Source: an uncultured Cytophagales bacterium
GTDB lineage: Bacteria > Bacteroidota > Bacteroidia > Cytophagales > Thermoflexibacteraceae
Direction of reading: 5' to 3'
Length of the DNA: 64,000 nucleotides
NCBI GenBank assembly: GCA_938039675.1
Contig: CALHUI010000007.1
Span: forward strand, 62,001 to 126,000
Below, piece by piece: positions 1 to 64,000 of this stretch. The notes beneath the pieces were generated by a model. The model was not told where the DNA came from and did not search any database. It saw only the letters and a program-made list of their open reading frames with translations. The stretch's first letter is position 1; each line of letters opens with the position of its first letter. The position numbers were made by a program, and so were the translations under genes.

Positions 1-208
1 CGGGAATAGAAGACTGGTTGCGTCCGTAAGCATTCACACTGCGCAACTGAGCATAAGCACCGTTAAGGGCTGCCTCATAGTTCTCAATGGTTTTGAATGC
101 ATTGGAAGTATCCAAAATATGGGTTGGATTGACCTCATTCACAATATTGGCACAAGAAGTGGCAACAAAAATTACCGAAGATGCCAGAGCGTATTTTAAT
201 AGTTTCAT
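1..208 (-). CDS. SusD/RagB-like outer-membrane lipoprotein, N-terminal fragment
   Basis: The reading frame starts with ATG at 208 and runs off the left edge of the window, giving 69 residues. It opens with a short signal peptide ending in a lipobox (V-A-T-S-C), so the mature protein would be lipid-anchored. The following stretch (N-A-F-K-T-I-E-N-Y-E-A-A-L-N-G-A-Y) is typical of the start of SusD family proteins, where a helical TPR-like core begins. It lies 20 bases downstream of a susC-like gene on the same strand, the standard SusC/SusD arrangement. By family knowledge SusD proteins sit as a lid on the SusC channel and capture glycans or other nutrients. The substrate cannot be inferred because only the N terminus is present. 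Confidence 0.85.
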   Translation of the reverse strand, partial: MKLLKYALASSVIFVATSCANIVNEVNPTHILDTSNAFKTIENYEAALNGAYAQLRSVNAYGRNQSSIP

Positions 209-228
209 TTCTGTTCAGGAATTTAATT

Positions 229-3201
229 TTATAAGCCCAGATTCAAACCGAAAGTTACGGTACGCATGGCAGGGTACTGAGCACCTGTCAGCTGACCGCC
301 GGTAATTTCAGGGTCAAAGCCCAAGAAGTCGGTGATGGTGAATACATTCTGCCCCTGTACGAACATGCGCAATGAAGAGATTTTAGCTTTGCTCACCAGT
401 GTTGAAGGGAAGTTGTAGGCCAGTATAACGTTACGCAAACGCCAGAAGTCTCCTTTCTCTAAGAAACGGGTTGTACCGCGCTGCATTTCTTGGTCAGGAC
501 GCGGAATGTCTGTAATATCACCCGGACGACGCCACTCTCTCAACAAGACACGAGATACGTTATCTATGAAGTAAGTAGGGTCTTCAACGTTTGTACGGTC
601 GTTATTATAAACTTTATTGCCTAATACAAAGCTCCACAAGAAATTAAACTCTAAGCCTTTGAAAGAAAATGAGTTGGTAATACCGCCAAAGTAAGGCGCA
701 TCGCGCATGCCAAAAATCTGACGGTCATTCGGGCTGTAGTTTTCGGTGACTTCACCATCCGGGCGGCGATACAATGCATTACCGTTTTGTGGATTTACAC
801 CAACGTACTCAACCAAGAAGTTGCTGTTTACAGGGAAACCTACGCGGTTAATCACCAAACCGCTGATGATTTCTTTTTCGCCTGCCAAATCAACGATTTT
901 GTTGCGGTTGATGGTAAAGTTGATGTTGGTGCTCCATTTGAAATCACCTGCTTTTACGTTTACGGTGTTCAGCGACAGTTCTACACCACGGTTGCGCATT
1001 TTACCTGCATTGCGGTTTTGGCTGGTAAAGCCTGTGGTACGGGAAAGTTGCACCGGCAAGAACATATTGGTAGTCAGGTTGTCATAGAACTCAATGCCGC
1101 CCGAAATACGGTCATTGAACAAACCAAATTCAATACCTGCGTTAAGCATGTTCTTCTGTTCCCAGCCCAAATCAGGGTTCGCCAACTGTAATAATGTCAA
1201 GCCTGCCACACCGTCATAAACGGCAGCAGCAGAGAACAACTCACGTGAGGCAAAGTCGCCGATACCGAATGAACCAAACGCACTGGTGAAACCTGCTTGG
1301 CTACCTACTGTACCATAGCTGGCTTTCAGTTTCAGCAACGACAGCGTGCTTTTATCGATACCCGACATGAAGTTTTCGTCAGATACAATCCAGCTGCCGC
1401 CCAACGACCAGAAGTTACCCCAACGCTTGTCGGCACCGAAACGGGAAGAGCCATCGCGGCGAACGGTAGCGCTTACAAAGTAGCGGTCTTTGTAACCATA
1501 GTTAGCAGTCAGGAAGTAAGACATCAAAACGCTTTCAGAGCCGTTACCGCGTACGATAGGAATAAAGTTGTTGGTTGGGCTACCCTGTGTAATACCTGCT
1601 TCGTTTTGCAGGTTGCCGGTCAGTCCGAAGCCTGTGAAACCGAACGTACCAAAGCGGTTACGCACTACTTCTTGGAATAAACCTACGTTCAGGTTATGGT
1701 CGCCGAAGGTTTTAGCATAATTTACGGAAGTAGTACCTGTCCAACGGGTGTTGCGGAAGAAGTTACGGTTCAATGAGCCGTTGCGGCGGTTGGCAGCAGA
1801 CTGACCAACTACCGAAAAGCGGCTGAAGTAAGTTGTGCTTTCCTGATTTTCATAGTCCACACCCCATGCGGTACGAGCAGAAAGACCTTGTAGGAATGGG
1901 AAATTGTACTCGATAAATATGTTGCCTACGCCTTTAAACTCTTTGGTTCCGCGAAAGGTTTCCAGCATTTCCTGCACAGGGTTTGGCTGACCTGAACGGA
2001 ATTGAGAGTAGCGACCGTCAGGAGTAAAAGGGGTTTCATAAGGGTTTGCCCAACGGATAGCGTTCAAAGGAGAGGCAATACCTGAGTTTGCTTCTGTTGT
2101 ATTCTTATAGTCGGAGTAGCCTGCGGTAGTATTTAAACCAAAGCGCAGATTTCCTGCATTGTGCTCAATATTCATGCGGCCGGTGTAACGGTCTAAGCCG
2201 GTGAAACGAACAGTACCGGTTTGCTGGAAAAGGTTACCTGAAATGTAGAAAACGGTCTTTTCATTGCCGCCCGAAGCACTGATTTGGTGCTGAGAGGTTC
2301 TACCTACCTGAAAAAGTTCTTTTTGCCAGTCAGTCTGAATAGTGCGCAAACGTGCAATCTCTTCAGGTGTCAAATCTTCCAGAGGAGTACCGCCCTGACG
2401 CAGTTCGTAGTCAATTTTTTCATTAGTATTCATCAACTCCAAACGGTTGGGAGGGAAGAAAGACATACCGTACTGACCGCTGTATTCAATTTTGGCATCA
2501 CCGGCCTTGCCACGGCGGGTGGTAATAACGATAACACCGTTAGAACCGCGAGAACCGTAGATAGAAGTTGCCGCTGCATCTTTCAAAACGTTTACAGACT
2601 CAAAGTCGGCAGGGTTGAGCGTAGCAAAGTTCTGTGCAGAAATTTGCACACCGTCCACAATGTATAGCGGTTCGTTGGTACCGTTGATAGAACCTACACC
2701 ACGGATACGAACGGCAGCAGGTGCGCCGGGCTGACCTGAGTTAGCCTGCACCAGCAAGCCGGGAGCTTGACCTTGCAGCATTTGGTCAAAAGAACCCAGA
2801 GGAACAGCGCGAATAGCTTCCGCTTTCACAATGGCAGCAGAGCCGGCCAGTGCTTTCCTTTCTTGTTGGCCGTAACCGGTTACAACTACCTCTTGCAAAG
2901 TTTTGGTGTCCGGCATCAGCGCAATGTCAATAGTTGTGCGCGTACCGATTTCCACCTCTTGGGAAATAAATCCTACAAAGCTGAAAACCAATGTTTTAGC
3001 ATTCGCCGGTACATTGATGCGGTATTTACCGTCTGCATCGGTTGTTGCTCCTGAGTTTGTTCCTTTAACCAAGATAGATACGCCCGGAAGAGGCACTTTC
3101 TCTGCACCGTCGGTAACAGTACCGGAAATTTGTCTGTCCTGGGCAAATGCTGCAAATCCTGTGAGCAGCATTACCACAAACAGCAGTAAGTTTTTTTTCA
3201 T
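229..3201 (-). CDS. SusC/RagA-type TonB-linked outer-membrane transporter
   Basis: A 990-residue protein with a signal peptide (about residues 1-20, cleavage after A-F-A). A carboxypeptidase-like regulatory domain follows at about 24-100 (Q-I-S-G-T-V-T-D ... P-L-P-G-V-S-I-L-V-K-G-T), then the SusC hallmark L-Q-E-V-V-V-T-G-Y-G at 102-111, a plug domain (R-I-R-G-V-G-S-I-N and the Y-G-S-R-G-S-N-G-V motif) and a long beta-barrel ending in an aromatic/hydrophobic strand. By family, it is the active outer-membrane importer of a SusCD complex energised by TonB-ExbBD. The susD-like partner follows 20 bases downstream. The length is normal for the family. The substrate (oligosaccharide or peptide) is unknown, because no glycoside hydrolase is visible beside it in this window. 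Confidence 0.95.
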   Translation of the reverse strand: MKKNLLLFVVMLLTGFAAFAQDRQISGTVTDGAEKVPLPGVSILVKGTNSGATTDADGKYRINVPANAKTLVFSFVGFISQEVEIGTRTTIDIALMPDTKTLQEVVVTGYGQQERKALAGSAAIVKAEAIRAVPLGSFDQMLQGQAPGLLVQANSGQPGAPAAVRIRGVGSINGTNEPLYIVDGVQISAQNFATLNPADFESVNVLKDAAATSIYGSRGSNGVIVITTRRGKAGDAKIEYSGQYGMSFFPPNRLELMNTNEKIDYELRQGGTPLEDLTPEEIARLRTIQTDWQKELFQVGRTSQHQISASGGNEKTVFYISGNLFQQTGTVRFTGLDRYTGRMNIEHNAGNLRFGLNTTAGYSDYKNTTEANSGIASPLNAIRWANPYETPFTPDGRYSQFRSGQPNPVQEMLETFRGTKEFKGVGNIFIEYNFPFLQGLSARTAWGVDYENQESTTYFSRFSVVGQSAANRRNGSLNRNFFRNTRWTGTTSVNYAKTFGDHNLNVGLFQEVVRNRFGTFGFTGFGLTGNLQNEAGITQGSPTNNFIPIVRGNGSESVLMSYFLTANYGYKDRYFVSATVRRDGSSRFGADKRWGNFWSLGGSWIVSDENFMSGIDKSTLSLLKLKASYGTVGSQAGFTSAFGSFGIGDFASRELFSAAAVYDGVAGLTLLQLANPDLGWEQKNMLNAGIEFGLFNDRISGGIEFYDNLTTNMFLPVQLSRTTGFTSQNRNAGKMRNRGVELSLNTVNVKAGDFKWSTNINFTINRNKIVDLAGEKEIISGLVINRVGFPVNSNFLVEYVGVNPQNGNALYRRPDGEVTENYSPNDRQIFGMRDAPYFGGITNSFSFKGLEFNFLWSFVLGNKVYNNDRTNVEDPTYFIDNVSRVLLREWRRPGDITDIPRPDQEMQRGTTRFLEKGDFWRLRNVILAYNFPSTLVSKAKISSLRMFVQGQNVFTITDFLGFDPEITGGQLTGAQYPAMRTVTFGLNLGL

Positions 3202-3363
3202 TGCAATTGATTTTAAATTATTGTTAAATCACAACCACCTGCAATTTTAAGGATTTAAACTTCATAGTTCAAAAAGGATATGTTAATTTATGAGCTAAGT
3301 TGTTGCTCGATTCGTTAAAAAACGACTTTATATTGCATATCCTAATCTATTTACCGTGAATGT

Positions 3364-4350
3364 ATGATACCTGTTGCCGATACCCATTGCGACTTACTGA
3401 GCTACCTGCAAAACGTGGCCAATGCCTCTCCCCTCTCCGACGAGTCGCGATGCAGTTTGCCTTTATTGGAACAAGGAGGCGTTGTTTTACAAACCACCGC
3501 TGTTTTTACCGCAACTAAACCCGGAAGTACCTATTTGGCAGCAGGACAGATAGAAAAATTAACCGGCTTACTGCAAAACTATTCTGAAAGGGTATATGCT
3601 CTGTTGCAAACCGAGCAACTGCCCGATGTGCCTTTTACAGGAAAAACAGCCTTGTTGCCCGCCATTGAAAATGCCTCCGGTTTGTGCGAAGAACACGAAC
3701 CACTCAATAAATGCTTTGAAAGGTTAGACAAAATACGGCAGCAACTGGGACGCATTTTTTATATCAGTCTTACACATCATACAGAAAACCGTTTTGGCGG
3801 CGGAAATCAAACTAACATAGGCCTGAAAGATGACGGCAGAAGACTGTTGGACTACTTGGCGCATCAACCGATTGCTATTGATTTTTCGCATACGAGCGAT
3901 GCCCTTGCAAACGATATTTTATTACACATAGATAAGTGCCGATTGCCCTTGCAAGTAATTGCCAGCCATTCCAATTTCAGGGCGTTGCACAATCACCCGC
4001 GCAACCTGCCCGACAATATTGCCAAAGAAATTATTCGCAGAAACGGCATCATCGGGCTGACGTGGCTAAAAGCTTACTTGGGTGATAATCCGCTCAACTT
4101 GTTTGAACACCTCCGCTACGGAATAGCCATTGGTGCCGAGCATCAGATGGTATGCGGTGCCGATTTGTTTTATTACCTGCCCGAACATTTTCCGCAAGGT
4201 GTATTTTTTGACCGATATTCTAACGCAAGTCATTATAGAACGCTAATTGCAGACTTAGCAGCGCAAGGGCTACCCGAAAGTACGCAGAAAGGTTTTTTGC
4301 ATCGCAATTTGCTGCATTTTTTGCAAAGACTGTGGCAAAACAATAACTGA
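3364..4350 (+). CDS. Membrane dipeptidase-like metallopeptidase (family M19)
   Basis: A 328-residue protein resembling M19 (renal-type) dipeptidases, zinc amidohydrolases that cleave dipeptides. The expected metal ligands are visible: H8 and D10 in D-T-H-C-D, the bridging glutamate E102 (I-E-N-A-S-G), H176 (I-D-F-S-H-T-S-D), H202 (S-H-S-N) and D267 (C-G-A-D-L-F). The H-N-H-P-R-N-L-P-D-N segment after the second histidine also matches the family. No signal peptide is seen, so a cytoplasmic location is inferred. It stands alone on the plus strand, divergent from susC with about 160 bases between them. The true substrate (L,D- or D,D-dipeptides) is not determined. Confidence 0.88.
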   Translation: MIPVADTHCDLLSYLQNVANASPLSDESRCSLPLLEQGGVVLQTTAVFTATKPGSTYLAAGQIEKLTGLLQNYSERVYALLQTEQLPDVPFTGKTALLPAIENASGLCEEHEPLNKCFERLDKIRQQLGRIFYISLTHHTENRFGGGNQTNIGLKDDGRRLLDYLAHQPIAIDFSHTSDALANDILLHIDKCRLPLQVIASHSNFRALHNHPRNLPDNIAKEIIRRNGIIGLTWLKAYLGDNPLNLFEHLRYGIAIGAEHQMVCGADLFYYLPEHFPQGVFFDRYSNASHYRTLIADLAAQGLPESTQKGFLHRNLLHFLQRLWQNNN

Positions 4351-4481
4351 CAGATTGCATAAAACATTCATAAAAGCATATTTCTGACACAGATATTACA
4401 TTAGCGAATCTAACAGCGTAAAACTTTGATTCAATAGGATGGCAGGTTGTGCGTTATCGCAAGTAATAATCCCGACATCCT

Positions 4482-6020
4482 ATGGAGCAATACTATTCCG
4501 CAATTGCACGGCGATTGATTTACTCCGCTATCTGTCTGTTGTTCTTTACTTCTGCTGCTAATGCCCAGCAGCACTCCATTCAGGATATTCTGGTGTTGTT
4601 GGAGCGCGGTCAGTTCTCTTCTGCGAGCCACTTGTTGCAGGCCAACCTCCAATCTGACCCCTCCGATTTGGAATCGCGCATTCTGTTGGGGTCGCTCATG
4701 GAGCACAACGGTCTTCGGATGGAAGCTATTCGCTTGTGGCAAAAAGGATTGCAAAACAATCAAAGCGATTACCCTTTGCTGATATTCATAGGCGAAAGCT
4801 ACCTGAAAGAAGCCGAAATACAATTGCAGGAAGACACTACGCCAAGTTCGCTCCTGCCTGTCAATACCACGACAACGGACTATGCTCCCTATCTGGATTC
4901 GGCAATAACACATTTTCAGCAAGCAGCCGCTTATTATCCTCACGAAGCCGACCCTTTGCACTTTCTAGCAAATGCTTACCAAATAAAAGGAGACTATGAA
5001 CAGGCTTTGCACTATGCCAATCTGTTGGCGCGAATTTTTCCTTCCGATGAAAAAAATCATACCCTAGCGGGGCTGTTGCTAATGAAGTGTGGAGATTATG
5101 AAAAGGCAAAAAATACGCTTCAAACAAGTCTTTCGCTAAACCCCCAATATACGGCTGCACTAAAAGGACTGGCAGAACTGATGTTGTTCTACTACGACCA
5201 CGTGGAAGATGCAGCCTTATTGATGCGGCAGGCGGCCTTTTATGATTTTATTCCGTCGTTTGTACGTTTATCTTTCCATGATAACAACTATAAGATTTAT
5301 TCAAACCTAACAACCGCTGCCGGAACAGAAAACGAAAATGAACTGCGCAGAATTTTCCTGTCATTATTAGACGACAAATCCGATGAGAGCACGCAATGGA
5401 TGGCACTCATGTTTTGGCATCAGTTAGTGCCTGCCGACTTGGACGAAATCGGCTGGGAAGATTTTGCCCAACGCGGCATGGAAAGCCAACGCCTGATTAT
5501 GGAAATGGCACAGCGTACCGAAAACTGGGTATTGCTTGGCAGACTTTGTAAAGAAATGGTGGCACTGAACATTCCCGGCACATTTGAACTGCTGACTACG
5601 CTGCTGCCCAAAGACAAAATGATGGATTCGCCGCTCCGCATTGCCTACTGTTTGGCAGCCTTAGGAAATGAACTTGCCATTCCTTACCTCATCCGAGAGC
5701 TGCAGTACGATGACACCGAAAACGACAACGACGGCTATCATTTCAGCAAAGAAGGCAGACTGGCAGCCCGCCAGCGTGCCATTTTAGCACTGTCTTACTT
5801 CAATACTGCCACCGCCATTGAAACTCTGCAAAAAGGTCTGCAAAACAGCGAAATCAAACCATATTGCGCTGCTGCCCTGTACCGGCTGACTATGGAGGAA
5901 CAATACCTTGAACCGCTGCGCCAAATGGCCTATCGCAGCGAAAAAAACCTTGAAATTGCACATTTTCTGCGTTTTATTGGTACACGTGAAGCAGACCAAA
6001 TTGCGAGGCTGATGGAATAG
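4482..6020 (+). CDS. Secreted or periplasmic TPR-repeat protein
   Basis: A 512-residue protein with a signal peptide (hydrophobic segment about residues 13-28, A-N-A-Q-Q cleavage region). TPR-like helical repeats occupy roughly residues 35-250, including units around D-P-L-H-F-L-A-N-A-Y-Q-I-K-G-D-Y-E-Q-A-L and N-H-T-L-A-G-L-L-L-M-K-C-G-D-Y-E-K-A. The C-terminal part (about 370-512) is also helical and looks HEAT-like, with repeated A-L-G-N / A-I-L-A-L-S-Y units. It probably works as a protein-protein scaffold in the cell envelope; no enzymatic motif is seen. The stop lies 26 bases before the next gene (a Nudix hydrolase), so the two may be co-transcribed. Specific function is unknown. Confidence 0.8.
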   Translation: MEQYYSAIARRLIYSAICLLFFTSAANAQQHSIQDILVLLERGQFSSASHLLQANLQSDPSDLESRILLGSLMEHNGLRMEAIRLWQKGLQNNQSDYPLLIFIGESYLKEAEIQLQEDTTPSSLLPVNTTTTDYAPYLDSAITHFQQAAAYYPHEADPLHFLANAYQIKGDYEQALHYANLLARIFPSDEKNHTLAGLLLMKCGDYEKAKNTLQTSLSLNPQYTAALKGLAELMLFYYDHVEDAALLMRQAAFYDFIPSFVRLSFHDNNYKIYSNLTTAAGTENENELRRIFLSLLDDKSDESTQWMALMFWHQLVPADLDEIGWEDFAQRGMESQRLIMEMAQRTENWVLLGRLCKEMVALNIPGTFELLTTLLPKDKMMDSPLRIAYCLAALGNELAIPYLIRELQYDDTENDNDGYHFSKEGRLAARQRAILALSYFNTATAIETLQKGLQNSEIKPYCAAALYRLTMEEQYLEPLRQMAYRSEKNLEIAHFLRFIGTREADQIARLME

Positions 6021-6046
6021 CACCAAAAAGGATGTATTTTTAAGGC

Positions 6047-6637
6047 ATGTTAGCTGCAAAAATATCACAGGCGCTGAACGACTACCTGCACCAACATCCG
6101 CCTATGCACTGGGAAATTGCCGAACATCCCGCACCGCGTATTGCTTCCGTACTAATTGCACTTTTTCAGGAAGATGGCGAGTGGCACCTTCCTTTTATAT
6201 TGCGCAATACTTATAAAGGTGTACATAGCGGTCAGGTAGCTTTCCCTGGCGGCAGGTACGATATGACCGACGAAGACTTGATTGCCACAGCTCTCCGCGA
6301 AACATGGGAAGAAATCGGGGTGTATGTTGGCCGTTCGCAGGTAGTAGGCAGGCTGCACGAACTTTATATCCCTCCCAGTCACACAATCGTACACCCGATA
6401 GTAGCCGTATTGCCCGAACAGCCCGTGTTCAACCATGACCCGCGCGAAGTGGCAGAGGTTTTTACCTTGCCTGTCTCCTATTTTAAAAGACTCGACATAA
6501 GAGGCATTCGCGAAGTGATGCTGCCCAACGGCAACAAAATGCCCTTCACCACTTTCCACGTAGCCGAAAAAGAAATATGGGGTGCAACAGCCCGTATGCT
6601 CACCGAATTTTTGGAGGCCGTACAACCCGTTTTGTAA
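6047..6637 (+). CDS. CoA-type Nudix hydrolase
   Basis: A 196-residue protein with a Nudix box at about residues 67-92: F-P-G-G-R, then E76, then R-E-T-W-E-E-I-G at 84-91. The preceding H-S-G-Q-V-A-F-P-G-G and following T-A-L-R-E-T-W-E-E-I-G fit the coenzyme A diphosphatase subgroup (NudL/YeaB-like), whose box has slightly different spacing from the general one. By family it hydrolyses CoA or related nucleoside diphosphate derivatives in the cytoplasm using Mg or Mn. It starts 26 bases after the TPR gene, consistent with an operon. The exact substrate is inferred from the motif only. Confidence 0.85.
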   Translation: MLAAKISQALNDYLHQHPPMHWEIAEHPAPRIASVLIALFQEDGEWHLPFILRNTYKGVHSGQVAFPGGRYDMTDEDLIATALRETWEEIGVYVGRSQVVGRLHELYIPPSHTIVHPIVAVLPEQPVFNHDPREVAEVFTLPVSYFKRLDIRGIREVMLPNGNKMPFTTFHVAEKEIWGATARMLTEFLEAVQPVL

Positions 6638-6862
6638 ACATATTGGCCGGAAGACGTGTTATGAGCCATCTTAATGGGTCTTTTAAACCTATCAAGTTTA
6701 AGTATTCGCTTTTCAATAATAATATTTTTCGCAAATCACTTGCACTTCTATATAATAATTAAACATCATATTCCGTAAAATGGTTATATTCATAATGGCA
6801 CATGTCCGCATATCAACTACAACTGCCGTCATTGTATTTCCCGTACCTCATTTTTCTAATTT

Positions 6863-9800
6863 ATGAGTCTTTCAACTGTCAGTATCAGAAGACCTGTTCT
6901 GACTGTCGTGCTTAACTTAGCAATCGTTATTTTCGGCATCATCGGTTTCCACTACCTTGGCGTGCGCGAGTATCCGAATGTGGAAACACCTGTAGTTTCC
7001 GTATTTACCTCATTTACAGGTGCTAACGCAGAGATTATAGAATCGCAGATTACTGAACCGCTGGAAGAAGCCATTAACGGCATACCGGGTATTGTCTCCA
7101 TCACCTCCACCAGCAGCGACGGTCGTAGCAACATCAATATTGAGTTTGATTTGGAAACCAATATAGATGAAGCCGCTAACGATGTGCGCGACAAAGTTTC
7201 CGGTGCTGTTTCGCGTTTGCCTGCCGAGTGCGACCCGCCGGTAGTTGCCAAAGCCGATGCCAACGGCAGTTTCATCATCAGCCTCTACGCGCAAAGCGAC
7301 AAACGAAACACGTTAGAAATTACGGCCATTGGCGAAAAATTCATTAAAGAACGTCTGCAAACCATTCCGGGTGTATCGGGCATCCGCGTATGGGGCGAAA
7401 AAAAATATGCCATGCGCCTCATTATTGACGTGGACAAACTGGCCGCCTATCAGCTGACCCCGCTGGATGTGCGTCAGGCACTTCTCCGCGAAAATGTGGA
7501 GTTGCCATCGGGAAGAATTGAAGGCAACAATACAGAACTCACCGTAAAAACATTCGGACGGTTGGTATCGGAAGATGACTTCAACAATTTAGTCATTAAG
7601 CAAACCGGCGAAAAAGTAGTAACCTTTGCCGACATCGGTCAGGCCAAACTGACTGCGGAAAACGAAAAAACTATCTTCCGCCGCGACGGGCGCCACATGG
7701 TCGGCTATGCCATAGAACCACAGCCCGGTGCAAATCAAATTGCCATTAGCGATGAGTTTTATAAGCGATTGGAGCAAATTCGCCGCGAGCTGCCCGAAGA
7801 TATAGACGTTTCTGTAGGTTTTGACGATACCAAATATATCCGCGCCTCTATTGCCGAGGTGCAGGAAAGCGTTTACATAGCCTTCGCATTGGTTGCAGGT
7901 ATTATCTTCCTGTTTCTGCGCGACTGGCGCACAACCGTCATTCCGCTGGTTGCTATTCCTGTTTCGCTGATTGGTGCGTTCTTTATCATGTATGTGGCAG
8001 GGTTTACTATCAACGTACTGACCATGTTGGGCATTGTGCTGGCCATTGGTTTGGTGGTAGATGATGCAATTGTGGTGTTGGAAAACATTTATGCCAAAAT
8101 AGAAGCCGGCATGACACCCATGGAAGCTGGTTTTAAGGGTGCCGAAGAAATATTCTTTGCCGTTATTTCTACAACCATCGCATTGGTTGCTGTATTTATG
8201 CCGGTGATATTTCTACAAGGCATCACCGGTAAATTATTCAAAGAGTTTGGCGTAGTAATCGCCGGTTCGGTGGTTATCTCATCATTTGTTGCCCTTACGC
8301 TGACAACGATGATGTCGTCTCGCCTGCTCAAACGCCGCGTCAAACACAACTGGCTCTACAACAGCACAGAAGGCTTTTTCGTATGGCTGAATAGGCAGTA
8401 TGAACAATCGCTGGAAAGTTTCATGCGCGTAAAATGGCTGGCGTTTCCGATTATTGCCCTTGCCATTGGTCTGATGGTGGTCATATTCAAAATTTTGCCG
8501 CAAGAACTTGCACCGTTAGAAGACCGCTCAAGCATCCGCATTTCCATTACAGGCCCCGAAGGCGCTTCTTTTGAGTTTATGGACAGCTATATGGTAAAGT
8601 TGCTCGACACCTTGAAAAAAAATGTGCCGGAGGCAAAGGCCATAATTGGCATTACCTCTCCGCCATTTATGTCGGGTGCAGCCAATACGGGCATGTCTCG
8701 ATTGGAACTTTCCGAGCCTACGCAGCGCAAACGTAGCCAGCAGGAAATAGCCGACATGCTCAATAAAAAACTACGCAGCCTGAGTGAAGCACGTGCCATT
8801 GCCACCCAATCTCCTACTATCGGCAATAGGCGCTCTGGCCAACCCGTGCAATTTGTAATTCAAGCCCCAACATTGGAAAAATTGCGCGAAGTACTGCCCA
8901 AATTTCTTGCCGAAGCACAAGCAGACCCCACACTTACGACAGTGGATGTAAACCTGAAATTCACCAAGCCGGAAATCAGACTCAGCATAGACCGCGACAA
9001 AGCCAATACAATGGGAGTAAACGTATTAGACATTGCCCAAACGCTGCAATTAGGCTTCAGCGGTATGCGCTTTGGCTATTTTATTATGAATGGCAAGCAA
9101 TATCAGGTGATTGGCGAAATGAGCCGCAGCGACCGCAACGAACCCTTAGACCTTCGCTCGCTCTACGTAAAGAACAGAAACGGCAACTTGATTCAATTGG
9201 ACAATATAGTAACGCTCAAAGAAGAAAGCAGCCCTCCGGCTTTGCTGCGCTATAACCGATTCGTATCGGCCACTGTATCGGCAACACCTGCCCCAGGCAA
9301 AACCATCGGCGACGGTCTGGATGCCATGTACGCCATTGCCGACCGAGTATTGGATGAGTCGTTTACCACTGCACTGGCAGGACAGTCCAAAGAGTTTAAG
9401 GAAAGTTCTTCAAGTTTGCTGTTTGCGTTCGGGCTTGCGCTGGTGCTTATCTACTTAGTGCTGGCAGGACAGTTTGAGAGTTTCCGCGACCCGCTCATCA
9501 TCATGTTTACCGTGCCGCTGGCACTTGCCGGAGCATTGCTTTCGCTGTGGTATTTCAAACAAACGCTCAATATATTCAGCCAAATCGGGATGATTATGCT
9601 CATTGGTTTGGTAACAAAAAATGCCATCTTAATTGTGGAGTTTGCCAACCAGAAAAAAGAACAGGGCTTAAACAAGTTGGAAGCGGTTAAACAAGCCGCC
9701 ACACAGCGTTTTCGCCCCATTCTGATGACAGCTCTTTCTACTATTTTGGGCACGTTGCCTATTGCGCTGGCGTTGGGTGCGGGTGCAGAAAGCCGCGTTT

Positions 9801-9952
9801 CAATGGGTATTGCCGTTATCGGCGGTATGATGATTGCCACAGGGCTTACACTCTATATCATCCCGGCCATCTATGCTTTCTTCTCTAAGGAAACTTCCAA
9901 TACAGAACAGAAGCAAGTTGAGCAAGAACCCGAAGAGTTGGCCATTGGATAG
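6863..9952 (+). CDS. RND-family (HAE1-type) multidrug efflux permease
   Basis: A 1029-residue inner-membrane transporter of the AcrB/MexB type. It has a first membrane helix at about 12-29, a large periplasmic loop, a block of helices from about 335 to 500, a second periplasmic loop, and a final helix block from about 850 to 1010. The proton-relay pair D400-D401 in helix 4 (G-L-V-V-D-D-A-I-V-V-L-E-N) matches AcrB D407/D408. The family motif around G-F-D-D-T-K-Y-I-R-A-S-I is also present. By family it exports hydrophobic compounds by proton antiport through a tripartite pump. No membrane-fusion protein or outer-membrane channel gene is adjacent, so it must borrow partners encoded elsewhere. 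A perfect terminator follows the stop. Confidence 0.93.
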   Translation: MSLSTVSIRRPVLTVVLNLAIVIFGIIGFHYLGVREYPNVETPVVSVFTSFTGANAEIIESQITEPLEEAINGIPGIVSITSTSSDGRSNINIEFDLETNIDEAANDVRDKVSGAVSRLPAECDPPVVAKADANGSFIISLYAQSDKRNTLEITAIGEKFIKERLQTIPGVSGIRVWGEKKYAMRLIIDVDKLAAYQLTPLDVRQALLRENVELPSGRIEGNNTELTVKTFGRLVSEDDFNNLVIKQTGEKVVTFADIGQAKLTAENEKTIFRRDGRHMVGYAIEPQPGANQIAISDEFYKRLEQIRRELPEDIDVSVGFDDTKYIRASIAEVQESVYIAFALVAGIIFLFLRDWRTTVIPLVAIPVSLIGAFFIMYVAGFTINVLTMLGIVLAIGLVVDDAIVVLENIYAKIEAGMTPMEAGFKGAEEIFFAVISTTIALVAVFMPVIFLQGITGKLFKEFGVVIAGSVVISSFVALTLTTMMSSRLLKRRVKHNWLYNSTEGFFVWLNRQYEQSLESFMRVKWLAFPIIALAIGLMVVIFKILPQELAPLEDRSSIRISITGPEGASFEFMDSYMVKLLDTLKKNVPEAKAIIGITSPPFMSGAANTGMSRLELSEPTQRKRSQQEIADMLNKKLRSLSEARAIATQSPTIGNRRSGQPVQFVIQAPTLEKLREVLPKFLAEAQADPTLTTVDVNLKFTKPEIRLSIDRDKANTMGVNVLDIAQTLQLGFSGMRFGYFIMNGKQYQVIGEMSRSDRNEPLDLRSLYVKNRNGNLIQLDNIVTLKEESSPPALLRYNRFVSATVSATPAPGKTIGDGLDAMYAIADRVLDESFTTALAGQSKEFKESSSSLLFAFGLALVLIYLVLAGQFESFRDPLIIMFTVPLALAGALLSLWYFKQTLNIFSQIGMIMLIGLVTKNAILIVEFANQKKEQGLNKLEAVKQAATQRFRPILMTALSTILGTLPIALALGAGAESRVSMGIAVIGGMMIATGLTLYIIPAIYAFFSKETSNTEQKQVEQEPEELAIG

Positions 9953-9962
9953 TTTCAAGCAC

Positions 9963-10000
9963 AAAAATCCCGACCGATTTTGCAATCGGTCGGGATTTTT
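9963..10000. terminator. Perfect intrinsic terminator between convergent genes
   Basis: A perfect 17-bp inverted repeat (9963-9979 with 9984-10000) around a four-base loop TTGC. The stem core is ATCCCGACCGATT and its complement, flanked by A and T runs on both sides. It sits between the convergent RND gene and the 10021-10386 gene, so it can serve both strands. Confidence 0.9.
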
Positions 10001-10020
10001 ATTTTCGGCATTCAGCAAGC

Positions 10021-10386
10021 CTAAATCTGTTCTAGTTCATCGGCAACTTCATCCATCGTGCGGTTATTCTCGGGGTTTTCATCGCGGATGGCCTCCATTT
10101 CCTGCTGTACGATGCGCAAGATACGGGCAATATAGGCTGCGTGCCAGCGCTGCCGCTCTTCTTCGCTTTTTGGGTCGGGGCGGTAGGCTTCTATGTCGGC
10201 GCGCGAGAGCGTACCTTTGGCTTCCAACAGGCGCTCAATGGTATCTAAGCGCTCGTGTACGACGGCTAATTCGCCGGCTACCGCCATAGTAATGTTCAAT
10301 ACGCGCTCTACTGCTGCATCATCAAAAAAGTAAGGGCGTTTACCCTTGGCTTTGCTGTTGGCAAGTACTATGTCATTGATTTCCAT
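10021..10386 (-). CDS. Conserved hypothetical protein, helical
   Basis: A 121-residue, charged, mostly helical cytoplasmic protein without signal peptide or membrane segment. I do not recognise the family. The sequence has an amphipathic region (A-V-V-H-E-R-L-D-T-I-E-R-L-L-E-A-K-G) and a very acidic C terminus (E-N-N-R-T-M-D-E-V-A-D-E-L-E-Q-I). Its start lies nine bases after the stop of the upstream methyltransferase gene on the same strand, so the two are almost certainly co-transcribed and may act together. No catalytic motif is visible. Confidence 0.7.
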   Translation of the reverse strand: MEINDIVLANSKAKGKRPYFFDDAAVERVLNITMAVAGELAVVHERLDTIERLLEAKGTLSRADIEAYRPDPKSEEERQRWHAAYIARILRIVQQEMEAIRDENPENNRTMDEVADELEQI

Positions 10387-10395
10387 ATCGTTTTG

Positions 10396-11595
10396 TTATT
10401 TTTTCCATGCCCCGAATACATTCCATACGGCTGCTCTGCCGTGGTCTTCCGGCTCGGGAGCACGTGGTTTGGTGTGGTCTTCGTTGTCGTTCACTGCCCG
10501 CACGCCAATTTGGAAGAAGTTTTCTGCCTTGAAGCCCGCTTGTGTCATCAGTTCTAATGTATCAATGTCATGCATTTTAGACCAGAATGGCTCGTTGTTG
10601 TAGAATGCATCCCAATCGCGGATAAATTGCTCATACAAATCCATTTCGGGTGTGTACTGCGGTTGCTCAATGTGCATGGTCAAACCGCTGGGCTTGAGCA
10701 TCCGATAAATTTCCTTCATGATGCCATAAATAGACTTGCCGGAAGTTTCGTGCAGGAACATAGTCGTCTGAATCCAATCAAAACTTTCATCAGGGAATCC
10801 GGTATACTGCCCGTCCATTTGGATAAACTTTACATTAGTAATACCCATGGCCTGCGCGCGGGCATGTCCATAGCGTAACATGGGAGCACCTACATCTATG
10901 GCAATCACCTCTGCATCAGGATAAGCCTGTGCTATGGGCAGTACGTTGTGCCCCAGTCCGCAACCGATGTCTAAAATGTGCTTCGGCTTGAACTCAGGAT
11001 GATGCGAAAGCAACCATTGTGCAATGGCTTTTCCCCCGCCGTCGTTGAAACGCCCCAGCGCTCCGCCTGTAGTAACAAACAAGCCCATGTCATAATTGGC
11101 AGCCGCCGAAACGTCGCCTTCAAACAATTCTGTATGATAGCTACCCGGCATTAGGTGGTTGTCCACTTTGGCAATGTAAGGGGGAATAGTTAAATTAGGA
11201 TTGAGTTGGAGAGTATCTTTGCCCGCATTGAGTCGCTCTGCTTTTTCAGCCAATTGCTTTGCCTGACGCAGCACAAGCGAACGCCCTGCCTGCTGACGCA
11301 TTTCCATAGCCGCGCGGCGCAGCGCACTCCACGTTTGGAAATGAGGGTCTCTCAACATAGCTTCACGCACCTCGCGGCGGTTTTCAAAATCGCGCCCTTT
11401 TTCACGGCGAAAACGCGGACGCACACGCTTGTCGAAAGCAATGCGGTTACCCGGAGAAACCATTGTTGCCAAATATTTATTCAAGTTGGACAAGAAATTG
11501 AAACGCGCAATTTCGTCGTGGCTTGCCTCCGGTGCCACCTCATGTTTGCCGATGCGATGCCATGCAGGCGGCACATTAATTGGTGCTTGGTTCAT
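10396..11595 (-). CDS. Class I SAM-dependent methyltransferase
   Basis: A 399-residue protein with a C-terminal Rossmann-type methyltransferase domain. Motif I is L-D-I-G-C-G-L-G-H-N at 208-217, the acidic end of strand 2 is the D in V-I-A-I-D-V-G-A-P-M-L-R, and a later motif is F-D-W-I-Q-T-T-M-F-L-H-E-T. The first 180 residues are helical, with many charged residues, and are unlike plain methyltransferases, so this may be a substrate-recognition or dimerisation region. By family it transfers a methyl group from S-adenosylmethionine; the acceptor is unknown. The downstream 121-residue gene is spaced by nine bases, suggesting one transcript. It may act on a small molecule, since no RNA- or DNA-binding motif is seen. 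Confidence 0.8.
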   Translation of the reverse strand: MNQAPINVPPAWHRIGKHEVAPEASHDEIARFNFLSNLNKYLATMVSPGNRIAFDKRVRPRFRREKGRDFENRREVREAMLRDPHFQTWSALRRAAMEMRQQAGRSLVLRQAKQLAEKAERLNAGKDTLQLNPNLTIPPYIAKVDNHLMPGSYHTELFEGDVSAAANYDMGLFVTTGGALGRFNDGGGKAIAQWLLSHHPEFKPKHILDIGCGLGHNVLPIAQAYPDAEVIAIDVGAPMLRYGHARAQAMGITNVKFIQMDGQYTGFPDESFDWIQTTMFLHETSGKSIYGIMKEIYRMLKPSGLTMHIEQPQYTPEMDLYEQFIRDWDAFYNNEPFWSKMHDIDTLELMTQAGFKAENFFQIGVRAVNDNEDHTKPRAPEPEDHGRAAVWNVFGAWKK

Positions 11596-11683
11596 ACTGA
11601 TTCAGGCTTTTATTGTTAAACAAATAGTTAATCGCATTAATTATATAAGCGTAAGTTACGCGAAATTGTTTGGCTTTAAAAGC

Positions 11684-11717
11684 AAAGAAGAAAACTTCAA
11701 AGAAAGTTTTCTTCTTT
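11684..11717. terminator. Hairpin, possible terminator
   Basis: A 14-bp inverted repeat (11684-11697 with 11704-11717, AAAGAAGAAAACTT and complement) with a six-base loop. It lies downstream of the minus-strand gene ending at 11775 and upstream of the methyltransferase gene. AT-rich stems are weaker terminators, so the role is tentative. Confidence 0.5.
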
Positions 11718-11774
11718 CAGATTGACACATCTTGATTGTTGTAATTTAAACTTGGGTAATAAACTTACCCAAGC

Positions 11775-12215
11775 CTAATCAATAGCTTCCTGAGGCGCTA
11801 CACGGCGTTCTTCAATCATCGTGAGCCCTTCAAATTTTCCGTTGCGGCTGTGCTGCCAAGTACGCATCCGATGCCCGTCTTCCAACAAAGTAATAATTTC
11901 ATACAGGTGCGTGCCAGGCTGTTCGTTGTATTGCCATTCCAAACAGATAACATCGCCTGCTTCCCACGCCTTGCCGATGATGCGCTTATTGTTGTAATGC
12001 AAAACACCTTTCTCATCAAAAAGTGATGCGCCGAAATCGTGAACTTCTTTTTTTCCGTTGTCCCATGTGTATTCATTTTTCTGAATCCACTGGTTGTCCT
12101 TCATTTTCAGGAACAAACGGCTTTTGTGGCGGTCAATAACCTCTCCCTTTTCATTCAGGCGGGTGTACGTGCCTTCCCAGATACCGGTGTGAGCTTCAAA
12201 AAGTGGCAATTTCAT
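11775..12215 (-). CDS. Small beta-rich hypothetical protein
   Basis: A protein of about 146 residues if started at the ATG at 12215 (M-K-L-P-L-F-E-A-H-T-G-I-W-E-G-T-Y); the frame is open further upstream to 12269, but the extension does not look conserved. The pattern G-I-W-E-G-T-Y-T-R at the start, followed by alternating short strands (S-R-L-F-L-K-M, W-I-Q-K-N-E-Y-T-W, V-I-C-L-E-W-Q-Y), suggests a lipocalin- or FABP-like beta-barrel of the kind found in DUF3598-type proteins. This is an inference from pattern only. There is no signal peptide, so it is probably cytoplasmic. It is a single gene between spacers of roughly 180-190 bases. Confidence 0.65.
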   Translation of the reverse strand: MKLPLFEAHTGIWEGTYTRLNEKGEVIDRHKSRLFLKMKDNQWIQKNEYTWDNGKKEVHDFGASLFDEKGVLHYNNKRIIGKAWEAGDVICLEWQYNEQPGTHLYEIITLLEDGHRMRTWQHSRNGKFEGLTMIEERRVAPQEAID

Positions 12216-12405
12216 GGCTAAAAATCGTTTTAGTGTGAAAGGAATGTTTGCTGGTATAAAGGTAAGCATTTTTCCGAAAATAGTTAATCAGATTAACTAT
12301 TTTTTTTTGAAACAATTTTATTAATAAACGGCTGCATAGTTTTAAGCTGACAAAAAACCACTTTATTCAATTATTGCTTCTTTTGTTTTTTCTCTCACAA
12401 TAACC

Positions 12406-12798
12406 ATGTTACAAACCGTTATCAGCAATAAATACATCCTTGTCGGGGCTGGATAGATGATGGTCATATGTTTTATTACACATGGAAAGGCTTTGTGCCT
12501 CTCCACGAAATGACAATCCTTTTGGATGAAGTGTTAATGCACTTGCAAACAGGCAACGGCTTACCGATGTTACAGGACTTTCACACCACACAGGCAGTAG
12601 GTACGGAAATTCAGAAATGGTTAATCATCAACTGGGTGACGCGTACCGTGCCAATTGATTAGCCCTACTAACCCCACACTGGGCAGTTTACTCTTAATTA
12701 AGTGCACAATAAAATCATGATGAACGGCATAAAGCTCGACAATCAGTTTTTTTAATGATGAGGTCAAGGCTGTCCAATGGCTCAGGTATATCAGGTAG
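12406..12798 (+). pseudogene. Decayed STAS/SpoIIAA-like small protein gene (copy 1)
   Basis: Pieces of one protein are spread over several frames. The opening M-L-Q-T-V-I-S-N-K-Y-I-L-V is followed after a frame change by F-Y-Y-T-W-K-G-F-V-P-L-H-E-M at about 12470-12510, then E-I-Q-K-W-L-I-I-N-W near 12615. After stops and another shift near the T7 run at 12757 comes D-E-V-K-A-V-Q-W-L-R. The order W-K-G-F, Q-(E/K)-W, A-x-x-W-L matches small STAS-type (SpoIIAA-like) proteins common in Bacteroidota. The same three landmarks occur in the broken gene at 17.7-18.0 kb, so the two are paralogous relics. Family naming is from memory of the pattern; the broken state is seen directly. Confidence 0.55.
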
Positions 12799-12935
12799 TT
12801 AGAATGCATATGTATAAACTTAAATAGTTTAAATGTAGTTTTGAACACCGATTTTGAGCGGATGATAGGGTCTTTACACAAAAAGCAAGCGATTTGCAAA
12901 AATATTTTGCGTAAGATATTGAAATACAGATATTT

Positions 12936-12968
12936 AAATCTGAGAGGTCTTGAAAATCTCTCAGATTT
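12936..12968. repeat. REP-like palindrome, degenerate copy
   Basis: An 11-bp perfect inverted repeat (AAATCTGAGAG at 12936-12946 with its complement at 12958-12968) with the loop GTCTTGAAAAT. The left arm plus loop (TGAGAGGTCTTG) resembles the stronger palindrome at 53775-53805 (TGACAGGTCTTG). It sits 27 bases before the DUF2520 gene. Confidence 0.45.
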
Positions 12969-12995
12969 GTGTATAACTGTCTTAAAACACAAATC

Positions 12996-13790
12996 ATGCT
13001 TCGGATTGCACTCATTGGCGCGGGAAATGTTGCTTGGCACTTAGCCGAAGCCTTAGAATCGGCGGGGTATCGCATTACGGAGGTGTTCAGTCGCCGCCGC
13101 AAAAATGCCGTAGCACTTGCTGAGCGATTGTATGAGGCTGCCCCGCTTGCTAAACCCGACTTATCCCGCTCAGCGGCAGAGTTGGTTGTTCTGTCGGTTA
13201 CTGACTCGGCTCTGCCCGAACTGTTGCCCGAGTTGCGATTGCCGCCGCAGGCAGCGGTGGTACATACTTCCGGCACATTACCCATGAATCTGCTGGCAAA
13301 CCTGAATTGCCCACATGGCGTTTTTTATCCGCTGCAAACTTTTTCCAAAGCCAAGGCGGTGGACTGGCAGACCGTACCTATTTGTATTGAGGCTTCTGAC
13401 CAAATGACACTTGATATGCTTGCTTCGCTTGCTTCCGACATTAGCACCCGAGTATATGAAATCAACTCCGACGAACGCAAGCAACTGCATTTGGCAGCGG
13501 TTATCGCCTGCAACTTTGCCAACCATCTGTGGCATATGGCTTCGCAAGTGCTCAAACCCATAGGCGTAAGCCTTGAAATATTACATCCATTGCTTGAGGA
13601 AACCTTGGAAAAGGCCATGCAAATGCCTCCTCACAAAGCGCAGACAGGGCCGGCAGTACGGGGAGACTTGCTTGTAATAGAGCAACATATGGCACTCCTG
13701 CAAACTCATGCTCCACTGTGGGCAGAGATTTATCGACTGATGAGTCGCAGCATTGCAGAATCATCCCCTCATCAGTCGGCAAGCCGATAA
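12996..13790 (+). CDS. Rossmann-fold / DUF2520 oxidoreductase-like protein
   Basis: A 264-residue protein from the ATG at 12996, which places the nucleotide-binding motif I-A-L-I-G-A-G-N-V-A-W-H-L at the very N terminus; an upstream GTG at 12969 would add nine unlikely residues. The Rossmann domain spans about 1-115, followed by a helical DUF2520 domain (about 125-260), as in F420/NADP-dependent reductase relatives. The second domain includes F-Y-P-L-Q-T-F-S-K and the helix start H-L-A-A-V-I-A-C-N-F-A-N-H-L. By analogy it binds NAD(P)H, but the reaction for this family is not established. It stands alone on the plus strand, convergent with the alkyltransferase-like gene. Confidence 0.82.
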   Translation: MLRIALIGAGNVAWHLAEALESAGYRITEVFSRRRKNAVALAERLYEAAPLAKPDLSRSAAELVVLSVTDSALPELLPELRLPPQAAVVHTSGTLPMNLLANLNCPHGVFYPLQTFSKAKAVDWQTVPICIEASDQMTLDMLASLASDISTRVYEINSDERKQLHLAAVIACNFANHLWHMASQVLKPIGVSLEILHPLLEETLEKAMQMPPHKAQTGPAVRGDLLVIEQHMALLQTHAPLWAEIYRLMSRSIAESSPHQSASR

Positions 13791-13855
13791 CCTGCAATGA
13801 ATCGGCCTGCTGGAGGTTAGATTTTTGACTTAATTACACAAATGAGCTTAAGTAA

Positions 13856-14182
13856 TTAACCGAGTTCCTGTTGCGGGTCCCAGAAAAGCTCTTTAAAATT
13901 TACCACGCGGTCGTCCACAACCTGCACTCCCTCAGCTTGCAGGGCTTCCTGCATGGCCGTAGGAGTACCGAAATGATGCTTCCCTGTCAGTAGGCCGCTT
14001 CTGTTTACAACGCGGTGTGCAGGCACTTCCGGCCGAGTATGAGCGGCATTCATTGCCCAACCTACCATGCGGGCACTCATTTTGCTGCCTAAGTATTTGG
14101 CAATGGCACCATAGCTGGTTACTCTCCCCTTCGGAATCAGGCATACGACTTCATATACATCCTCGAAAAAATTATTTTTCAC
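13856..14182 (-). CDS. Alkyltransferase-like protein (ATL), MGMT family lacking the acceptor cysteine
   Basis: About 108 residues from a GTG at 14182 (M-K-N-N-F-F-E-D-V-Y-E-V-V); an in-frame TTG at 14212 would add ten. The sequence matches the DNA-binding half of O6-alkylguanine-DNA alkyltransferase: I-P-K-G-R-V-T-S-Y-G-A-I-A, the helix-turn-helix region with A-R-M-V-G-W-A-M-N, and the active-site loop. In that loop the canonical P-C-H-R is P-A-H-R-V-V-N-R-S-G, so the methyl-accepting cysteine is alanine. ATL proteins bind alkylated guanine tightly and recruit nucleotide excision repair instead of reversing damage. That role is known for the family and inferred here. The gene diverges from the cold-shock gene across about 80 bases. 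Confidence 0.85.
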   Translation of the reverse strand: MKNNFFEDVYEVVCLIPKGRVTSYGAIAKYLGSKMSARMVGWAMNAAHTRPEVPAHRVVNRSGLLTGKHHFGTPTAMQEALQAEGVQVVDDRVVNFKELFWDPQQELG

Positions 14183-14195
14183 GAAACCTATTGAT

Positions 14196-14229
14196 TTTGT
14201 TAAAGTCTGCAAAAAAAGGCTTACATTTG
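14196..14229 (+). promoter_or_regulatory. Bacteroidota-type promoter for the cold-shock gene
   Basis: TTTG at 14196-14199 and TACATTTG at 14222-14229 (fits TAnnTTTG) with 22 bases between them. Both lie just upstream of the cold-shock ATG at 14262, matching the Bacteroidota -33/-7 consensus. Confidence 0.6.
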
Positions 14230-14261
14230 AGCAAGTTCTTTTTTAATTTAAGTTCAATTTA

Positions 14262-14459
14262 ATGAAAACCGGTAAAATTAAGTTCTTCAACGAGTCGAAG
14301 GGCTATGGTTTCATCGTAGATGATGAGACTCAAAAAGATGTTTTTGTTCACATCAGCGAGTTGGGCAATGCTACAACGCTCACTCAGAATGATGCAGTGC
14401 GTTTTGAGGTAAAAATGGGCAAAAAAGGCCTCAACGCCGTCAATGTAGTGAAACTCTAA
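14262..14459 (+). CDS. Cold-shock domain protein (CspA family)
   Basis: A 65-residue single-domain cold-shock protein. It shows the RNP1-like K-G-Y-G-F-I and RNP2-like D-V-F-V-H-I-S motifs and begins with the usual M-K-T-G-K-I-K-F-F-N. By family it binds single-stranded RNA/DNA and acts as an RNA chaperone and antiterminator. It is monocistronic: a TTTG / TACATTTG promoter lies upstream and a clear hairpin terminator follows about 55 bases after the stop. Length is normal for the family. Confidence 0.95.
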   Translation: MKTGKIKFFNESKGYGFIVDDETQKDVFVHISELGNATTLTQNDAVRFEVKMGKKGLNAVNVVKL

Positions 14460-14512
14460 TGAAATTCTCTATAGATTTTTCTTTAGTGAAGTAACAAAAT
14501 TGAATTCTGTGT

Positions 14513-14543
14513 AAAAGAGCATTCCGTTTTGGGATGCTCTTTT
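14513..14543 (+). terminator. Intrinsic terminator after the cold-shock gene
   Basis: A 13-bp stem with one G-T wobble (14513-14525 AAAAGAGCATTCC with 14531-14543 GGGATGCTCTTTT) and a five-base loop. The right arm ends in a T run. Confidence 0.85.
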
Positions 14544-14642
14544 GCTTTATTAAGTAAGTAATCACATTAGGACGCACTTTTTACCGCAGCATTTGCAAAG
14601 GCTCAATGGCGGAGTATGCCAAAAAAAGATACTTATACACAG

Positions 14643-14671
14643 CCCTGACAGGTTTTAGAGACCTATCGGGG
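14643..14671. repeat. REP-like palindrome, imperfect copy
   Basis: CCCTGACAGGT at 14643-14653 pairs with ACCTATCGGGG at 14661-14671 with one mismatch and one wobble; the loop is TTTAGAG. The CTGACAGGT arm matches the palindrome at 53775-53805. The rest of the roughly 340-base gap between the cold-shock gene and the FMN reductase gene shows no gene. Confidence 0.5.
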
Positions 14672-14797
14672 TTAAATACCTGTATGTCAGAAATTTAAAT
14701 AAAGTATTTTTCACAAATCTCTTGTGCTTTTGTATAAAAAATTTAAGCCCATAACCACGCTGCACGCGCTGCCGTTGACTCAACTGCCTGAGTTGTT

Positions 14798-15322
14798 TTA
14801 AAATGCCAGCAGGCTTTCTATCTGCTTATTAAGTTGTCGCAGATAGTTTTCGTTTTGGATATAATTATCGGCCATACTTTTTTCTATGAAAGGCATTTTA
14901 ACGCGATGCGCGAGCACGTGAATCCCCAAATAGTGCAGAACGTCGGTAAAATGGCTGAGGGCCGGCGCTGCTCCTTGTGGCCCCGACGAAATGCCCACCA
15001 ATGCCGCTTTGCAGTCTTTCCACGGGTTAGGATAAGGCATCCCATCCAAAAAAGTTTTCAGCACGCCGGGGAATGAGCCGTTATATTCGGGAATGATGAA
15101 GACAAGTTTGTCCGAGTCGGCGGCCTGCTGATGAAAAGCAGTGAAGGCAGGGTTTTGTCCGCCTTTATCGTACAATGCAGAAAACGCAAAATCGTGCGGC
15201 AGGTGCGAAAGGTCTAAAATCTGTGCAGATGCTCCATGCGTTGCCAGCAGTTCCTGATACAATTGTGAAATGCGCAGTGTCAGCGAGCCGCTGCGATTAG
15301 TACCTGAAATGATGGTAATCAT
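14798..15322 (-). CDS. NADPH-dependent FMN reductase-like flavoprotein
   Basis: A 174-residue protein from the ATG at 15322 (M-I-T-I-I-S-G-T-N-R-S-G-S). It has a flavodoxin-like fold: the phosphate-binding loop S-G-T-N-R-S-G-S, the flavin-contact motif P-E-Y-N-G-S-F-P-G-V-L-K-T-F-L-D, and G-I-S-S-G-P-Q-G later. This matches the NAD(P)H-dependent FMN/azo/quinone reductase family, which reduces flavins, quinones or metals in the cytoplasm. It is a single gene with a decayed sensor locus directly upstream on the opposite strand. The physiological electron acceptor is unknown. Confidence 0.88.
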   Translation of the reverse strand: MITIISGTNRSGSLTLRISQLYQELLATHGASAQILDLSHLPHDFAFSALYDKGGQNPAFTAFHQQAADSDKLVFIIPEYNGSFPGVLKTFLDGMPYPNPWKDCKAALVGISSGPQGAAPALSHFTDVLHYLGIHVLAHRVKMPFIEKSMADNYIQNENYLRQLNKQIESLLAF

Positions 15323-15365
15323 CCGTTTGGGTTGGTTTTGCAAAAGTAACCTGTTTAACCGTTAA

Positions 15366-17672
15366 TTGTTTGCCTGTACCCCGATTACGCTTATCGGTAG
15401 GAGCGCATCAATCCCACAAAAAATAATCACCTTAAAACAAGCAGCAACGCCTCCGGATTGGCACCAATGCGGGGCTTTTCCTGTTTCATCGGCAACGACG
15501 GTTTTGTCAATTTTAGGAATGAGGCAGGCAATCCATAATTCATTGCCCCACGACAGCATTAAAAGCTTGTTTACCGATGAGCAGGGTAGTTTCTGGGTAG
15601 GCACTTTTGCAGGTTTGGCACGATAGAAGCCACAACAAAAGCGTTTCCGCACTTTTCGTTTCAATCATGTGGCATTGGGTGAGGTTATCCATGACATCCG
15701 CGCCGGCAACGGGCGCATGTGGGTGTCTACCGAGCATACGATGATGCAATTTGACCGCAAAAACGCCCTCTTTGTCCCGTATCGCATTGCCTCGCCTGCT
15801 TCGGGTTTGCAGTACACCATGCAGGCACTCATCAGCCCCGAGGGCGATTTGCTCATTGGTACAAATCAGGGCTTGGTGAGCATTCGCGCTGCCATTGCCG
15901 ACCTGTACGCAGGGCGTTCGCTGCCGCGTGCTTCTTTCCGTTATGCTAACTATCAGGCAAATACCTTACCTTACAGATGCAAGTACCCTTAGGCGGCTTG
16001 TCGGAACTGACCATTCCTTATCAGGCAGCCAATATCAGGGTATCATTTGCTTCTCCGCATTTTGGCTATCAGGCTGCCCCTGTGTTCAGCTATCGGTTGA
16101 GCCCGTCCAACAGCCGATGGTCAGAACCGACTACCGACAGCGAAATGACATTGGGCAAACTTGCCCCAGCGATTACACACTCTATCTGCGCGTTTTAGGC
16201 CCAAAAGGGATGGAGTTTGCCAACGGAAATACTGATTCGGGTGCGTCCGCCGTTTTGGGAAACGTGGTGGTTTCGCTCATTGGGCTTGGGTTTATCACCT
16301 ACCGCGCCCGCGTGCGCCGCATAGAGCAGCAAAATATGTAACTGGAACGCGTGGTGGAGGAGCGAATTTCACAACTTGCCAGTCAAAAAAATCAATTGGA
16401 ACGCGCTTATCACAATGTGCGCATCATCAGCGAAATGGGGCATCGGATTATGGCGCAGTTACACGGCGAACTGGTAGAGGCTGCCCCATTCCGTGTAGGT
16501 ATTTATGATGACAGCAGCCGTCAGTTAGTATTTTACGGCTTCTGCAATGGTGCGGCCATGCCGCTCATCCGCCGTGAAATTGAGGTAGGGCAAAAACGTT
16601 TTTCTGCTGTGTGTTTTCAATATCAAATGGAAATTGTGATTAATGATTTTGAGAAAGAAGCACCTGAATATATAGCCGATGAACACATTGAATACCAGAC
16701 CGAACAGCCGCTGTCGGCCATTTACCTGCCTCTGACGCTGAACAACAAAGTTATTGGCATATTTACCATGCAGAGTTATCGCAAAAACGCCTATCAGACA
16801 GCCGATGTGGACTTCCTGCGAGCACTGGCGACTTATCTTTCTGTGGCGATTGACAATGCGCGTGCTTACGACCGCTTAGACGAAGCCCGTCGCCAGATAG
16901 CCCGCCGCAATGAGCAAATGATGGGCAGCATCCGCTATGCCGAGCGGATTCAGAAGGCTATCCTGCCTACCGAATCGGACTTACAGGCTTTATTTGAGAA
17001 ATTTTTTATTTGGTATCAGCCCAAAGACATTGTTTCAGGCGATTTCTATTGGTGTCACAGTGAAGATAGGCGCAAATGGGTTGCCGTAGCCGATTGTACC
17101 GGACACGGCGTGCCGGAGCGCTCATGTCTGCCATCGGGCACAGCATCCTGACCGAAACGGTTGCCCGCCGACGCATTGTGCAACCTGCCGAAATTTTACA
17201 AACCGTCCATACTGAAATGCGCAAAGCACTGCAAACCGAAAATGGCATCCATGATGATGGGATGGACATCGCCCTCTGCCTGATTGAAGGCAACAAAGTA
17301 ACTTTTGCAGGAGCTAAACGACCACTGTATGCAGTGAAACCTTCGGGTAATCCGGCTGAAAACCACCTAGTAGAGTTGCGTCCCAATCGGCAGTCTATCG
17401 GTGGCAGATTGCGCAGCAGCAAAACAGCTTTTGAACAGCACACAGTTTCGCTACCTGCCGGAATCATGCTATACCTGACCTCCGACGGTTTAGCCGACCA
17501 ACTAAACGCCAACCGTGAAAAATTGGGCAGCATGACGGTGAAAGAGTTGCTTATAGCACTTGCCCACCTGCCCGTAGAGCGTCAGGCAGAAGAATTATCC
17601 GATATTTTTGACGAGTTCCGGCAAGGCGAAAGCCAACGTGACGACATCTGCGTGCTGGGGATTCGGTTGTAG
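15366..17672 (+). pseudogene. Decayed two-component-propeller sensor with SpoIIE/PP2C phosphatase
   Basis: Remains of a large membrane sensor read in several frames. First comes a beta-propeller blade (N-S-L-P-H-D-S-I-K-S-L-F-T-D-E-Q-G-S-F-W), interrupted by an in-frame TAG at 15624, then a second blade ending at 15992. A Y_Y_Y-like domain follows in another frame (15977 onward), and the signature P-P-F-W-E-T-W-W-F-R occurs in a third frame near 16231-16260. A TAA at 16339 precedes a coiled coil, then a GAF-like domain (about 16400-16870). The phosphatase domain (Q-P-K-D-I-V-S-G-D-F-Y-W, D-C-T-G-H-G-V-P) is broken at 17117, where one G is missing. The rest of the phosphatase continues to 17672. 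The 5' end is missing, since a full protein has many more blades. It is clearly dead. An intact relative lies at 61.4-63.5 kb. Confidence 0.85.
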
Positions 17673-17681
17673 CTGAGCACA

Positions 17682-18006
17682 CGCCAGCCTGATATTAGGC
17701 AAGGGTAACATTTTTTACTACGCATGGAAAGGCTTTTTTCCTCCCAACGAAATGAAGCAAAAATTTCGCTGATGCTGCAAGCTTACAGCAAGCCCGGGCA
17801 ATAGCTAACGATATACAAGAGTGGATGGCTGCAAGTTGGTTGCCGCCGTCGGTTTGCGAAAAATTCCACTGCTGACTCACCGTTCTGTTTTTGGACAAAT
17901 GGCCGTTAATCAGGTTACAAATAAAGCCGGAGTGAATACTACCGAAATAGAAAGTATGTTCTTCGAAGACGAGGCAAAAACTATCCAATGGCTTAGACAC
18001 AGCTGA
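17682..18006 (+). pseudogene. Decayed STAS/SpoIIAA-like small protein gene (copy 2)
   Basis: Begins with I-F-Y-Y-A-W-K-G-F-F-P-P-N-E-M at about 17707-17752 and stops at TGA soon after. It continues in another frame as A-N-D-I-Q-E-W-M-A-A-S-W-L near 17810-17850, then in a third frame as V-G-L-R-K-I-P-L-L-T-H-R-S-V-F-G-Q-M ... F-F-E-D-E-A-K-T-I-Q-W-L to 18006. Its landmarks match the broken gene at 12406-12798. It lies directly after the decayed phosphatase gene, which is the arrangement expected for a SpoIIE-type phosphatase and a STAS substrate (partner switching). That functional link is inference. Confidence 0.6.
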
Positions 18007-18068
18007 ACAGCGCAGTTCATTTGCACAAAAGGGAGAAAAACATTAGCTTAATAAGAAAACGTCGTACT

Positions 18069-19088
18069 ATGTCAGCATTCAGATTTTTCCCTTACTTGCT
18101 CTTGGGTTGGTTTATTTTTTATACACCGCGCATACTGTCGCAAAGTTTTTGTGAATTAGGTGATTTTGCTCTGGAAAACGGACAAATCATTAAACAATGC
18201 CGCATTGGCTACCGCACTTTCGGCAGTCTAAATGAGGACAAAAACAATGCTATTCTGTTTCCCACCTATTTCACGGGAAAGTCGGACGCACTGCGAAGCC
18301 ATGTGGGCGGCAAAGGAAAAATGCTGGACAGCACACGCTACTTTATCATACTGACCGATGCTTTGGGGAATGGGGTTTCTTCTTCGCCTTCCAACTCAAC
18401 GCTGCAAGCAGGGCGCGAGTTTCCGCAGTTTACCATTGCCGATATGGTGCGCACGCAAGAAGCCATGATTCGCAAGCAGTGGGGTATTGAAAAACTCCAT
18501 GCCGTTATCGGCATTTCCATGGGAGGCATGCAGGCGTTTCAGTGGATGGCTGCCTTTCCTGAAAAGGTCGGCAAAATGATTTCGTTGGTAGGCACGCCCA
18601 AGCTGGGTTTCAGCGACTTACTGCTTTGGCAAAGCGAAATACAGCCCATAGAAAAAGCCCTGCAAACCAATAGCAACCTGCAACAAGCCATGGAAATAAC
18701 TGTGTTAATCCATGCTTATGCACTGTATACGCCTTCTTGGCGCAATAAAAACCAGAAGACCGATGATTTTCAGAGTTTTGTTCAGGCAGAAATTCAAAAA
18801 TCGGCGAGTTTCTCCCCCTTGGATTGGGCATGGCAGGCCAAGGCGATGATGGCACACAATGCCTACAAAACCCTGCCTTTAGATAAACTTGGAGAGCTGC
18901 TGAAAACCCGCGGACTGATAGTGTATGCCTCGCAAGACCTGATGGTAAGCCCGCAAGCCTGTGCCGATTTGGTGCAGTACAGCGGTGCAGAACACATCGT
19001 ACTTGCAGACGACTGCGGCCATTTGGCAACAGGTTGCAACATAGGGCGCATCGGCGAACGGGTACAGGCTTTTTTGCAGAAACAGTAG
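18069..19088 (+). CDS. Secreted MetX-like alpha/beta hydrolase
   Basis: A 339-residue protein from the ATG at 18069, which begins with a clear signal peptide (R-F-F-P-Y-L-L-L-G-W-F-I-F-Y). The body resembles the homoserine O-acetyltransferase (MetX) branch of alpha/beta hydrolases: E-L-G-D-F-A-L-E-N-G near the start, the nucleophile elbow G-I-S-M-G-G-M (Ser at about residue 150), a late D (A-S-Q-D-L-M) and H (D-C-G-H-L-A). True MetX enzymes are cytoplasmic and work in methionine synthesis. The signal peptide here argues for a periplasmic or exported hydrolase or acyltransferase with another substrate. The gene is convergent with the DUF4292 gene, with six bases between stops. Confidence 0.82.
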   Translation: MSAFRFFPYLLLGWFIFYTPRILSQSFCELGDFALENGQIIKQCRIGYRTFGSLNEDKNNAILFPTYFTGKSDALRSHVGGKGKMLDSTRYFIILTDALGNGVSSSPSNSTLQAGREFPQFTIADMVRTQEAMIRKQWGIEKLHAVIGISMGGMQAFQWMAAFPEKVGKMISLVGTPKLGFSDLLLWQSEIQPIEKALQTNSNLQQAMEITVLIHAYALYTPSWRNKNQKTDDFQSFVQAEIQKSASFSPLDWAWQAKAMMAHNAYKTLPLDKLGELLKTRGLIVYASQDLMVSPQACADLVQYSGAEHIVLADDCGHLATGCNIGRIGERVQAFLQKQ

Positions 19089-19094
19089 TTATGC

Positions 19095-19877
19095 CTATTT
19101 GTTCCCCCTGCTGAAAGGAAACTTCAGCGGTTCGCGGCTTAGTTCTACTTTATTGTGCGTAAACCGAAACGAAAGTGATGTTTTATTGCCTCCCGGCGGC
19201 TCAAAGGTAAGGTCTGCATTACACACAAAAGGAAAAAGCATGTTTTCCACGGAAGTAAAGTTGCCGTAAACTGCCTCCAAGCGATTGGGTGCGCTAAGGT
19301 CTTTCAGCGAAAGTTTTTCCATACGGGCTGTTTGCTTACCCACGTATCCTATCACGTCTATATTGGATTGCTGCTTGCGCAAGAGGTACTGTTCGCCTTC
19401 GGGAATGGGGTTGGCTTGTCCCAAATCATAAGGCAAATTACCCAGCAGCGTATTTTGAATCAGTTGAAAATCAACGGGAATATCTAACCGTTTACTGAGC
19501 GAATCGAACGTAAAGCCCAAAAAGTCGTCATTGAGCTTGTCCATGATGCGAACCGAATCGGGTGTGATGAAAATGCGGACTGCCTCTATGCCCAATCCGG
19601 GGCGCAGGGAAATCCATATCGCACTGTCTTTCTTCATGCGAATATCCGTATTTGCATTGACATCGCGCCCATTATTGACAAACACTAACCTGCCTTTGAC
19701 AGTGAGATAGGTGAAATCAAAAGCATTGAATTGATAGACACTTTCTTCCTTACGGGCAGGAATGGGGGTTGTGGTGCTGCCTGTGGTAGCTACGGGAGGT
19801 TTTTGGCAAGCACTTAGCAAGGCAATCAATGCCATGCCGGTGTAAGCAAATTGTTTTATCAGCGGGTAAATTGACAT
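19095..19877 (-). CDS. DUF4292 family lipoprotein
   Basis: A 260-residue protein from the ATG at 19877, with a lipobox (L-L-S-A-C-Q) at the end of a hydrophobic leader, so it is probably anchored in the outer membrane. The body has a LolA/LolB-like beta-rich look (V-K-G-R-L-V-F-V-N-N-G-R, D-S-A-I-W-I-S-L-R-P-G-L-G-I-E-A-V-R-I). It matches the DUF4292 proteins widespread in Bacteroidota. It is the last gene of a minus-strand run and follows a TPR protein gene by 13 bases, a pairing I recall as common in the phylum. Function is not established; lipid or lipoprotein handling is a guess from fold resemblance. Confidence 0.82.
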   Translation of the reverse strand: MSIYPLIKQFAYTGMALIALLSACQKPPVATTGSTTTPIPARKEESVYQFNAFDFTYLTVKGRLVFVNNGRDVNANTDIRMKKDSAIWISLRPGLGIEAVRIFITPDSVRIMDKLNDDFLGFTFDSLSKRLDIPVDFQLIQNTLLGNLPYDLGQANPIPEGEQYLLRKQQSNIDVIGYVGKQTARMEKLSLKDLSAPNRLEAVYGNFTSVENMLFPFVCNADLTFEPPGGNKTSLSFRFTHNKVELSREPLKFPFSRGNK

Positions 19878-19890
19878 TGTCGGAACAGAT

Positions 19891-21657
19891 TTACTCAAAC
19901 AGTTTTTTTTCTGCTATTTTTCGGTCTAACCACTGGCTGCCGATACCGTTTTTCTTTGCCAGTTGCCAATATTTCAGGGCTTCTTCGTTTCTGCCGACCT
20001 TATACAGCACATCGCCGTAATGTTCCAGAATAGTGGGGTTGGAAGGGTTCAGGCGCGCTGCTTTTTCTAACAGCGGCAATGCGGCCGCATATTCGCCGCG
20101 CACATAGAGCACCCAACCGTGCGTATCCAAATAGGTAGGGTTATCGGGCTCTAACTTAATCAGGCGAGCGGATAACTCCTTGGCCTTGTCCAGATTTTCA
20201 CGGCGCAGCGCAAGGTAATAGCTGTAATTATTCAGCACGTAGCGGTTATTGATGTCGTACGTCAGTGCTTCCTCGTAGGCTTTGTCGGACTTTTGGTATT
20301 GCTTTTGTCCGTTGTAGGCATCTCCCAATTGCGGGTAGATGTTTTGCAGAAGTTCCTGATTGCCTATGGCCAACAATCGGCTTTGTTCCAGAGAAGCTAC
20401 GGCCTCGTCATAGTTGTGATTGACCAAGTGTGCAGTACCGTTGTAGAACCAAAAAGTAGCATTGTTAGGGTAATACTCAATAGCCTGCTCGGTATGGCGG
20501 GCGAGGTCTTTGTAGTTTTGCAGCATCAGGTCGGCGCGTACAAGGCCTACCCATGCCTGATAGTTATCGACATTGAGTTTGACTGCTTTTTCGTAGTAAC
20601 TTTTTGCTTCTGCGGCCTTGCCGTTTTCCAGCAAAATGGCAGCATATAAGCCCTGCATTTGCGGATGGTCGGGGAAAACCTGCATGGTTTTCTCCGAAAG
20701 CGATAACAGGGCGGTTTTCAATTGTGTATCATTGGTTGCGCCTGCTTGGTCATACAAATCGGAGAGGACTTGTAGGCGAAGGTCTATTTCTAATTGCGGG
20801 TAGTTAAATGCCTTCTCGAGTGCCCTGATTTGTGCCTCTTTTTTGCCACTGTTTTTTGCCAAATCGGCACTCAATAGTAATACACGCGGCTCACCGGGGA
20901 ACAGATTCTCTAATTCGTCAATCAGTTTGCGTGCTTCTTCTGTTCTGCGCGTTTTCATCAGCAGTTCTACCTGCGTAATATAAGCGTCGAGGTCATCGGG
21001 CGTTGCTTCTATCAATTTTCTGCCTTCTTTCAGTGCACCTTCGGGCTGATTCATTGCCAGATAGAGTTTTTGTTTGCGCTGAATAACAGCAGGTTCTAAG
21101 CCAACCTTTTTTTCCAATTCGTCATAAATACGGATGGCTTCCTTGAACTTGTTTTGATAGAGCATGGCATTTGCTAAGTCGTAGTAATAGCTCACTTCGT
21201 TGGGCTTTAAAACGACTAATTTGGCAAATATTTTTTCGGCTTCATCGTATCGCTCTTGTTTTTCGTAAATTTCTGCCAGCAGACTTAAATAATTGGGATT
21301 GTCTTTGGACAGGTTGAGAGCTTGCTGTATCAGCCGAATGGCGTTTTTATAATCTTCCATTTTCAGATAGGTGCGTGCCATCTGATAGGGTATGGCCGAA
21401 TTGTTGGGTGCCAGTTTTCGGCTTTCTTCCAGCGTGCGCAGGGCTTTGTTGTAATTTTCGGAAAGGAAGTATTGCATGGCTTCTGTAAAGAAATACTCGG
21501 CGCTGTTTTCTTCTACTTCCCGTGCCATTTCCAACGAGTCGGGCGGTGGCTGAACGACCTGCTTTTTAGGCTTCTGTGCCCGGCCATCAAAAAACATCAA
21601 TAGACTTAACAGCGCTGCCAAGCCTACTGATGTACGTAAAAGACCTTTTCTGTTCAT
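19891..21657 (-). CDS. TPR-repeat protein with signal peptide
   Basis: A 588-residue protein with an N-terminal hydrophobic leader (about residues 9-25) and many TPR units over residues 50-570. Examples are D-P-x-Y-L-S-L-L-A-E-I-Y-E-K-Q-E-R-Y-D-E-A and P-T-I-L-E-H-Y-G-D-V-L-Y-K-V-G-R-N-E-E-A-L at the C-terminal end. It probably acts as an envelope scaffold. Its ATG overlaps the TGA of the upstream nucleotidyltransferase gene (ATGA at 21657), implying translational coupling, and a DUF4292 gene follows. No catalytic motif is present. The partner is unknown. Confidence 0.87.
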   Translation of the reverse strand: MNRKGLLRTSVGLAALLSLLMFFDGRAQKPKKQVVQPPPDSLEMAREVEENSAEYFFTEAMQYFLSENYNKALRTLEESRKLAPNNSAIPYQMARTYLKMEDYKNAIRLIQQALNLSKDNPNYLSLLAEIYEKQERYDEAEKIFAKLVVLKPNEVSYYYDLANAMLYQNKFKEAIRIYDELEKKVGLEPAVIQRKQKLYLAMNQPEGALKEGRKLIEATPDDLDAYITQVELLMKTRRTEEARKLIDELENLFPGEPRVLLLSADLAKNSGKKEAQIRALEKAFNYPQLEIDLRLQVLSDLYDQAGATNDTQLKTALLSLSEKTMQVFPDHPQMQGLYAAILLENGKAAEAKSYYEKAVKLNVDNYQAWVGLVRADLMLQNYKDLARHTEQAIEYYPNNATFWFYNGTAHLVNHNYDEAVASLEQSRLLAIGNQELLQNIYPQLGDAYNGQKQYQKSDKAYEEALTYDINNRYVLNNYSYYLALRRENLDKAKELSARLIKLEPDNPTYLDTHGWVLYVRGEYAAALPLLEKAARLNPSNPTILEHYGDVLYKVGRNEEALKYWQLAKKNGIGSQWLDRKIAEKKLFE

Positions 21658-22685
21658 CAGAGTTTTACTTGCGTATAGTCACCAATGCTCAAATCGGAAG
21701 CACTACCTTGATATTTAACATGACTACCTAGCATAGAGTTTCCTATTATCGCGTTTTCAATCAGGGTATTCTGCTGAATCAGTGAGGAATGTACCACGCT
21801 GTTTTTTACAACCGAATGAGCCCCGATGGAAACGTGCGGCCCGATAACGCTGTTGTGCAGTTGCACATTTTCCCCGATATATACGGGCGGAATAATGATG
21901 CTGTTATGATTTTTTACAGATGCTGCCACCAGTGACTCCTGCAATTTCCCTGCCGACTCGCGCTCGTGCAAGTAGTCCAAATAGCGACTGTTAGTGCCTA
22001 CTGTGCTGTCTTTATTGCCGCAGTCTAACCACTCGCTAATGCGCCCGGGAACAAATTTAATCCCTTTTTGCTTCATGTTTTCCAGCGCATTGGTCAGTTG
22101 GTATTCGCCCTTGTCTTTAATGTCGTTGTCCAGCAGATATTGCATCTCATCGCGAAGCATATCGCCGTTTTTCACGTAATAGATGCCGATAATGGCCAAG
22201 TCGGATACGAATTGTGTGGGTTTTTCCACAAAGTCGGTGATGTAGCCCTGTTCGTCGGTTTTGATAACGCCAAACGAAGAGGGATTTTCCATACGCTGCA
22301 CCCAAATGATGCCGTCTTGAGTTTTGTCTAATATGAAATCGGCTTTAAACAGTGTATCTGCAAAAGCAATTACCACAGGGCCGGTGATAGATTCTTTGGC
22401 ACAAAGCAAAGCATGAGCTGTACCCAGCGGCTGGTCTTGGTAGTAAATCTTTGCCTTAGCTCCTATGCGTTCGGCAATTGCTGAGAGGTCGCGCTCAACC
22501 TGTGCGCCAAAATCACCAATGATAAAGGCGATTTCTTCAATGGGTTCGTTGCAAACCACAGCAATATCTTCCACCAAACGTTGAACAATTGGTTTTCCGG
22601 CAATTGGTACTAATGGTTTGGGAACGGTGAGCGTATGTGGACGCATTCGGGTTCCTCTACCCGCCATCGGGATGATAATCTTCAT
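21657..22685 (-). CDS. Sugar-1-phosphate nucleotidyltransferase with left-handed beta-helix tail
   Basis: A 342-residue protein from the ATG at 22685, which puts the nucleotide-binding signature I-I-P-M-A-G-R-G-T-R-M-R-P-H-T at the N terminus; an upstream in-frame start would add 31 implausible residues. The catalytic domain (about 1-235) shows K-P-L-V-P-I-A-G-K-P-I and D-T-L-F-K-A-D. The C-terminal part has hexapeptide repeats (I-G-E-N-V-Q, I-G-P-H-V-S, I-G-A-H-S-V), as in bifunctional or oligomeric pyrophosphorylases. By family it makes an NDP-sugar from a sugar-1-phosphate and NTP. The gene lies 49 bases after the T9SS cargo gene and overlaps the TPR gene. Confidence 0.88.
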   Translation of the reverse strand: MKIIIPMAGRGTRMRPHTLTVPKPLVPIAGKPIVQRLVEDIAVVCNEPIEEIAFIIGDFGAQVERDLSAIAERIGAKAKIYYQDQPLGTAHALLCAKESITGPVVIAFADTLFKADFILDKTQDGIIWVQRMENPSSFGVIKTDEQGYITDFVEKPTQFVSDLAIIGIYYVKNGDMLRDEMQYLLDNDIKDKGEYQLTNALENMKQKGIKFVPGRISEWLDCGNKDSTVGTNSRYLDYLHERESAGKLQESLVAASVKNHNSIIIPPVYIGENVQLHNSVIGPHVSIGAHSVVKNSVVHSSLIQQNTLIENAIIGNSMLGSHVKYQGSASDLSIGDYTQVKL

Positions 22686-22734
22686 AATCTGTTGTGAGGT
22701 TAATAAGTGTTTTGCCGAATATATGTGAAAAGGA

Positions 22735-25500
22735 TTATTCCTGCAAGATAATCTGTATCCATCCTTTAAGTGTTTCACGGCTTGCTTGGCGGCTGAGGCG
22801 GAGGAATGTTACTACCGCTTCGTAGTAATACACACCGGCCGGCAACCTTGTGCCCGAATTGCTTACACCGCGCCAGTTGATGAAAATATCGTTATCGCTT
22901 TCATAAACCAATCTTCCCCAGCGGTTGAATACTTTAAACTCCACTCGTTCTACAAAGCGCGGGCAAACCAATGGACGGAAAGTATCGTTTTTGCCGTCTC
23001 CGTTAGGCGTAAATACATTGGGCAACTCATAATAGGGGCAGTTGTCGTTGCAAACAATGTTACTCAGGCGGCTTTCATTGCCTGCGCTGTCTAAGGCAGT
23101 TACTGCATAACAACCTGCTACTGTATTGATTTGCTCATGAATAAATCCGGTATCGCGGATGTTGCGTCGCAAAATGCGCAAGGTATCGCCTTCAAAAGGT
23201 GCAAAATACAGGTTGTAGCTTGCAATGCCCGTATCGCAAGGCGGGGTGAGATTAGGCCGCCAAGTCAATTCATTTTTATATACCGAATCGGCGCAGGTTG
23301 TGGGGTCTTTGGGGTTAAACCTTGAACAATCCAGCGGCACCAAGCTCAACACAGGCGGGCATGGGGCTGTCGTATCGCGCAGGGTTGAGCAAGCAATCTG
23401 CGACTTATTCAGCAGCGGCTCAAATATGTTCGGGTTGTCGTAAGTGCCTCGGGTGATAACATAGTAGCAGTAGCGTTCACGCTCTTGTAACGGTTGATTT
23501 TGGAAGCGTCCGCGATCGGTATAAGTATAGCCTCCTGTACTGACATCCACGCTGTCTATCAGGTCAAAGGTGCCGCGCTGTGTGATGCGCTCTCTGTAAA
23601 TCAGGTGGTGGGAGAAACGTACGGAGTTGTTGTTCCACGGCACTTGGGCGTTCCATGTGAGGTTAATAGCCCCGGCGGCGGGCTGTGCGGTTAAGCGCAC
23701 CGATGAAGCCACTGCCGAACTGTCTATCAGCCGCCCTTGCGAGAGAAAATAGACCCGATAGTTATACACGCGATTCTCCGTATCCAAATTGCGGTCGGTA
23801 AATGATGTATCGTTTTCGGCGAATGTTTGCGGCAAACGTGTCAAGTTAGTGGTTGTGCCAAAGCCTTCCGCACGTGCTACCTGATAAGTCCATGGGCGGG
23901 GGAATTGTTCGGGTGTGATACCGATAGGCTTTACCCACCGCACAAAAATTTCTCCGGTGGCGGTGGCCGTGCGTTCTACGCTTACGTTGGTAATCAGCGG
24001 CGCATTGGTTTGAACCGTTACACAAACTTCTTGCGAAGCAATGCTTTCGCCGCCTTTCGGTTCGGGGAAAGTAGCAAAAATGCGGTAACAGTAGGTAGTG
24101 CCGGGTTGCATACCGCGCCCGTTGTTGTTGTCTATAAAACGACCGGTGGAAGGGTCTATTCTGCCGATGAGTTCATAGCCTGCCGATGCGGGGATACCTG
24201 TTTCGCACTGTCCCGGATTCCAGCCCGAAGTGCCTATACGCCTGTAAATCAACATATTGTTGGCATTGGGGCAGGTATAATCAGCCCAAGTGAGTGTAAC
24301 ACTGCGGGTTTCGGGATTATACACCGCTTGCTGCAAATTGGGCGGCGGCCCTATCACGCGGATGCGATAGGTCAGATAGTCGGCCAATTGGTTGCGAATG
24401 GGGTTAGGGAAATCACGCGTAATGAAAGTGGCCACATACGGCTGTCGGCTGACATCGTTGCAAGTTGTTTGCCAGCGAAAAATGCTGCGGGCAGTGCCGG
24501 CAGGCGGCTGCGAACGGATACTGTCCAAAGTGGCGCGGTTACTTGGAGGAGTAAGGTTGAACAATTGCCCTGTGCCAAATATTGCTACGCCGTGGCGGTC
24601 GGCATCGGTGGCAACAATCAGGTCTTGCACCAGTGCTCCGGCAACTACGCAAGTATCTTTTGCACGATTGGTAAACAATGGGGGGCGGTTTACGCACTCG
24701 CGCACCAGAATTTGCATATCGCGGTTTACCGAGCCGATACGGACACCGTTGCGCCATTCATCTACAAAAAAAGCTACGTTGTATTCGCCCGGTTGAAGTG
24801 GTGCATCCCACACCAAATCGCCTGTGATGGGGTCTAAGGTTAGGGTAGCAGGTTCATTGCCGGCTTCGGTAGTCGCATTGATACCGGGCACCTGATTCAG
24901 CGGATAGTAAATATCTACGTTTTGGTTCAGGCTCTTTTTGGAAATAGTAAAACGATACGACAAACTGTCGCCGTCGGGGTCAAAAGCACCGGGGTTGTGT
25001 TTGAAGCGGCGGCGCGTACATGCCAGAAAGTCCACCGGCGGGTTGGTCAGAATGGGCGAAGAATTCAGCCCCAAAAAAGGCGAAATCAGGAAAGTGGACT
25101 GAACGGCAAAAGATGTATTCACCGAATTGGGAATATTTACCACGCCCGCATTTCGGTTGCGGATAACTACCCCCACGTTAAACTCGCCAGGCCCTGCAAA
25201 AGTATAGATGGTGCGGTAAATATTCTCGGTTGTCAGGTTGCCCACAGCGCGAAAGGCTGTACGGCGTATCAGGCGTGAGGGTGAACCATCGCCAAAGAAG
25301 ATTTCTATTTCCTCATCGGGCGGCACTCCTTCGTCGTCCGTATAAATAGTTACGGTAAATTCGTAGGTGAGTGAGGTTCCGGGCAGCCTGCGGGCAATTA
25401 AATCTCCTGCCCGAATGTGCGTAGCATATGCTCCCTGCCAAAGAGCCAACAGCAGCCATGCAAAACAAAATAAGGCGATGTGCCTGCAATATTTCGTCAT
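22735..25500 (-). CDS. Large secreted protein with gliding/T9SS C-terminal domain
   Basis: A 921-residue protein with a signal peptide (F-C-F-A-W-L-L-L-A-L-W). It then has beta-sandwich segments of the PKD/fibronectin type III kind (for example S-V-T-L-T-W-A-D-Y and A-I-N-L-T-W-N-A), with many cysteines. The last roughly 90 residues are a CHU_C-type gliding motility domain: L-P-N-V-F-T-P-N-G-D-G-K-N-D-T-F, then F-N-R-W-G-R-L-V-Y-E-S and L-P-A-G-V-Y-Y-Y. This domain directs export through the type IX secretion system to the cell surface in Bacteroidota. The molecular function is probably adhesive, inferred from domain type only. It starts 27 bases after the aroC stop, so the two are probably co-transcribed. 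Confidence 0.9.
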   Translation of the reverse strand: MTKYCRHIALFCFAWLLLALWQGAYATHIRAGDLIARRLPGTSLTYEFTVTIYTDDEGVPPDEEIEIFFGDGSPSRLIRRTAFRAVGNLTTENIYRTIYTFAGPGEFNVGVVIRNRNAGVVNIPNSVNTSFAVQSTFLISPFLGLNSSPILTNPPVDFLACTRRRFKHNPGAFDPDGDSLSYRFTISKKSLNQNVDIYYPLNQVPGINATTEAGNEPATLTLDPITGDLVWDAPLQPGEYNVAFFVDEWRNGVRIGSVNRDMQILVRECVNRPPLFTNRAKDTCVVAGALVQDLIVATDADRHGVAIFGTGQLFNLTPPSNRATLDSIRSQPPAGTARSIFRWQTTCNDVSRQPYVATFITRDFPNPIRNQLADYLTYRIRVIGPPPNLQQAVYNPETRSVTLTWADYTCPNANNMLIYRRIGTSGWNPGQCETGIPASAGYELIGRIDPSTGRFIDNNNGRGMQPGTTYCYRIFATFPEPKGGESIASQEVCVTVQTNAPLITNVSVERTATATGEIFVRWVKPIGITPEQFPRPWTYQVARAEGFGTTTNLTRLPQTFAENDTSFTDRNLDTENRVYNYRVYFLSQGRLIDSSAVASSVRLTAQPAAGAINLTWNAQVPWNNNSVRFSHHLIYRERITQRGTFDLIDSVDVSTGGYTYTDRGRFQNQPLQERERYCYYVITRGTYDNPNIFEPLLNKSQIACSTLRDTTAPCPPVLSLVPLDCSRFNPKDPTTCADSVYKNELTWRPNLTPPCDTGIASYNLYFAPFEGDTLRILRRNIRDTGFIHEQINTVAGCYAVTALDSAGNESRLSNIVCNDNCPYYELPNVFTPNGDGKNDTFRPLVCPRFVERVEFKVFNRWGRLVYESDNDIFINWRGVSNSGTRLPAGVYYYEAVVTFLRLSRQASRETLKGWIQIILQE

Positions 25501-25526
25501 CTGATTTTCGGTTTAATGCAAATCCG

Positions 25527-26657
25527 CTACAAGGATTTTTGTACTTGTAAAGGATAGGCTGATACAATAGGTTCTAATTTAACCACTTGGTTACGCAAAA
25601 CAAAGTCTGCCATGACTAAGGCTGCCATTGCCTCAACAATGGGTACGGCACGAGGTACTACGCAAGGGTCATGCCTGCCTTTTCCCGATACAACGACTTG
25701 TTCTCCGTTTTGGTTAATACTTTCCTGGTCTTGCATGATGGTGGCTACGGGCTTGAAAGCTACACGGAAGTAAATATCTTCTCCGTTGCTGATGCCGCCC
25801 TGTATGCCACCCGAATGATTGCTGTGAGTGCGCACACGGCCTTTCTCATCTGTATAAAAAATATCGTTATGCTGCGAGCCAAGCATTGCTACTCCGTCAA
25901 AGCCGCTGCCGTACTCAAACCCTTTTACGGCATTGATACTCAGCATGGCTTTGCCCAGTTGGGCATGTAATTTATCAAATACAGGCTCTCCCAAACCGGT
26001 AGGCGCACCTTTAATTACACAACTGACTACTCCCCCGATGGTGTCGCGGCTTTTGCGAACCTCATCTATCAGGGCAATCATTTGTTCGGCCATTGCCGAA
26101 TCGGGGCAACGGACGATGTTGCTTTCAATAGCAGCCTCCGAAAGGTCAAGTTGCAGGTAACTCTTGTCAAGTTTGAGTGTGCCTACCTGCGATACGTAGG
26201 CTGCTATGCGAATACCCAAATGATTCAGAAACAGTTTTGCAACAGCGCCAGCGGCTACTCTGGCCAGTGTTTCGCGTGCCGAGCTGCGCCCTCCGCCCCG
26301 ATAGTCACGAGTACCATATTTGGTTTGCCAAGTGTAATCGGCATGGGAAGGGCGGTATTTATCTGCAATATGCGAGTAGTCTTTGCTGCGTTGGTCTTCG
26401 TTCCAAACGGCTAAGGTAATGGGTGTGCCTTGCGTGTAGCCCTCAAAAATGCCGGAAAGGACTTTTACTTCGTCGCCTTCTTGCCGCTGAGTAGTAATTT
26501 TAGACTGTCCGGGGCGGCGGCGATACATTTCCCGCTGTATAAAATCTAAATCAAAAGGGATACCCGCCGGACAGCCGTCTATCACCACACCCACTGCCGT
26601 ACCGTGGGATTCTCCGAAAGTGGTAATGCGAAATATTTTTCCAAAAGTATTGCTCAT
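25527..26657 (-). CDS. aroC: Chorismate synthase
   Basis: A 376-residue protein from the ATG at 26657 ([19 protein letters not shown]). The family signatures are clear: G-E-S-H-G near the start with its conserved histidine, [17 protein letters not shown], and the [11 protein letters not shown] segment. By family it removes phosphate from 5-enolpyruvylshikimate-3-phosphate to give chorismate, the last shared step of aromatic amino acid synthesis, using reduced flavin. Length is normal. It is the first gene of a minus-strand run and diverges from the tsf region. Confidence 0.96.
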
Positions 26658-26693
26658 TTGCCAAACTGATTTCAAACAAAGATATAATCAAGT

Positions 26694-26725
26694 TTTGGCT
26701 TTGGCGTGTAAATGGCTTACTTTTG
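26694..26725 (+). promoter_or_regulatory. Bacteroidota-type promoter for the 49-residue gene
   Basis: TTTG at 26694-26697 and TACTTTTG at 26718-26725 (fits TAnnTTTG) with 20 bases between, about 50 bases before the ATG at 26777. Spacing fits the Bacteroidota -33/-7 consensus. Confidence 0.6.
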
Positions 26726-26776
26726 CGTGCAATTTAGCGTCGCAATTATTATTTCACTATAAAACGGCCTTTTACC

Positions 26777-26926
26777 ATGAATAAAGCTGATATCGAAAAG
26801 CGCCTGCACGAGCTCAATGTGAAGCAGAGCAACATTATGAGCCAGAAAAAACAAAACCGCAACATGGACGAGCTGAAAGCCATTCGCGAAGAGATGGATA
26901 GTCTGAAAAAACAATTGAAGGCTTAA
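26777..26926 (+). CDS. 49-residue highly charged coiled-coil protein
   Basis: A short gene from ATG 26777 to TAA 26926 encoding 49 residues, starting M-N-K-A-D-I-E-K-R-L-H-E-L. The sequence is almost entirely charged and polar with heptad-like spacing, and probably forms one long helix (I-R-E-E-M-D-S-L-K-K-Q-L-K-A at the end). It has its own promoter-like element upstream and a hairpin terminator shortly after the stop, which supports it being a real, separately transcribed gene. I do not recognise a family or function. tsf follows about 115 bases downstream. Confidence 0.6.
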   Translation: MNKADIEKRLHELNVKQSNIMSQKKQNRNMDELKAIREEMDSLKKQLKA

Positions 26927-26933
26927 TTGGCAC

Positions 26934-26962
26934 AGTCGGGTAAAATCGTGCCCGACTTTTTC
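26934..26962 (+). terminator. Intrinsic terminator after the 49-residue gene
   Basis: AGTCGGG at 26934-26940 pairs with CCCGACT at 26951-26957 around a ten-base loop and is followed by TTTTTC. The stem is short (7 bp) but GC-rich. Confidence 0.6.
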
Positions 26963-27042
26963 AATTACCCGAACCAACAAGCGACCCCGTAAGTTGCTCA
27001 TTCTCAATACCTGAATTTTACATTTCAAAACATATTTCAATT

Positions 27043-27876
27043 ATGTCTATTTCTGCATCAGACGTAAACAAATTACGCCAAATGACCGGCGCAGGCATGA
27101 TGGATTGCAAAAAAGCCCTGACTGAAGCAAACGGCGATTTTGAAGCTGCGATTGATATTTTGCGCAAAAAAGGTCAGAAAGTGGCTGCTTCACGCGCAGA
27201 CCGTCAGTCTTCCGAAGGTTCCGTATTCCTGCGCACCAGCGCCGACAACAAAGAGGGTTTTGCCATCTCTCTGAACTGCGAAACCGACTTTGTAGCTAAA
27301 AATGAAGACTTCGTAGCCATGGGCAACAAAATAGCTGATATGGTAGCTGCTCATAAGCCTGCCGACATTGTAGCCATCAATGCCATGAAAATGGAAGACG
27401 GCCGTACCCTTGCCGAGCACCTGACTGACATGATGGGTAAAATCGGTGAGAAAATTGAAGTTGTAAACTATGCGCACGTTAAGGGTGAGCGCGTGGTAAC
27501 TTACATCCATACAGGCGCTAAAGTAGGCGTATTAGTAGCTATGAGCTCTGCATCAGAAGCTGCTGAGGCTGCCGGTAAAGACGTTGCCATGCAAATCGCC
27601 GCTATGCGCCCGCTGGCACTGAACCGCGAAGGTGTAGATGCTGCCATTATTGAGCGTGAAATTGAAATTGGTAAAGAACAGGCTCGTGCAGAAGGCAAAC
27701 CTGAAAACATGCTGGAAAAAATTGCAACAGGCAAGCTGAACAAATTCTACAAAGAAAATACTCTGCTCGAACAGGAGTTTGTAAAAGACAACAGCAAAAA
27801 CATCAGCCAGTATTTGGACAGCGTCGAAAAAGGTCTGACTGTAACTGATTTCAAGCGCATCAGCATTGTAGGCTAA
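27043..27876 (+). CDS. tsf: Translation elongation factor Ts
   Basis: A 277-residue EF-Ts. The N-terminal UBA-like domain with the signature L-R-Q-M-T-G-A-G-M-M-D-C-K-K-A-L covers residues 1-50, followed by the core dimerisation domain (N-C-E-T-D-F-V-A-K-N-E-D-F) and the C-terminal module. By family it is the guanine nucleotide exchange factor that recycles EF-Tu in translation. rpsB, often adjacent, is not upstream here; instead there is a short coiled-coil gene with its own terminator. A strong bidirectional terminator follows. Confidence 0.97.
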   Translation: MSISASDVNKLRQMTGAGMMDCKKALTEANGDFEAAIDILRKKGQKVAASRADRQSSEGSVFLRTSADNKEGFAISLNCETDFVAKNEDFVAMGNKIADMVAAHKPADIVAINAMKMEDGRTLAEHLTDMMGKIGEKIEVVNYAHVKGERVVTYIHTGAKVGVLVAMSSASEAAEAAGKDVAMQIAAMRPLALNREGVDAAIIEREIEIGKEQARAEGKPENMLEKIATGKLNKFYKENTLLEQEFVKDNSKNISQYLDSVEKGLTVTDFKRISIVG

Positions 27877-27908
27877 TCTTACCGAAAGTCAAACTCTATA
27901 AACTAGCG

Positions 27909-27948
27909 CCCCGAAGATTGACGTTGCATCTTCGGGGTTATTTTTTTT
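27909..27948. terminator. Intrinsic terminator between tsf and clpP
   Basis: CCCCGAAGAT at 27909-27918 pairs with ATCTTCGGGG at 27928-27937 (10 bp, loop of nine) and is followed by a T8 run ending at 27948. It lies between the convergent tsf and clpP genes. Confidence 0.88.
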
Positions 27949-27965
27949 CCACTCAACCGCAATAC

Positions 27966-28640
27966 CTATTTTTTAGGTGCTAATACTTCATCAATCAGAC
28001 CGTAGGCTTTGGCTTCTTCCGACATCATCCAGTAGTCGCGGTCTGCATCTGCCCAGATTTTCTCGTAGGGTTGTCCGCTGTGTTTAGAAATAATTTCATA
28101 GAGTTCTTTCTTAATCTTTTGAATCTCACGGTGAGTGATTTCAATATCGGAAGCCTGCCCTTGTGCACCGCCCAATGGCTGGTGAATCATTACGCGGGCG
28201 TGGGGCAAGCCCGAGCGTTTGCCTGCTGCACCTGCACAAAGCAATACAGCGCCCATAGATGCCGCCAAACCCGTACAAACCGTAGCTACATCGGGCGTTA
28301 CTATCTGCATGGTATCGTAGATGGCAAGGCCTGCATACACCGAACCGCCCGGGCTGTTGATGTACATGATAACATCTTTGGAGGCATCGGTAGATTGTAA
28401 GAAGAGCAATTGCGCTACTACTACATTGGCTACTTGGTCATCTATGGGAACTCCAAGAAAGATAATCCTGTCTTTCATTAGGCGCGAAAAAACGTCCATT
28501 TGAATCAGGTTCATGGGGCGCTCTTCCATAATGTAAGGAGTAAAATTGGTGATTGAGGTATCTATGTACTTATCAACCACCATGCTGCTGATGCCTTGTC
28601 CCTTAACAGCATATTTGCGAAATTCTTGTGAATAATTCAT
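27966..28640 (-). CDS. clpP: ATP-dependent Clp protease proteolytic subunit
   Basis: A 224-residue ClpP. Catalytic residues are in the expected contexts: S128 in G-L-A-A-S-M-G-A, H153 in M-I-H-Q-P, and the aspartate around 202 in D-A-D-R-D-Y-W-M. By family it forms a double heptameric barrel that degrades proteins fed by ClpX or ClpA-type unfoldases in the cytoplasm. clpX and the trigger factor gene, often linked, are not in view. The gene is single on the minus strand. Confidence 0.96.
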
Positions 28641-28724
28641 TCTTCAAATTTGATTTAGAAGTTTGGATTCCATTCAAATGTAACGAAAATTAATCCAAAA
28701 CGGCAAGGCTGACAAAATGGCTGT

Positions 28725-30680
28725 TTAGCGCTGTCCCTGCCTCAATTGCTCCAATTCTTTTATCAATTGAGCTCTTTCTTTATCCTTTTTTACCTGTTCG
28801 TCAATATCGCGGAGGTAAATGACAAACTCATCGGTATTGAGCCGGTGAACGGTTATTTCGGCCATAAACACCGAACGGTCTTTGCGCGTGATTTCCTGTA
28901 TGTAAGTTTCGCCCGATTTGAGCATTGCAGGATTCAACTGCTTGGCAAAGCGGACGATGCTGGTACCTAACAGCGCCTCGCGCGAGTAACCGGTCATGTG
29001 GCACAGGTTATTATTCATTTTCAAGATGTGCCAATCGGCATCTACTTGCAAGATAGCATCAGGCAGACTTTCAATAATTTGCTCGAGCGATTCGGAAGAA
29101 GATTTGGCTATTTCTATATTGCGTGCCGATTGCTCCTGAGTAGAAAGCAACTCTTCCAGATTCTGACGCATTTCTTCTTCCTGTACGCGCAGTTGTTCGG
29201 AGATTCTTTGCGACTCTTGCAACAATCGCTGAGTGCGCTCGGCCACGAAAGTGGCGGCCAATGTAGAGGCAATATTCGCGGCAACGCGCTTCAGAAATTC
29301 TACACGATAGGTTGGTAAAACAGAAAATGAGGCTAACTCGATAACGCCGTACACCTCGTCGTTGAAAATCAGAGGAACGGCTACGATGTTTTTTGGGTTG
29401 GCATCGCCAAGACCGGAACCTATCTCGATATAGTTTTGAGGGATTTCGGTGATGAACAGAGTGTCTTTTTCAGCCCAGGCTTGGCCAATCAGCCCTTCTC
29501 CCCATTGCACGGTTTTGTTGCGTACTCTTTGGCGATTCCATGCAAAGGTTGCCATTAGTTCCATTTGCGGTTCCTGACTTTGCTGGTCTATCACAAAGAA
29601 GCAACCTTGATTGGCTTCTACATATTTGATGAGTTCGGAGAGTACAACCTTGGTCAAGTTAGGTATAGAGTGGTTGTTAGCCCGCAGCAAATCAGCAAAT
29701 TTAGCAGCACCTTCGTTTGCCCAGTTGCGGCGCTCATCTTCAATGGCTAGTTGTTTGAGGTTGTCGCGCATGGTAAGCAGGCTGTTGCCTAACACATCGT
29801 TGTCGCCCAGTTTCCGGTAGTCAATATCGTAATCGCCATTGCCGATATGTGTTGCAAACTCGCTTAACTTGGAAAGCCCGCCAATCAGTTGGTTGATGGC
29901 TTTTCCTATTTCTCCTATTTCATCGTTGGAGATATTGGTAACAGGCGGGGGAATTTCGCCAATGCTCAGGCTGCTCAATGCACTTTTTATCTCGCGGATG
30001 GGGTTTGTAATCTGACGAGAGGAGTACTGCCAAATAGAAATTGTAACAATAACTACAAGTATGGATGCAATCAGTTCAAGCGCTTTCTCGGATTGCAGAT
30101 ATCCCATAAAATTGCTGCGAACTTCATTGCGGTCTACTTTTTCCTGTGAAATTAGTCGTTCTAACCGTTGTGTGAGGTCTTTGGCCAGCGGTACTATTTT
30201 AGAGTTAAACAGGGTTTCCGATTCAAATCGTTTAATAGGGTCTTCGTAGTCGGTTTCTGCATTGAGTGTTTGCATTACTACTTTTTGATTAGTAAAAAGT
30301 GTATCTACCATTCGCATAATACCTTCCAGCAAATGCGATTTGTCAATCTGACCATTTTTTTCCAGATTATCACTTATTTGTTTAAGCTCTATTTGCAGGC
30401 TTGTGAAATCATCGCTGTGTATTTTACGCAAAGTAAGTTTGCTCCCAATATCTTTTTCGCGATAAATCCAGTCGCCGGTATGTAGTTGCGACTTGATAAC
30501 CAGCATTCGCAACTCTGCCAGTTGCAGCATGGCGCGGTCTTTCGTAATGTAATCAGTGATGCTGTTGATTACCTGCTGCGAAAAAGTATAAGTAGCTATT
30601 GCATTCAGCAAGAAGAGGAAGGCAATCAGTAAAAGTCCCGCAGCAATTTTCAGTTGGACGCTGAAGAATGATTTATTCAT
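28725..30680 (-). CDS. Membrane sensor with HAMP, GAF and PAS domains and no output domain
   Basis: A 651-residue membrane protein. The order is a first membrane helix (about 12-32), a periplasmic region of about 160 residues, a second helix (about 198-213), a HAMP-like linker (I-T-N-P-I-R-E-I-K-S-A-L), and a GAF domain (about 320-470, with W-G-E-G-L-I-G-Q-A-W). A coiled coil follows at about 475-530, then a C-terminal PAS domain (D-A-I-L-Q-V-D-A-D-W-H-I-L-K-M) and a short charged tail. No histidine kinase, cyclase or methyl-accepting domain follows. Such proteins probably signal by contact with a partner. No receiver or kinase is adjacent, so the partner is unknown. Confidence 0.8.
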   Translation of the reverse strand: MNKSFFSVQLKIAAGLLLIAFLFLLNAIATYTFSQQVINSITDYITKDRAMLQLAELRMLVIKSQLHTGDWIYREKDIGSKLTLRKIHSDDFTSLQIELKQISDNLEKNGQIDKSHLLEGIMRMVDTLFTNQKVVMQTLNAETDYEDPIKRFESETLFNSKIVPLAKDLTQRLERLISQEKVDRNEVRSNFMGYLQSEKALELIASILVVIVTISIWQYSSRQITNPIREIKSALSSLSIGEIPPPVTNISNDEIGEIGKAINQLIGGLSKLSEFATHIGNGDYDIDYRKLGDNDVLGNSLLTMRDNLKQLAIEDERRNWANEGAAKFADLLRANNHSIPNLTKVVLSELIKYVEANQGCFFVIDQQSQEPQMELMATFAWNRQRVRNKTVQWGEGLIGQAWAEKDTLFITEIPQNYIEIGSGLGDANPKNIVAVPLIFNDEVYGVIELASFSVLPTYRVEFLKRVAANIASTLAATFVAERTQRLLQESQRISEQLRVQEEEMRQNLEELLSTQEQSARNIEIAKSSSESLEQIIESLPDAILQVDADWHILKMNNNLCHMTGYSREALLGTSIVRFAKQLNPAMLKSGETYIQEITRKDRSVFMAEITVHRLNTDEFVIYLRDIDEQVKKDKERAQLIKELEQLRQGQR

Positions 30681-30735
30681 GGATACCGCTCGTATGTCAC
30701 CCCTAAATTACACTTTTCAAGATATTTTCAATAAC

Positions 30736-31500
30736 TCATATCGGGAAAGGCAGGAATGCCAGCAGTTGCTCGTCCCAATTGCTCGTGTTGCCCCATTGGG
30801 AGGTGCGGTGATATTCGGGTGAGGGGTGATAGATATATAAGCACGTGCCCCCTTTGATAGTTGAGATAATACCTTCTGCCAAATGCTCAGGAATGGCGGG
30901 GCAACCTTGGCTGCGCCCGATACGCCCCATTTTGGCGATGTGTGCTTCGCTCACGTAGTCGGCTGCGTGCATAACTACCGCGCGTTTGCGGGCATTGCTG
31001 TTAAATTCGGCCTCCTGCCCGTCTAAGTAAAGAGAAAGGCCGTGTTTTCCCTGATAGGTTTCGCCTGTAATGTAGAAGCCCAAACTACTTTGATGAGAGC
31101 CTTCTTTGTTGGAAAACTTTTCGGCATAGTGCAGGCCGCTGTTTACTCCGTGTGCCACTAATGAATGGAACAGCACTCGCTGGGCAGCCAAATCAATCAC
31201 CCAAAGGCGCGGCCGATGAGAAGGCAGTGAAAAGTCTATTACGGTCAATAAAGTTTTACCCGATAATTTGTTGAGTTGCTTGAACTGCAAGTACCCAAAC
31301 AGTGCTTTTCTGAATGCATCCGGATGCATGCCCTGACGGGCAAGGCTAAGTTTATCATATATAAACTGTACAGCCTGTTCCATTGGCACAATTACATGCC
31401 GCCATGATGTGAGTATGCGTGGGGTAGCACTTATGATGAAAGTAGTGCTAAGGCTAAAAAATACACATGCTGCGAGCAGCGCCAAATACTTGCGTACCAT
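30736..31500 (-). CDS. Murein L,D-transpeptidase catalytic-domain protein
   Basis: A 254-residue protein with an N-terminal hydrophobic segment (about 5-22), probably a signal peptide or anchor. The C-terminal region resembles the L,D-transpeptidase-like family known as the murein L,D-transpeptidase catalytic domain family: H178 in V-V-M-H-A-A-D-Y and the probable nucleophile C200 in G-R-S-Q-G-C-P-A. By family it acts on peptidoglycan in the periplasm. The exact reaction (cross-linking or attaching proteins) is not settled for this branch. It is a single gene beside the pyrE promoter region. Confidence 0.83.
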   Translation of the reverse strand: MVRKYLALLAACVFFSLSTTFIISATPRILTSWRHVIVPMEQAVQFIYDKLSLARQGMHPDAFRKALFGYLQFKQLNKLSGKTLLTVIDFSLPSHRPRLWVIDLAAQRVLFHSLVAHGVNSGLHYAEKFSNKEGSHQSSLGFYITGETYQGKHGLSLYLDGQEAEFNSNARKRAVVMHAADYVSEAHIAKMGRIGRSQGCPAIPEHLAEGIISTIKGGTCLYIYHPSPEYHRTSQWGNTSNWDEQLLAFLPFPI

Positions 31501-31822
31501 ACGATATTGTGTTGGTTAGAAATATTTGATTGCCTGTAATTTAACAGCGGAGTAAGTGTATTATTGCTAACCAACTTTTTTGGGAGAGAAATGTTTGCGT
31601 AAGATTCACTTTCATTCTAACAAAAAAGCATTGTAAAAAATGCTGTTGCATAGGGTTAATTCATATTAAAATTATAAAAAAGCTCAAAAATATATTGATT
31701 AAATACAATAAATAATCATCGGGGATAAAAACCAACCATGTAAAGTTTATTGATGATAATGTAAGTAATGTAAGCCGCTGCACAGCTTTCGCTTTGGTTG
31801 CAATCTTGTTGTAATTTTGGGC
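31501..31822. other. AT-rich intergenic region before pyrE
   Basis: No gene was found in this stretch. It is AT-rich with A/T runs. TTTG at 31793 and TAATTTTG at 31812-31819 look like a Bacteroidota promoter, but the spacing (15) is short and the -7 element nearly touches the start codon. It could indicate a leaderless transcript, or be chance. Confidence 0.4.
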
Positions 31823-32461
31823 ATGAATTCAACTGTTGCCAAACAAGTCGCCGCCATGCTGCTGGAAGCCGGCGCTGTCAAACTTAGCCCACAAAAACCT
31901 TTCACTTGGGCATCGGGCTGGAAGTCGCCTATTTACTGCGATAATCGCCTCACCCTCTCATTTCCCACTATTCGCACCTATATCAAGCATGCACTTGCCG
32001 ATGCGACACGCACCTATTTCCCTGAAGCAGAGGCTATTGCAGGCGTAGCAACGGCGGGTGTGCCACAAGGGGCGCTTCTGGCCGACTTGCTCAATCTGCC
32101 TTTTTTATATGTCCGCCCCAAACCCAAAGACCATGGTCTGGAAAATCTGATTGAAGGCAAAATCATTCCAAGTGCCAAAGTACTTTTGGTAGAAGACCTC
32201 ATCTCTACGGGAGGCAGCAGCTTAAAAGCAGCGCAAGCGGTTCGCTCGGCAGATATGCAGGCCTATGGCATGCTGGCAACTTTCAGTTACGGTTTTGACA
32301 TTGCTCATCAAAATTTTGAACAAGCAGGCGTGCCACTCCATGTGCTTTGCACCTACCCTACCCTGATTATAGAGGCGGTTGCCAAAGACTTTATCGGCGA
32401 AGAAGACATAGCATCGTTGCAGGAGTGGCGCAAAGCTCCCGATGCATGGCAGGCATCATAA
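31823..32461 (+). CDS. pyrE: Orotate phosphoribosyltransferase
   Basis: A 212-residue protein. The ATG at 31823 is preferred over the TTG at 31817. The type I PRTase motif V-L-L-V-E-D-L-I-S-T-G-G-S-S (PRPP-binding loop) and K-P-K-D-H-G fit orotate phosphoribosyltransferase, as do F-T-W-A-S-G-W-K-S-P-I-Y-C-D-N-R near the N terminus. It converts orotate and PRPP to OMP in pyrimidine synthesis. It is separate from pyrR and pyrB at 53-55 kb. The gene overlaps the convergent DCC-family gene by six bases. Confidence 0.95.
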   Translation: MNSTVAKQVAAMLLEAGAVKLSPQKPFTWASGWKSPIYCDNRLTLSFPTIRTYIKHALADATRTYFPEAEAIAGVATAGVPQGALLADLLNLPFLYVRPKPKDHGLENLIEGKIIPSAKVLLVEDLISTGGSSLKAAQAVRSADMQAYGMLATFSYGFDIAHQNFEQAGVPLHVLCTYPTLIIEAVAKDFIGEEDIASLQEWRKAPDAWQAS

Positions 32462-32863
32462 AAAACGCGCTTTCAACTCAGGTGTAGGCATACGGCAAGC
32501 ATCTCGCTTGCCAAAGCACCGGTAGCGGTTGGCAGCAATCAGCCGATAAATGCCATCGCGCAGCAGTGGCGGGATGATGATGGCCCCGTATGCCAACCGC
32601 CACATACCGCCCAATTCGCGGGCTACTTCCAGTGCTGCCCGTGAGCGGGTATAAATGTGCCCTTTGCTGTAAAAAACAAACGTGTCAAAATCGGCGGTGT
32701 CCATGCCAAACCGCATAAGTATTTGTTGCCCCGTTTCCGATTGCAGAGAAGCAAATTTCAGCCGCTTCCGATGGTCTGCATCTATCAGAAAATTAACAAT
32801 ACCGTTGCATAAGTTGCAAACCCCGTCAAACAAAACGACCGATTCCGACTCCCAGTGATACAT
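32456..32863 (-). CDS. DCC-family thiol-disulfide oxidoreductase-like protein (DUF393)
   Basis: A 135-residue protein with the family motif D-G-V-C-N-L-C at 13-19, containing the C16/C19 pair, near the N terminus, followed by V-N-F-L-I-D-A-D-H-R. The F-A-S-L-Q-S and D-T-F-V-F-Y segments and the C-terminal R-Y-R-C-F-G-K also fit the DUF393/DCC group. It resembles thioredoxin-fold proteins, and a redox role is inferred; no substrate is known. No signal peptide is present. It overlaps pyrE by six bases in convergent orientation. Confidence 0.85.
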   Translation of the reverse strand: MYHWESESVVLFDGVCNLCNGIVNFLIDADHRKRLKFASLQSETGQQILMRFGMDTADFDTFVFYSKGHIYTRSRAALEVARELGGMWRLAYGAIIIPPLLRDGIYRLIAANRYRCFGKRDACRMPTPELKARFL

Positions 32864-32919
32864 AATGGCTGTGTTACCTGAATCAGAAACAAAACTACGG
32901 CCCGATTGTTACACATTGC

Positions 32920-34811
32920 TTATTGATAGCCTTTGGCTTGTAAACGGAAAAGTTCGGCATACTTGCCGTTGAGTTGCAGCAGTTCCTCGTGCGTACCTAT
33001 TTATTTGAGTTCGCCTTTTTCTAAATACAAAATCCGGTCTGCCATGCGCACGGTAGAAAATCGGTGAGAAATCAGTACGGCATCATTACCTTGCATCAGT
33101 TCGGAAAAACGCACAAAAACTTCGTGCTCAGCTCGTGCATCCAATGCGGCAGTAGGCTCATCCAGAATGAGCAGTTGTGCCTTGCGCATATAGGCACGGG
33201 CAATGGAGATTTTCTGCCACTCTCCGCCCGAAAGGTCGATACCTTCCGAAAACCGCTTGCCCAGCATCTGCTGGTAGCGCAGCGGCAGGGGTTCTATCAA
33301 AGGCTCTGCCAGGCTTTTGCGGGCGGCATCAGCAATTTGCGGTTCATTTTCGCAGTCGTTAATACTGCCAATGGCAATATTTTCGGCAGCAGTCATAGAG
33401 TAGCGCACAAAATCCTGAAAAATAACGCCGATATTTTCGCGCAAATCAGCCGGGTCATAGTCGCGCAGGTCTTTGCCGTCCAAGAGGATGCGCCCTTCAG
33501 TAGGGTCGTAGAGTCGTGCCATGAGTTTGACCAATGTGGTTTTCCCAGCACCGTTTTCACCCACTAATGCTATTTTTTCACCCGGACGCAGGGCAAAAGA
33601 CGCATGGCGAATTGCCCACTTTTCGCTGCCCGGATAGCGAAAACCTACATTTTCAAATACAAAACCCGATTGCAACGGCTGATTGACCCGAAGCGCATTT
33701 TCAGGCGCTTTAATTTGTGGTTGAATGTCAAAAAACTCAAAATAATCCTGTAAATACATGGCTTGCGACGCAATACTCGCCAACCGATTCATTTGCTCCT
33801 GCAACAATTCGCGAAGCCTCAAAAATGAACCCGCCGGAAAAGTCAGTTGCTCGATGCTGATAGCTCCTTGCACGGCTTGCCATAAAATTGTCCCATAAGC
33901 ACCGTAGTAGGCCAATGTACCCAAAAGAAAAAACAGGGCGCCAAAAATGGAAGTGCGCACACTTAGCTTTGCACTGTGTTGATAAAAGATTTTGGAAAGC
34001 TCGTCGTAGCAGGCAATCAGAAAATCGGAAAGATTGAAAATCTTAACCTCTTTGGCAGTTTGGGCACTTGCACCCACATAGCGGATATAATCCAATTGTC
34101 GGCGTTGAGGTGTCCACCAACCGTAAAGACTGTAGCGTTTACGGTTGAAATAGGTTTCGCCAATAAAGGAAGGTAGCACCGCTACAACCAGAATGACAAT
34201 TAGCCAAGGACTAAATGCAATTACGCCAACTGCCGGTGAAATAAGACTAACGAATCCTTGTGCTTGCAAAAGCAACTCAGAGAGTAATGCTGTACGCACA
34301 TTGGTTTGCTGGCGAGCTTTTTCCAATTTATCGTAGAAAGTAGGCTCTTCAAAGTGATATAAGTCCAGCAGGGCTGCATGGCGCATAAGTTCTATTGTGC
34401 TTTGGTTGGTAAAAAGCATTCCCAGCAGCGTATCGGCCAACCCTACGGCGCGCCGCAGCACATCACCTATAATGGCAATTGCCAACTCTATGCCCACCCA
34501 ACACCACAGTTGCTGTGTATTTGAGTGGTCGGTATTGCTCAATACAATTACACATAGAGCATTGCCAGTGGCGAAAGCGATAAAAGCAGGCAGATAGCCA
34601 TATTAATGGTTGTGTAAGTCGGGCTTGTGCGCCAAATGAGCCGCAGCAAGCGCGGTACAAATTTCAGCGATTGCAGTTGTTTGCGGGTTTCGACAGGTTT
34701 ACCGGCATTATAATTATAAGAACTGCCTTCCAGCCACCAATGCAGTGCACGGGCTATTCCGTCGGAAAAATTTTTAAGTTCATGTTGTAGTTGATAAAAT
34801 CTGATTATCAA
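32920..34811 (-). pseudogene. Broken ABC exporter half-transporter (permease-ATPase fusion)
   Basis: One gene is split by two lesions. The N-terminal part (from about 34811, possible TTG start) ends after A-M-L-Y-V at 34548 by a frameshift. The main part resumes at about 34542 and carries the membrane domain and an ATPase with Walker A G-E-N-G-A-G-K-T-T, signature L-S-G-G-E-W and Walker B L-L-I-L-D-E-P-T. It stops at TAA 33001-33003, but the same frame continues for 26 codons (I-G-T-H-E-E-L-L-Q-L-N-G-K-Y) to a true-looking end at 32920. The expected family reading at the stop would be E-x-G-T-H-E-E-L-L, so a single base change explains it. The function would have been export of lipid, peptide or drug. 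It may still make a truncated protein. Confidence 0.8.
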
Positions 34812-34933
34812 TCAGTTTTGTATTAACGGTACACGATTCTGTTCAATAACGGGTCAATTTATGTAAAAAATATGGGTAGAGGTATTGCAAGTAAAAGATG
34901 AGCTTTATAACTTTGCATCACCATAAAAAATAT

Positions 34934-35007
34934 TCCTCCTTAGCTCAGTTGGTTAGAGCACATGACTGTTAATCATGGGGTCCTAGGTTCAAGCCCTAGA
35001 GGGGGAG
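34934..35007 (+). tRNA. tRNA-Asn (anticodon GTT)
   Basis: A 74-base cloverleaf. The acceptor TCCTCCT (34934-34940) pairs with AGGGGGA (35000-35006) with one T-G wobble, and the discriminator G is at 35007. The D-arm is AGCTC...GAGC, and the anticodon stem CATGA/TCATG holds a CTGTTAA loop with GTT at 34968-34970. The T-arm is CTAGG-TTCAAGC-CCTAG. The 3' CCA is not encoded. The G discriminator agrees with asparagine identity. Confidence 0.96.
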
Positions 35008-35023
35008 CAAAAAACTAAAAACC

Positions 35024-35060
35024 ACTGCCAAACGCATTTAAACAGCGTTTGGCAGTTTTG
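35024..35060 (+). terminator. Terminator after tRNA-Asn
   Basis: ACTGCCAAACGC (35024-35035) pairs with GCGTTTGGCAGT (35045-35056) in a 12-bp stem, followed by TTTG and a T-rich stretch. Confidence 0.75.
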
Positions 35061-35582
35061 TTTTGGTTACGTTTCTAATATGATACGGTTACAGTAAAAA
35101 AGTTTTGGTTACGGTGATTTTACGCAGGTCGGCTGTTGAAAGGCTATAGAGCAACTTTTAACATTTTTTTAACAATTAACATTTCAGTCGTTGGTAGGCT
35201 TTCCTTTTAGCCGAAGAATGGGGTACGGTTGGGCACATTTTATTTTTACACTCCCTTAAAAACAGTATCCGAATAATTAAGAACAGCCTAAGTAAGTGAG
35301 TAGTTTACCGCGTTCTTTTCTCTTTCAACTGCTGGCAAGGAGGACTCCATCCGCTGACAGAGTTTTCGATTATCCCTACCGGCAGCCGAAAACCCTTCCA
35401 TTGGATTTAGTTAAAAGCAATTTAATTTGACCAACTATTTGGAGTACATTCTTGCGTGTTTTTTTGAATGCGGATTGGGGAGGAGAACTTATTGACAAAT
35501 TCGTATGCTTCATCATGCATTCTGTCCGCTTAACCGCGTAAAAACCCGTGCAAAGTCTTAAATTGCCTCAAAAGACTTTTGT
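35061..35582. other. Intergenic region without a recognisable gene
   Basis: About 520 bases between the tRNA terminator and the VOC gene. No reading frame of useful size, tRNA or strong hairpin was seen. It contains A/T-rich patches and a GC-richer patch at about 35320-35400. It probably holds the promoter of the VOC-kinase pair; nothing more can be supported. Confidence 0.4.
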
Positions 35583-36614
35583 ATGCGGACAATTTTTGCT
35601 ATTTTTTGCCTGTTGGCGGTTGCGCAACTCAACGCCCGCCAGTCTGCCATGACAAGCTATGGAATTGCACCTTTCAGCGAAGTAGTTTTCAGCGTCGGCG
35701 ATTTGAGCCGTACCGAACGTTTTTATACCGATATTTTAAAATGGCAGGTTGTCCATCGCGGCAACACCGACCAAAGCGTGCTGCAAGCGTGGCAGTTGCC
35801 CGCGTCTGCCACTGCCCGCGAGGTTGTATTGGCTTCACTCGATAAGCCTGAAAACGGTCGGCTGCGGCTCATTGAGTTTGAAGACGTACCGAAGGCATAC
35901 ATCCGCCCGGGCGGCAAAATCTGGGACACGGGCGGCATCTACGACATAGACCTGCGCTGTGCCAACATCCATGCCCTCTACGACACCCTGCGCGAACATG
36001 GCTGGCACGGACTCAGCAACCCTATCCGCTACAAAATGGGACCTTTTGAGGTGTGGGAACTGCTCATCAAAGGGCATGACGATATTGTAATTGCCTTTAT
36101 TGAGCGCATTCACCCGCCGCTGCCCGAACCGCCGCCGCGCAATTGGGTTTTCGGTAACATCATTAATTCCGCACAAATCGTCAAAAATTACGACCAAGCA
36201 AAAGATTTTTACATCAACAAACTTGGCTTTGTGCAAATTCTGGAAACAACCATCCGCAACGAACATCCCGGGGAAAACATCCTTAGCCTGCCCTACAACT
36301 TGAGCACACAAGTAGCCGCCAAACTGCTGCTTTTTTCGCCCGACGGCAAAGGCGAGGGCATGATGGAACTGCTGGCAATGGACGGAGCAACAGGCGAAGA
36401 TTTCAGCAAAAATGCCGTTCCGCCCAATCGCGGCGTGCTGATGTGCCGCTATCCGGTCAAAAATTTGAACGCCTACTATGAAAAAATTCTAAAAAATGGC
36501 ATTCAACCCGTTGTCAGCCTTCAAAAAGTAAATTGGGGCGGCATTGGCGAGGTGTGTATTTTTGCCGTGCAGTCGCCCGAAGGGGCATGGATTGAATTTT
36601 TTGAAGCCCCGTAA
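35583..36614 (+). CDS. Secreted protein with two VOC (glyoxalase/bleomycin-resistance) domains
   Basis: A 343-residue protein with a signal peptide (I-F-A-I-F-C-L-L-A-V-A-Q-L-N-A). Two VOC-fold halves follow: about residues 30-170 (F-S-V-G-D-L-S-R-T-E-R-F-Y-T-D-I-L-K-W, I-E-F-E-D-V) and about 188-340 (K-N-Y-D-Q-A-K-D-F-Y-I-N-K-L-G-F-V-Q, ending E-G-A-W-I-E-F-F-E). VOC proteins bind metal and cover glyoxalases, dioxygenases and binding proteins, so the reaction here is not determined. The stop lies five bases before a 7TM histidine kinase gene, so both belong to one operon. That pairing suggests the protein may deliver or modify a ligand for the kinase. Confidence 0.85.
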   Translation: MRTIFAIFCLLAVAQLNARQSAMTSYGIAPFSEVVFSVGDLSRTERFYTDILKWQVVHRGNTDQSVLQAWQLPASATAREVVLASLDKPENGRLRLIEFEDVPKAYIRPGGKIWDTGGIYDIDLRCANIHALYDTLREHGWHGLSNPIRYKMGPFEVWELLIKGHDDIVIAFIERIHPPLPEPPPRNWVFGNIINSAQIVKNYDQAKDFYINKLGFVQILETTIRNEHPGENILSLPYNLSTQVAAKLLLFSPDGKGEGMMELLAMDGATGEDFSKNAVPPNRGVLMCRYPVKNLNAYYEKILKNGIQPVVSLQKVNWGGIGEVCIFAVQSPEGAWIEFFEAP

Positions 36615-36619
36615 GTCGT

Positions 36620-38671
36620 ATGCAACGGCAAAAACGGCTGCTTTTCGGGTTTTTATTGCCGATAATTTTAACCGTTGCCCACGTTCGGGCATCGGAACTG
36701 CCCGTAACACACCTGACGGCAGACCAACACGAGCAGCAAACAGTGGCTTATCAACAACTAAGCCCCGAACAATTTGCCCGCAAACAAGCCCTTGTTACTG
36801 CAAAAGCATCTGATAATCAATGGTATTACTTCGGTTTTACTCTGAAAAACGATTCGGGCAGCCCGCAGTGGCTGGCTTTGGATGTCGGGCGGTGGGGGCA
36901 AATAACAGCCCTTGTGCAAAGCGGCAACCGGTGGCAGCAGTTGCAAAGCGGCGGCGAACTGCCCATGTCGCAACGCAGTTTTGCCCACTACTACCCGCTG
37001 ATAGCCCTTTGGCTGGCGGCAGGCGAACAAGCCGAAGTGCTGGTGGCAGCAGGCGGAAGGTTCAGCTATTTTGTGCCGCAGCAGCCCCAAATCAGTTTGC
37101 TGACCCGCGCCGCGTTCCATGCCGAACAGCAACAACGTTGGATAAGTCAGGGCATTTTTTTCGGCGTTATTTTGGTAATGGCAATTTATAACTTCCTGAT
37201 TTACACCATCGTGCGCGACATCAGCTACCTTTGGTTCGTGCTTTCGCTAATGGGTGTGGGCGTGTATTTTGCCTTTTTCTACGGCTTTACGATAGAGTTC
37301 ATTTGGCAGGAAAGCCCTCTTTGGGATTTGCACAGTTTTGCCTTTGTGCTGTCGTTGACGGGTCTGGCGCGGCTGCTTTTTACGCAAAGCTACCTGCATA
37401 CAGCCGAAGAATTGCCCCTGATTAACAGGCTATTGTACCTTTTGGCAGCCCTCTACCTGATTCCGCTGACGCTGGCAACGGTCAGCCTGAGCGGCAGCGA
37501 TTGGGTGGCGGAACTGATTCAAATCATCGGGGTGCTGGGAACTGCCGTGCTGCTCATGATGCTGCTGGCAGGCATTGCAGGCTACCGCAAAGGCTATAAA
37601 CCCGCGCTGTTTTTCATCATTGCCAACGCTTTGTTTATCGTGGGGGCAATTTTATTCATTTTTCGGGAAACGGGCTTGTGGGGCGATAATTTTTTTACGC
37701 GCTATGTCGCTCAAATCGGCATTATTGCCCAAGTAATCATCTTTTCTTTGGGTTTGGCATATCGGCTCAACCGCGCACAGTTGGAGCTTGCCAACGAAAA
37801 ATTAGCCAAAGAGCGTTTGGCAGCCGAGCAGGCGCGGGAAAAATCGGCACTCATTGCCCGGCAAAAACAAGACTTGGAGCGCGAAGTAGCTGAACGCACG
37901 GCAGATTTGCGCCAAAAAACGGCAGCTTTGGAAGAAGCCTTGCAGCGTATTTCCGATTCGGAACATCACTTGCGCGAACTTAACCGCGTAAAAGACAAGT
38001 TGTTTTCCATCATTTCTCACGATTTGCGCAGCCCCGTAGTAACGCTGGATTCGTTTCTGAACCTCATCAGCCGCCATGCCGAACGGCTCAGCCCCGAAGA
38101 GATGCGCAAACTTTCCGTAAAAACCCGACAGGCGCTTAGTAATTTGTCATTTTTACTGGAAAATTTACTGCATTGGTCTAAAACACAGATGGCGCATTAC
38201 ACCGTGCAGCGTGAGCGGCTGGACATCGGCGACCTGATAGAAAAAAACCTGCTGCTGTTTGACTACCGGTTTGAGGAAAAAAACATAGACCTCTATCGCC
38301 GCATGGTGCAGCCTTCGGAAGCCGCAGCCGACCGCACCATGACCGACATTGTATTGCGCAACCTCATCAGCAATGCGCTCAAATTTACGCCCGAAGGCGG
38401 GGCAATTACCGTAGAAACTTTTTTAAACGCCGAAAATCAGTTGGTTATTCGCATATCGGACACGGGCAAAGGCTTTTCAGATGCGCAATTGCGCTCAGTG
38501 CTGCAAGGCAACAAACCCGAACCCGAACGCGGCACGGCAGGCGAAAAAGGCACGGGGCTGGGGCTGATGTTAGCGCGGGAGTTTGTAGCGGCTAACAGCG
38601 GCAGCATCAGTTTTTCCAACCTGCCCGAAGGCGGGGCAATGGTAGAGGTGCGCCTGCCTTATGAGCCGTAA
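36620..38671 (+). CDS. 7TMR-DISM-type histidine kinase
   Basis: A 683-residue protein with a signal peptide, then an extracytoplasmic ligand domain (7TMR-DISMED2-like, about 25-170). Seven predicted helices follow between about 175 and 395 (beginning G-I-F-F-G-V-I-L-V-M-A-I-Y-N-F). A coiled coil (about 395-455) leads to a kinase core: H-box S-I-I-S-H-D-L-R-S-P with the phospho-accepting His at about 467, N-box N-L-I-S-N-A-L-K-F at about 581, G1 D-T-G-K-G-F and G2 G-T-G-L-G-L. By family it senses an extracellular carbohydrate-like or small ligand and phosphorylates a response regulator. No receiver domain is fused and no regulator gene is adjacent. It follows the secreted VOC gene by five bases. 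Confidence 0.92.
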   Translation: MQRQKRLLFGFLLPIILTVAHVRASELPVTHLTADQHEQQTVAYQQLSPEQFARKQALVTAKASDNQWYYFGFTLKNDSGSPQWLALDVGRWGQITALVQSGNRWQQLQSGGELPMSQRSFAHYYPLIALWLAAGEQAEVLVAAGGRFSYFVPQQPQISLLTRAAFHAEQQQRWISQGIFFGVILVMAIYNFLIYTIVRDISYLWFVLSLMGVGVYFAFFYGFTIEFIWQESPLWDLHSFAFVLSLTGLARLLFTQSYLHTAEELPLINRLLYLLAALYLIPLTLATVSLSGSDWVAELIQIIGVLGTAVLLMMLLAGIAGYRKGYKPALFFIIANALFIVGAILFIFRETGLWGDNFFTRYVAQIGIIAQVIIFSLGLAYRLNRAQLELANEKLAKERLAAEQAREKSALIARQKQDLEREVAERTADLRQKTAALEEALQRISDSEHHLRELNRVKDKLFSIISHDLRSPVVTLDSFLNLISRHAERLSPEEMRKLSVKTRQALSNLSFLLENLLHWSKTQMAHYTVQRERLDIGDLIEKNLLLFDYRFEEKNIDLYRRMVQPSEAAADRTMTDIVLRNLISNALKFTPEGGAITVETFLNAENQLVIRISDTGKGFSDAQLRSVLQGNKPEPERGTAGEKGTGLGLMLAREFVAANSGSISFSNLPEGGAMVEVRLPYEP

Positions 38672-39111
38672 TGTGCGGCAATTTTTTCTACAATTTGTGC
38701 TACGGCAGGGCAAATGGCTGCATTGCGGGCGGTCAAATTCAAAATTTGGTGCATCCGTTTGCGGTCGGTGTGCGGGTATTGGCGGCAGGCAGTCGGGCGG
38801 TGCGCATAAACGGTGCAATAGTTGTCAGCATCCAAAAACGGACAAGAGGCAGTGCGCAGCACATAGTCGCCGTCTTCGTCAATTGTGAGGTATTGCTCAA
38901 TCAGTTCGGAAGGCATCATGCGCAGATGCTTTGCCAGCCGCTCAATGTCCGCCGGGCGAAAAATCGGGCTGGTGATTTTGCAGCAGTTGGCGCAGTTCAG
39001 GCAGTCGGTATAGGCAAAAACTTCATCGTGGAAGTGCTGAAACTGACGGTCTAAGTCTTTGGGCTTGCGTTGTTTCAGTTTTTGGAGGATGGAGGTGTCT
39101 GCGTGCAGCAT
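38659..39111 (-). CDS. YkgJ-type cysteine-cluster protein
   Basis: A 150-residue protein with seven clustered cysteines: C37, C40, C43, C44 (T-D-C-L-N-C-A-N-C-C), C90 (S-C-P-F-L-D), C99 (N-Y-C-T-V-Y) and C109 (T-A-C-R-Q-Y-P). This matches the YkgJ family of putative zinc- or iron-sulfur-binding proteins. Its function is unproven. The start lies three bases after the crtB stop, so it is the last gene of the crtI-crtB-ykgJ run. It overlaps the convergent kinase gene by 13 bases. Confidence 0.87.
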   Translation of the reverse strand: MLHADTSILQKLKQRKPKDLDRQFQHFHDEVFAYTDCLNCANCCKITSPIFRPADIERLAKHLRMMPSELIEQYLTIDEDGDYVLRTASCPFLDADNYCTVYAHRPTACRQYPHTDRKRMHQILNLTARNAAICPAVAQIVEKIAAHYGS

Positions 39112-39114
39112 CGG

Positions 39115-39951
39115 TTAAATATAGTTTAACCGATGCTTGAAATAGCTTTCTGCCAGCAAATAAATTTTACGTTTATCCGATACACGGATGCGTTCCGAAA
39201 GCACTTTGGCAGGGGCTGCATCCTGTATCTTCTTAAACAGGCGCAGGTAATACACGTAGGCCAAGTAAACGCCTAAGCGCGCAGTGCGCGGCAATTGGAT
39301 AATGCCTTTGTAGGCATCGTCAAAATCTTTCTTGATGTCAGCTTCAATGGCGCGCTTTACATCACCGTCAAATCGGTTATAGTCCACACCCGGGAAATAC
39401 ACGCGACCACGCTCGTAGTAGTCGCTCTTCATATCGCGCAGGAAATTGACCTTCTGAAAGGCAGAACCAAGGCTGCAGGCCGCTGGTTTCAATCGCTGAT
39501 ACATGGCCTCGTCGCCATCGCAAAATACGCGCAGGCACATCAGCCCCACAACTTCGGCAGAGCCGTAAATATATTCGTGGTAGCGGTCGTCGTTGTATTC
39601 ATGGAAATATAAATCCATTTCCATGCTGTGCAGGAATGCGTCAATTAGTTTCCGCTCGATGTGATAGCGATTAACTGCCCACTGAAACGAATGCAATATA
39701 GGATTCAGGCTCAATTGCTGTTCAATTGCTGTGTAGGTGTCTGCCCTAAATTGGTCAAGTAACGCTTTTTTATCGTGGCTGTGGAAGGTATCCACAATTT
39801 CATCGGCATAGCGAACAAAGCCGTAAATGGCATAAATTGGCTTATGCAGGGTGGGGTCGAACATGCGAATGCCTAATGAAAAAGAGGTACTGTAACTTTT
39901 AGTTACAATTTCGCTGCACTTAAGCGTTGTTTGGGTGAACAAGTCAAACAT
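39115..39951 (-). CDS. crtB: Phytoene synthase
   Basis: A 278-residue squalene/phytoene synthase family protein. The first aspartate-rich motif D-E-I-V-D (50-54) and second D-M-K-S-D (173-177, within L-R-D-M-K-S-D-Y-Y-E-R-G-R-V-Y-F-P) are present. By family it condenses two geranylgeranyl diphosphates to phytoene, the first committed step of C40 carotenoids. It lies between crtI (97 bases upstream) and a YkgJ gene. Neighbouring crtI supports phytoene rather than squalene synthesis. Confidence 0.93.
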   Translation of the reverse strand: MFDLFTQTTLKCSEIVTKSYSTSFSLGIRMFDPTLHKPIYAIYGFVRYADEIVDTFHSHDKKALLDQFRADTYTAIEQQLSLNPILHSFQWAVNRYHIERKLIDAFLHSMEMDLYFHEYNDDRYHEYIYGSAEVVGLMCLRVFCDGDEAMYQRLKPAACSLGSAFQKVNFLRDMKSDYYERGRVYFPGVDYNRFDGDVKRAIEADIKKDFDDAYKGIIQLPRTARLGVYLAYVYYLRLFKKIQDAAPAKVLSERIRVSDKRKIYLLAESYFKHRLNYI

Positions 39952-40048
39952 ACCGACGATTTTCGTGTAAATAAGCTGATTAATCGTGCATTAAACTGTT
40001 TACTTGTCTGTTTAGTTTGGAGGCAATATAATAATTTTTTGTGAAACT

Positions 40049-41521
40049 TTATCGTACTGTGCGTTCAACAACTTGTGCAACAACCCGGCCCGAAATGAGC
40101 GAAGGCGGTACACCCGGCCCGGGAACAGTCAGTTGCCCCGCATGAAACAGGTTGCTCACTTTTTTGCTGCGCAATGAGGGTTTGAGGATGGCGGTTTGCG
40201 CCAGCGTATTGGCCAATCCGTAAGCATTCCCCTTAAAAGAGTGATACTCGCTTACAAAATCCTGATATGCAAAAGTTTCTTTCACTATTACATGCGGGCG
40301 AATTTCCTGCCCCGTGCGCCGCTCCAATCGCTCCATGACGATGTGGTAGTATTTCTCTCTGATTTCGGGCGTATCGGGCATACCGGGGGCTATCGGAATC
40401 AGTAGGAACATATTTTCGCAGCCCTCGGGGGCAATGCTCGGGTCGGTCAGCGAAGGTGCGGAAGCGTAGAACAGCGGACGCTCAGGCCAACGCGGCGTGT
40501 CGTAAATTTCGGCTGCATGGCGGTTGAAGTCTTCATCAAAAAACAGGTTGTGGTGCAGCAGATTTTTCAGTCGCTTATTGATGCCTAAGTAGTACAACAG
40601 GCTGGAAGGAGCCATTACGCGGGAGTTCCAATAGTCGTCCGAATAGCTGCGAAAAGCAGCAGGCAGCAAGGCCGTTTCGCAGTGGTGATAGTCGCCGCTA
40701 TTGATGATTACATCGGCGGTGAAGGTGCTCTTATCGGTTACTACGGCTGTAATTTTTCTGCCTTTGACCTCCAACTGCCGCACAGGAGTGTTCAATTGAA
40801 TTTTTACGCCTTTTTCTACGGCAACGGCAGTCATTCCCTCGGCAATTTTGTGCATACCTCCCATCGGATACCATGTGCCTAACTTGATGTCGGCGTAGTT
40901 CATCAGGCTGTAAAGGGCAGGAATAGTTTTTGCTGTTCCGCCCAGAAACAGTACAGGAAACTCCATGATTTTAATCAAGCGCTCATCTTTGAAAAACTTG
41001 CGCACATGTGCCGACATGCTTTTGAGCAAATCCAGACGGAAAACTTCCAGTAAAAGACGCGGGTCGGCAAATTCGGTCAGGGAAAGGCTCGGCTTATAGA
41101 CAAATTCGTTGATACCGACCTTGTATTTGTAGGCAGCTTGTTTGAGAAACTCGTCTAATTTGGGGCCGATGCCGGGCTCTAATGATTCGCAAAGTTTGCG
41201 AAATTCTTGATAGTCGGCAGGTAAATCCACTCGCTCATTTCCTTCCAGAAACACGCTGTACGAAGGGTCTAAGCGCACCAATTCGTAGTAATCGCTTACT
41301 TTTTTGCCAAACCAGCCGAAGTAGGTTTCAAACACATCGGGCATCCAGTACCAGCTTGGCCCCATGTCAAAGCGGAAGCCGTCTTTTTCCATGATGCGGG
41401 CACGTCCGCCGGTTTGGTTGTGCTTTTCCAGCAGGGTAACGTCCCAGCCTTTATCTGCCAGATGGGTCGCGGCAGAAAGCCCCGAAAACCCCGCACCGAT
41501 TACTATTGCCTTTTTTGCCAT
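40049..41521 (-). CDS. crtI: Phytoene desaturase
   Basis: A 490-residue FAD-dependent desaturase. The N-terminal dinucleotide motif V-I-G-A-G-F-S-G-L-S-A-A-T-H-L and the G-G-R-A-R-I segment are clear, and the C-terminal signature reads L-F-H-A-G-Q-L-T-V-P-G-P-G-V-P-P-S-L-I-S-G. By family it adds double bonds to phytoene, producing lycopene or related pigments. The gene is followed by crtB, typical of Bacteroidota carotenoid loci. Products beyond lycopene depend on cyclase genes not seen here. Confidence 0.94.
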   Translation of the reverse strand: MAKKAIVIGAGFSGLSAATHLADKGWDVTLLEKHNQTGGRARIMEKDGFRFDMGPSWYWMPDVFETYFGWFGKKVSDYYELVRLDPSYSVFLEGNERVDLPADYQEFRKLCESLEPGIGPKLDEFLKQAAYKYKVGINEFVYKPSLSLTEFADPRLLLEVFRLDLLKSMSAHVRKFFKDERLIKIMEFPVLFLGGTAKTIPALYSLMNYADIKLGTWYPMGGMHKIAEGMTAVAVEKGVKIQLNTPVRQLEVKGRKITAVVTDKSTFTADVIINSGDYHHCETALLPAAFRSYSDDYWNSRVMAPSSLLYYLGINKRLKNLLHHNLFFDEDFNRHAAEIYDTPRWPERPLFYASAPSLTDPSIAPEGCENMFLLIPIAPGMPDTPEIREKYYHIVMERLERRTGQEIRPHVIVKETFAYQDFVSEYHSFKGNAYGLANTLAQTAILKPSLRSKKVSNLFHAGQLTVPGPGVPPSLISGRVVAQVVERTVR

Positions 41522-41721
41522 CGAATCAGAATTTGCTTTAAATATACGATTAACTACAAATTACCTGCCTTGGTTTGGAAAACAACGGCAGGCCGTTTGA
41601 GAGTGTACCAGATGAAGCGTCGGCTCGCATGGTTGCCAATGATGCAGTTTTTACGCTGAATTTTTACATCTGCAATCCCATGTCCGAATTCCGAGATGCC
41701 CATTCCAGTTGCCGGCTCACT

Positions 41722-43992
41722 TTACCATACCCAACTCACACTTAGCCCGCCAAAGAAATTGCGCGGTGCACCCGGGTAGTAGTAGCGCGGCACATTGCCC
41801 GTCGCATTGACCAGAATCATGCTTGCGTAGTGCTCGTCGGTAAGGTTCAGGCAGCCGCCGTACACGTGTGCTGCCAGATGCCCAAACAAAGTCCGCTTGT
41901 AACCCATGCGGCTGTTCAGTACGCGGTAGGCATCCGATTGCAGGGCATTATCGTCGCGCATGGGCATTGCTCCCACAGCCTGCAAGTTCAGCGAGGCATA
42001 CCAACCGATGTCTGTTTGCAGGTCTAAACCTGTGGCGAGTACGTGGCGCGGCACACCCGTCAGCGGATTGCCCGAATAGTCGGCATCTAAATCTTTGAAA
42101 TCTACAAAGCGGTAAGGAGAATAACTGTAATTAACAAATGCCTGTAAAACAGGCTGTTGTTGGCGACTTTTCAGCAAAGTATATTGCAATGCTGCCTCTG
42201 CGCCCGCATGTAGCGTTCGTCCTGCATTGATGCCCACGAAAGTATCATCACCCGTGCGGCGGGCTACCAGCAGGTTGCGGATGTCCATCGCATAAACAGA
42301 AACATCGTATTGCAGATTTTGCCACTGTCCGCGCCAGCCGATTTCGTAGTTCATGCCTGTTTCGGGGCGAATGTCGGGATTGATTTGCCCGCTCGGAGTG
42401 AGTGTTTCTGCCAATGTCGGCGGTGAAAACCCGTGGCTGATGCCGGCAAAAACTGCCTGTTTATCGGAAAAAGCATGATTGAGCGCAAGGCGCGGCGAAA
42501 ATAACGCACCGAAGTTGCGATTGCCCGAAAGGTCGCGGTTGTTGGCGCGGAAAAGGTCGGTGTAGTCGTACTTGGTTTGGTTAAAATTCAGCCCTCCCAC
42601 CAACGTAGTGCGCTCCCGCCAAACAATTTCGGCTTGCGTGAATAAGTTAACATAGCTGCGCTGTTCCTCATTGTCGCTCAGGATAGCACCCTGCCTGCCG
42701 CCTGCATTGCGGTAGGTTTGCCACTTGTAAAATTCACCGTAAATCTCTGTTCCCAGCAAAGCTCTGAAAATCAAATTCTTACCATTATTAGCTTTATATT
42801 GCAGTTTGCCCCTGCCGCCTGTTGCCTGAGCCGATTCGCGTAGGAAGTTGAAAGGGCGCGGTTCGTCGTTGGTGCGCTGCTGCATGAACAGGCTGCTTGT
42901 CAGTTCCCAGTGTGTGCCGAAACGATGTTCTACCGAAGTTCCTGACAGTGTTTTTTGGTAGGCCTCATAACCGCGCAGTGCAAGCCAATTGGCTGCGGCA
43001 GCGCGTGGATTGTTGCGGAAAGTCGCCTCATCAATTGAACTTGGAATATAGGATTTTACCTCTATACGGTTGGCCAGCAGGCTGATTGTCGTATTTTCAC
43101 CTGCATAGAACTGCCCGTGCAGCGAGAGTAGGTTGCGGAAATAAGCACTGTTTTCGCGGAAGCCGTCGGCTTGCTGATAGCCATGCACTAATCGGATGTT
43201 GGCGCGTTCATTGCCCGACTGCACGTGGCTTACGATGCGTTGCAGCCCAAAACTGCCTGCCATGTATTCCGTTCCTATCTGGGATTGCTTAAAAGCCGAC
43301 CGCCAAGCACCAAGCAGCAGCGTACCGCCCAGCCCCGCACCATAAACCGATGAAGATGGACCCTTAATAACTTCTACTCTATCCAAAAGGCTCAGGTCTA
43401 TGTCTTCTAGTGTGGTTTCACCATCGCCCGCAGTGAGCGGAATATCATTGAAGTAGGCGCGAATTTTATTGGTAGAAAACAACGAACGTGAACCTATTCC
43501 TCTGATAATCAATTTATTGGTATTCAGTGTTCCACTTTGCATCAACACTCCCGGAATGCGGTTCAGTGCGGGGGCAATAATCAGGTTGTTGTCGCGCTGC
43601 AAATCGCGAAGGCTGAGCACTGCTACTGCCGCCGGTACGCGCAGCAGCGGTGCATCGGCTTCCATGCCTGTAATCAATACCTCGTTGAGTATGGTGTAGG
43701 TAGCTTGCAAGGCAATGGTAAAACTTCCCGTAGCAGCAGGAACGCGCCACAGCAATGTTTCATAACCTACGTGCGAAAACCGCAACGTATCGCCGACTTT
43801 GATTTCCGTAAGGTTAAAAATACCGTTATTGTCCGTTGCCGTTTGATTTTGCCCATATTGCACCGAAACCTGCGGCAAAGGAAGATTCGTGGCAAGGTCA
43901 ATCACATAACCCCTGATTTGTGCAAGGATAGGCAGCGACAATAGCGTTGCTACAATAAAACAGAGCAGATGTTTGTATGAATCATTAAACAT
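41722..43992 (-). CDS. TonB-dependent receptor (siderophore/cofactor type)
   Basis: A 756-residue outer-membrane receptor with a signal peptide (L-C-F-I-V-A-T-L-L-S-L-P-I-L-A), a carboxypeptidase-like regulatory domain (about 26-100), and a plug with I-I-R-G-I-G-S-R and V-E-V-I-K-G-P-S-S-S-V-Y-G-A-G. The barrel ends in W-V-W. It lacks the SusC-specific long insertion and stands without a SusD partner, so it probably imports an iron complex or similar small molecule. This is inference from family layout. It diverges from the second receptor across a 238-base AT-rich gap. Confidence 0.9.
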   Translation of the reverse strand: MFNDSYKHLLCFIVATLLSLPILAQIRGYVIDLATNLPLPQVSVQYGQNQTATDNNGIFNLTEIKVGDTLRFSHVGYETLLWRVPAATGSFTIALQATYTILNEVLITGMEADAPLLRVPAAVAVLSLRDLQRDNNLIIAPALNRIPGVLMQSGTLNTNKLIIRGIGSRSLFSTNKIRAYFNDIPLTAGDGETTLEDIDLSLLDRVEVIKGPSSSVYGAGLGGTLLLGAWRSAFKQSQIGTEYMAGSFGLQRIVSHVQSGNERANIRLVHGYQQADGFRENSAYFRNLLSLHGQFYAGENTTISLLANRIEVKSYIPSSIDEATFRNNPRAAAANWLALRGYEAYQKTLSGTSVEHRFGTHWELTSSLFMQQRTNDEPRPFNFLRESAQATGGRGKLQYKANNGKNLIFRALLGTEIYGEFYKWQTYRNAGGRQGAILSDNEEQRSYVNLFTQAEIVWRERTTLVGGLNFNQTKYDYTDLFRANNRDLSGNRNFGALFSPRLALNHAFSDKQAVFAGISHGFSPPTLAETLTPSGQINPDIRPETGMNYEIGWRGQWQNLQYDVSVYAMDIRNLLVARRTGDDTFVGINAGRTLHAGAEAALQYTLLKSRQQQPVLQAFVNYSYSPYRFVDFKDLDADYSGNPLTGVPRHVLATGLDLQTDIGWYASLNLQAVGAMPMRDDNALQSDAYRVLNSRMGYKRTLFGHLAAHVYGGCLNLTDEHYASMILVNATGNVPRYYYPGAPRNFFGGLSVSWVW

Positions 43993-44230
43993 TTCAGCAA
44001 TTTTAGGGTTTGTTTAACAAACTTTTACAAACAACCTTTAAAATCGGTTTACAGGTTTGTTTGTTCATTTTTATTTTGCCAACCGTTTTTTACTCAATGC
44101 CGATATAGCCCCTCTTTCAGCAAAATTTTGATTATCGAAAAATATGTGTCCAAACAATAGTTAAATTACTTAATCATTCTTAACTTTTCACCGTTCTTAA
44201 ATATTTACTTACCCATAATTGTAATCAGCA

Positions 44231-47002
44231 ATGAAAAAACTTTTCACTCTTCTTTTTACGTGGGGCATACTGCTTGCCTTCCATGCCGTTATGGCGCAGC
44301 GCGGTACTATACAAGGTACTGTTAAAGATGAAACCGGCGAACCTGCGCCGGGCATAAACGTTATCGTTATAGGTATAAGCACGGGAACTGCCGTAAAAGC
44401 AGACGGCACTTATATGCTTTCCGTTCCGGCAGGTAATGTACAATTGCAGTTTTCGGGTATTGGCTACAAAACGGTAGTCAAAAGCGTTAGTGTAAAAGAT
44501 GGCGAAACCATAACCTTAGATGTTACCATCAATACAGGCACCAGCATATTGAACGACGTAGTAGTTTCAGCCACCCGCCAGCCGATTCGCAAAATTGAGG
44601 CAACAACGGCGGTGAGTATATTGAATGCCGATGAACTACTGAAACAAGTAGCTCCCACTATCGGTGATGCCCTGCGATTCACGCCGGGCGTATTTGTGGC
44701 TTCGCAACGCGGACGTGTACGCGCCAATATCATTATGCGCGGCTTCCCCGAAAACATCGGCACAGAAGACAAATACACCACCATGCTGATTGATGGTTTA
44801 CCCGCCTATGCCGGCAGTGGCAACCCTTATGATGTGTATTTTCAGCAGGATTTAAACATAGAACGCATCGAAATAGTGCGTGGGGCAGCTGCCACCCTTT
44901 TTGGTCGCTCGGCTGCCGCTGGTGTTTACAATATTGTCAGCAAAGTAGGTGGTGAAAAAACTCATGGCACCATTGAGCAGATTTTAGCACCCTCACCCTC
45001 TGCCAAGGGCGGCATGATGACCCAAACAGGTATCAACGTAAATGGTGCCATTACGCAAAAATTGCGTTACAACTTAGGTGGCTTCTACCTGAACGACCCC
45101 GGCTTCCGTACACAAGCCGGACCGGACAAAGGCTATCAGTTTCGCGGTAATTTTGATTATTTGTTTGACAAAGGCAGCATCCGCTTGTACGGCACCCTGC
45201 GCAGCATAGATTTGTTCAACAACGTTGCCCTACCTACCCGTGTGAGCGACTTAAAAATGGACAGCCGCTTTACCAATCGGTTTACCGACTGGGGCGACGT
45301 TTGGAATGGTGTAAACTTCACCCGTCCGACAGGCATCACAGCCGCTACTGTGCCTCTTTTTCAAGGCAGCACCGAAACCATCAGCGGCAATCCGAACAAC
45401 ATAGAACAAGTTAATGTCGGCAAAGCCAACGAACGCGGTAACTATGGCGACGTGCACTCCATCGGTCTGCGTTTTAACTACAACTTCGGCAGCGGACTGT
45501 CCATTCAGAACAATTTCCGCTACCAACGCGCCGATTTGGGTACCAAATTCATTACCGCTACGGCTTATGTTACCTCCACTGCTAATCCCAATCAGTTATG
45601 GGCTAACGTATTCAACTCTACCGGTGAGCGCACCATGTTTGATGTCATTGATGAGTTGATTTTGAAGAAAGAAGCCAACATCGGCAATAGCAAGCACGTA
45701 CTTACCGCCGGCGGCTATTTAGGTTACTATGAGCAACGGGCACTGGCAAGCGGTGTGTTTCTGGCCTCTGACATAAGCGATGGTACGGTAAGATTGCGCA
45801 CGCCGTTCCCGGGCGCCATACCAGGCATTTTGACTACTAACCTGCTGCGCGGCTCCGATACTTATTCCCAAGTAACCAACACTTCGGTATTCGTAGGCGA
45901 TGAGGCTTCTTTTGTAGGCGACAAATTAAAAGTCAATCTTGGCTTGCGCTTCGATAACAGCAACATTAATATTTTGCACTTCCTGCCTAAGTCTTCTAAT
46001 GGACAAATTACAGGTCCGTTGTTTGTATCGGGATTTACCGACCGTCGCGAAGTGAGCATCGGTGCATTTAGCGCAACACTGGGTATTAACTACTTAGTGA
46101 GCAAAAACTCAGCTATTTACGGCAACTTTGTACGCGCGTTCCGTGCTCCCGACGAGCAAATATTCGTGAATATGCTTCGCGGTGTACCCGGACAGCAACC
46201 ACCACCTGAACAGTTAGGCCCGGGTTTGGTAAATTATCGCCCGATTGACCCGACCAACCGCCCTTTTTTGACGCAAATAGACCGACCGGAAACCATTTAC
46301 AATGCAGAAATCGGCTTCCGCACTTCGGCACTCAATGAAGACTTAAGTTTTGACTTAGCCGGTTATTACACACAAATTAACGACCGTATCATTTCCGGCT
46401 TCCGCGATGTAGCACCGGGCTTCCCACCACAATCAACATCTATCAGCGAGGGTTCGGTAGCTATTCGCGGCTTTGAAGGTACGATAACTTACACGCCTTC
46501 TTGGGCAAAAGGGCTGTTGCTGCGCACTTCGCTCACCCTCCAAAGCAGCGAGTTCTTGTCCATTCCGAACGGCTTGCGCCTGACTTCCGTATTCACTATT
46601 CCGGAAGCTGAACTAAAAGGCAAAAAAATCAAGAACGTACCCGGCACCATCTGGAACTTCAACGCACAGTATGAGCGTAAATTCAGCAAATCATTTGCCG
46701 CAGGTTTGGGTATAGACGGCAACTACATGGCCAACCGCTACGGCGACGAATTGAACCGATTCAAACTGGCAGATGTGATGTTGCTGAACGGCAACGTATT
46801 TGCCAAAGCCATGCTGAAAAACGGCAACGATATCCGCTTCTCGGTTCGTGTGAGCAACCTGACCGATACACAGGAAATTTTGTGGCTGCTGGACATAACC
46901 AACCCGATTGTAGCTGCCAGCGCACCAATCAATGCAACTGTAATTCCGGGTATTCCGTTCCTGCCACGCCGCACCTTCTTTACAGTGGCTTACAGTTTCT
47001 AA
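44231..47002 (+). CDS. TonB-dependent receptor heading the SDR/DUF1838 set
   Basis: A 923-residue outer-membrane receptor with a signal peptide (about 1-23), a carboxypeptidase-like regulatory domain (about 25-110), plug motifs (L-N-D-V-V-V-S-A-T-R-Q-P, I-I-M-R-G-F-P-E-N-I-G, I-E-I-V-R-G-A-A-A-T-L-F-G) and a C-terminal barrel ending F-T-V-A-Y-S-F. By family it imports a substrate with TonB energy; the substrate is unknown. A hairpin terminator follows the stop, so genes further on may be only partly co-expressed. Downstream genes are an SDR, a DUF1838 protein and a Nudix hydrolase on the same strand. Confidence 0.93.
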   Translation: MKKLFTLLFTWGILLAFHAVMAQRGTIQGTVKDETGEPAPGINVIVIGISTGTAVKADGTYMLSVPAGNVQLQFSGIGYKTVVKSVSVKDGETITLDVTINTGTSILNDVVVSATRQPIRKIEATTAVSILNADELLKQVAPTIGDALRFTPGVFVASQRGRVRANIIMRGFPENIGTEDKYTTMLIDGLPAYAGSGNPYDVYFQQDLNIERIEIVRGAAATLFGRSAAAGVYNIVSKVGGEKTHGTIEQILAPSPSAKGGMMTQTGINVNGAITQKLRYNLGGFYLNDPGFRTQAGPDKGYQFRGNFDYLFDKGSIRLYGTLRSIDLFNNVALPTRVSDLKMDSRFTNRFTDWGDVWNGVNFTRPTGITAATVPLFQGSTETISGNPNNIEQVNVGKANERGNYGDVHSIGLRFNYNFGSGLSIQNNFRYQRADLGTKFITATAYVTSTANPNQLWANVFNSTGERTMFDVIDELILKKEANIGNSKHVLTAGGYLGYYEQRALASGVFLASDISDGTVRLRTPFPGAIPGILTTNLLRGSDTYSQVTNTSVFVGDEASFVGDKLKVNLGLRFDNSNINILHFLPKSSNGQITGPLFVSGFTDRREVSIGAFSATLGINYLVSKNSAIYGNFVRAFRAPDEQIFVNMLRGVPGQQPPPEQLGPGLVNYRPIDPTNRPFLTQIDRPETIYNAEIGFRTSALNEDLSFDLAGYYTQINDRIISGFRDVAPGFPPQSTSISEGSVAIRGFEGTITYTPSWAKGLLLRTSLTLQSSEFLSIPNGLRLTSVFTIPEAELKGKKIKNVPGTIWNFNAQYERKFSKSFAAGLGIDGNYMANRYGDELNRFKLADVMLLNGNVFAKAMLKNGNDIRFSVRVSNLTDTQEILWLLDITNPIVAASAPINATVIPGIPFLPRRTFFTVAYSF

Positions 47003-47032
47003 GTTTTTAGCAAAAAACGGAAAGCCGTATCG

Positions 47033-47067
47033 CAATTCCGACAAATTTTAACAACCTGTCGGAATTG
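47033..47067 (+). terminator. Hairpin terminator or attenuator after the TonB receptor
   Basis: CAATTCCGACA at 47033-47043 pairs with TGTCGGAATTG at 47057-47067 (11 bp), followed by TCTTTCTT. It lies between the receptor and the SDR start at 47116, so it may reduce but not abolish read-through. Confidence 0.55.
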
Positions 47068-47115
47068 TCTTTCTTGACAGACACATTAATAACTTCACTT
47101 AACGAAAATTTTACC

Positions 47116-47895
47116 ATGCTCTACAACCGTCTTGCACCGCCTGAAAACAGTCGGCTGGTAGTTGTCGGGGGCTGTGGCGGCATCGGGCGCGCAGTTGTCC
47201 GATTGGCACTTGCCAACGGCTTGCAAGTAGCCGTTATAGACTTACCCCAATCTGTGGAAACGTTCCCGCCGCCTGAGAGTGTCATAACAATTACCGCAGA
47301 TGCCACACAAGAATCGGCTGTCCGTCAGGCTTTTACCTACATTGGCGAGCAATGGGGCGCAATAGACGGGCTGGTTAATTTGGCAGGCTTCCTCACCACT
47401 TTTGAAACAGTAGAAAACATCAGCGCAGACCAATGGGAGTATATCTCCGACGGTAGCCTGCTGACAACGCTGTTCCCTTGCAAATATGCCATTCCGCTGC
47501 TTCGCAAAAGCGAAGGCACAGCCGCCATTGTAAACATGACCACCGGTATTGCCTATGTAGGACGCGCCCGCTATGGCCCTTATGCAGCAGCCAAGGCAGC
47601 AGTTATTTCACTAACAAAAACACTCGCCATAGAAAACGCCCCGAAAATTCGCGTCAATGCCGTTGCGCCCGGTGCCGTAGATACCCCCTTTCTTTCGGGT
47701 GGTACAGCCCACGGAGGCACAGAAGGAGGCAGCGCCCGCCGCGTTAATATGAGTGAATACCTGAAACTCGTACCAATGGGCTATCTGGCACAACCCGAAG
47801 AAGTGGCCGAGCCAATTCTTTTCCTCCTCAGCAATGCCGCCCGATATATTACCGGACAGGTTTTGCACATCAACGGCGGGGCCTTGATGATTTAA
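47116..47895 (+). CDS. Short-chain dehydrogenase/reductase
   Basis: A 259-residue protein from the ATG at 47116 (M-L-Y-N-R-L-A-P-P-E), chosen because an earlier in-frame start adds an unlikely leader. The cofactor motif is V-V-G-G-C-G-G-I-G-R (about 16-25), with catalytic Y156 and K160 in Y-A-A-A-K. The usual serine ahead of the tyrosine is in a T-T-G context (N-M-T-T-G-I), so the serine role may be taken by threonine. By family it oxidises or reduces an alcohol/ketone with NAD(P). It sits between a TonB receptor and a DUF1838 gene, suggesting a role in processing an imported compound. Confidence 0.87.
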   Translation: MLYNRLAPPENSRLVVVGGCGGIGRAVVRLALANGLQVAVIDLPQSVETFPPPESVITITADATQESAVRQAFTYIGEQWGAIDGLVNLAGFLTTFETVENISADQWEYISDGSLLTTLFPCKYAIPLLRKSEGTAAIVNMTTGIAYVGRARYGPYAAAKAAVISLTKTLAIENAPKIRVNAVAPGAVDTPFLSGGTAHGGTEGGSARRVNMSEYLKLVPMGYLAQPEEVAEPILFLLSNAARYITGQVLHINGGALMI

Positions 47896-48012
47896 AAAAA
47901 AACACTACTATTGACAAGGTTAATGTAGCAGATTACGCAATTTTTTTAAGCTTTATTCAGGTTTTACGCCATTTGTAAACTAATTTGTAACTATCATGAA
48001 TTACGAAGAAAA

Positions 48013-48921
48013 ATGAGAACAATCGCACTCTTTCTGATGGCTGCCCTGCTGCTGGCAGCGCCCGAAGTATGGGCACAAAAAAACAAAACAGCAGCCGTGA
48101 TGCGTTTAGACCCTGCCAAAGCCGAAGATGCCGTTAAAATTATGCGCAAGCTGCAAAGCAGTTTGAAAGACGATGAAGACGTGGTGTACTGGTGGGAAGG
48201 CAGTGTTTACAGCCGCGTACCGGGCGAAAAAGACCGTTTGCTGTTCACCTATCAGGCCATGAACATCCGCCGCAGCGCTACGGTTAATGACCCGGAAAAA
48301 GGCTACGGCTACCGCATGGTATCCCGTGAACTGCTGTTCTACCAAGACCCGCAAACCAAAGAAATTATGCGCACATGGAAAAATCCATGGACAGGCAAAG
48401 AAGTAGAAGTTATTCATATTGCCAACGACCCTGTCAACTCGCGCCCAATTTTTGCTGCAGTCAATAGTGCCAACCCCTACAAATTACCCGGTACTTTTAA
48501 AGACGACATGTTTTTAGCGACTTTCGAGGTGCCGCTGTTCTATACCAACCCGCTTGCCGGCGACTATCAGGAGTATGTAGGCGGCACTTATCAGGCAATG
48601 GAAATTTTTAATTTCGCTTGTGATGCCAATGACTTGTTAGATGCCAATAAAACCACCGCCGAGAAAGCCATCGTAGCATGGAACCGAGTTTCTAAATGGT
48701 TGCCATGGATGGAAATGGGCGACCGCACCGGCCAACTGATTTTCAGCGGCTTAGGTAAAAAACTCAAAAGCTGGGACGATTTGCCCGAAGTAGTCAAAAA
48801 AGAAATCAAAGCCAACTACCCTACCTACGTAACCGCACCGCCAACCAACGACGAACGCCCCAACGAAACCAGTTGGACAGTGTTCAAAAAATATATTGAC
48901 GCTAAAAGACAGAAAAAATAA
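48013..48921 (+). CDS. Secreted DUF1838 family protein
   Basis: A 302-residue protein with a signal peptide (F-L-M-A-A-L-L-L-A-A-P-E-V-W-A). The body shows Y-W-W-E-G-S-V-Y-S-R-V-P-G-E, R-E-L-L-F-Y-Q-D-P-Q-T-K-E-I, W-K-N-P-W-T-G-K-E-V-E-V-I-H-I and N-D-P-V-N-S, which I recognise as DUF1838. The function of the family is unknown to me. The gene ends two bases before the next start, so it is co-transcribed with the Nudix hydrolase. Export to the periplasm and the neighbouring SDR and TonB receptor suggest catabolism or modification of an imported molecule; this is inference. Confidence 0.78.
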   Translation: MRTIALFLMAALLLAAPEVWAQKNKTAAVMRLDPAKAEDAVKIMRKLQSSLKDDEDVVYWWEGSVYSRVPGEKDRLLFTYQAMNIRRSATVNDPEKGYGYRMVSRELLFYQDPQTKEIMRTWKNPWTGKEVEVIHIANDPVNSRPIFAAVNSANPYKLPGTFKDDMFLATFEVPLFYTNPLAGDYQEYVGGTYQAMEIFNFACDANDLLDANKTTAEKAIVAWNRVSKWLPWMEMGDRTGQLIFSGLGKKLKSWDDLPEVVKKEIKANYPTYVTAPPTNDERPNETSWTVFKKYIDAKRQKK

Positions 48922-48923
48922 GA

Positions 48924-49472
48924 ATGAAAAGCACGCATAACCCGTGGCAAACTCTTTCTTCCAGAGTTGTTTATGACAACCGCTGGATTTCCGTGCGGGA
49001 AGACCAAGTAATCAATCCCGCAGGAAATCCCAGTATTTACGGCGTAGTCAGTTTTAAAAATATTGCCATCGGTATTATTCCCATTGACACCAACGGCTAC
49101 ACATGGCTGGTCGGGCAGTATCGTTATCCTCTTAACGAATATTCATGGGAAATTCCGATGGGCGGCGGTCCGAAAGAACAAGATATTTTAACTTCTGCAC
49201 AGCGCGAACTTAAAGAAGAAACAGGTTTTACTGCTCAAAAATGGACTTGCCTAATGAAACTACACACTTCCAATTCCGTTACCGATGAGGTAGGTTACGT
49301 ATTCCTTGCTGAAGACCTGCAGGCAGGCGAAACCCAATTTGAAGAAACCGAGCAACTGGCATTGTGGCATTTGCCGTTCAGCGAGGCGGTGGCAATGGTA
49401 ATGGACGGGCGCATTACCGATGCCATCAGCGTGGCAGGGCTGCTCAGAGCGGTGGCAGCTTTAAACAAGTGA
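48924..49472 (+). CDS. Nudix hydrolase, ADP-ribose pyrophosphatase-like
   Basis: A 182-residue protein with a Nudix box around M-G-G-G-P-K-E-Q-D-I-L-T-S-A-Q-R-E-L-K-E. The catalytic R-E-L-K-E-E-T-G core is intact, but the first box glutamate is a Q (E-Q-D) one residue off the common position. Other features (W-L-V-G-Q-Y-R-Y-P-L, W-E-I-P-M-G-G-G) fit the ADP-sugar pyrophosphatase group. By family it hydrolyses ADP-ribose or similar nucleotide sugars in the cytoplasm. It starts two bases after the DUF1838 gene. Confidence 0.85.
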   Translation: MKSTHNPWQTLSSRVVYDNRWISVREDQVINPAGNPSIYGVVSFKNIAIGIIPIDTNGYTWLVGQYRYPLNEYSWEIPMGGGPKEQDILTSAQRELKEETGFTAQKWTCLMKLHTSNSVTDEVGYVFLAEDLQAGETQFEETEQLALWHLPFSEAVAMVMDGRITDAISVAGLLRAVAALNK

Positions 49473-49547
49473 GCCCAACTAAATCACATTTCTTTCGGAT
49501 TTTAAAAAGAACGTAAAAAATTTGCCCAACTGTTGAAAGCAACATTC

Positions 49548-49934
49548 ATGAATCAACGATTTGGTACAGACAGCCATTGTCGTACGCAATTATTACGACG
49601 AGGCTACTAATTTTTATACCCGCAAACTAAGGTTTGAATTGATAAAAGATGCCCCTATAAGAGAAACCAAGTGCCGATTAATGCTTGCCTCTTGAAATAA
49701 AGGAGAACGCAAGTTATTGCTTGACAAAGCAACCAACGAAGAACAAACTTCCCGCATTGGCAATCAAACAAGCAAGCGTATGTTCTGTGTACAGACAATT
49801 TTGACAGCAACTAAACGGCTTATTTATGAAGAAAAATAAACACCGTTCGCCCTCAATTGGAGGAAAGCTACGGCAAAGTAGCCGTTTCTGCCGACCTCTA
49901 AGGCAATTTTTGGGATTTGATAGAGCTGCACTGA
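49548..49934 (+). pseudogene. Decayed VOC-family (glyoxalase-like) gene
   Basis: Translation across frames recovers a typical VOC protein: Y-Y-D-E-A-T-N-F-Y-T-R-K-L-R-F-E-L-I-K-D-A-P near 49590-49660. After a stop come E-R-K-L-L-L-D-K-A-T-N-E-E-Q-T-S-R-I-G-N-Q-T, and after further shifts R-P-Q-L-E-E-S-Y-G-K-V-A-V, a stop, and the ending G-N-F-W-D-L-I-E-L. At least two stops and two frame changes are needed. The tail overlaps the end of the convergent aspartyl-protease-like gene. Confidence 0.8.
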
Positions 49935-50878
49935 GGAGCATGCAGCCAAATTATCCGCTGCCGCCAGTCAATTGTGAAGCGATAGCGGCGCAGGAATGCC
50001 AGCCCTAACAGCCCGTATCTGCTTTGCGAATGTATCACGGGCAAGTCATCAAAAGTATGCAACCTCTCCATGCGCAACGAATCCATTACTAAGCCTTGCC
50101 CTGATGTAACGCCGTGTACACTGTAATGCAGTTGCATCGGCTGTAATGCATTGTCATACATAAAAGACTTATAATTAGACGTAAATTCTGCATCTAATAA
50201 AATGCCACCGGCAAAACCCGTACTCAATTGCATCACCAATTGATACGGAAAGCGGTTAAACTGCACCTGCCATTTGGGGCTGCGATAAATCGTGCGGTTA
50301 AAAGGCAGCACAATTGTTTGCGGCAAACCGATAAACTTTTCAGGCGAAGGAGCAATAATAACGCGGTTATTTTCCCAGTCAAAATGCCAGGTGCGGTGCT
50401 GCATCAGGTTAGCACCTATAATTCCCTGAACACCTTTTTGCTGCAATGCGATTTGCAAGCTACCCGTCAGCAGGCCGCCGCCTATATCTTGAAAGATGCC
50501 ATTACCAATGTGCAACGGCGGCATAATGCCAAAACTTTCTGCCAGCGTATCTCCCGTCGCATTAATGAGCGGAATGCGGATATGATTGTCCAACACCCGT
50601 ACATCTGTCCATAAACAAGGTAGGGCTGTATCAATCAGCCACTGCTGCCGCTGATTTCCTGCAGTGATACTAACAATTGGGAATATGGAATCGGTAAACA
50701 AGAGCGTATCACAACCGACATAGTTGGTTGTCCCTGCCTGCATGAGTTCATGCAGTTGTTCATGGCGTGTTTGGCAACTACTTAATAAAAAACACAAGGC
50801 GGCTAAAAGTGCCACCCCGATGCATTTTCTACCGATAAGAAGGTATAACTTTTGGTGGCAGTTTGCAATTAAGTTCAT
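49898..50878 (-). CDS. Lipoprotein resembling a retropepsin-like aspartyl protease, probably inactive
   Basis: A 326-residue protein from the ATG at 50878, overlapping the upstream cas6 gene by 50 bases; a TTG at 50914 could add 12 residues. A lipobox ends in C at about residue 35 (L-L-S-S-C-Q). Two aspartyl-protease-like lobes are visible. In the first, D83-T84-A85 (W-L-I-D-T-A-L-P) resembles the catalytic D-T-G but with Ala for Gly. In the second, L-S-T-G-F-A-G-G has S219 where the catalytic Asp belongs. The rest (G-I-I-G-A-N-L-M, G-L-L-G-L-A-F-L-R-R) fits the family. Loss of one aspartate suggests a binding or structural protein rather than an active protease. Confidence 0.72.
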   Translation of the reverse strand: MNLIANCHQKLYLLIGRKCIGVALLAALCFLLSSCQTRHEQLHELMQAGTTNYVGCDTLLFTDSIFPIVSITAGNQRQQWLIDTALPCLWTDVRVLDNHIRIPLINATGDTLAESFGIMPPLHIGNGIFQDIGGGLLTGSLQIALQQKGVQGIIGANLMQHRTWHFDWENNRVIIAPSPEKFIGLPQTIVLPFNRTIYRSPKWQVQFNRFPYQLVMQLSTGFAGGILLDAEFTSNYKSFMYDNALQPMQLHYSVHGVTSGQGLVMDSLRMERLHTFDDLPVIHSQSRYGLLGLAFLRRYRFTIDWRQRIIWLHAPQCSSIKSQKLP

Positions 50879-51665
50879 AAGGCATACTACGCAGCGTAGG
50901 GTCTGTATTAGCAAGGTCTAACATACCATAGCCAGCAGTAGTGGCTTCTCCTAAGCCACAGAAAAAGACAAACTCCTGCACTTTGGGGTCAGCGTAGAGC
51001 ACGAAAGGCATGGTGTAACCTCTCACTTCGGTTTTTTTATGATGATTGGGCAGCGTATAAATTCTAGCAAATTTTTTTGACTCTTTGGTGATTTTGGAAA
51101 GATAATATTGGTCAGGGACAATCTGAAACTTGAAAAAACTTGCTATCTGCTCAGGCGTGTACAACCCCGAACGCTCAATGCGATTCATGGTTGATTCGTA
51201 GAGCGCGTCGGAGAACTGGTCGGTATCAGGCATAATGAACTCTTTAGACCCTATTTCATCACCATTGGCCTGCATGGTGCAAACCAATGGTGAAAGGCAT
51301 ATGTACTTCATCTCCTCGCTAAACTCGGGGGCATGCTCGCGTTCCACCATTTCAGGCGACAAAATCAGTCCGCCTACCTCAATAAACTGATTGCTGAACA
51401 GTTGTTGCAGAAAATAATCTGTAAATTGGCGGTCTATACACGCAAACACCAGCGTTACACGGCTTGAAAAATATTGGAGCCCATTGCGGCTAACTTTGGT
51501 TTGCCCCTTAATGCCAGAGAAATTGTAGAACTCACAAGCAGGATAGTAGCTATCTGCACTGCCAGATGTTAAATCTTTAATCATAGTAGCCAGCAGATGC
51601 TGATGATGAAAGGGCAACAACCCGCCTTTGTTCCTTAGCTTAAAAATAATTCTCGTCCGTAACAC
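50829..51665 (-). CDS. cas6: CRISPR-associated endoribonuclease Cas6, orphan
   Basis: A 278-residue protein with a GTG start (M-L-R-T-R-I-I-F-K-L). It has the Cas6 layout: an N-terminal ferredoxin-like half with H20-H21 and H23 in P-F-H-H-Q-H (candidate catalytic His), and the C-terminal glycine-rich loop G-L-G-E-A-T-T-A-G-Y-G at 237-247 near the end. By family Cas6 cuts pre-crRNA in repeat hairpins. Here no CRISPR array and no other cas gene occurs anywhere in the window, and the neighbours are yidD and a lipoprotein. It may serve an array elsewhere on the chromosome, be domesticated, or be a relic. The frame is intact. Confidence 0.78.
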   Translation of the reverse strand: MLRTRIIFKLRNKGGLLPFHHQHLLATMIKDLTSGSADSYYPACEFYNFSGIKGQTKVSRNGLQYFSSRVTLVFACIDRQFTDYFLQQLFSNQFIEVGGLILSPEMVEREHAPEFSEEMKYICLSPLVCTMQANGDEIGSKEFIMPDTDQFSDALYESTMNRIERSGLYTPEQIASFFKFQIVPDQYYLSKITKESKKFARIYTLPNHHKKTEVRGYTMPFVLYADPKVQEFVFFCGLGEATTAGYGMLDLANTDPTLRSMPYELNCKLPPKVIPSYR

Positions 51666-51789
51666 AATTCGACATGGTTTAACCGCTTTCGCGAGAAAAA
51701 ATTACTAATACTAATTCGGTTTTTTTAACATGCGTAAACGTAAATTGTTTTCCAAAAGTTTAACTTTATTATACTATACGCAGCTTTGC

Positions 51790-52002
51790 TCACGGAACAG
51801 GGTCGTACCCACTGTTACCCCAAGGGTGGCAACGCCCGATGCGCTTCAGCCCTAACCAAAAACCTTTCAGTATCCCGTGCTTTCCCACCGCCTGCACCAT
51901 ATATTCTGAGCAGGTAGGCGTAAACCGACAAGAAGCCGGATACAGCGGGCTGATTGCTGCCTGATAAACCCTCAACAAAAAAATAAACGAACGCCTGAGC
52001 AT
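51790..52002 (-). CDS. yidD: Membrane protein insertion efficiency factor YidD
   Basis: A 70-residue protein with the YidD signature: [22 protein letters not shown] (conserved cysteines) and [15 protein letters not shown] at the end. By family it aids YidC-dependent membrane protein insertion. Here it is single, 124 bases upstream of the orphan cas6 on the same strand and not next to rnpA or yidC. Confidence 0.95.
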
Positions 52003-52063
52003 AAGGAGATAAAAGTAAGAGATTTATCTGCAAGATTCGTGCGCAAATACAACCCGAAAACCC

Positions 52064-52071
52064 TATTTTTG
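52064..52071 (+). promoter_or_regulatory. Possible -7 element (TATTTTTG) for sucD
   Basis: TATTTTTG fits TAnnTTTG and lies 26 bases before the sucD ATG. No perfect TTTG was found at the right upstream distance, so confidence is limited. Confidence 0.4.
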
Positions 52072-52097
52072 CCGCAAACTTAATCAATGCCGTCCTA

Positions 52098-52988
52098 ATG
52101 AGCGTTTTAGTCAATAAATCTTCTCGCATTATTGTACAAGGGTTTACCGGTTCGGAAGGAACCTTTCATGCCACACAAATGATTGAGTATGGCAAAGAGT
52201 TTAACGGTGCACAGGTAGTCGGCGGCGTTCGCCCGGGCAAAGGTGGTACCACCCACTTAAACCTGCCCGTTTTTGACACTGTGAAAGATGCCGTAGCAGC
52301 CACGGGCGCAAACGTATCTATCATCTTTGTGCCGCCCGCAGGTGCTGCCAATGCCATTTTGGAAGCAGCCGAAGGCGGTATTGAATTGGTAGTATGTATC
52401 ACCGAAGGTATCCCTGTTAAAGATATGATGAAGGTGAAGCACGCCCTGAAAGGCAGCAAAACTCGCCTGATTGGCCCTAACTGCCCGGGTGTTATCAGCG
52501 CAGGACAGGCGAAAGTAGGCATCATGCCCGGCTTTATCTTCAAAGAAGGTCGCGTAGGCATTGTTTCTAAGTCTGGTACTTTGACCTACGAAGCAGCCGA
52601 CCAAGTAGCCAAGGCAGGTTTGGGTATTTCTACTGCTGTCGGTATCGGTGGCGACCCCATCATCGGCACTACAACCAAAGAAGCTGTTGAGCTGCTGATG
52701 AACGACCCTGACACAGATGCCATCGTAATGATTGGCGAAATCGGCGGACAATTGGAAGCCGATGCTGCGCGCTGGATTAAGGCAGACGGCAACCGCAAGC
52801 CCGTTATCGGATTCATCGCCGGACAGACTGCGCCCAAAGGTCGCCGCATGGGACATGCCGGAGCCATCATTGGCGGTGACGACGACACTGCCGCCGCCAA
52901 AATGCGCATCATGCGTGAAAACGGTATCACCGTTGTAGAGTCGCCCGCGCTGATAGGTGAAACCGTTGCCAAAGTTTTAGGAAAATAA
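52098..52988 (+). CDS. sucD: Succinyl-CoA synthetase alpha subunit
   Basis: A 296-residue protein with the CoA-binding Rossmann start ([10 protein letters not shown]), and the phosphohistidine in G-H-A-G-A-I-I-G-G near residue 255. By family it forms, with the beta subunit, the TCA cycle enzyme converting succinyl-CoA and ADP or GDP to succinate and ATP or GTP. sucC is not adjacent here. A strong terminator follows. Confidence 0.95.
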
Positions 52989-53000
52989 GTTGTTCCATAT

Positions 53001-53036
53001 AAAAAGCCGTTTGTAACTTCAACAAACGGCTTTTTT
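53001..53036 (+). terminator. Intrinsic terminator after sucD
   Basis: A 14-bp stem (AAAAAGCCGTTTGT at 53001-53014 with its complement at 53022-53035), seven-base loop, ending in a T run. Confidence 0.88.
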
Positions 53037-53044
53037 ATAGGCTT

Positions 53045-53584
53045 ATGGAAAAATTGCGATTGTTAAACGGGCAACTCTTAGACCTGACCATGCAGCGCCT
53101 CTGCCACCAATTGGCAGAAAAACACGAGGATTTTGCCCATTCGGTGCTCGTGGGTATGCAGCCGCGCGGGCGCTACTTTGCCGACCGCATCAAGGCGCGT
53201 TTAGACCGCATCACGGGCATTAATGTGCCCATCGGCTACTTAGACATCACGTTCTACCGCGACGACTTCCGCCGACGCAATGCACCCTTGCAGGCAAGCG
53301 AAACGCTGCTGCCCTTTGACGTGGAAGAAAAGCACGTCGTACTGATTGATGACGTACTGTTCACGGGCAGAACCATTCGCGCCGCACTGAGTGCACTGGG
53401 CGAATACGGCAGACCAGCCTCCGTAGAACTGCTGGTACTGATAGACCGCCTGTACAGTCGCGATTTGCCTATTCAGCCCGACTATACGGGGCGCACCGTC
53501 AATAGCATTCTTTCGCAGCGCGTGGTAGTAGAATGGACAGAACAGGGCGCTGCCGAAGATGCCATCTGGTTGGTTACGAAGTAG
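53045..53584 (+). CDS. pyrR: PyrR bifunctional regulator / uracil phosphoribosyltransferase
   Basis: A 179-residue PRTase protein with the PRPP loop V-V-L-I-D-D-V-L-F-T-G-R-T-I-R-A-A-L and the PyrR-like G-M-Q-P-R-G near residue 40. By family it makes UMP from uracil and, in Firmicutes, controls pyr operons by binding mRNA. A regulatory role here is inference. It starts right after the sucD terminator and lies 272 bases before pyrB on the same strand. Confidence 0.9.
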   Translation: MEKLRLLNGQLLDLTMQRLCHQLAEKHEDFAHSVLVGMQPRGRYFADRIKARLDRITGINVPIGYLDITFYRDDFRRRNAPLQASETLLPFDVEEKHVVLIDDVLFTGRTIRAALSALGEYGRPASVELLVLIDRLYSRDLPIQPDYTGRTVNSILSQRVVVEWTEQGAAEDAIWLVTK

Positions 53585-53625
53585 TGGGTTATCAGTGGGT
53601 ACACCAACAATGGCATAGTTTTTAA

Positions 53626-53670
53626 GAACGCAGACAACTAGCGGATGACGCAGATTTACGCTGATTTTTT
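53626..53670. repeat. Possible dispersed intergenic repeat
   Basis: Short repeated units (ACGCAGA twice, then ACGCTGA) followed by a T run, between pyrR and pyrB. The pattern resembles spread-out intergenic repeats in Bacteroidota. This window has only one copy, so it is tentative. Confidence 0.3.
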
Positions 53671-53774
53671 TAAATCTATACATCTTCTGGATGGCTAATA
53701 TTTGCAATGAGCATACAAAATCGCAATTGATTCGCAAAAGCGACTTTTGTAAATTTTTAAAATCACATACTTGA

Positions 53775-53805
53775 AACCTGACAGGTCTTGGCGACCTGTC
53801 AGGTT
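53775..53805. repeat. REP-like palindrome
   Basis: A perfect 13-bp inverted repeat AACCTGACAGGTC (53775-53787) with its complement (53793-53805) and a five-base loop TTGGC. It lies about 50 bases upstream of pyrB. Weaker, diverged relatives are at 12936 and 14643. Confidence 0.7.
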
Positions 53806-53856
53806 GGTCTATAAACCATATTAATTGAAGGGATACACAAAATTTCCATTTTTTAT

Positions 53857-54810
53857 ATGGCTGCGCTTTCCGTTAATCATTTGTTAGGCATCAAAGGGCT
53901 GACCACCGAAGACATTGAGCTTATTTTCAATACCGCCGATAAGTTCAAGGAGGTGCTGAATCGCCCGATTCGCAAAGTGCCTTCGCTGCGCGACATTACC
54001 ATTGCCAATATATTTTTTGAAAATTCTACCCGCACGCGCCTGTCTTTTGAGTTGGCGGAAAAGCGACTTTCAGCAGATGTCATCAACTTTTCGGCTTCGA
54101 GCAGTTCGGTAAAAAAAGGCGAAACGCTGCTGGATACGGTAAACAACATTCTGGCAATGAAAGTGGAAATGATTGTGATGCGCCACGCAAGTCCGGGAGC
54201 GCCGCACTTTCTTTCGCGCCATATCAATGCGGCGATTGTCAATGCGGGCGACGGCACACACGAACACCCGACACAGGCACTGCTGGATGCTTACTCCATC
54301 CGCGAAAAGCTCGGCTCGGTTGGCGGCAAAAAAATCGCCATCATCGGCGACATCAGCCACTCGCGCGTAGCTCTTTCCAATATTTTCTGCCTGCAAAAAT
54401 TAGGTGCGGAAGTTATGGTTTGCGGCCCCGCCACGCTTATTCCCAAACATATGGCAAGTTTAGGGGTAAAAGTGGTGCACGACACGCGGCAGGCGTTGGA
54501 ATGGTGCGACGTAGCCAACGTATTGCGCATTCAGTTGGAGCGGCAACAGGGCAAAAACTTCCCTTCGCTGCGCGAATATGCCCGCTACTACGGCATCAAC
54601 GGCAGCCTGTTGCAGCAAGTCGGCAGGCCGATAACCATTATGCACCCCGGTCCTATCAATCGCGGCATAGAGCTTACCAGCGACGTAGCCGACTCGGCGC
54701 AATCCATTATTTTAGACCAAGTGGAAAACGGCGTGGCTATCCGCATGGCAGTCTTGTATCTGCTGGCTCAAAAGATTAAGGTTTATGGCACAGTCGGCAA
54801 GGCAGCGTAA
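53857..54810 (+). CDS. pyrB: Aspartate carbamoyltransferase catalytic subunit
   Basis: A 317-residue protein with the carbamoyl-phosphate motif S-T-R-T-R (57-61, in F-F-E-N-S-T-R-T-R), H-P-T-Q-A-L-L-D and H-P-G-P-I-N-R-G. By family it condenses carbamoyl phosphate and aspartate, the first committed step of pyrimidine synthesis. No pyrI regulatory subunit is adjacent. It is followed by the AT-rich restriction island. Confidence 0.96.
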   Translation: MAALSVNHLLGIKGLTTEDIELIFNTADKFKEVLNRPIRKVPSLRDITIANIFFENSTRTRLSFELAEKRLSADVINFSASSSSVKKGETLLDTVNNILAMKVEMIVMRHASPGAPHFLSRHINAAIVNAGDGTHEHPTQALLDAYSIREKLGSVGGKKIAIIGDISHSRVALSNIFCLQKLGAEVMVCGPATLIPKHMASLGVKVVHDTRQALEWCDVANVLRIQLERQQGKNFPSLREYARYYGINGSLLQQVGRPITIMHPGPINRGIELTSDVADSAQSIILDQVENGVAIRMAVLYLLAQKIKVYGTVGKAA

Positions 54811-54875
54811 CTGATTACCGGATTTTGCGTATTTTTTATAAGACTTTTGGCTAATAAAATTATTTAATTTCTGAT

Positions 54876-55306
54876 ATGGATAAGCTGGATAAAGAGCAAA
54901 AAAGAAAAAATATGCAAGCCATAAAAAGTAAAGGCTCAAAAATCGAGAGTATGCTTGCAAAGGCTCTGTGGAGTCGCGGTTACAGATACAGAAAAAATGA
55001 TAAGACTGTTTATGGTAAACCGGATTTCACCTTCAGGAAACAAAAGATTGCTATATTTTTGGACAGTGAATTTTGGCATGGCAAAGACTGGGAGCAACGA
55101 AAGTTTGACATAAAAAGCAATCAAGAGTTTTGGTATAAAAAAATTCAGAGAAACATAGAAAGAGATAAAGAAGTTAATATTTTTTAACTAACACCGGTTG
55201 GCAGGTAATTCGCTTCTGGGGGCGACAAATAGAAAAAGATTTACTAAATTGCATTCATATCATTGAGAGTAAGCTAAATGAAAGTAAAGGAACAAATACT
55301 GATTGA
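54876..55306 (+). pseudogene. vsr: Frameshifted very short patch repair (Vsr-like) endonuclease
   Basis: The intact part (ATG 54876) reads as Vsr: N-M-Q-A-I-K-S-K-G-S-K-I-E at about 12-24, D50 in K-P-D-F-T-F, F-W-H-G-K at 66-70, and N-I-E-R-D. It ends at TAA 55187, but adding one T to the T6 run just before it continues as T-N-T-G-W-Q-V-I-R-F-W-G-R-Q-I to a stop at 55306, completing a normal-length Vsr tail. The restored end overlaps the methyltransferase start by 29 bases. Vsr repairs T:G mismatches made by deaminated 5-methylcytosine. It lacks the zinc-ligand cysteines of E. coli Vsr, as some Vsr relatives do. Confidence 0.85.
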
Positions 55307-56542
55307 AGAAGTGGGAGGCAAAACATTCCAAGTCAGAATGGTGGAGCCTATGGAATGCGGCAGAGCTGCTTTAACTCATTACTTTCATAATTATGGAAGT
55401 GATACTGTAGAATATTATGAGGATGAGGCAATACGTTATATAAAAAATAATCCGGAGTATCTCGCTTTTAACGAGGAAAATATATCATCGATAACAGAAG
55501 AACAGTTACAGTACCTGTTATTTAATTTTAAGAAGAATATTCCGCTTTCGAGTCCTGAAAATCCACATTTTAAGTTTATTGATTTATTTGCCGGCATAGA
55601 TGGATTCAGGATAGCTATGCAGAATATCGGAGGCAAATGTATTTTCTCAAGTGAATGGGATAAGCAAGCTCAAAAAACTTACGAAGCAAATTTTGGCGAA
55701 GTTCCGTTCGGAGATATTACAAAAGAAGAAACTAAAAAATTTATTCCGGACGGATTTGATATTTTATGTGCCGGTTTCCCTTATCAGGCATTTTCAATTG
55801 CAGGTAAAAGAGGTGGTTTTGAATACACAAGAGGAACACTTTTTTTTGATGTTGCCGAAATAGTTAAAAGAAAACAACCTAAAGCTGTTCTTTTAGAAAA
55901 TGTAAAAGGATTAGTCAGCCACGACCGGGGAAAAACCTTAAAAACAATATTAAATGTTCTCAGAAATGACTTAAATTATTTTGTTCCCGACCCCAAGGTT
56001 CTTAATGCCAGAAATTTTGGTGTCCCGCAAAACAGAGAAAGAATATTCATTGTAGCTTTCAGAAAAGACTTAGGCATCAGTAACTTTAATTATCCTGAGC
56101 CTATTGACAAGAAAGTTGTTTTCAAAGATGTTAAGGAAAAGAACCCTGTCTCTGTTAAATATTATACTTATCAGATGTGTACTTAAGAACCCTTGAAAAT
56201 CACAGAAAAAGACATGAAAGCAAAGGAAACGGATTCGGTTATGAGATTATTCCTGATGATGGAGTAGCTAATGCTGTAGTTTGCGGCGGCATGGGAAGGG
56301 AAAGAAATCTTGTCATTGATAATCGTTTGGTTGATTTCACACCTGTTATAAATATCAAGGGCGAAGTTAACAGGCAGGGGATAAGAAAAATGACACCAAG
56401 AGAATGGGCTAATTTACAGGGTTTTCCGGAGGAATTTGTTATTCCCGTAACCGATGCTTTTGCCTATAAGCAATTAGGGAATTCTGTTGCAGTTCCTGTT
56501 GTTGAAGCAGTTGCAAAAGAAATAATTAAACTGATTACTTAA
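55278..56542 (+). pseudogene. Dead DNA cytosine-5 methyltransferase (catalytic Cys to Tyr, frameshift)
   Basis: The first part (55278-56186) carries C5 methyltransferase motifs I (I-D-L-F-A-G-I-D-G-F), VI (E-N-V-K-G-L) and VIII (Q-N-R-E-R-I-F). In motif IV the canonical G-F-P-C-Q reads G-F-P-Y-Q at 55782-55784 (TAT), so the nucleophilic cysteine is lost. A frameshift after K-Y-Y near 56168 breaks the gene; the other frame continues from about 56177 with the late motifs (R-E-W-A-N-L-Q-G-F-P, Q-L-G-N-S-V-A-V-P) to 56542. Either lesion would inactivate it. Its start overlaps the restored vsr end. Confidence 0.9.
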
Positions 56543-56544
56543 AG

Positions 56545-57193
56545 ATGGATATATTACGTGATTTAAATATTGTTCATGCTAACGACGGACAAGTTTCTTC
56601 AATCTTTGAAAGCCTGTTCCCTTCATTTTTATCGGTTGAATATTCAAGCCCCGCAGATTATGTATCCCAATATTGGCAGGCATATTTGGCTGTGAGAGAA
56701 AAACTGGTATCTAACGAACAAACCAGAAGAAATATTAACGGTAAAATATTTGAGTATATAATTTGCACAGCATTAATCAGAGAAAATATTTTGCCTATTT
56801 TTCTTGGCGCTAAAGTTGCCTTTGTTCCTAATATAAACTATGACTTGCTTTTATACTCTCAAGAAAATGGCCCGATATGCCTCAGTGCCAAAACTTCTTT
56901 CAGGGAAAGATATAAGCGGGCAGATTTGGAAGCTATGGCTTTGAAAAAATGTTCATCGTATTTCAAAAAGCTATTTACTTACACTATCGGATGCCGATGC
57001 TGAGCATGTCAGTAAAAAGATTATCAAAGGTGATACATTTGGTTTAGATGATGTAATTGTTGCTACATCTCCCAGATTTGATCAGTTTATCAGTGAATTA
57101 AAAGAACTTAACTTTTCACTGTCGCCCAATGTATCAGTTATTGAAAGTAATCAAATAATAACAAAACAGAGTCTGAGTAGTATTTCCAAATAA
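56545..57193 (+). pseudogene. Frameshifted type II restriction endonuclease
   Basis: The frame from ATG 56545 contains a PD-(D/E)xK-like core: N-Y-D-L-L-L-Y (D100) then S-A-K (114-116) followed by T-S-F-R-E-R-Y-K-R-A-D-L-E-A. It ends at 57003, but removing one A from the A6 run at 56944-56949 continues as N-V-H-R-I-S-K-S-Y-L-L-T-L-S-D-A-D to a stop at 57193, giving about 215 residues. It starts two bases after the methyltransferase stop, so it is the endonuclease partner. Recognition sequence unknown. Confidence 0.8.
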
Positions 57194-57306
57194 TAAATAT
57201 AACTGCCTGAGAAATGATATCTCCTAAATTCACTTACTCGGATAATTGGTGTAAGTAAGCAAAAGAAAACATCAGAGGGCAGTTGTCATAGCCTTGTTAT
57301 GCTGCC

Positions 57307-60300
57307 ATGTTAACTACCCTCCTTGCCAAAATTATCAGTGGTGCTTATGTTGGCTATGCTACCAACGACTTAGCCATCCAAATGCTGTTCCGCAAACGCT
57401 TTGGGCTGGGGGGCATTGTGTTGCGCACCCGCGATGAGTTTATTGCCAACATCAGCCGATTGGTCGAGCGCGACATCATCAATCACCACACGTTGAGCCG
57501 CGAACTGGTCGAAAACACCGGCGCTTTTCAGGACAGCCTCGCCGATGCTTTGCAGGATTTGGCAGGACGCAGCCTCTGGCTCTATCTGCCTGAAAATGAA
57601 CCGATAAACGCTCTGGCAGGATTTGATGCCTCTGTTCGTCGCATTACCGACAGTACACAGCAACTGTTTCGCGACAAGCGTTTGCAACAGTCTTTGCGGA
57701 ATATTACTGGTGCAGCCAATATAGAGCTGCTGCTGACACCAGATTTACTCACTGCATTAGAAAACCAATTGAGGCACTTGTTACAAGAGTCCCGACAAAC
57801 ACATCCTTTACTTGCCAATACACTTACATACACTGACTTTCAACACCTGACTTTTGCCGATATACTTTTGCCAAAAGACTATGAAATATTGGGTAGGCTA
57901 CTGGCACAACCGCTGCGGCAACTCTACACTGCTGTAGCAGGGAGCGAAAGCACCGAAACCTTTTTTGAAGCCGCCGAGGCGGTGCTGCTCAACCCCGAAT
58001 GGCTGAACCCTGTTGCCGAGAAACTGCGCTCGCAAACTTTGGGAGCTTTGCTGGGCGAAGCAAACGGCAAAGCATTGGTTAATACCCTCGCCGAGCGATT
58101 AGTAGAGTTAGTAAAATCGCCCGAAGGAAAACAAGTACTGGAAAATTTTGCTCAGTTTTTTTGGGAAGTACTTTCACAGGAAAAAACCACCGTTTTTTCA
58201 TTGCTGAATGAAAATCTGGCCGAACGGTTTGCTTCATTTCTGCGGGGCTACTTGCCCGTAGTGCTGCAAAAGTTGATTGAGTGGCTGCAATCGCGCCGCA
58301 ATCGGTTGGAGGCCATCATAGACAGCACTTTCCGAAAAAACATCAAATGGAAGTTTCAGGACATTATCCTGCAACTGTTCGTCGGAAGCATCAGCCAATA
58401 TGCCGATGTGGTGCGCCGCATCACCGATATTTTAGACACACACAGCCAAAATCCCAAGGAAACCGCAACCCTGCTCACCGAGCAGATTATCCGTTTTCTT
58501 AAACAAAACACAATTGGGCAGATTGTCAGTCAATTGCGCCAAAACGATAAGCGCCTGCAATTGGCAGGTGCAAACCCTGCCTTTACAGGCGACCCGCTGG
58601 CAAACTTGCTGCAAAAGGCAATTATCGGGTTGTTGCGGTCTCCGACTGATTCTGTTTTGCAATTTTCTGCACTGGCAGAGCGTCCGCTGAGCAATTTTAT
58701 TACACAGCAAGAAACTGTTAGGCTATTGCAACAAGCCATTGGCTACATCTGGCAGGAACAGATAAAAAAGCGATGGTTATATGCACCACGTTCGGGTGCG
58801 CAACTGGAACGATTGGCAATTGCTTTTATAGAAACGGCTTATTTTCGTCCTTGGGGAGAGTGGGTATCCGGCATGCGATTCCGCAGCCTTTTGCAGCAGG
58901 CCGATAACCGACTGCCACATTTGGTGAAAGGCGCTTTGTTGCAAAATAGGGCTGCCATCGCACACCGAATGCAACTGTGGATAGCTGATTTATCACCTGA
59001 TGCGCAGGAGGCAGCTCAACTGACGGCTGCATACATAGACACAAGTTTGCGACGATTGGGTACGCAGCCGTGGGGCAGTGCACGTGCTGTATTTGATTCA
59101 TGGTCAATTGCATTGCCTGCACGCCTGCAACAACTGCTGCTGCAAAATTTGGAATTTCTGCTTACGGGGCGCATAGAGGCGGTAGTTCGCAACAGCCTCC
59201 AAAAAATGCCTAATGAAAAGTTGCTGGACTTGGTAGAGCGATTTATGGGGCGCGAATTGAAACCCATTACGTTGCTGGGGGCACTGCTGGGCGGTATTGC
59301 AGGTGGAACGCTGGCATTTATGCCTGCTTTCAATACCGAAAACCTGATTTCGTGGGAAGATACGGCACTGGCTGCTGCTGCTTACGGCCTCACGGGATAT
59401 GGTACTAATTGGCTCGCACTGCGAATGATTTTTCGTCCCTATCGCCCGATAGAATGGGCAAAAGGTCGGGCATTGCCGTTTACACCCGGTGTAGTAGCCA
59501 AAAACCAAAGGCGTTTTGCCGAAAATATGGGCAAGTTCGTAGCAGGCGGCCTGCTCAACCCACAAAACATTGCTGCTACTTTTGACGATAAAAAAGAAAC
59601 CATCCACAAACAGGCACAGGAATACATTGCACAACCACACTTGCTGATTCCTGAAAAATGGTTGCAGGAAAACCGCACAGCCATTGCTGTCGCACTAACC
59701 GATTGGGCAGCGCAAGCAGTGCAAAAACACACGCATACGCTCAGCGAAAAAATCGGGCAACGAATTGCTGCATTCTCTGCGGAAAATCTGCCTTGGGAGC
59801 ATATCAATCGGGTTGCCGCAGAGCAGTTGCAAAATGCCGATAGCAGGCAGCAACTGGCGGCAAAAGTGGCAGAAACAATACTGAAACAATTGCAAAACCC
59901 CTCTACCTTCAGCAAGCTTTGGGGAAGCAACTGGAAAAATTATGCAGGCAAACTGACCGAAGAGGTGCTGCCTTTTGCCATGCACACAGCCCAAACCCTG
60001 ACCGCAGATAATTTGCGTAAAGCGTTATTGCCACCTACAGAACAATTGTGGCAACGGTTCAATGAAGCACCGATTGGGCAATACGTAGGCACTTTGCAAC
60101 AGGAAAAACTCAAAATGCGGCTGCATGTTGCGTTAGAACAGCAACTGGCAGACGAATCGCTGCGCGAGTTACTGTACCAACTCATCGAAAATCGGCTGTC
60201 GCAAGAGTTTAGCCCCCATCGGAAAATCAGCGAATTGTTTGACGGCAGGTTGATGGAAGTAATCACCCGCAACTTGGACAGCGTTTTAGATGGGTTCATT

Positions 60301-61425
60301 ACCACTGGTTTAGGCTGGTTGCAGGACAACAAAGAGCTACTCGCCGAAAAAGTTTACGAACAGGCCTATGCACAAAGCAAGGCAGGAGCATTTGTTTACA
60401 AAAGTACCATCAAAGACAGTGTTATTGAACTAGCCAATCAAGGCATCCCTGAATTTTTCAGGCACGAATCTGCAAGTTTAAAAGAACTTATCGGTGCATG
60501 GGCGGAGCAACTGGGCGAAACTCCGCTTTCGGCAGTCGACATAAAGATTGATGAACTGTATCTGAAACAACTCACCGATACGCTGCTGGCCAAGCCCGAA
60601 CTGTGCGATGCTATCATGCGTGCACTCAATCTGCTGGTAGATGAATTGGTAAAAATGCCGGTGGCCTCATTTGCGGGCGTGCTCCAAATCACCGATGCAG
60701 AAATCCTTTGGCAACGCACAGCACCCATAATAGCAGTTGCTTGGCAGGAATTGCAAGCACCTTTGCAGCAGCATTTGCCGGAACTGTTGTCGCTGCTGAT
60801 ACAGGCGGCATTAGAAATAGCCGAACAACTCTGGGGAAAACTTTCGCCCCGCGAAATAACCGCCTCACTCAATACCGATGCCATCGCCAATCGTTTGGAA
60901 GTGGCTGTACGTCATTATCTGTCACAACCAACCACCCGGCAGTGGCTGCAACAGACTTTACGGGAGTGGCAACATCAACTTGCCAATGAACCGCTTGATA
61001 AGTTATTGCCTGCCAACCATTTGGCCTCGCAAGTGGTTGCGCTACTGCAACAACTGCTAACCCATGCAGACAGCCGCCATGCAGTGCAGCAATTTGTGGA
61101 AGAATTATTGAGTGCACTGCTGCCGAAGCTGCCACAAAGCCTTGCTCCTGAAACCCTGCAAGCTCTTGCCGATGCATTAGTAAGTGCAATATTGGAAACG
61201 GCACAGCAACATTTGCCCGCCCTTGTAAATGCGGTGGATATCCGCAAAGTAGTCATCCGCGAGGTATCGGAAATGAACCCCAAAGAAATAGAAAGCCTGT
61301 TTTACAGTTTCGCCGAGCAATATTTCGGAAAATTAATTAACTACGGGTTCGGGTTCGGAGTTGTTTTCGGCTTGGTGATTGACCTTGCCTTGGGCATGGG
61401 CTTGCGCCTGGTTGCAGGCAAGTAG
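57307..61425 (+). CDS. Giant tandem DUF445 membrane protein
   Basis: A 1372-residue protein made of two DUF445-type halves. The signature G-Y-(A/G)-T-N-x-L-A-x-x-M-(L/I)-F-R occurs twice: G-Y-A-T-N-D-L-A-I-Q-M-L-F-R at about 16-29 and G-Y-G-T-N-W-L-A-L-R-M-I-F-R at about 696-709, the second followed by P-Y-R-P-I-E-W. A glycine-rich hydrophobic segment precedes the second copy, and a C-terminal helix (F-G-V-V-F-G-L-V-I-D-L-A-L-G-M-G-L) ends the protein. The rest is long amphipathic helix. DUF445 proteins are usually near 400 residues with one unit. Function unknown; envelope scaffold or ring-like assembly is a guess. Confidence 0.85.
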   Translation: MLTTLLAKIISGAYVGYATNDLAIQMLFRKRFGLGGIVLRTRDEFIANISRLVERDIINHHTLSRELVENTGAFQDSLADALQDLAGRSLWLYLPENEPINALAGFDASVRRITDSTQQLFRDKRLQQSLRNITGAANIELLLTPDLLTALENQLRHLLQESRQTHPLLANTLTYTDFQHLTFADILLPKDYEILGRLLAQPLRQLYTAVAGSESTETFFEAAEAVLLNPEWLNPVAEKLRSQTLGALLGEANGKALVNTLAERLVELVKSPEGKQVLENFAQFFWEVLSQEKTTVFSLLNENLAERFASFLRGYLPVVLQKLIEWLQSRRNRLEAIIDSTFRKNIKWKFQDIILQLFVGSISQYADVVRRITDILDTHSQNPKETATLLTEQIIRFLKQNTIGQIVSQLRQNDKRLQLAGANPAFTGDPLANLLQKAIIGLLRSPTDSVLQFSALAERPLSNFITQQETVRLLQQAIGYIWQEQIKKRWLYAPRSGAQLERLAIAFIETAYFRPWGEWVSGMRFRSLLQQADNRLPHLVKGALLQNRAAIAHRMQLWIADLSPDAQEAAQLTAAYIDTSLRRLGTQPWGSARAVFDSWSIALPARLQQLLLQNLEFLLTGRIEAVVRNSLQKMPNEKLLDLVERFMGRELKPITLLGALLGGIAGGTLAFMPAFNTENLISWEDTALAAAAYGLTGYGTNWLALRMIFRPYRPIEWAKGRALPFTPGVVAKNQRRFAENMGKFVAGGLLNPQNIAATFDDKKETIHKQAQEYIAQPHLLIPEKWLQENRTAIAVALTDWAAQAVQKHTHTLSEKIGQRIAAFSAENLPWEHINRVAAEQLQNADSRQQLAAKVAETILKQLQNPSTFSKLWGSNWKNYAGKLTEEVLPFAMHTAQTLTADNLRKALLPPTEQLWQRFNEAPIGQYVGTLQQEKLKMRLHVALEQQLADESLRELLYQLIENRLSQEFSPHRKISELFDGRLMEVITRNLDSVLDGFITTGLGWLQDNKELLAEKVYEQAYAQSKAGAFVYKSTIKDSVIELANQGIPEFFRHESASLKELIGAWAEQLGETPLSAVDIKIDELYLKQLTDTLLAKPELCDAIMRALNLLVDELVKMPVASFAGVLQITDAEILWQRTAPIIAVAWQELQAPLQQHLPELLSLLIQAALEIAEQLWGKLSPREITASLNTDAIANRLEVAVRHYLSQPTTRQWLQQTLREWQHQLANEPLDKLLPANHLASQVVALLQQLLTHADSRHAVQQFVEELLSALLPKLPQSLAPETLQALADALVSAILETAQQHLPALVNAVDIRKVVIREVSEMNPKEIESLFYSFAEQYFGKLINYGFGFGVVFGLVIDLALGMGLRLVAGK

Positions 61426-61433
61426 CTGCTCAA

Positions 61434-63452
61434 TCAACCGATTCTTACAGCAAGTACGGTTATGTCATCCCGCAATGGGACACCTTTTTTGTGCTCATGA
61501 AGCGCTTTTTCCAAACCTTCTTTTTGGCACTCCATGCTCATATGCCCATAAGCAGAAATTACTTGTTTTAGCTTTTGATAGCCAAACTTATCGAGTGATG
61601 GATTAGGTTGGTCGGTTATACCATCGGTAAATAAGTACAGCGAATCTCCCGGATTGACGGTGATATGATGGTCTTGGTAATGACGGTTGAGGTATTTCTT
61701 AAACCCTCCTATAGGCTTGCGGTCGCCTCGTATTTCTTCTAGCGTATCGGTTTGTGCCCTGTATATCAGCAAGGCGCGTTTGGCACCTGCAAAACAAACA
61801 TCATGGCCTTCTATCAGGCAAATACCTACATCCATGCTGTCGTTGTTTACCTTTTGCTCCTGACGAAGGACAATGCGCAGGTTTTTGTCCAAGCCGTCCA
61901 AAATTTGGGAAGGTTTAGAGAACCCGTGTTGCTTGACTTGCTCGTTCAGCAGGTTATAACCTATCAGCGACATGAAAGCGCCCGGCACACCATGCCCTGT
62001 ACAGTCTACAACAGCAATCAGGGTTTTATTGCCGTCCGAATAGCACCAGTAAAAATCTCCCGATACGATGTCTTTAGGTTGATAATAGACAAAATAGTCT
62101 TTGAAGGCTTCCTTAAAAGTGCTTGCAAGCGGCAGAATCGCATTTTGGATAGACTCTGCATAGCGAATACTGGTCGTAATCTGGTGATTTTGGCGTTCAA
62201 TTTCAGTTTTTTGGGACTGTATTTCCAAATATGCTTTTTCCAGTTTTTTGTTTTTCTCTTCAATGCTATTGCGCTGACCGATAATTTCTTCTTTCTGTTT
62301 TTTGAGTTTTTGAGAAACGCTGTAAGACGCAACGGCTGCCCCGGCAAGCCCTAAGGCTACCAATGCAATAATCAACAAACGGGCGCGGTAGAGCGCTTCA
62401 ATGGCTTCTTTTTCCTTCACGGCCGCCTCTCTCTCCGCAGCGATGGTTTCTATTTTCTGAACGGCTGCGGCATTGATAGAGTCTTTGTATATCACCTCTA
62501 ATCTCATGCGCTCAATCACCTGCTTTATTTTCTCCTGTGCACTTTCGTAAGCGAGGTCGTTTTCTATCAATCGTTTCTCCAATCGGTTGAGGTATTTGCG
62601 GAGTTCTTGTTTGGCCTCATCGGAAAGTTGATGGTTGCCAAGTTGTGATGCTATTTTCTCTATTTCATCCCGAATTTTAATGCTGCGCTCATTGAGAAAC
62701 TGTTTCTCCATCTCCAATTCGTTGAGCACATTGTTGAAGTCTTGCCTGATAATCTCCGAAACAGTTTTTTCGGTGCTTGGCAAAAGTTTTTCCTCCGGTT
62801 TGCTGCCGGTGTTTGGCTGCGGCTGTGTGATTTCTTGCTTGGCCGCGGTTGATGGTTTTACCCCTTTCAGGTAAACAAAAAAGCGCCTGTTGGTAGCTGT
62901 GTAGTAGGTGCTGCTGACTTCGTAGCCCTCAACGGAGATTGGTTCGCTGTTGAGCTCATCGGCTTTAAAATAGGGCGGACTGTTAAACTCTATGCAGCCT
63001 TTTTCATTGGTTCTAAACTTCCTCCCCTTTATGAAAACGGCAACCTGTGCAGGCAGCGGCAGGCTTCTTTCATCAAAAAACTCTATCAGTTGCACACCCC
63101 CCTCAGGCAATTCTTCTTTCAATCTGATTACCAAAGTGTTGGCAACTGCATTGTAAACATAGCCGCCACGCTCTATTTTTTTATTACCCACATAGACGGC
63201 CGTTTGCTCCGAAACAGCAAAAGAAGCAGGCATCGGCAATTCAAAGTTCCCGTTTCGGTCTGTTTCATCCTCAATATTATTGAAGCCCTCAAAGAAAACT
63301 TTTACGCCTTTGACAGGCTGATTGTCCGTATTGATAACCTGACCTGAAAACAGTCTGATTTTATTGCCCTGCGCACCTGATTGCCCCGAATGGAAAACTG
63401 ATAAAAATAAATAGCAAAATACTACTATGTTGAACTTATGCAGAGATTCCAT
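61434..63452 (-). CDS. Membrane-bound SpoIIE-type PP2C phosphatase
   Basis: A 672-residue protein from the ATG at 63452, which begins a signal peptide; the frame is open 23 codons further but without a leader. After it comes a carboxypeptidase-like domain (about 30-90), a coiled coil (about 230-370), a membrane helix (L-I-I-A-L-V-A-L-G-L-A-G-A-A-V-A), a second coiled coil, and a C-terminal PP2C/SpoIIE domain (P-K-D-I-V-S-G-D-F-Y-W, D-C-T-G-H-G-V-P-G-A-F-M-S, R-D-D-I-T). By family it dephosphorylates a STAS-type protein to change partner binding. No STAS gene is intact nearby; two decayed ones lie at 12.4 and 17.7 kb. It is an intact relative of the broken locus at 15.4 kb. Confidence 0.87.
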   Translation of the reverse strand: MESLHKFNIVVFCYLFLSVFHSGQSGAQGNKIRLFSGQVINTDNQPVKGVKVFFEGFNNIEDETDRNGNFELPMPASFAVSEQTAVYVGNKKIERGGYVYNAVANTLVIRLKEELPEGGVQLIEFFDERSLPLPAQVAVFIKGRKFRTNEKGCIEFNSPPYFKADELNSEPISVEGYEVSSTYYTATNRRFFVYLKGVKPSTAAKQEITQPQPNTGSKPEEKLLPSTEKTVSEIIRQDFNNVLNELEMEKQFLNERSIKIRDEIEKIASQLGNHQLSDEAKQELRKYLNRLEKRLIENDLAYESAQEKIKQVIERMRLEVIYKDSINAAAVQKIETIAAEREAAVKEKEAIEALYRARLLIIALVALGLAGAAVASYSVSQKLKKQKEEIIGQRNSIEEKNKKLEKAYLEIQSQKTEIERQNHQITTSIRYAESIQNAILPLASTFKEAFKDYFVYYQPKDIVSGDFYWCYSDGNKTLIAVVDCTGHGVPGAFMSLIGYNLLNEQVKQHGFSKPSQILDGLDKNLRIVLRQEQKVNNDSMDVGICLIEGHDVCFAGAKRALLIYRAQTDTLEEIRGDRKPIGGFKKYLNRHYQDHHITVNPGDSLYLFTDGITDQPNPSLDKFGYQKLKQVISAYGHMSMECQKEGLEKALHEHKKGVPLRDDITVLAVRIG

Positions 63453-63578
63453 TACTTTAGGTTTGAAGGGCAATTTAGCGAAAAAGCGACGAAAAAGGAA
63501 AAGATTTACTAACTTGTGCAATTAATTATCCGCTAATGAGAAGCGGTATCTTCCGAGCCGTTTCCAAAATAAAGACTT

Positions 63579-64000
63579 ATGAAGCAATTATTTACTTCTC
63601 TTTTTCTGTCTTTTACCTGCTATCTCGCATGGGGGCAACCACAAAGCGGGCTGGATTACTATATTAAAGCCTCGCAAGCAAAAAAATCAGGCCAATACGA
63701 GCAGGCTATTCAGAACTATAACTTAGCCTTGCAACGTGAACCGAGCAATCACTTCTACTTGTATGAAAAAGGGTTGTGTGAATATTTGCTAAAACAATAC
63801 TCCAGCGCAGTCTCTACGCTTTCTTCGGTTTTAAAGTTGCAGAGCAATTACACGCCTGCTTACGTTCTGCTCGCCAAAATAGCCATAGCCTCCAACGACT
63901 CAAAAAAAGTAGTGGAAAACCTCAATATGGCGGCCAAATATGAAAAGGACAACAATAAAAAAATCAATTACAGGCTGTATGCCATGAGTCACTTGGTGAG
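63579..64000 (+). CDS. TPR-repeat protein, N-terminal part
   Basis: A gene from ATG 63579 running off the right edge (140 codons visible). It starts with a signal peptide (M-K-Q-L-F-T-S-L-F-L-S-F-T-C-Y-L-A-W-G) and contains TPR units (K-S-G-Q-Y-E-Q-A-I-Q-N-Y-N-L-A-L-Q-R-E-P, Y-T-P-A-Y-V-L-L-A-K-I-A). Divergent from the phosphatase gene with about 125 bases between, so they may share control. The role is a scaffold by family; the end is not visible. Confidence 0.8.
   Translation, partial: MKQLFTSLFLSFTCYLAWGQPQSGLDYYIKASQAKKSGQYEQAIQNYNLALQREPSNHFYLYEKGLCEYLLKQYSSAVSTLSSVLKLQSNYTPAYVLLAKIAIASNDSKKVVENLNMAAKYEKDNNKKINYRLYAMSHLV

Follow-up and report, generated by a model that had tools for sequence, protein, structure and literature searches.

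The probable remnant of a vsr-methyltransferase-endonuclease operon between pyrB and a DUF445 gene in an uncultured Cytophagales bacterium

The window, by which we mean the whole stretch of 64,000 nucleotides analysed here (from contig CALHUI010000007.1 of an uncultured Cytophagales bacterium), very probably holds a dead Type II restriction-modification (R-M) operon, inserted between pyrB and a gene of the DUF445 family, in which all three genes are broken: vsr, a C5-cytosine methyltransferase gene (M) and an endonuclease-like gene (R). Such a system is ordinary and its fate is a known one; what is new is that one and the same junction carries two different defence-like cargoes among four genomes. 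The locus is a clean snapshot of the death of an R-M operon, with three broken genes, the composition of the donor still visible, undamaged flanks and congeners in which the junction is empty or otherwise filled. According to excerpts of PMC4176335, how R-M systems arise, die and turn into pseudogenes is still poorly understood. No paper naming this locus appeared in our literature searches, which were made without the name of the organism.

The locus and its genes

The three genes are adjacent and are flanked by pyrB and the DUF445 gene, both with open frames. A sequence-only reading made earlier had placed vsr, a C5 methyltransferase and an endonuclease next to each other at this site, and all three are indeed found there, R by homology. 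In the window genome 2,496 bases separate pyrB and the DUF445 gene, and the blastn similarity to G002, the closest congener, stops at 54837 and restarts at 57307. The features are:

53857-54810, plus strand: pyrB (aspartate carbamoyltransferase), the intact left flank; open frame, 87-97% identical to pyrB of the three congeners
54838-57306, plus strand: inserted stretch, 34.9% G+C, from the end of the G002 similarity to the DUF445 start codon, as delimited by blastn and by the empty junction in G003 and G001
54876-55187, plus strand: vsr, first frame (ORF of 103 aa); Pfam Vsr 1.9e-30, TIGR00632 1.8e-37, E. coli Vsr (1cw0) 4.7e-14
55187-55306, plus strand: C-terminal part of vsr in another frame (39 aa and stop); matches the Vsr C-termini of L015, L020, L021, L028 and L030
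55278-56186, plus strand: C5-cytosine methyltransferase M, first frame (ORF of 302 aa), with Asp108 in motif I and Tyr169 in motif IV; Pfam DNA_methylase 2.9e-73
56177-56542, plus strand: M, second frame, with the target-recognition region and C-terminal motifs; Pfam DNA_methylase 7.6e-19, PDB chains 3lx6/3me5
56545-57003, plus strand: endonuclease-like gene R, first frame (ORF of 152 aa), with K-T-S-F-R-E-R-Y-K-R-A-D-L-E; 50-57% identity to R of L013, L017, L020, L021 and L031, weak RE_BsaWI match
56945-57190, plus strand: C-terminal part of R in another frame; 38-56% identity to R of the same five loci
57191-57306, plus strand: AT-rich tail before DUF445; bases 57187-57306 compared across G000-G003
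57307-61425, plus strand: DUF445-family gene (1372 aa; family name taken from the sequence-only reading), the intact right flank; open frame, 51-93% identical to its counterpart in the three congeners

The tail in front of DUF445 was also considered as a repeated element; this was ruled out, as bases 57187-57306 are single copy in G000 and have no match in G001-G003.

The window vsr contains the Vsr domain, with PF03852 aligned across 74 of 74 positions and TIGR00632 at 128 bits against a cut-off of 97.85. M has the PF00145 domain of C5-cytosine DNA methyltransferases, divided over its two frames, and the second piece also matches NCBIfam PRK10458 (DNA cytosine methylase). Among proteins of known structure, M.HhaI matches the first piece at 2.1e-66, but in the second piece its match spans only 47 C-terminal residues, while chains 3lx6/3me5, which carry the label "Cytosine-specific methyltransferase" and which we take to be Dcm, align with that piece through the target-recognition region. 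For the intact M of L020 (a relative described below) taken as a whole, M.HhaI scores higher than 3lx6/3me5 (250 against 200 bits). The window M differs from all of these in having Tyr for the catalytic Cys, Asp in motif I and a frameshift.

For R the Pfam profile search gives a sub-threshold match to RE_BsaWI (0.0016), which is also under the cut-off in four of the four intact R relatives scanned. PADLOC has no match for the first R piece of the window or for four intact R proteins, and a search of the PDB sequences with the R of L020 returned no relative, the best hits (E 0.48) being unrelated proteins. AlphaFold2 applied to five R relatives gave a mean pLDDT of 46, too low for a fold search. 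However weak the profile match, R has full-length homologues, ORFs of about 206 aa, next to the same M in other genomes. As members of a Type II pair, M is certain and R is a candidate by its homology, with a predicted nuclease activity and a putative specificity shared with M.

As excerpted from PMC4652773, endonucleases of the CCGG family, which includes BsaWI, carry R-(D/E)R behind the catalytic Lys as well as K-X12-13-E; in BsaWI the Lys and the first of these motifs are K165 and R169-D170-R171. Both K-x3-R-E-R and K-x12-E are present in the R of L020, in its relatives and in the window, and the K-x3-R-E-R spacing equals that of BsaWI. However, the spacing from Asp to Lys is 15, against 19 in BsaWI and 21-53 for the family in the same excerpts. 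The motif and the sub-threshold Pfam match suggest that R may be an endonuclease of the CCGG family.

Very probably a complete vsr-M-R operon, of a kind spread over Bacteroidota, entered the junction of pyrB and the DUF445 gene, running in the same direction as both and with no integrase or transposase to be seen. In the working system R, a putative PD-(D/E)XK endonuclease, would have cut a CCGG- or CCNGG-like site unless it was methylated, M would have methylated one cytosine of that site, and Vsr would have started the repair of the T:G mismatch left by deamination of this methylcytosine. A target of this kind is suggested by the Dcm-like piece of M, the motif layout of R and the adjacent vsr. 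R would have lost its function before or together with M, since an earlier loss of M would expose the chromosome to R. It is plausible, as had been proposed from the letters of the stretch, that loss of methylation was tolerated because the endonuclease was also dead.

Damage to the three genes and its possible causes

Compared with relatives there is one frame change per gene, net -1 in vsr, net +2 in M and net +1 in R, which bears out the earlier claim of a single frameshift in each. In vsr the change is located between 55179 and 55186. It had been described as a missing T in a run of six T; the spacing in relatives agrees with the loss, the run at 55180 now having six T. The change in M comes directly after 56165 and lies in no homopolymer run or repeat, and that in R is, as proposed, an extra A in the A6 run at 56944.

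Motif IV of M reads P-Y-Q, with Tyr at residue 169, while P-C-Q and its catalytic Cys are present in 49 of 49 related M ORFs; here the sequence-only reading was exact. Motif I has an Asp in the window, against a Gly in 31 of 31 relatives. More generally, 11 of 137 otherwise invariant columns of M are changed in the window, including the Cys of motif IV and this Gly, compared with 0-5 in each of 31 relatives when these are left out in turn. Set against the most deviant relative, the difference has a Fisher p of 0.08 (11/137 vs 5/144). This count covers 31 of the 49 related M ORFs, without L005-L012, L022, L037-L043, L081 and L090.

In R the motif K-(T/V)-S-L-R-E-R-(Y/W)-K-Q-A-D-L-E has two changes in the window, at a Leu and a Gln that are constant in all 13 relatives, and 4 of 50 invariant columns are changed (counted over 11 of the 13 relatives, without L089 and L090), while the distant R relatives L031 and L081 change 20 and 21. 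In vsr a single invariant column of 39 is changed over both pieces, whereas by the same measure L019 changes 22 and L015, L020, L028 and L030 change 3 or 4; six relatives were used, leaving out L013, L025 and L040-L043 (38-47% identical) and the cut vsr of L079. By invariant columns, decay of R and vsr amounts to little beyond the frameshifts, with no excess over more distant relatives. Three points had not been noted before: Asp in place of Gly in motif I, the pair of changes in the R motif and, out of reach of a reading of the letters alone, the different insert in the closest relative.

The vsr gene does not have a complete frame, its C-terminal part being in another one, and functional products of a Type II R-M system are not encoded, given a frameshift in each gene and P-Y-Q in M. 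From these the locus is a remnant and not a working system.

Two of the three frameshifts sit in runs of six, as would be expected if the genes were intact in the living strain and bases had been miscalled in short A/T runs during sequencing or assembly. As a check on such errors, 40 other genes of the window were compared with G002, whose alignment pieces with the window are 88-95% identical, over 48,279 distinct aligned coding bases. These genes contain 102 homopolymer runs of at least six, of which 101 could be aligned, none with a gap within 2 bases, while in the island a frameshift falls in two of ten such runs (Fisher p 0.007 against 0/101). The 40 genes do have some gaps whose length is not divisible by three, but only in a few places: at 12979, 22691 and 22709 (at most 90 bases from the called starts of two ORFs), as a compensating pair at 41880 and 41887, and at a stop codon at 53582. 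Judged by their positions, we read them as something other than frameshifts inside genes. Sequencing error is an unlikely cause of the lesions, because the 101 runs elsewhere are free of gaps and because neither the third frameshift nor the substitutions can be put down to homopolymers; the latter alter 11 invariant M columns, including the catalytic Cys. We give intact genes in the living strain very little probability.

A forty-first gene, represented by ORF pieces at 15669-17672 (window 15490-17696), is a second decayed gene, with five frame-breaking gaps. Its G002 counterpart has an open frame of 990 aa with two-component regulator propeller, GAF and SpoIIE phosphatase domains, and about 1.6 kb of this gene is missing from the window copy.

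Phase-variable R-M systems exist, and with two of the frame changes within A/T runs the frameshifts could in principle be reversible or bypassed by recoding, leaving active enzymes in some cells. We consider this extremely improbable. A run of six is short by the standards of phase variation, and the M frame change lies outside any repeat; moreover, P-Y-Q would keep M inactive whatever the frame, and each gene is in one frame in the nine intact relatives that have M together with R (L013, L017, L020, L021 and L076-L080).

It is also highly improbable that a truncated product has kept a function, for example as a non-methylating DNA-binding M or as a shortened Vsr. The first vsr frame, a piece of 101 residues, does keep almost every conserved position. 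However, vsr has lost its C-terminal part, the first frame of M stops ahead of the target-recognition region, which is in the second piece, and has lost the motif I Gly, and the remnant is absent from the junction in all three congeners. A dead operon remains the reading that we prefer.

Relatives, base composition and origin

Open-frame versions of the operon, whose presence in relatives had been suggested as a check, exist in other genomes but not at this junction in the congeners. Intact vsr-M-R was found in L020 (a Nitrospirae MAG, MHDW01000173.1), L021 (a Bacteroidales MAG) and L079, where vsr is cut by the end of the locus. In L013 a more distant vsr stands ahead of M-R, and M-R is present in eight further loci, L017, L031, L076-L078, L080, L081 and L090. 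The operons of L020, L021 and L079 resemble the window in their gene order and in a low G+C of 34-36%, and differ from it in having open frames and P-C-Q. Identity to the window for L020 and L021 is 67 and 73% in vsr, 69 and 69% in M, and 55 and 54% in R. In L021, M and R are about 1.1 kb apart (4760-5843).

The M relatives, at 31 loci, are scattered across Bacteroidota; a few belong to Nitrospirae, Spirochaetes and other groups. R is rare: with the R of L020 as query it was found in 6 of 294 further genomes from the class, and with the first R piece of the window in 1 of 394 further genomes at the level of the phylum and 1 of 389 at that of the order. Possible mobile carriers were searched as well. 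In viral contigs the first M piece had eight pattern matches and no relative. Phage records contain distant M relatives in 1434 cases, only two of them at 60-80% identity (unannotated, from human faeces), and R relatives occur in three plasmid records at 37-42% identity.

The island is clearly set apart by its composition. Positions 54876-57193 have 35.0% G+C, and the lowest of all 2,318-base segments of the 64 kb starts at 54851 with 34.8%, compared with a mean of 47.0% and a lowest value elsewhere of 42.9%. The earlier G/C counts of 19, 35 and 33 of 60 for short stretches inside and beside the island were recounted and are exact. Eleven related systems have 32-37% G+C, in surroundings of 27-43%. 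As low G+C is thus normal for the intact relatives, it marks the origin of the island and not its decay. The view of the locus as a horizontally acquired system that is losing function is supported by the missing counterpart in three congeners, the scattered relatives, the three frameshifts and the broken catalytic motifs.

In the M tree the window M is sister to that of L013 (a Paludibacter MAG) with a support of 66, and its terminal branch is 0.42 against 0.04 for L013. With L014 as outgroup, changes unique to the window number 106 at codon positions 1+2 and 93 at position 3, compared with 20 and 67 unique to L013. The median pN/pS is hardly different between window pairs (0.27) and other pairs (0.25), with third positions near saturation. 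In the tree of R, made with all 13 relatives, the window R groups with L081 outside the close cluster, with a support of 84.

The nearest relatives of M (L013, support 66) and R (L081, support 84) are therefore different ones. The operon may combine modules of different origin, although this is too weak for a claim. An order of loss from R to M to vsr is hinted at by the divergence of the three genes; it was dropped, since the R tree puts the window R beside L081 and the divergence of R then reflects, at least partly, another R lineage. We thus claim no order of loss from divergence.

The junction within the genus

The pyrB-DUF445 junction was compared in four genomes of the genus, the window genome and G001, G002 and G003. 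Outside the genus, pyrB and DUF445 are on different contigs in eight of eight other family members searched, so the junction is comparable only within it. The distance between the pyrB and DUF445 matches is 34 bases in G003, 24 in G001 and 2,058 in G002, and none of the three congeners has a counterpart of the R-M island at the junction. G002 is the closest of them, with 97% identity in pyrB and 93% in the DUF445 gene.

The G002 insert has no similarity to the R-M island. It consists of two open frames, an ATPase (394 aa; L044:2681-3865) and a DUF4276 protein (191 aa; L055:869-1444), which match Pfam AAA_21 (7.2e-31) and DUF4276 (7.4e-10) and the PADLOC models of HEC-01 (1.1e-201 and 1.7e-44). 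By these matches the insert is a HEC-01-like pair and a candidate for a defence function. HEC stands for Hma-embedded candidate, and several HECs, as a group, have shown antiviral activity according to PMC12988326.

Both inserts share the orientation of pyrB and DUF445 and run right up to the start codon of DUF445. The genes of the two inserts, scanned as far as the larger ORFs, include no apparent integrase or transposase, and no tRNA or transposon was seen. With two empty junctions, one ATPase/DUF4276 pair and one R-M remnant, the junction has the look of a small site where defence genes are turned over, four genomes being too few for a firm hotspot. In the defence turnover sites described in excerpts of PMC10121019, a gap between core genes is likewise empty or holds different defence genes; the E. 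coli islands treated there are mostly on mobile elements, unlike the two inserts. The remnant also fits PMC4176335, which reports frequent loss of complete R-M systems and a transfer that more often takes place on their own or within small elements.

A broader reading can be put forward tentatively, as possible but somewhat doubtful. The junction, probably within one transcript, would be a recurrent landing site in the genus for small co-oriented defence cassettes, which arrive directly before the DUF445 start codon without an integrase and in time give way to others or decay; the R-M operon, dead here, and the HEC-01-like pair, intact in G002, would then be two stages of this process. Should further cassettes turn up at this point in more genomes of the genus, the junction would become a tractable case of integrase-free turnover of defence genes.

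The DUF445 gene itself evolves fast in the genus, with identities of 93, 69 and 51% to the window, compared with 97, 95 and 87% for the neighbouring pyrB.
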